6,902 nucleotides of DNA from a bacterium (GTDB taxonomy: Bacteria; JACRDZ01; JAJRWM01): positions 1 through 6,902 of the forward strand of contig JAJRWM010000077.1 of assembly GCA_024276815.1 (NCBI GenBank), given 5' to 3'. A program made the translations under genes and the position numbers. This document shows, one piece after another, positions 1-6,902 of this stretch (positions within the stretch are counted from its first letter, which is position 1; every line of letters begins with the position of its first letter). Under the pieces are notes generated by a model. It was not told where the DNA came from, ran no database searches, and saw only the letters and a list, made by a program, of their open reading frames with translations.

Positions 1-130
1 GATGCTGGCTGATTTCTTTACTAACATGACTTGTTTTCTCCTTCGCGGCTTATTTTGTAAACAGAGAAAATATCGTCAGTCATCCGGTACCGCTTAATCT
101 TGCCGCAACTATTTCCTTATACTTTAAATA

Positions 131-155
131 TTTTTAGTGCGGTTGCCACTAAAAA
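131..155. repeat. Perfect 9-bp inverted repeat with 7-nt loop
   Basis: TTTTTAGTG (131-139) is the exact reverse complement of CACTAAAAA (147-155), around the loop CGGTTGC. The stem is mostly A-T, and the T run is at the 5' side and the A run at the 3' side on both strands. A Rho-independent terminator would have a U tract after a GC-rich stem, so this is not a good terminator. It could be an operator-like dyad or chance in AT-rich DNA. Confidence 0.45.
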
Positions 156-374
156 GCTCAGGATTGTGGAATTTTTTTCCGGTATAGAGTAAAATATGCC
201 ATAGTAAAAAATGGTAATATGAGATATGGAATAACAAATAAACGCCGTAAAATGATTTAAGATTGCCTGGTTTGTCTTTCGTGCCAACGAGATAGCTTGT
301 TGCTCCCCGGCTCCTGCCCGCCGGTCGGAACGCGATATGGTATGAAAATAGCATAAAGATCCAGCAGTAAAATC

Positions 375-381
375 AAAGGGG
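375..381 (+). promoter_or_regulatory. Ribosome binding site for the 393 gene
   Basis: AAAGGGG lies 11 nt before the ATG at 393. An in-frame TGA at 387-389 rules out any earlier start. A second ATG at 402 has a purine stretch too close to it to serve as a binding site. The site therefore favours the ATG at 393. Confidence 0.55.
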
Positions 382-392
382 TTCCTTGATAT

Positions 393-2285
393 ATGGAGAA
401 GATGAGAGTATCCTACCTGCAGCAGTCTATTTTAAGTCTCTATAATTTATCCCAGCCGGCGGATATTATCTACTTTGTCCTGGATACAATCCTGAAATTT
501 ATTGACGCCGAAAGCATCTCTGTGTTTTCCCAAAACAACAGCGAGCAGTCTGATTTCAGTTTTTTCTGGCGCGCTTCCAGCCAGAGCAGTATCGAGCAAC
601 TGGCGTTGACCAGGGATGACCTCAAGCCGTACTTGGCCGGGCTCTCTCCGCATCATGCTTGCTTGAAGTTCGCAATGAGCCGGTCTGGGGAAAATGATTC
701 TCTGGTTGAGGCCGTTTTGTCTTCCTCAGCCTTTTATCCCATGAGAAGAGACGATGAGGAAATCGGCTCTCTGCAAATAATCAAGAACAATAAACAGGCT
801 TTGACTGATAAAGAAGAACAGTTCCTGGCGACTTTCCTGGCACATGCCGGGCAAGCCTTAAGCCTGGTCCGGCAACAGCGGGATATCACCCGTGAGGTTT
901 CCAGGATGACGACTATCGCCAATATTAACGAGATTCTGGTTAATGTCTCTGATACGAAACAGGCCAGCGACTTGATCGTTAAAATGGTGAGCAGTATTTT
1001 ACGGGTTAGCAGGGTCTCCCTGTTGTTGCTCGAGCCGGGTAACAAGTTTCTGGTTATTATTTCAGGCAAAGGCCTGGATCACGAAGTGATAAAAAACGCC
1101 AAGATTGATAAAGAGAATGTCGTGACAGAGGAAGTAGTGAAAAACCGGCGGCCGCTTTTTGTTACCGATATCGAAAAATCGTTTTCTATCCGCAACCGGC
1201 CGAATTACTATAATAATTCTTTTATCACTTATCCCATAATCCATCAAAATCGTTTGCTGGGCACGCTTAATATCAGCAATAAAATCGACCGCCAGCTTTT
1301 TAACCATGACGATCTGACCCGGCTGAGCGATTTAATACCATTTATCGCATCGTCATTATATAACATGGTGTCTACCGCGGAACTGGAAAAACTCGCGATT
1401 ACGTACGAGTTGTCCCAACTGTATAACCGGCGGTATTTTTACCAGCGTCTGACAGAAGAATTTCAAAGGGCGAAACGTTATCAAAGCAACTTCTCCCTGA
1501 TTATCGCTGACCTGGATGGCTTGAAGGAAATTAACGATATTTATGGTCATCTGGTTGGGGATAATATTATCAAGGTTGTTGGGGAAAGAATCAATAAGTC
1601 GGTGCGCGATATTGACTGCGTCGCGCGTATTGGCGGCGACGAATTTGTCATTATCTGTCCCAAGGCCAATGCCAATCAGGCCAGATTGTTGGCGGAAAGA
1701 GTTCGGCTGGAGATTAACCAGAATCCCATTTCCTGCGGCGATAGCACCGTTCAACTTTCCATTTCCTGCGGCGTCGCCAGCTACCCGGTTGATGATACCC
1801 TGGCCGACTCTTTGGTCGAAAAGGCTGACGAAGCTCTTTACCAGGCGAAAACCATGGGCGGTAACCAGACCCGTTTGTTCGGTTCTCAAAGTAAAGAAAG
1901 CATGGACCAGATTGTGGAGAAATTCTCGAACCAGGTAATCAACACTCCCTTAAAGGTGCGGCTCACCTCTTTCTACCAGCAAAACCCTACCGCGTTACAT
2001 CATCTGGGCAACTTGTCGAAGGTTTTAGGCGTTAATTCTTCCTGGCTTAAAAACGATATCAATGAATTGGTGGAGGACGATATCCTCGAAATGATCTCCC
2101 TGAATGATGTCGCCTACTATTCCCTGACCAAGGATGAGTACCTTATCAAGCAGATTGACTACTATTTCAAGAATTATCAGGTCAATAAATTTAACGAGAA
2201 CTCCGCCGCTGAAGATGAACTTCCCCTGGTTGAGCGGGAGATTGATGATTCCAAGGTTGACCGGGAAATAAAGACCCCGTGTTAA
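393..2285 (+). CDS. GAF-GAF-GGDEF diguanylate cyclase with C-terminal winged-helix-like domain
   Basis: Predicted cytosolic enzyme that joins two GTP into cyclic di-GMP; no signal peptide or membrane segment is visible. A degenerate GAF-like region covers about residues 15-160. A clearer GAF domain follows at about 175-325, ending in the typical 'LLGTLNISNK' strand. The GGDEF domain spans about 335-497. It has the metal/substrate motif from D373 to D390 (DLDGLK...ND...GH..GD), the active-site GGDEF at 414-418, and an inhibitory RxxD site (RDID, 405-408) exactly five residues upstream, so catalysis and product inhibition both look intact. The usual TDxLTGLxNRR entry motif is altered to TYELSQLYNRR (337-347). 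Residues about 510-595 are predicted helices plus a wing, of the form 'LSKVLGVNSSWLKNDI...LVEDDIL...YYSLT', resembling a winged-helix HTH. The tail is acidic. The GAF ligand is unknown. The gene appears monocistronic. The GGDEF call is very secure; the winged helix is my reading of the pattern. Confidence 0.93.
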   Translation: MEKMRVSYLQQSILSLYNLSQPADIIYFVLDTILKFIDAESISVFSQNNSEQSDFSFFWRASSQSSIEQLALTRDDLKPYLAGLSPHHACLKFAMSRSGENDSLVEAVLSSSAFYPMRRDDEEIGSLQIIKNNKQALTDKEEQFLATFLAHAGQALSLVRQQRDITREVSRMTTIANINEILVNVSDTKQASDLIVKMVSSILRVSRVSLLLLEPGNKFLVIISGKGLDHEVIKNAKIDKENVVTEEVVKNRRPLFVTDIEKSFSIRNRPNYYNNSFITYPIIHQNRLLGTLNISNKIDRQLFNHDDLTRLSDLIPFIASSLYNMVSTAELEKLAITYELSQLYNRRYFYQRLTEEFQRAKRYQSNFSLIIADLDGLKEINDIYGHLVGDNIIKVVGERINKSVRDIDCVARIGGDEFVIICPKANANQARLLAERVRLEINQNPISCGDSTVQLSISCGVASYPVDDTLADSLVEKADEALYQAKTMGGNQTRLFGSQSKESMDQIVEKFSNQVINTPLKVRLTSFYQQNPTALHHLGNLSKVLGVNSSWLKNDINELVEDDILEMISLNDVAYYSLTKDEYLIKQIDYYFKNYQVNKFNENSAAEDELPLVEREIDDSKVDREIKTPC

Positions 2286-2374
2286 AATCCCGGTTGATCG
2301 GTTGTTTTATGTTTACACCCTGGCTCCTCTTTCCCCAAAAAGACTGACGCATTATCTCCAATTTGATTTCTGTC

Positions 2375-2403
2375 TTCAACGCGCCTCGAAATAAAGCTAT
2401 ACT
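2375..2403 (+). promoter_or_regulatory. Weak sigma70-type promoter candidate before the glycosyltransferase gene
   Basis: A -10-like TATACT (2398-2403) is preceded, with 17-nt spacing, by TTCAAC (2375-2380), which matches only three of six -35 consensus bases. It lies in the 217-nt gap after the cyclase gene. I see no strong terminator in that gap, so read-through from upstream is also possible. Confidence 0.25.
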
Positions 2404-2502
2404 ATAACCAGCTGTCTGAGCGCCTGGCCGCTTGAAGAAAACGGATAGGAAAACGAGATAGTTTTATTCATAAGAAGATCATGGATTAATTTTGCCCACC
2501 CT

Positions 2503-3999
2503 TTGCCTTGGCTTATGCTGGGCTTGGTCTTGTCGGCGTCATTCGCTGTGCGGCTGGAGTTCTCCCCTGATTCCGTGCTTTATTTTGATATTGCGAGAAA
2601 TATCGCCGCTGGCGAAGGCTTTTCTTCCTATCATCTGGAGCTGGACTCCGCTTTTGTCCCGGAAAAGAGACTGCTTTGGCCGCCTCTCTATCCCCTGTTG
2701 CTGGCGTCAGGTATTAAGCTTGGCTTGAGCGCCTTGTGGAGCGCGCGCTTAATCCTGATCATTTCCTACCTGCTCTGTCTGCTGTGCGTCTACAAAATCG
2801 GTGAAATCCATTCCTCACCTTCCTTTGGCATCGTTTGTCTGGTTATGTGGCTGGTCATATCCTGTTTCAGCGAAGTCTGGCGGCATGTCTGGAGCGAGCC
2901 GCTTTTCTATCTGCTGGTGGGAGTCTTTTTCTTGCTCTTCAATACCGCGGTACGCTCATTATCGCGTTCGCTTTTTATCCTGCTGGGGATTGTCGCCGGT
3001 CTGGCCGTTATGTGCCGCTACCTGGGAGTATCGCTGAGCATCTCGGCCCTGGCCGGCCTGTTTTTTTTGCTGGCGGCCAATAATAACGAGGGCGGAAAAG
3101 GCACCACCTATCTGACCGGTATGTTCTGCGCTTTAATTCCCTTTATTATAATCGTCGGCCCCTGGTTTTACCGCAACTATTTACTGACCGGTCGGTTGAC
3201 CGGTATTGACCGGCCGGCTTCCGTCAGCGGACTGTTTACTAATATATCCCGCTTTTTACAAACAACCCTGACCGATATGATTCTGCCCCTGCTGGTTAGC
3301 GGCGGGCTTATCGCGTGGGCATACTTTAAAAGAGGAGAACGTTCCGGCCTGAAAAATCTTCGGGACCGAGAACCCGACGCCTTGATCCTGCTCTCGATTA
3401 TCTGGATAGCTGTTTATGCCCTGGTCTTGATTTATACCGCCAGCGTCTATTATTTTGACGCGATAAATTCCCGGCTGGTAAGCCCAATATATCTTGTACT
3501 CATGCCGTTAATTCTTATTGTGGGATATAAATATTATGAAAATATTGCCGGCGAAATAAAGCTTGACAATCTAATCCTGGGATTGATCGCCGTCTTGTTG
3601 TTGGGTTTTGCGGGCTATCAGACCAACCAGGGACTGGCCGGATTAAAGCTGGACAAAATGAAGATATATCTGCCGGCCGCCGTCTGGATAAAAGAGAATA
3701 CGCCGCCGGACTCGTTGTTTATCGGTTCCGAGTCCTGGTGGGTTCGCTTTAAGACGGAAAGGAGAATACTGGAACTGGGTTATCCTGAAAAGTTGCGGGA
3801 AATTCCGGCGAAAGTGGATAACTTTCTGCGAAAATTCGGGAAGCGGTTCAGTAAAACCTATCTGGTTTTTCTCAGGCCTGTTCCCCTTAAGGAAAAAAAT
3901 GTGATGCGGGGTTATAAAAGTCTGGGCTACCTGATTAAGCCACGCTACCTCGACCAATATTTCGCGGTTTATGAAATGACCGCCCAGGTTGTTAAATGA
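2503..3999 (+). CDS. GT-C fold membrane glycosyltransferase (GT39/PMT-like)
   Basis: Predicted polytopic inner-membrane enzyme of the GT-C class, which transfers sugars from polyprenyl-phosphate donors to lipid, glycan or protein acceptors on the outer face of the membrane. After a first hydrophobic helix (about 3-17) comes the loop with the acidic residue expected for catalysis (D23, in 'SPDSVLYFDIARN'). It is followed by WPPLYPLLLA (59-68), SEPLF (131-135), PWFYRN (220-225) and 'INSRLVSPIY' (321-330), all landmarks of PMT/ArnT-like families. About ten hydrophobic segments run to about residue 375. A soluble C-terminal part (about 385-498) begins 'AVWIKENTPPDSLF', as is common in these enzymes. 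Substrate and acceptor cannot be told. The start is doubtful: the TTG at 2503 has no good ribosome binding site, and an ATG at 2481 is out of frame (see findings). Neighbouring genes do not explain its role. Confidence 0.85.
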   Translation: MPWLMLGLVLSASFAVRLEFSPDSVLYFDIARNIAAGEGFSSYHLELDSAFVPEKRLLWPPLYPLLLASGIKLGLSALWSARLILIISYLLCLLCVYKIGEIHSSPSFGIVCLVMWLVISCFSEVWRHVWSEPLFYLLVGVFFLLFNTAVRSLSRSLFILLGIVAGLAVMCRYLGVSLSISALAGLFFLLAANNNEGGKGTTYLTGMFCALIPFIIIVGPWFYRNYLLTGRLTGIDRPASVSGLFTNISRFLQTTLTDMILPLLVSGGLIAWAYFKRGERSGLKNLRDREPDALILLSIIWIAVYALVLIYTASVYYFDAINSRLVSPIYLVLMPLILIVGYKYYENIAGEIKLDNLILGLIAVLLLGFAGYQTNQGLAGLKLDKMKIYLPAAVWIKENTPPDSLFIGSESWWVRFKTERRILELGYPEKLREIPAKVDNFLRKFGKRFSKTYLVFLRPVPLKEKNVMRGYKSLGYLIKPRYLDQYFAVYEMTAQVVK

Positions 4000-4099
4000 G
4001 ACAAGAATATCTTTTACCGCCGGCGTGGTTTCGTCAGCCCAAGTAACCCGTCAGTGAAGTGGGCGAACTGCCAGTGTCATTCCCCCAAAAGATTCATAT

Positions 4100-4128
4100 T
4101 TAAAAAGTGTTGGAAAAAGTGTTAAAAT
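4100..4128 (+). promoter_or_regulatory. Candidate sigma70-type promoter for the two-component operon
   Basis: TTAAAA (4100-4105, four of six -35 bases) and TAAAAT (4123-4128, five of six -10 bases) are separated by 17 nt. They lie 43 nt before the ATG of the kinase-like gene, in a 171-nt gap. The spacer and flanks are built from two copies of AAAAAGTGTT. A transcription start near 4135 would give a short leader. This is unproven, and the AT-rich composition makes chance matches likely. Confidence 0.4.
4102..4123 (+). repeat. Tandem-like direct repeat AAAAAGTGTT in the promoter region
   Basis: The same 10-mer occurs at 4102-4111 and 4114-4123, a 12-nt period separated by GG. It overlaps the candidate -35/-10 spacer, a position where a regulator binding in tandem could act. 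It may equally be chance. Confidence 0.5.
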
Positions 4129-4170
4129 AGCAGGGATACCGTTTGAGCGCTAAGGAAAGCAAGGCTGGGT

Positions 4171-5343
4171 ATGGTGCGGAAAATAATTATCATAAAAGAC
4201 CAGGCGATCAACCAATGCTTTATCGGCTTGAACTTAAGTCGCCAATATGAAGTTAACTACGTTGACTCATGGGGCAAGGCAAAGGAACTGATGAAAAATC
4301 AGGCCCCGGATGGTTTGATCTTTAATTTGCCCGGCTCCGGTTTTACTGATCTTGCTGATATCCCCGCGCGGGTTTGTCTTTTCTGCGTTGTTTCACCCTC
4401 GAAAGAATTGCCGTTTATTCCGTCGGACACGCCCCCGATACACCTGATTCCTCTGCCTTTTAATTCTTTGGAGCTTCAGACCGCGATGCGGAGAGCTTTC
4501 AGCACAGACCTGCCCCCCCCCAAAATTACCGCGCCGCTGGTCTCTGAAAGTAAGATGGGCGAGGTGAAGGCTGAGAAGAAATCGAACCTGGTGTTGATGC
4601 CCGCTAAAATAAAGCAGGTGGTATCGCTGCCGTTTTCCCTGATTCACAACACGGTGCTGGATTTGGTCCACACCGTGAAAAATCCGCTTGTTTCCATCCA
4701 GACCTTTGCCCAGATGCTGCCTGAAAAAATCGATGATCTTGATTTCCGGACAAGCTTTTCCCGGTTTGTAACCAGCGAGATCAACGTTATCAATAATCGG
4801 CTGAACAATTATCTGGAGAAGGTCTCTCTGCCGGAGAGCAGCCCTGAAGACTTTGAGGTCGGCGATTTTCTCGAACTGATCAAAGAACAACTGGGGGCGA
4901 ACTATCCTGAGCTAAGGATTGTTTTTGAACCCGGTCTCCGCTATGATTTAAAAGGTAATTGTCAGAAACTGTGTGAGGCCGCCGGCCTGATCTGGTCAAT
5001 AATCCTGGAAGTTGTCAACGAGCCGTTGAGCCTCACCGTTAATTATGCCGCCGCGACTTGTGGGGCGGATGCTGAAGTGCGTGCCCAAAGCCTGCTGGAG
5101 CTTTATTTTACGCTAAAGTTTCAGCCGCAATATATCGATATGGAACTAGACTTCCTTTCCACGGCGCAACGGCCAAAAGGCGTTGAAATTCTCTACGCCT
5201 TGAGGTTAATCGAGAATATGGGCGGTAGTCTGAAAATCACCAAAGCCGAAGAAAATGCTTTTATCGTGAAAATCAGTCTGCCAGGTTCGCTGGTGACAGA
5301 GGAAGCGCCTGTTAAAGTTGCCGGTATCGAGGAGTATAAGTGA
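4171..5343 (+). CDS. Degenerate histidine-kinase-like protein (pseudo-receiver, DHp, pseudo-ATPase)
   Basis: Predicted soluble signalling protein; no membrane segment is visible. Residues 3-110 resemble a receiver, but the acidic pocket is eroded ('IIIIKDQ'), the phospho-acceptor position is Asn (N52) and the conserved Lys position is Leu (L95). A proline-containing linker (about 111-150) follows. The dimerisation/phosphotransfer region (about 160-218) matches HisKA wording, with H167 in 'VHTVKNPLVSIQTFAQMLPEK'. The acidic residue normally after the His is Thr (T168), while N171 is kept. Residues about 228-372 keep the outline of a HATPase_c fold ('NCQKLCEAAGLIWSIILEVVN', 'LIENMGGSLKI', 'FIVKISLPG'), but the N-box Asn and the glycine-rich G1 and G2 boxes are missing, so ATP binding looks lost. 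ATG at 4171 has AAGG at 4161-4164, six bases upstream. The stop overlaps the next gene's start, so the two are almost certainly one operon. A phosphotransferase, phosphatase or scaffold role for the neighbouring regulator is inference. Confidence 0.85.
   Translation: MVRKIIIIKDQAINQCFIGLNLSRQYEVNYVDSWGKAKELMKNQAPDGLIFNLPGSGFTDLADIPARVCLFCVVSPSKELPFIPSDTPPIHLIPLPFNSLELQTAMRRAFSTDLPPPKITAPLVSESKMGEVKAEKKSNLVLMPAKIKQVVSLPFSLIHNTVLDLVHTVKNPLVSIQTFAQMLPEKIDDLDFRTSFSRFVTSEINVINNRLNNYLEKVSLPESSPEDFEVGDFLELIKEQLGANYPELRIVFEPGLRYDLKGNCQKLCEAAGLIWSIILEVVNEPLSLTVNYAAATCGADAEVRAQSLLELYFTLKFQPQYIDMELDFLSTAQRPKGVEILYALRLIENMGGSLKITKAEENAFIVKISLPGSLVTEEAPVKVAGIEEYK
4513..4521 (+). repeat. C9 homopolymer inside the kinase-like gene
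   Basis: Nine consecutive C bases encode three prolines in the linker between the pseudo-receiver and the phosphotransfer region. Long poly-C runs slip during replication, and such a tract is unusual in DNA of this composition. A one-base change would cut the protein off before H167. Confidence 0.9.
5329..5334 (+). promoter_or_regulatory. Ribosome binding site that fixes the GTG start of the NtrC-family gene
   Basis: GAGGAG ends five nt before the GTG at 5340, whose last two bases are the first two of the TGA stop of the preceding gene. The site lies inside the preceding coding sequence, so the two genes should be translationally coupled. Confidence 0.75.
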
Positions 5344-6587
5344 AGAAAATACTGGTCATTGATGATGAAATCAATATTCATAACTCAATCAGAATGGTGC
5401 TCAAGGATCAATACCGGATTACCTGTGCCAGCAGTGGCAAGGAAGCTCTGGAACTGTTCGCCAACCAGCCGTTTGATTTGGCTTTAATGGATATTATCAT
5501 GCCGGATCAAAACGGCATGGATCTTCTGGCGCGGGTAAGACATGATTATCCCGGTTTGCCGGTAATCATGGTGACGGCGATAAAAACGGTGCGTACGGCC
5601 GTGGACGCTATTAAACTGGGCGCGGTGGATTACTTGACCAAGCCTTTCGATATTAAAGAGTTGAGTAACTGTATCCAGGTGGCCCTAAAAAACCAGGACG
5701 CTAAAACCGCGGGCGCCGCCGATAAACATGACAGTTCCAGCAGCCCGATTATTTATAAATCGGCGGCTATGACCAGGGTGCTGGACGCGGTCAAGATGGT
5801 CGCCGCTGAGGAGTGTGTTGTTTGTATTTGCGGGGAAAGCGGCACCGGCAAAGAATTGATCGCGCGGGAGCTGCACCGGCTCAGCAAGCGGAACAAACAC
5901 CCTTTTATCGCCGTTAATTGCGCCGCGATTCCCGATACCTTGATCGAAAACGAGCTTTTTGGCCATGAGAGGGGCGCCTATACCAACGCTCAGCGTTCGG
6001 CCCCGGGGAAAATTGATCTGGCTAACCAGGGGACGCTGTTTTTTGATGAAATCGGCGACCTGAGTTTGGAGGGGCAGGCAAAGCTGCTCAGGGTTATCCA
6101 GGATAAAACTTTTATGAGGGTAGGCGGGTTGGAGCAGATCCGCACCAACGCCCGTTTCCTTTTCGCGACCAACAAGGACCTGGAACTTGAAGTCAGCCGC
6201 GGCCAGTTCAGCCAGGATCTTTTCTACCGGATAAATGTTATCCCGCTACAATTGCCGACCCTCAGAGAGCGCCCCGATGATATCCGGGCCTTGCTCTCCT
6301 ATTACATGACTCAAACAGTTAAAGCTCAGAACAAGAAAGCGAAACGCTTTAGTGATGAAGCGCTCAATTTCCTGGTCGGGTATCACTGGCCCGGCAATGT
6401 CAGGGAATTGAAAAATATCGTGGAATACCTGGTTTCCTTAATTCCCAACGAACTGATTGATTGGACCGATTTACCTTTGAAAATCAGGGCTAACCAGAAA
6501 TTTGCTCCCTCCGCTCAAAACAATTTCTCCCTCCATGAAAGCGAAGCGCTTCTGCAAAAAGAGATGATCGTCAACGCTTTAAGGTAG
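5340..6587 (+). CDS. NtrC-family sigma54-dependent response regulator, cut short by an amber codon in the HTH
   Basis: Phosphorylation-controlled AAA+ activator that remodels sigma54-RNA polymerase at enhancer-dependent promoters. The receiver (1-118) is complete: D8/D9, phospho-acceptor D51, T79 and K101. The AAA+ domain has Walker A GESGTGKE (165-172), sigma54-contact loop GAYTNA (212-217; consensus GAFTGA), Walker B 'TLFFDEIGD' with D236/E237, and sensor II WPGNVREL (350-357). In the FRxDLxYR segment the first Arg is Ser (S291, FSQDLFYR) while R297 is kept; both positions are discussed as Arg-finger candidates in PspF/NtrC1. The C-terminus starts a Fis-type HTH ('KEMIVNALR') and stops at TAG, codon 416. 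The same frame then gives the rest of a normal HTH to 6698, for a full length of 452 codons, usual for the family. Translation starts at GTG with a strong binding site, coupled to the upstream kinase-like gene. If the stop is real, DNA binding should be lost while ATPase and receiver remain. Confidence 0.92.
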   Translation: MKKILVIDDEINIHNSIRMVLKDQYRITCASSGKEALELFANQPFDLALMDIIMPDQNGMDLLARVRHDYPGLPVIMVTAIKTVRTAVDAIKLGAVDYLTKPFDIKELSNCIQVALKNQDAKTAGAADKHDSSSSPIIYKSAAMTRVLDAVKMVAAEECVVCICGESGTGKELIARELHRLSKRNKHPFIAVNCAAIPDTLIENELFGHERGAYTNAQRSAPGKIDLANQGTLFFDEIGDLSLEGQAKLLRVIQDKTFMRVGGLEQIRTNARFLFATNKDLELEVSRGQFSQDLFYRINVIPLQLPTLRERPDDIRALLSYYMTQTVKAQNKKAKRFSDEALNFLVGYHWPGNVRELKNIVEYLVSLIPNELIDWTDLPLKIRANQKFAPSAQNNFSLHESEALLQKEMIVNALR

Positions 6588-6698
6588 ACGGATTACGTGC
6601 AGACAAAAGCGGCCGAGCTTTTGGGAACTACCCGCCGGGTGCTGAAATACCGTATGGATAAATATGGGATCGAAGCTAAAAGCGACCCGGAGAATTAA
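6588..6698 (+). pseudogene. In-frame continuation encoding the rest of the Fis-type HTH
   Basis: Immediately after the TAG, the same frame gives 36 residues before TAA (6696-6698). They begin 'TDYVQTKAAELLGTTRRV' and continue 'LKYRMDKYGIE', the standard turn and recognition helix of NtrC-family HTH domains. There is no other stop or shift, so coding constraint is either still present or only recently lost. A GTG at 6597, 13 nt after an AAGG, could in principle restart translation to give a 33-residue fragment. If TAG is read as sense, this is simply the end of the upstream CDS. Confidence 0.85.
6604..6623 (+). repeat. Inverted repeat 16 nt downstream of the in-frame amber codon
   Basis: CAAAAGC (6604-6610) pairs perfectly with GCTTTTG (6617-6623) around a six-base loop GGCCGA. 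The stem falls within the codons for the conserved QTKAAELLG stretch, so it may be a by-product of the protein sequence. Its distance from the TAG resembles that of stem-loops that promote stop-codon read-through. Confidence 0.5.
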
Positions 6699-6776
6699 GT
6701 AGAAAGACTACCCCCTTGCTTTACCCAGCCGCCAACAAAGGATCAACGTCTGCCTTCCAAAACCAGCCTTGTTTCG

Positions 6777-6802
6777 CTCAAGCGGTACATCAAAGGCTTG
6801 AG
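6777..6802. repeat. 7-bp inverted repeat in the downstream non-coding region
   Basis: CTCAAGC (6777-6783) and GCTTGAG (6796-6802) form a perfect 7-bp stem with a 12-nt loop. It abuts the larger palindrome at 6802-6861 and may belong to the same intergenic element. No U tract follows it. Confidence 0.5.
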
Positions 6803-6861
6803 GGGATAGAACCTTGGAAACCCCTTTTTTCGAAAAAAAAGTAGGTTTCCAAACCTTCCCC
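6802..6861. repeat. Compound palindromic intergenic element
   Basis: GGGGA (6802-6806) pairs with TCCCC (6857-6861). TTGGAAACC (6814-6822) pairs perfectly with GGTTTCCAA (6844-6852). CTTTTTT (6824-6830) pairs with AAAAAAG (6835-6841), closing a CGAA tetraloop. The long hairpin looks like a dispersed intergenic repeat unit. It is followed by a run of A on the + strand, so on the - strand the hairpin is preceded, not followed, by T. It is therefore not a textbook intrinsic terminator, but could stall transcription or protect 3' ends after the two-component operon. Confidence 0.65.
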
Positions 6862-6902
6862 AAAAAACTTTAGATATTTGTCATACCGGCGTCCGAGGGA
6901 AC

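Follow-up and report, generated by a model that had tools for sequence, protein, structure and literature searches.

An in-frame TAG in an NtrC-type sigma-54 activator gene, probably a base-level error of a metagenome assembly

The gene of a sigma-54-dependent response regulator is interrupted by an in-frame TAG at position 6585 of the window (the whole stretch of DNA that we analyzed, 6,902 nucleotides), and this TAG is in our view probably an artefact, from a base-level error of the metagenome assembly or from a damaged template, with T most likely standing in place of G. Dozens of in-frame stops were observed in the same genome, nearly all of them at glutamate positions and some in the sole copies of essential genes, and a G-to-T error is therefore preferred over a recoding of the stop codon. 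The true regulator gene is probably full length.

Genome and sequence examined

The window corresponds to contig C243 of a draft assembly of 2.39 Mb (246 contigs, 91.4% complete), and the three genomes used for comparison (G001-G003) are related to it only at the phylum level. The contig ends share exactly 141 nt, which suggests a de Bruijn assembly of short reads with k=141. We surveyed 1.15 Mb of this genome for in-frame stops that have coding sequence before and after them; stops followed by a separate gene in the same frame were disregarded. The coding-score filter was relaxed for this survey; a version dropping the sites with a nearby start codon missed ClpB, PlsX and PrmC. The names given to the genes at internal-stop sites come from our reading of the sequences together with alignments. 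An interspersed repeat of about 122 nt, at 3769-3890 of locus L191 and at about 17 other places of the genome (18 matches in the sequence examined), is strongly folded (z -5.7) and may be a cause of contig breaks.

The regulator gene and its in-frame TAG

The features of the window needed here are the following:
4171..5343, + strand: gene 5' of the regulator, overlapping it by 4 nt (GTGA); known from its translation, with no Pfam match
5340..6587, + strand: sigma-54-dependent response regulator as written, 415 aa; Pfam domains Response_reg, Sigma54_activat and AAA_lid_14, without HTH
6585..6587, + strand: in-frame TAG, codon 416 of the regulator; mostly Lys, Glu or Gln in homologues
6588..6698, + strand: in-frame continuation of 36 codons and a TAA, completing a Fis-type HTH (HTH_8), with its coding score intact

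The regulator frame starts with GTG at 5340 and, when the TAG is read through, comprises 452 codons and terminates with the TAA at 6696-6698. Response_reg (97 bits) and Sigma54_activat (215 bits) were detected in the Pfam search, so that the receiver and the AAA+ domain of an NtrC-type protein are both present; the C-terminal Fis-type HTH is absent from the frame as written. In the read-through protein, HTH_8 was found at residues 405-442 (E 1.6e-11), and no HTH was found by Pfam in the truncated 415-aa form. In the coding score, the 35 codons 3' of the TAG (0.45) did no worse than the upstream gene (0.31). These results bear out the initial annotation, which had described 36 codons restoring the HTH up to a TAA and, for an unread TAG, an activator deprived of its DNA-binding part. 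The position and the frame that it gave for the TAG also stand, but not its description as a single event, since many TAA and TAG stops were observed genome-wide. As had been pointed out as well, none of the other three genes of the window ends with TAG (TAA, TGA and TGA).

At the column aligned to codon 416, the codon tally over 47 homologous genes gave Lys in 19/47, Glu in 6 and Gln in 4, in agreement with the earlier expectation of Lys, Gln or Glu at this place. Lys is encoded in the two closest homologues (AAA and AAG) and Ala in the third closest, so that the ancestral codon need not be GAG.

The gene overlapping the regulator on its 5' side has, by eye, a histidine-kinase-like H-box, HTVKNPL (LVHTVKNPLVSI), in its translation and looks like a divergent sensor kinase. 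On the 3' side, a 65-nt repeat that forms a hairpin lies at positions 6808-6872 of the window; it is interspersed in the genome and was matched 11 times in the 1.15 Mb surveyed. A tRNA-Arg(tcg) called by ARAGORN at 6791-6871 was rejected, the stretch being this repeated hairpin element. The Rfam search of the window gave no match, and the RF00005 search of the whole genome listed none in the contig of the window.

In-frame stops across the genome

Dozens of in-frame stops were observed inside conserved genes in the 1.15 Mb surveyed, TAA being as frequent as TAG. Wherever the relatives agree on the residue, this residue is Glu (13/13 sites, TAA:TAG 7:6): CysS (HH*NEIAQSE), ClpB (LLD*IEKAH), PlsX, PrmC (at its second stop), GltD, UvrB, a nitropropane-dioxygenase-like gene, PtsI, a YgiQ-like radical SAM gene, DAHP synthase, an HD-GYP gene, a HAMP gene and AHCY. 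The more variable sites of PyrH, RplA, GlmU, IlvB and GlnA are compatible with Glu; those of S1 (Leu in relatives) and PilB (Arg/Lys) do not clearly fit it and weigh against the G-to-T reading. Many internal TAA or TAG codons at Glu positions were noted in eight loci (L254, L269, L137, L255, L245, L159, L191 and L178), which lie on contigs C149, C14, C18, C226, C94, C40, C72 and C59. An intact second copy of CysS, GltD, PlsX, PyrH, RplA, GlmU or PrmC was not found in the genome, and the matched genes of the three same-phylum genomes contain essentially none of these internal stops. True stops in this number of indispensable single-copy genes would require read-through in living cells; the sequence must therefore be in error, unless UAR is read as Glu.

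This observation also bears on a genuine recent nonsense mutation of the regulator, which would have left a pseudogene or a truncated allele whose HTH-less activator may act from solution or be inactive. No essential role of the regulator is known, several paralogues are present in the genome, and the undecayed HTH 3' of the TAG fits a recent event. However, the same stops occur in sole essential copies, where they cannot all be real mutations, and a general error process therefore already covers the TAG at 6585. We consider such a mutation unlikely.

The share of Glu among the internal stops was then compared with what base changes would produce. If all single-base routes to a stop were equal, 18% of new stops would fall at Glu codons, and 13/13 would have a probability of 2e-10. 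If only symmetric G:C-to-T:A changes were at work, the expected share would rise to 57%, with the remaining new stops at Tyr, Ser, Cys and Gly codons, and the observed spectrum is still tighter than this symmetric model predicts (P about 7e-4 for 13/13). An alignment of in-frame UAR with one amino acid is what a sense reassignment predicts, and Glu was found at 13/13 sites; G>T errors also predict Glu, less strictly.

Stop decoding machinery and terminators

A pyrrolysine insertion or an amber-specific suppression at UAG had been among the options of the initial annotation, and the only feature in its favor is an in-frame TAG followed by an intact continuation. No PylS was found over the cut-off in this genome (the best match reached 18.5 bits against a cut-off of 178, in an assembly 91% complete), nor any match to the trimethylamine methyltransferase MttB, and no CUA or UUA anticodon is present among the tRNAs found. 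Since several ordinary tRNAs are also missing from the assembly, this result does not prove that a suppressor tRNA is lacking. RF1 is intact and an RF2-like second match is present. In addition, the regulator gene is not a methylamine methyltransferase, and TAA is affected as much as TAG. Amber-specific recoding and pyrrolysine were thus rejected on account of the equally affected TAA and of the PylS, MttB and CUA tRNA that were not found, and we attribute to them a negligible probability.

UAA, UAG and UGA all end genes in this genome. A codon reassigned to sense is expected to be depleted or absent as a terminator, and TAG closes about 24% and TAA about 44% of the coding ORFs. No excess of backup in-frame stops was observed after TAA or TAG terminators. 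It had been anticipated that a genome devoid of an amber-decoding tRNA and commonly using TAG as a terminator would bring the site down to an error or a plain mutation, and both features were observed in this 91%-complete assembly.

The alternative in which UAA and UAG, besides serving as terminators, are sporadically decoded as Glu inside conserved genes by a tRNA recognizing UAR draws its strength from the resolved stops, all 13 at Glu with both TAA and TAG, where symmetric errors predict 57%. Against it, RF1 is intact and the RF2-like match is present, TAA and TAG together end about two thirds of the ORFs without extra backup stops, and neither a UUA nor a CUA anticodon was found, though some tRNAs are missing. 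Moreover, TAR would represent only about 0.1% of the Glu codons, and the contig overlaps described below carry G/T changes other than TAR. We therefore give this dual use only a slim chance.

Contig overlaps as a record of base errors

Three near-identical contig overlaps are longer than 141 nt (343, 377 and 358 bp, 1,078 bp together). They differ at 8 sites, and all of these differences are G/T or C/A (8/8), so that the change class expected from an artefact is found in redundant assembled sequence. The differences that could be oriented (V/F, V/F, P/H, G/C and one silent) are mostly G/T when read on the sense strand (4 to 1). As these changes are missense or silent, the process is not confined to TAR or to stop codons. 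The overlap differences are a signature, within the assembly itself, of base errors of the G:C/T:A type, and a change from GAR to TAR at Glu codons belongs to the same class as G>T. Together with the genome-wide pattern of stops, this favors a base-call or consensus error, the former having been listed among the first options for the TAG.

The same class of base change in the overlaps would also fit G:C-to-T:A mutations that are real, in a population whose DNA is damaged, dormant or relic, the damage having then occurred in nature and not in the library. No MutY was found over the cut-off in this genome (G000), which could favor such damage; however, the three same-phylum genomes (G001-G003) are also without MutY over the cut-off and yet without internal stops. 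For this same reason, a mutator arising from a recent loss of MutY was set aside as not informative. Stops in essential sole-copy genes would, in addition, not last in living cells, and we regard natural template damage as quite improbable.

Discussion

From the sequences compared here, we infer that the TAG at 6585 belongs to the genome-wide class of internal stops and that the process behind this class is artefactual. In the preferred explanation, a base-level error, a G-to-T substitution would have made TAG out of a GAG (Glu) codon at 6585, through a process that may be 8-oxoguanine-like. The organism's own gene would then encode a normal full-length 452-aa NtrC-type sigma-54 activator, which would work with the overlapping upstream sensor gene.

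If the stops are artefacts, G>T errors in this assembly simulate truncated essential genes, and even a recoding of stop codons to Glu, and other assemblies of the sample may be affected as well. If, on the other hand, the Glu-only pattern is true, it would be the first known dual-use UAR code in a bacterium; we know of no dual-use UAR stop codons in bacteria.

Among known systems, the regulator shares with NtrC-type sigma-54 response regulators (bacterial enhancer-binding proteins) the receiver, the AAA+ Sigma54_activat domain, the AAA lid and, on read-through, the HTH, but differs from them in that its HTH is cut by the TAG at codon 416 as written. With pyrrolysine-using bacteria (PMC8318568) it has an in-frame UAG in common, whereas no PylS, tRNA-Pyl or methylamine methyltransferase was found in the assembly. 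In the nuclear code of Blastocrithidia, UAR encodes Glu, with UAA also used as a stop, and dedicated cognate tRNAs are present (PMC12153298). The likeness lies in the in-frame UAA and UAG at Glu positions; here, in contrast, no cognate tRNAs were found, TAR accounts for about 0.1% of Glu, and UAA, UAG and UGA all terminate. Finally, oxidised guanine, copied during library handling, is a source of artefactual G>T (PMC12390751). This artefact was described in human exome data, whereas our reading comes from a bacterial assembly alone, and the two have in common the G>T and C>A class of changes and the false variants that result.
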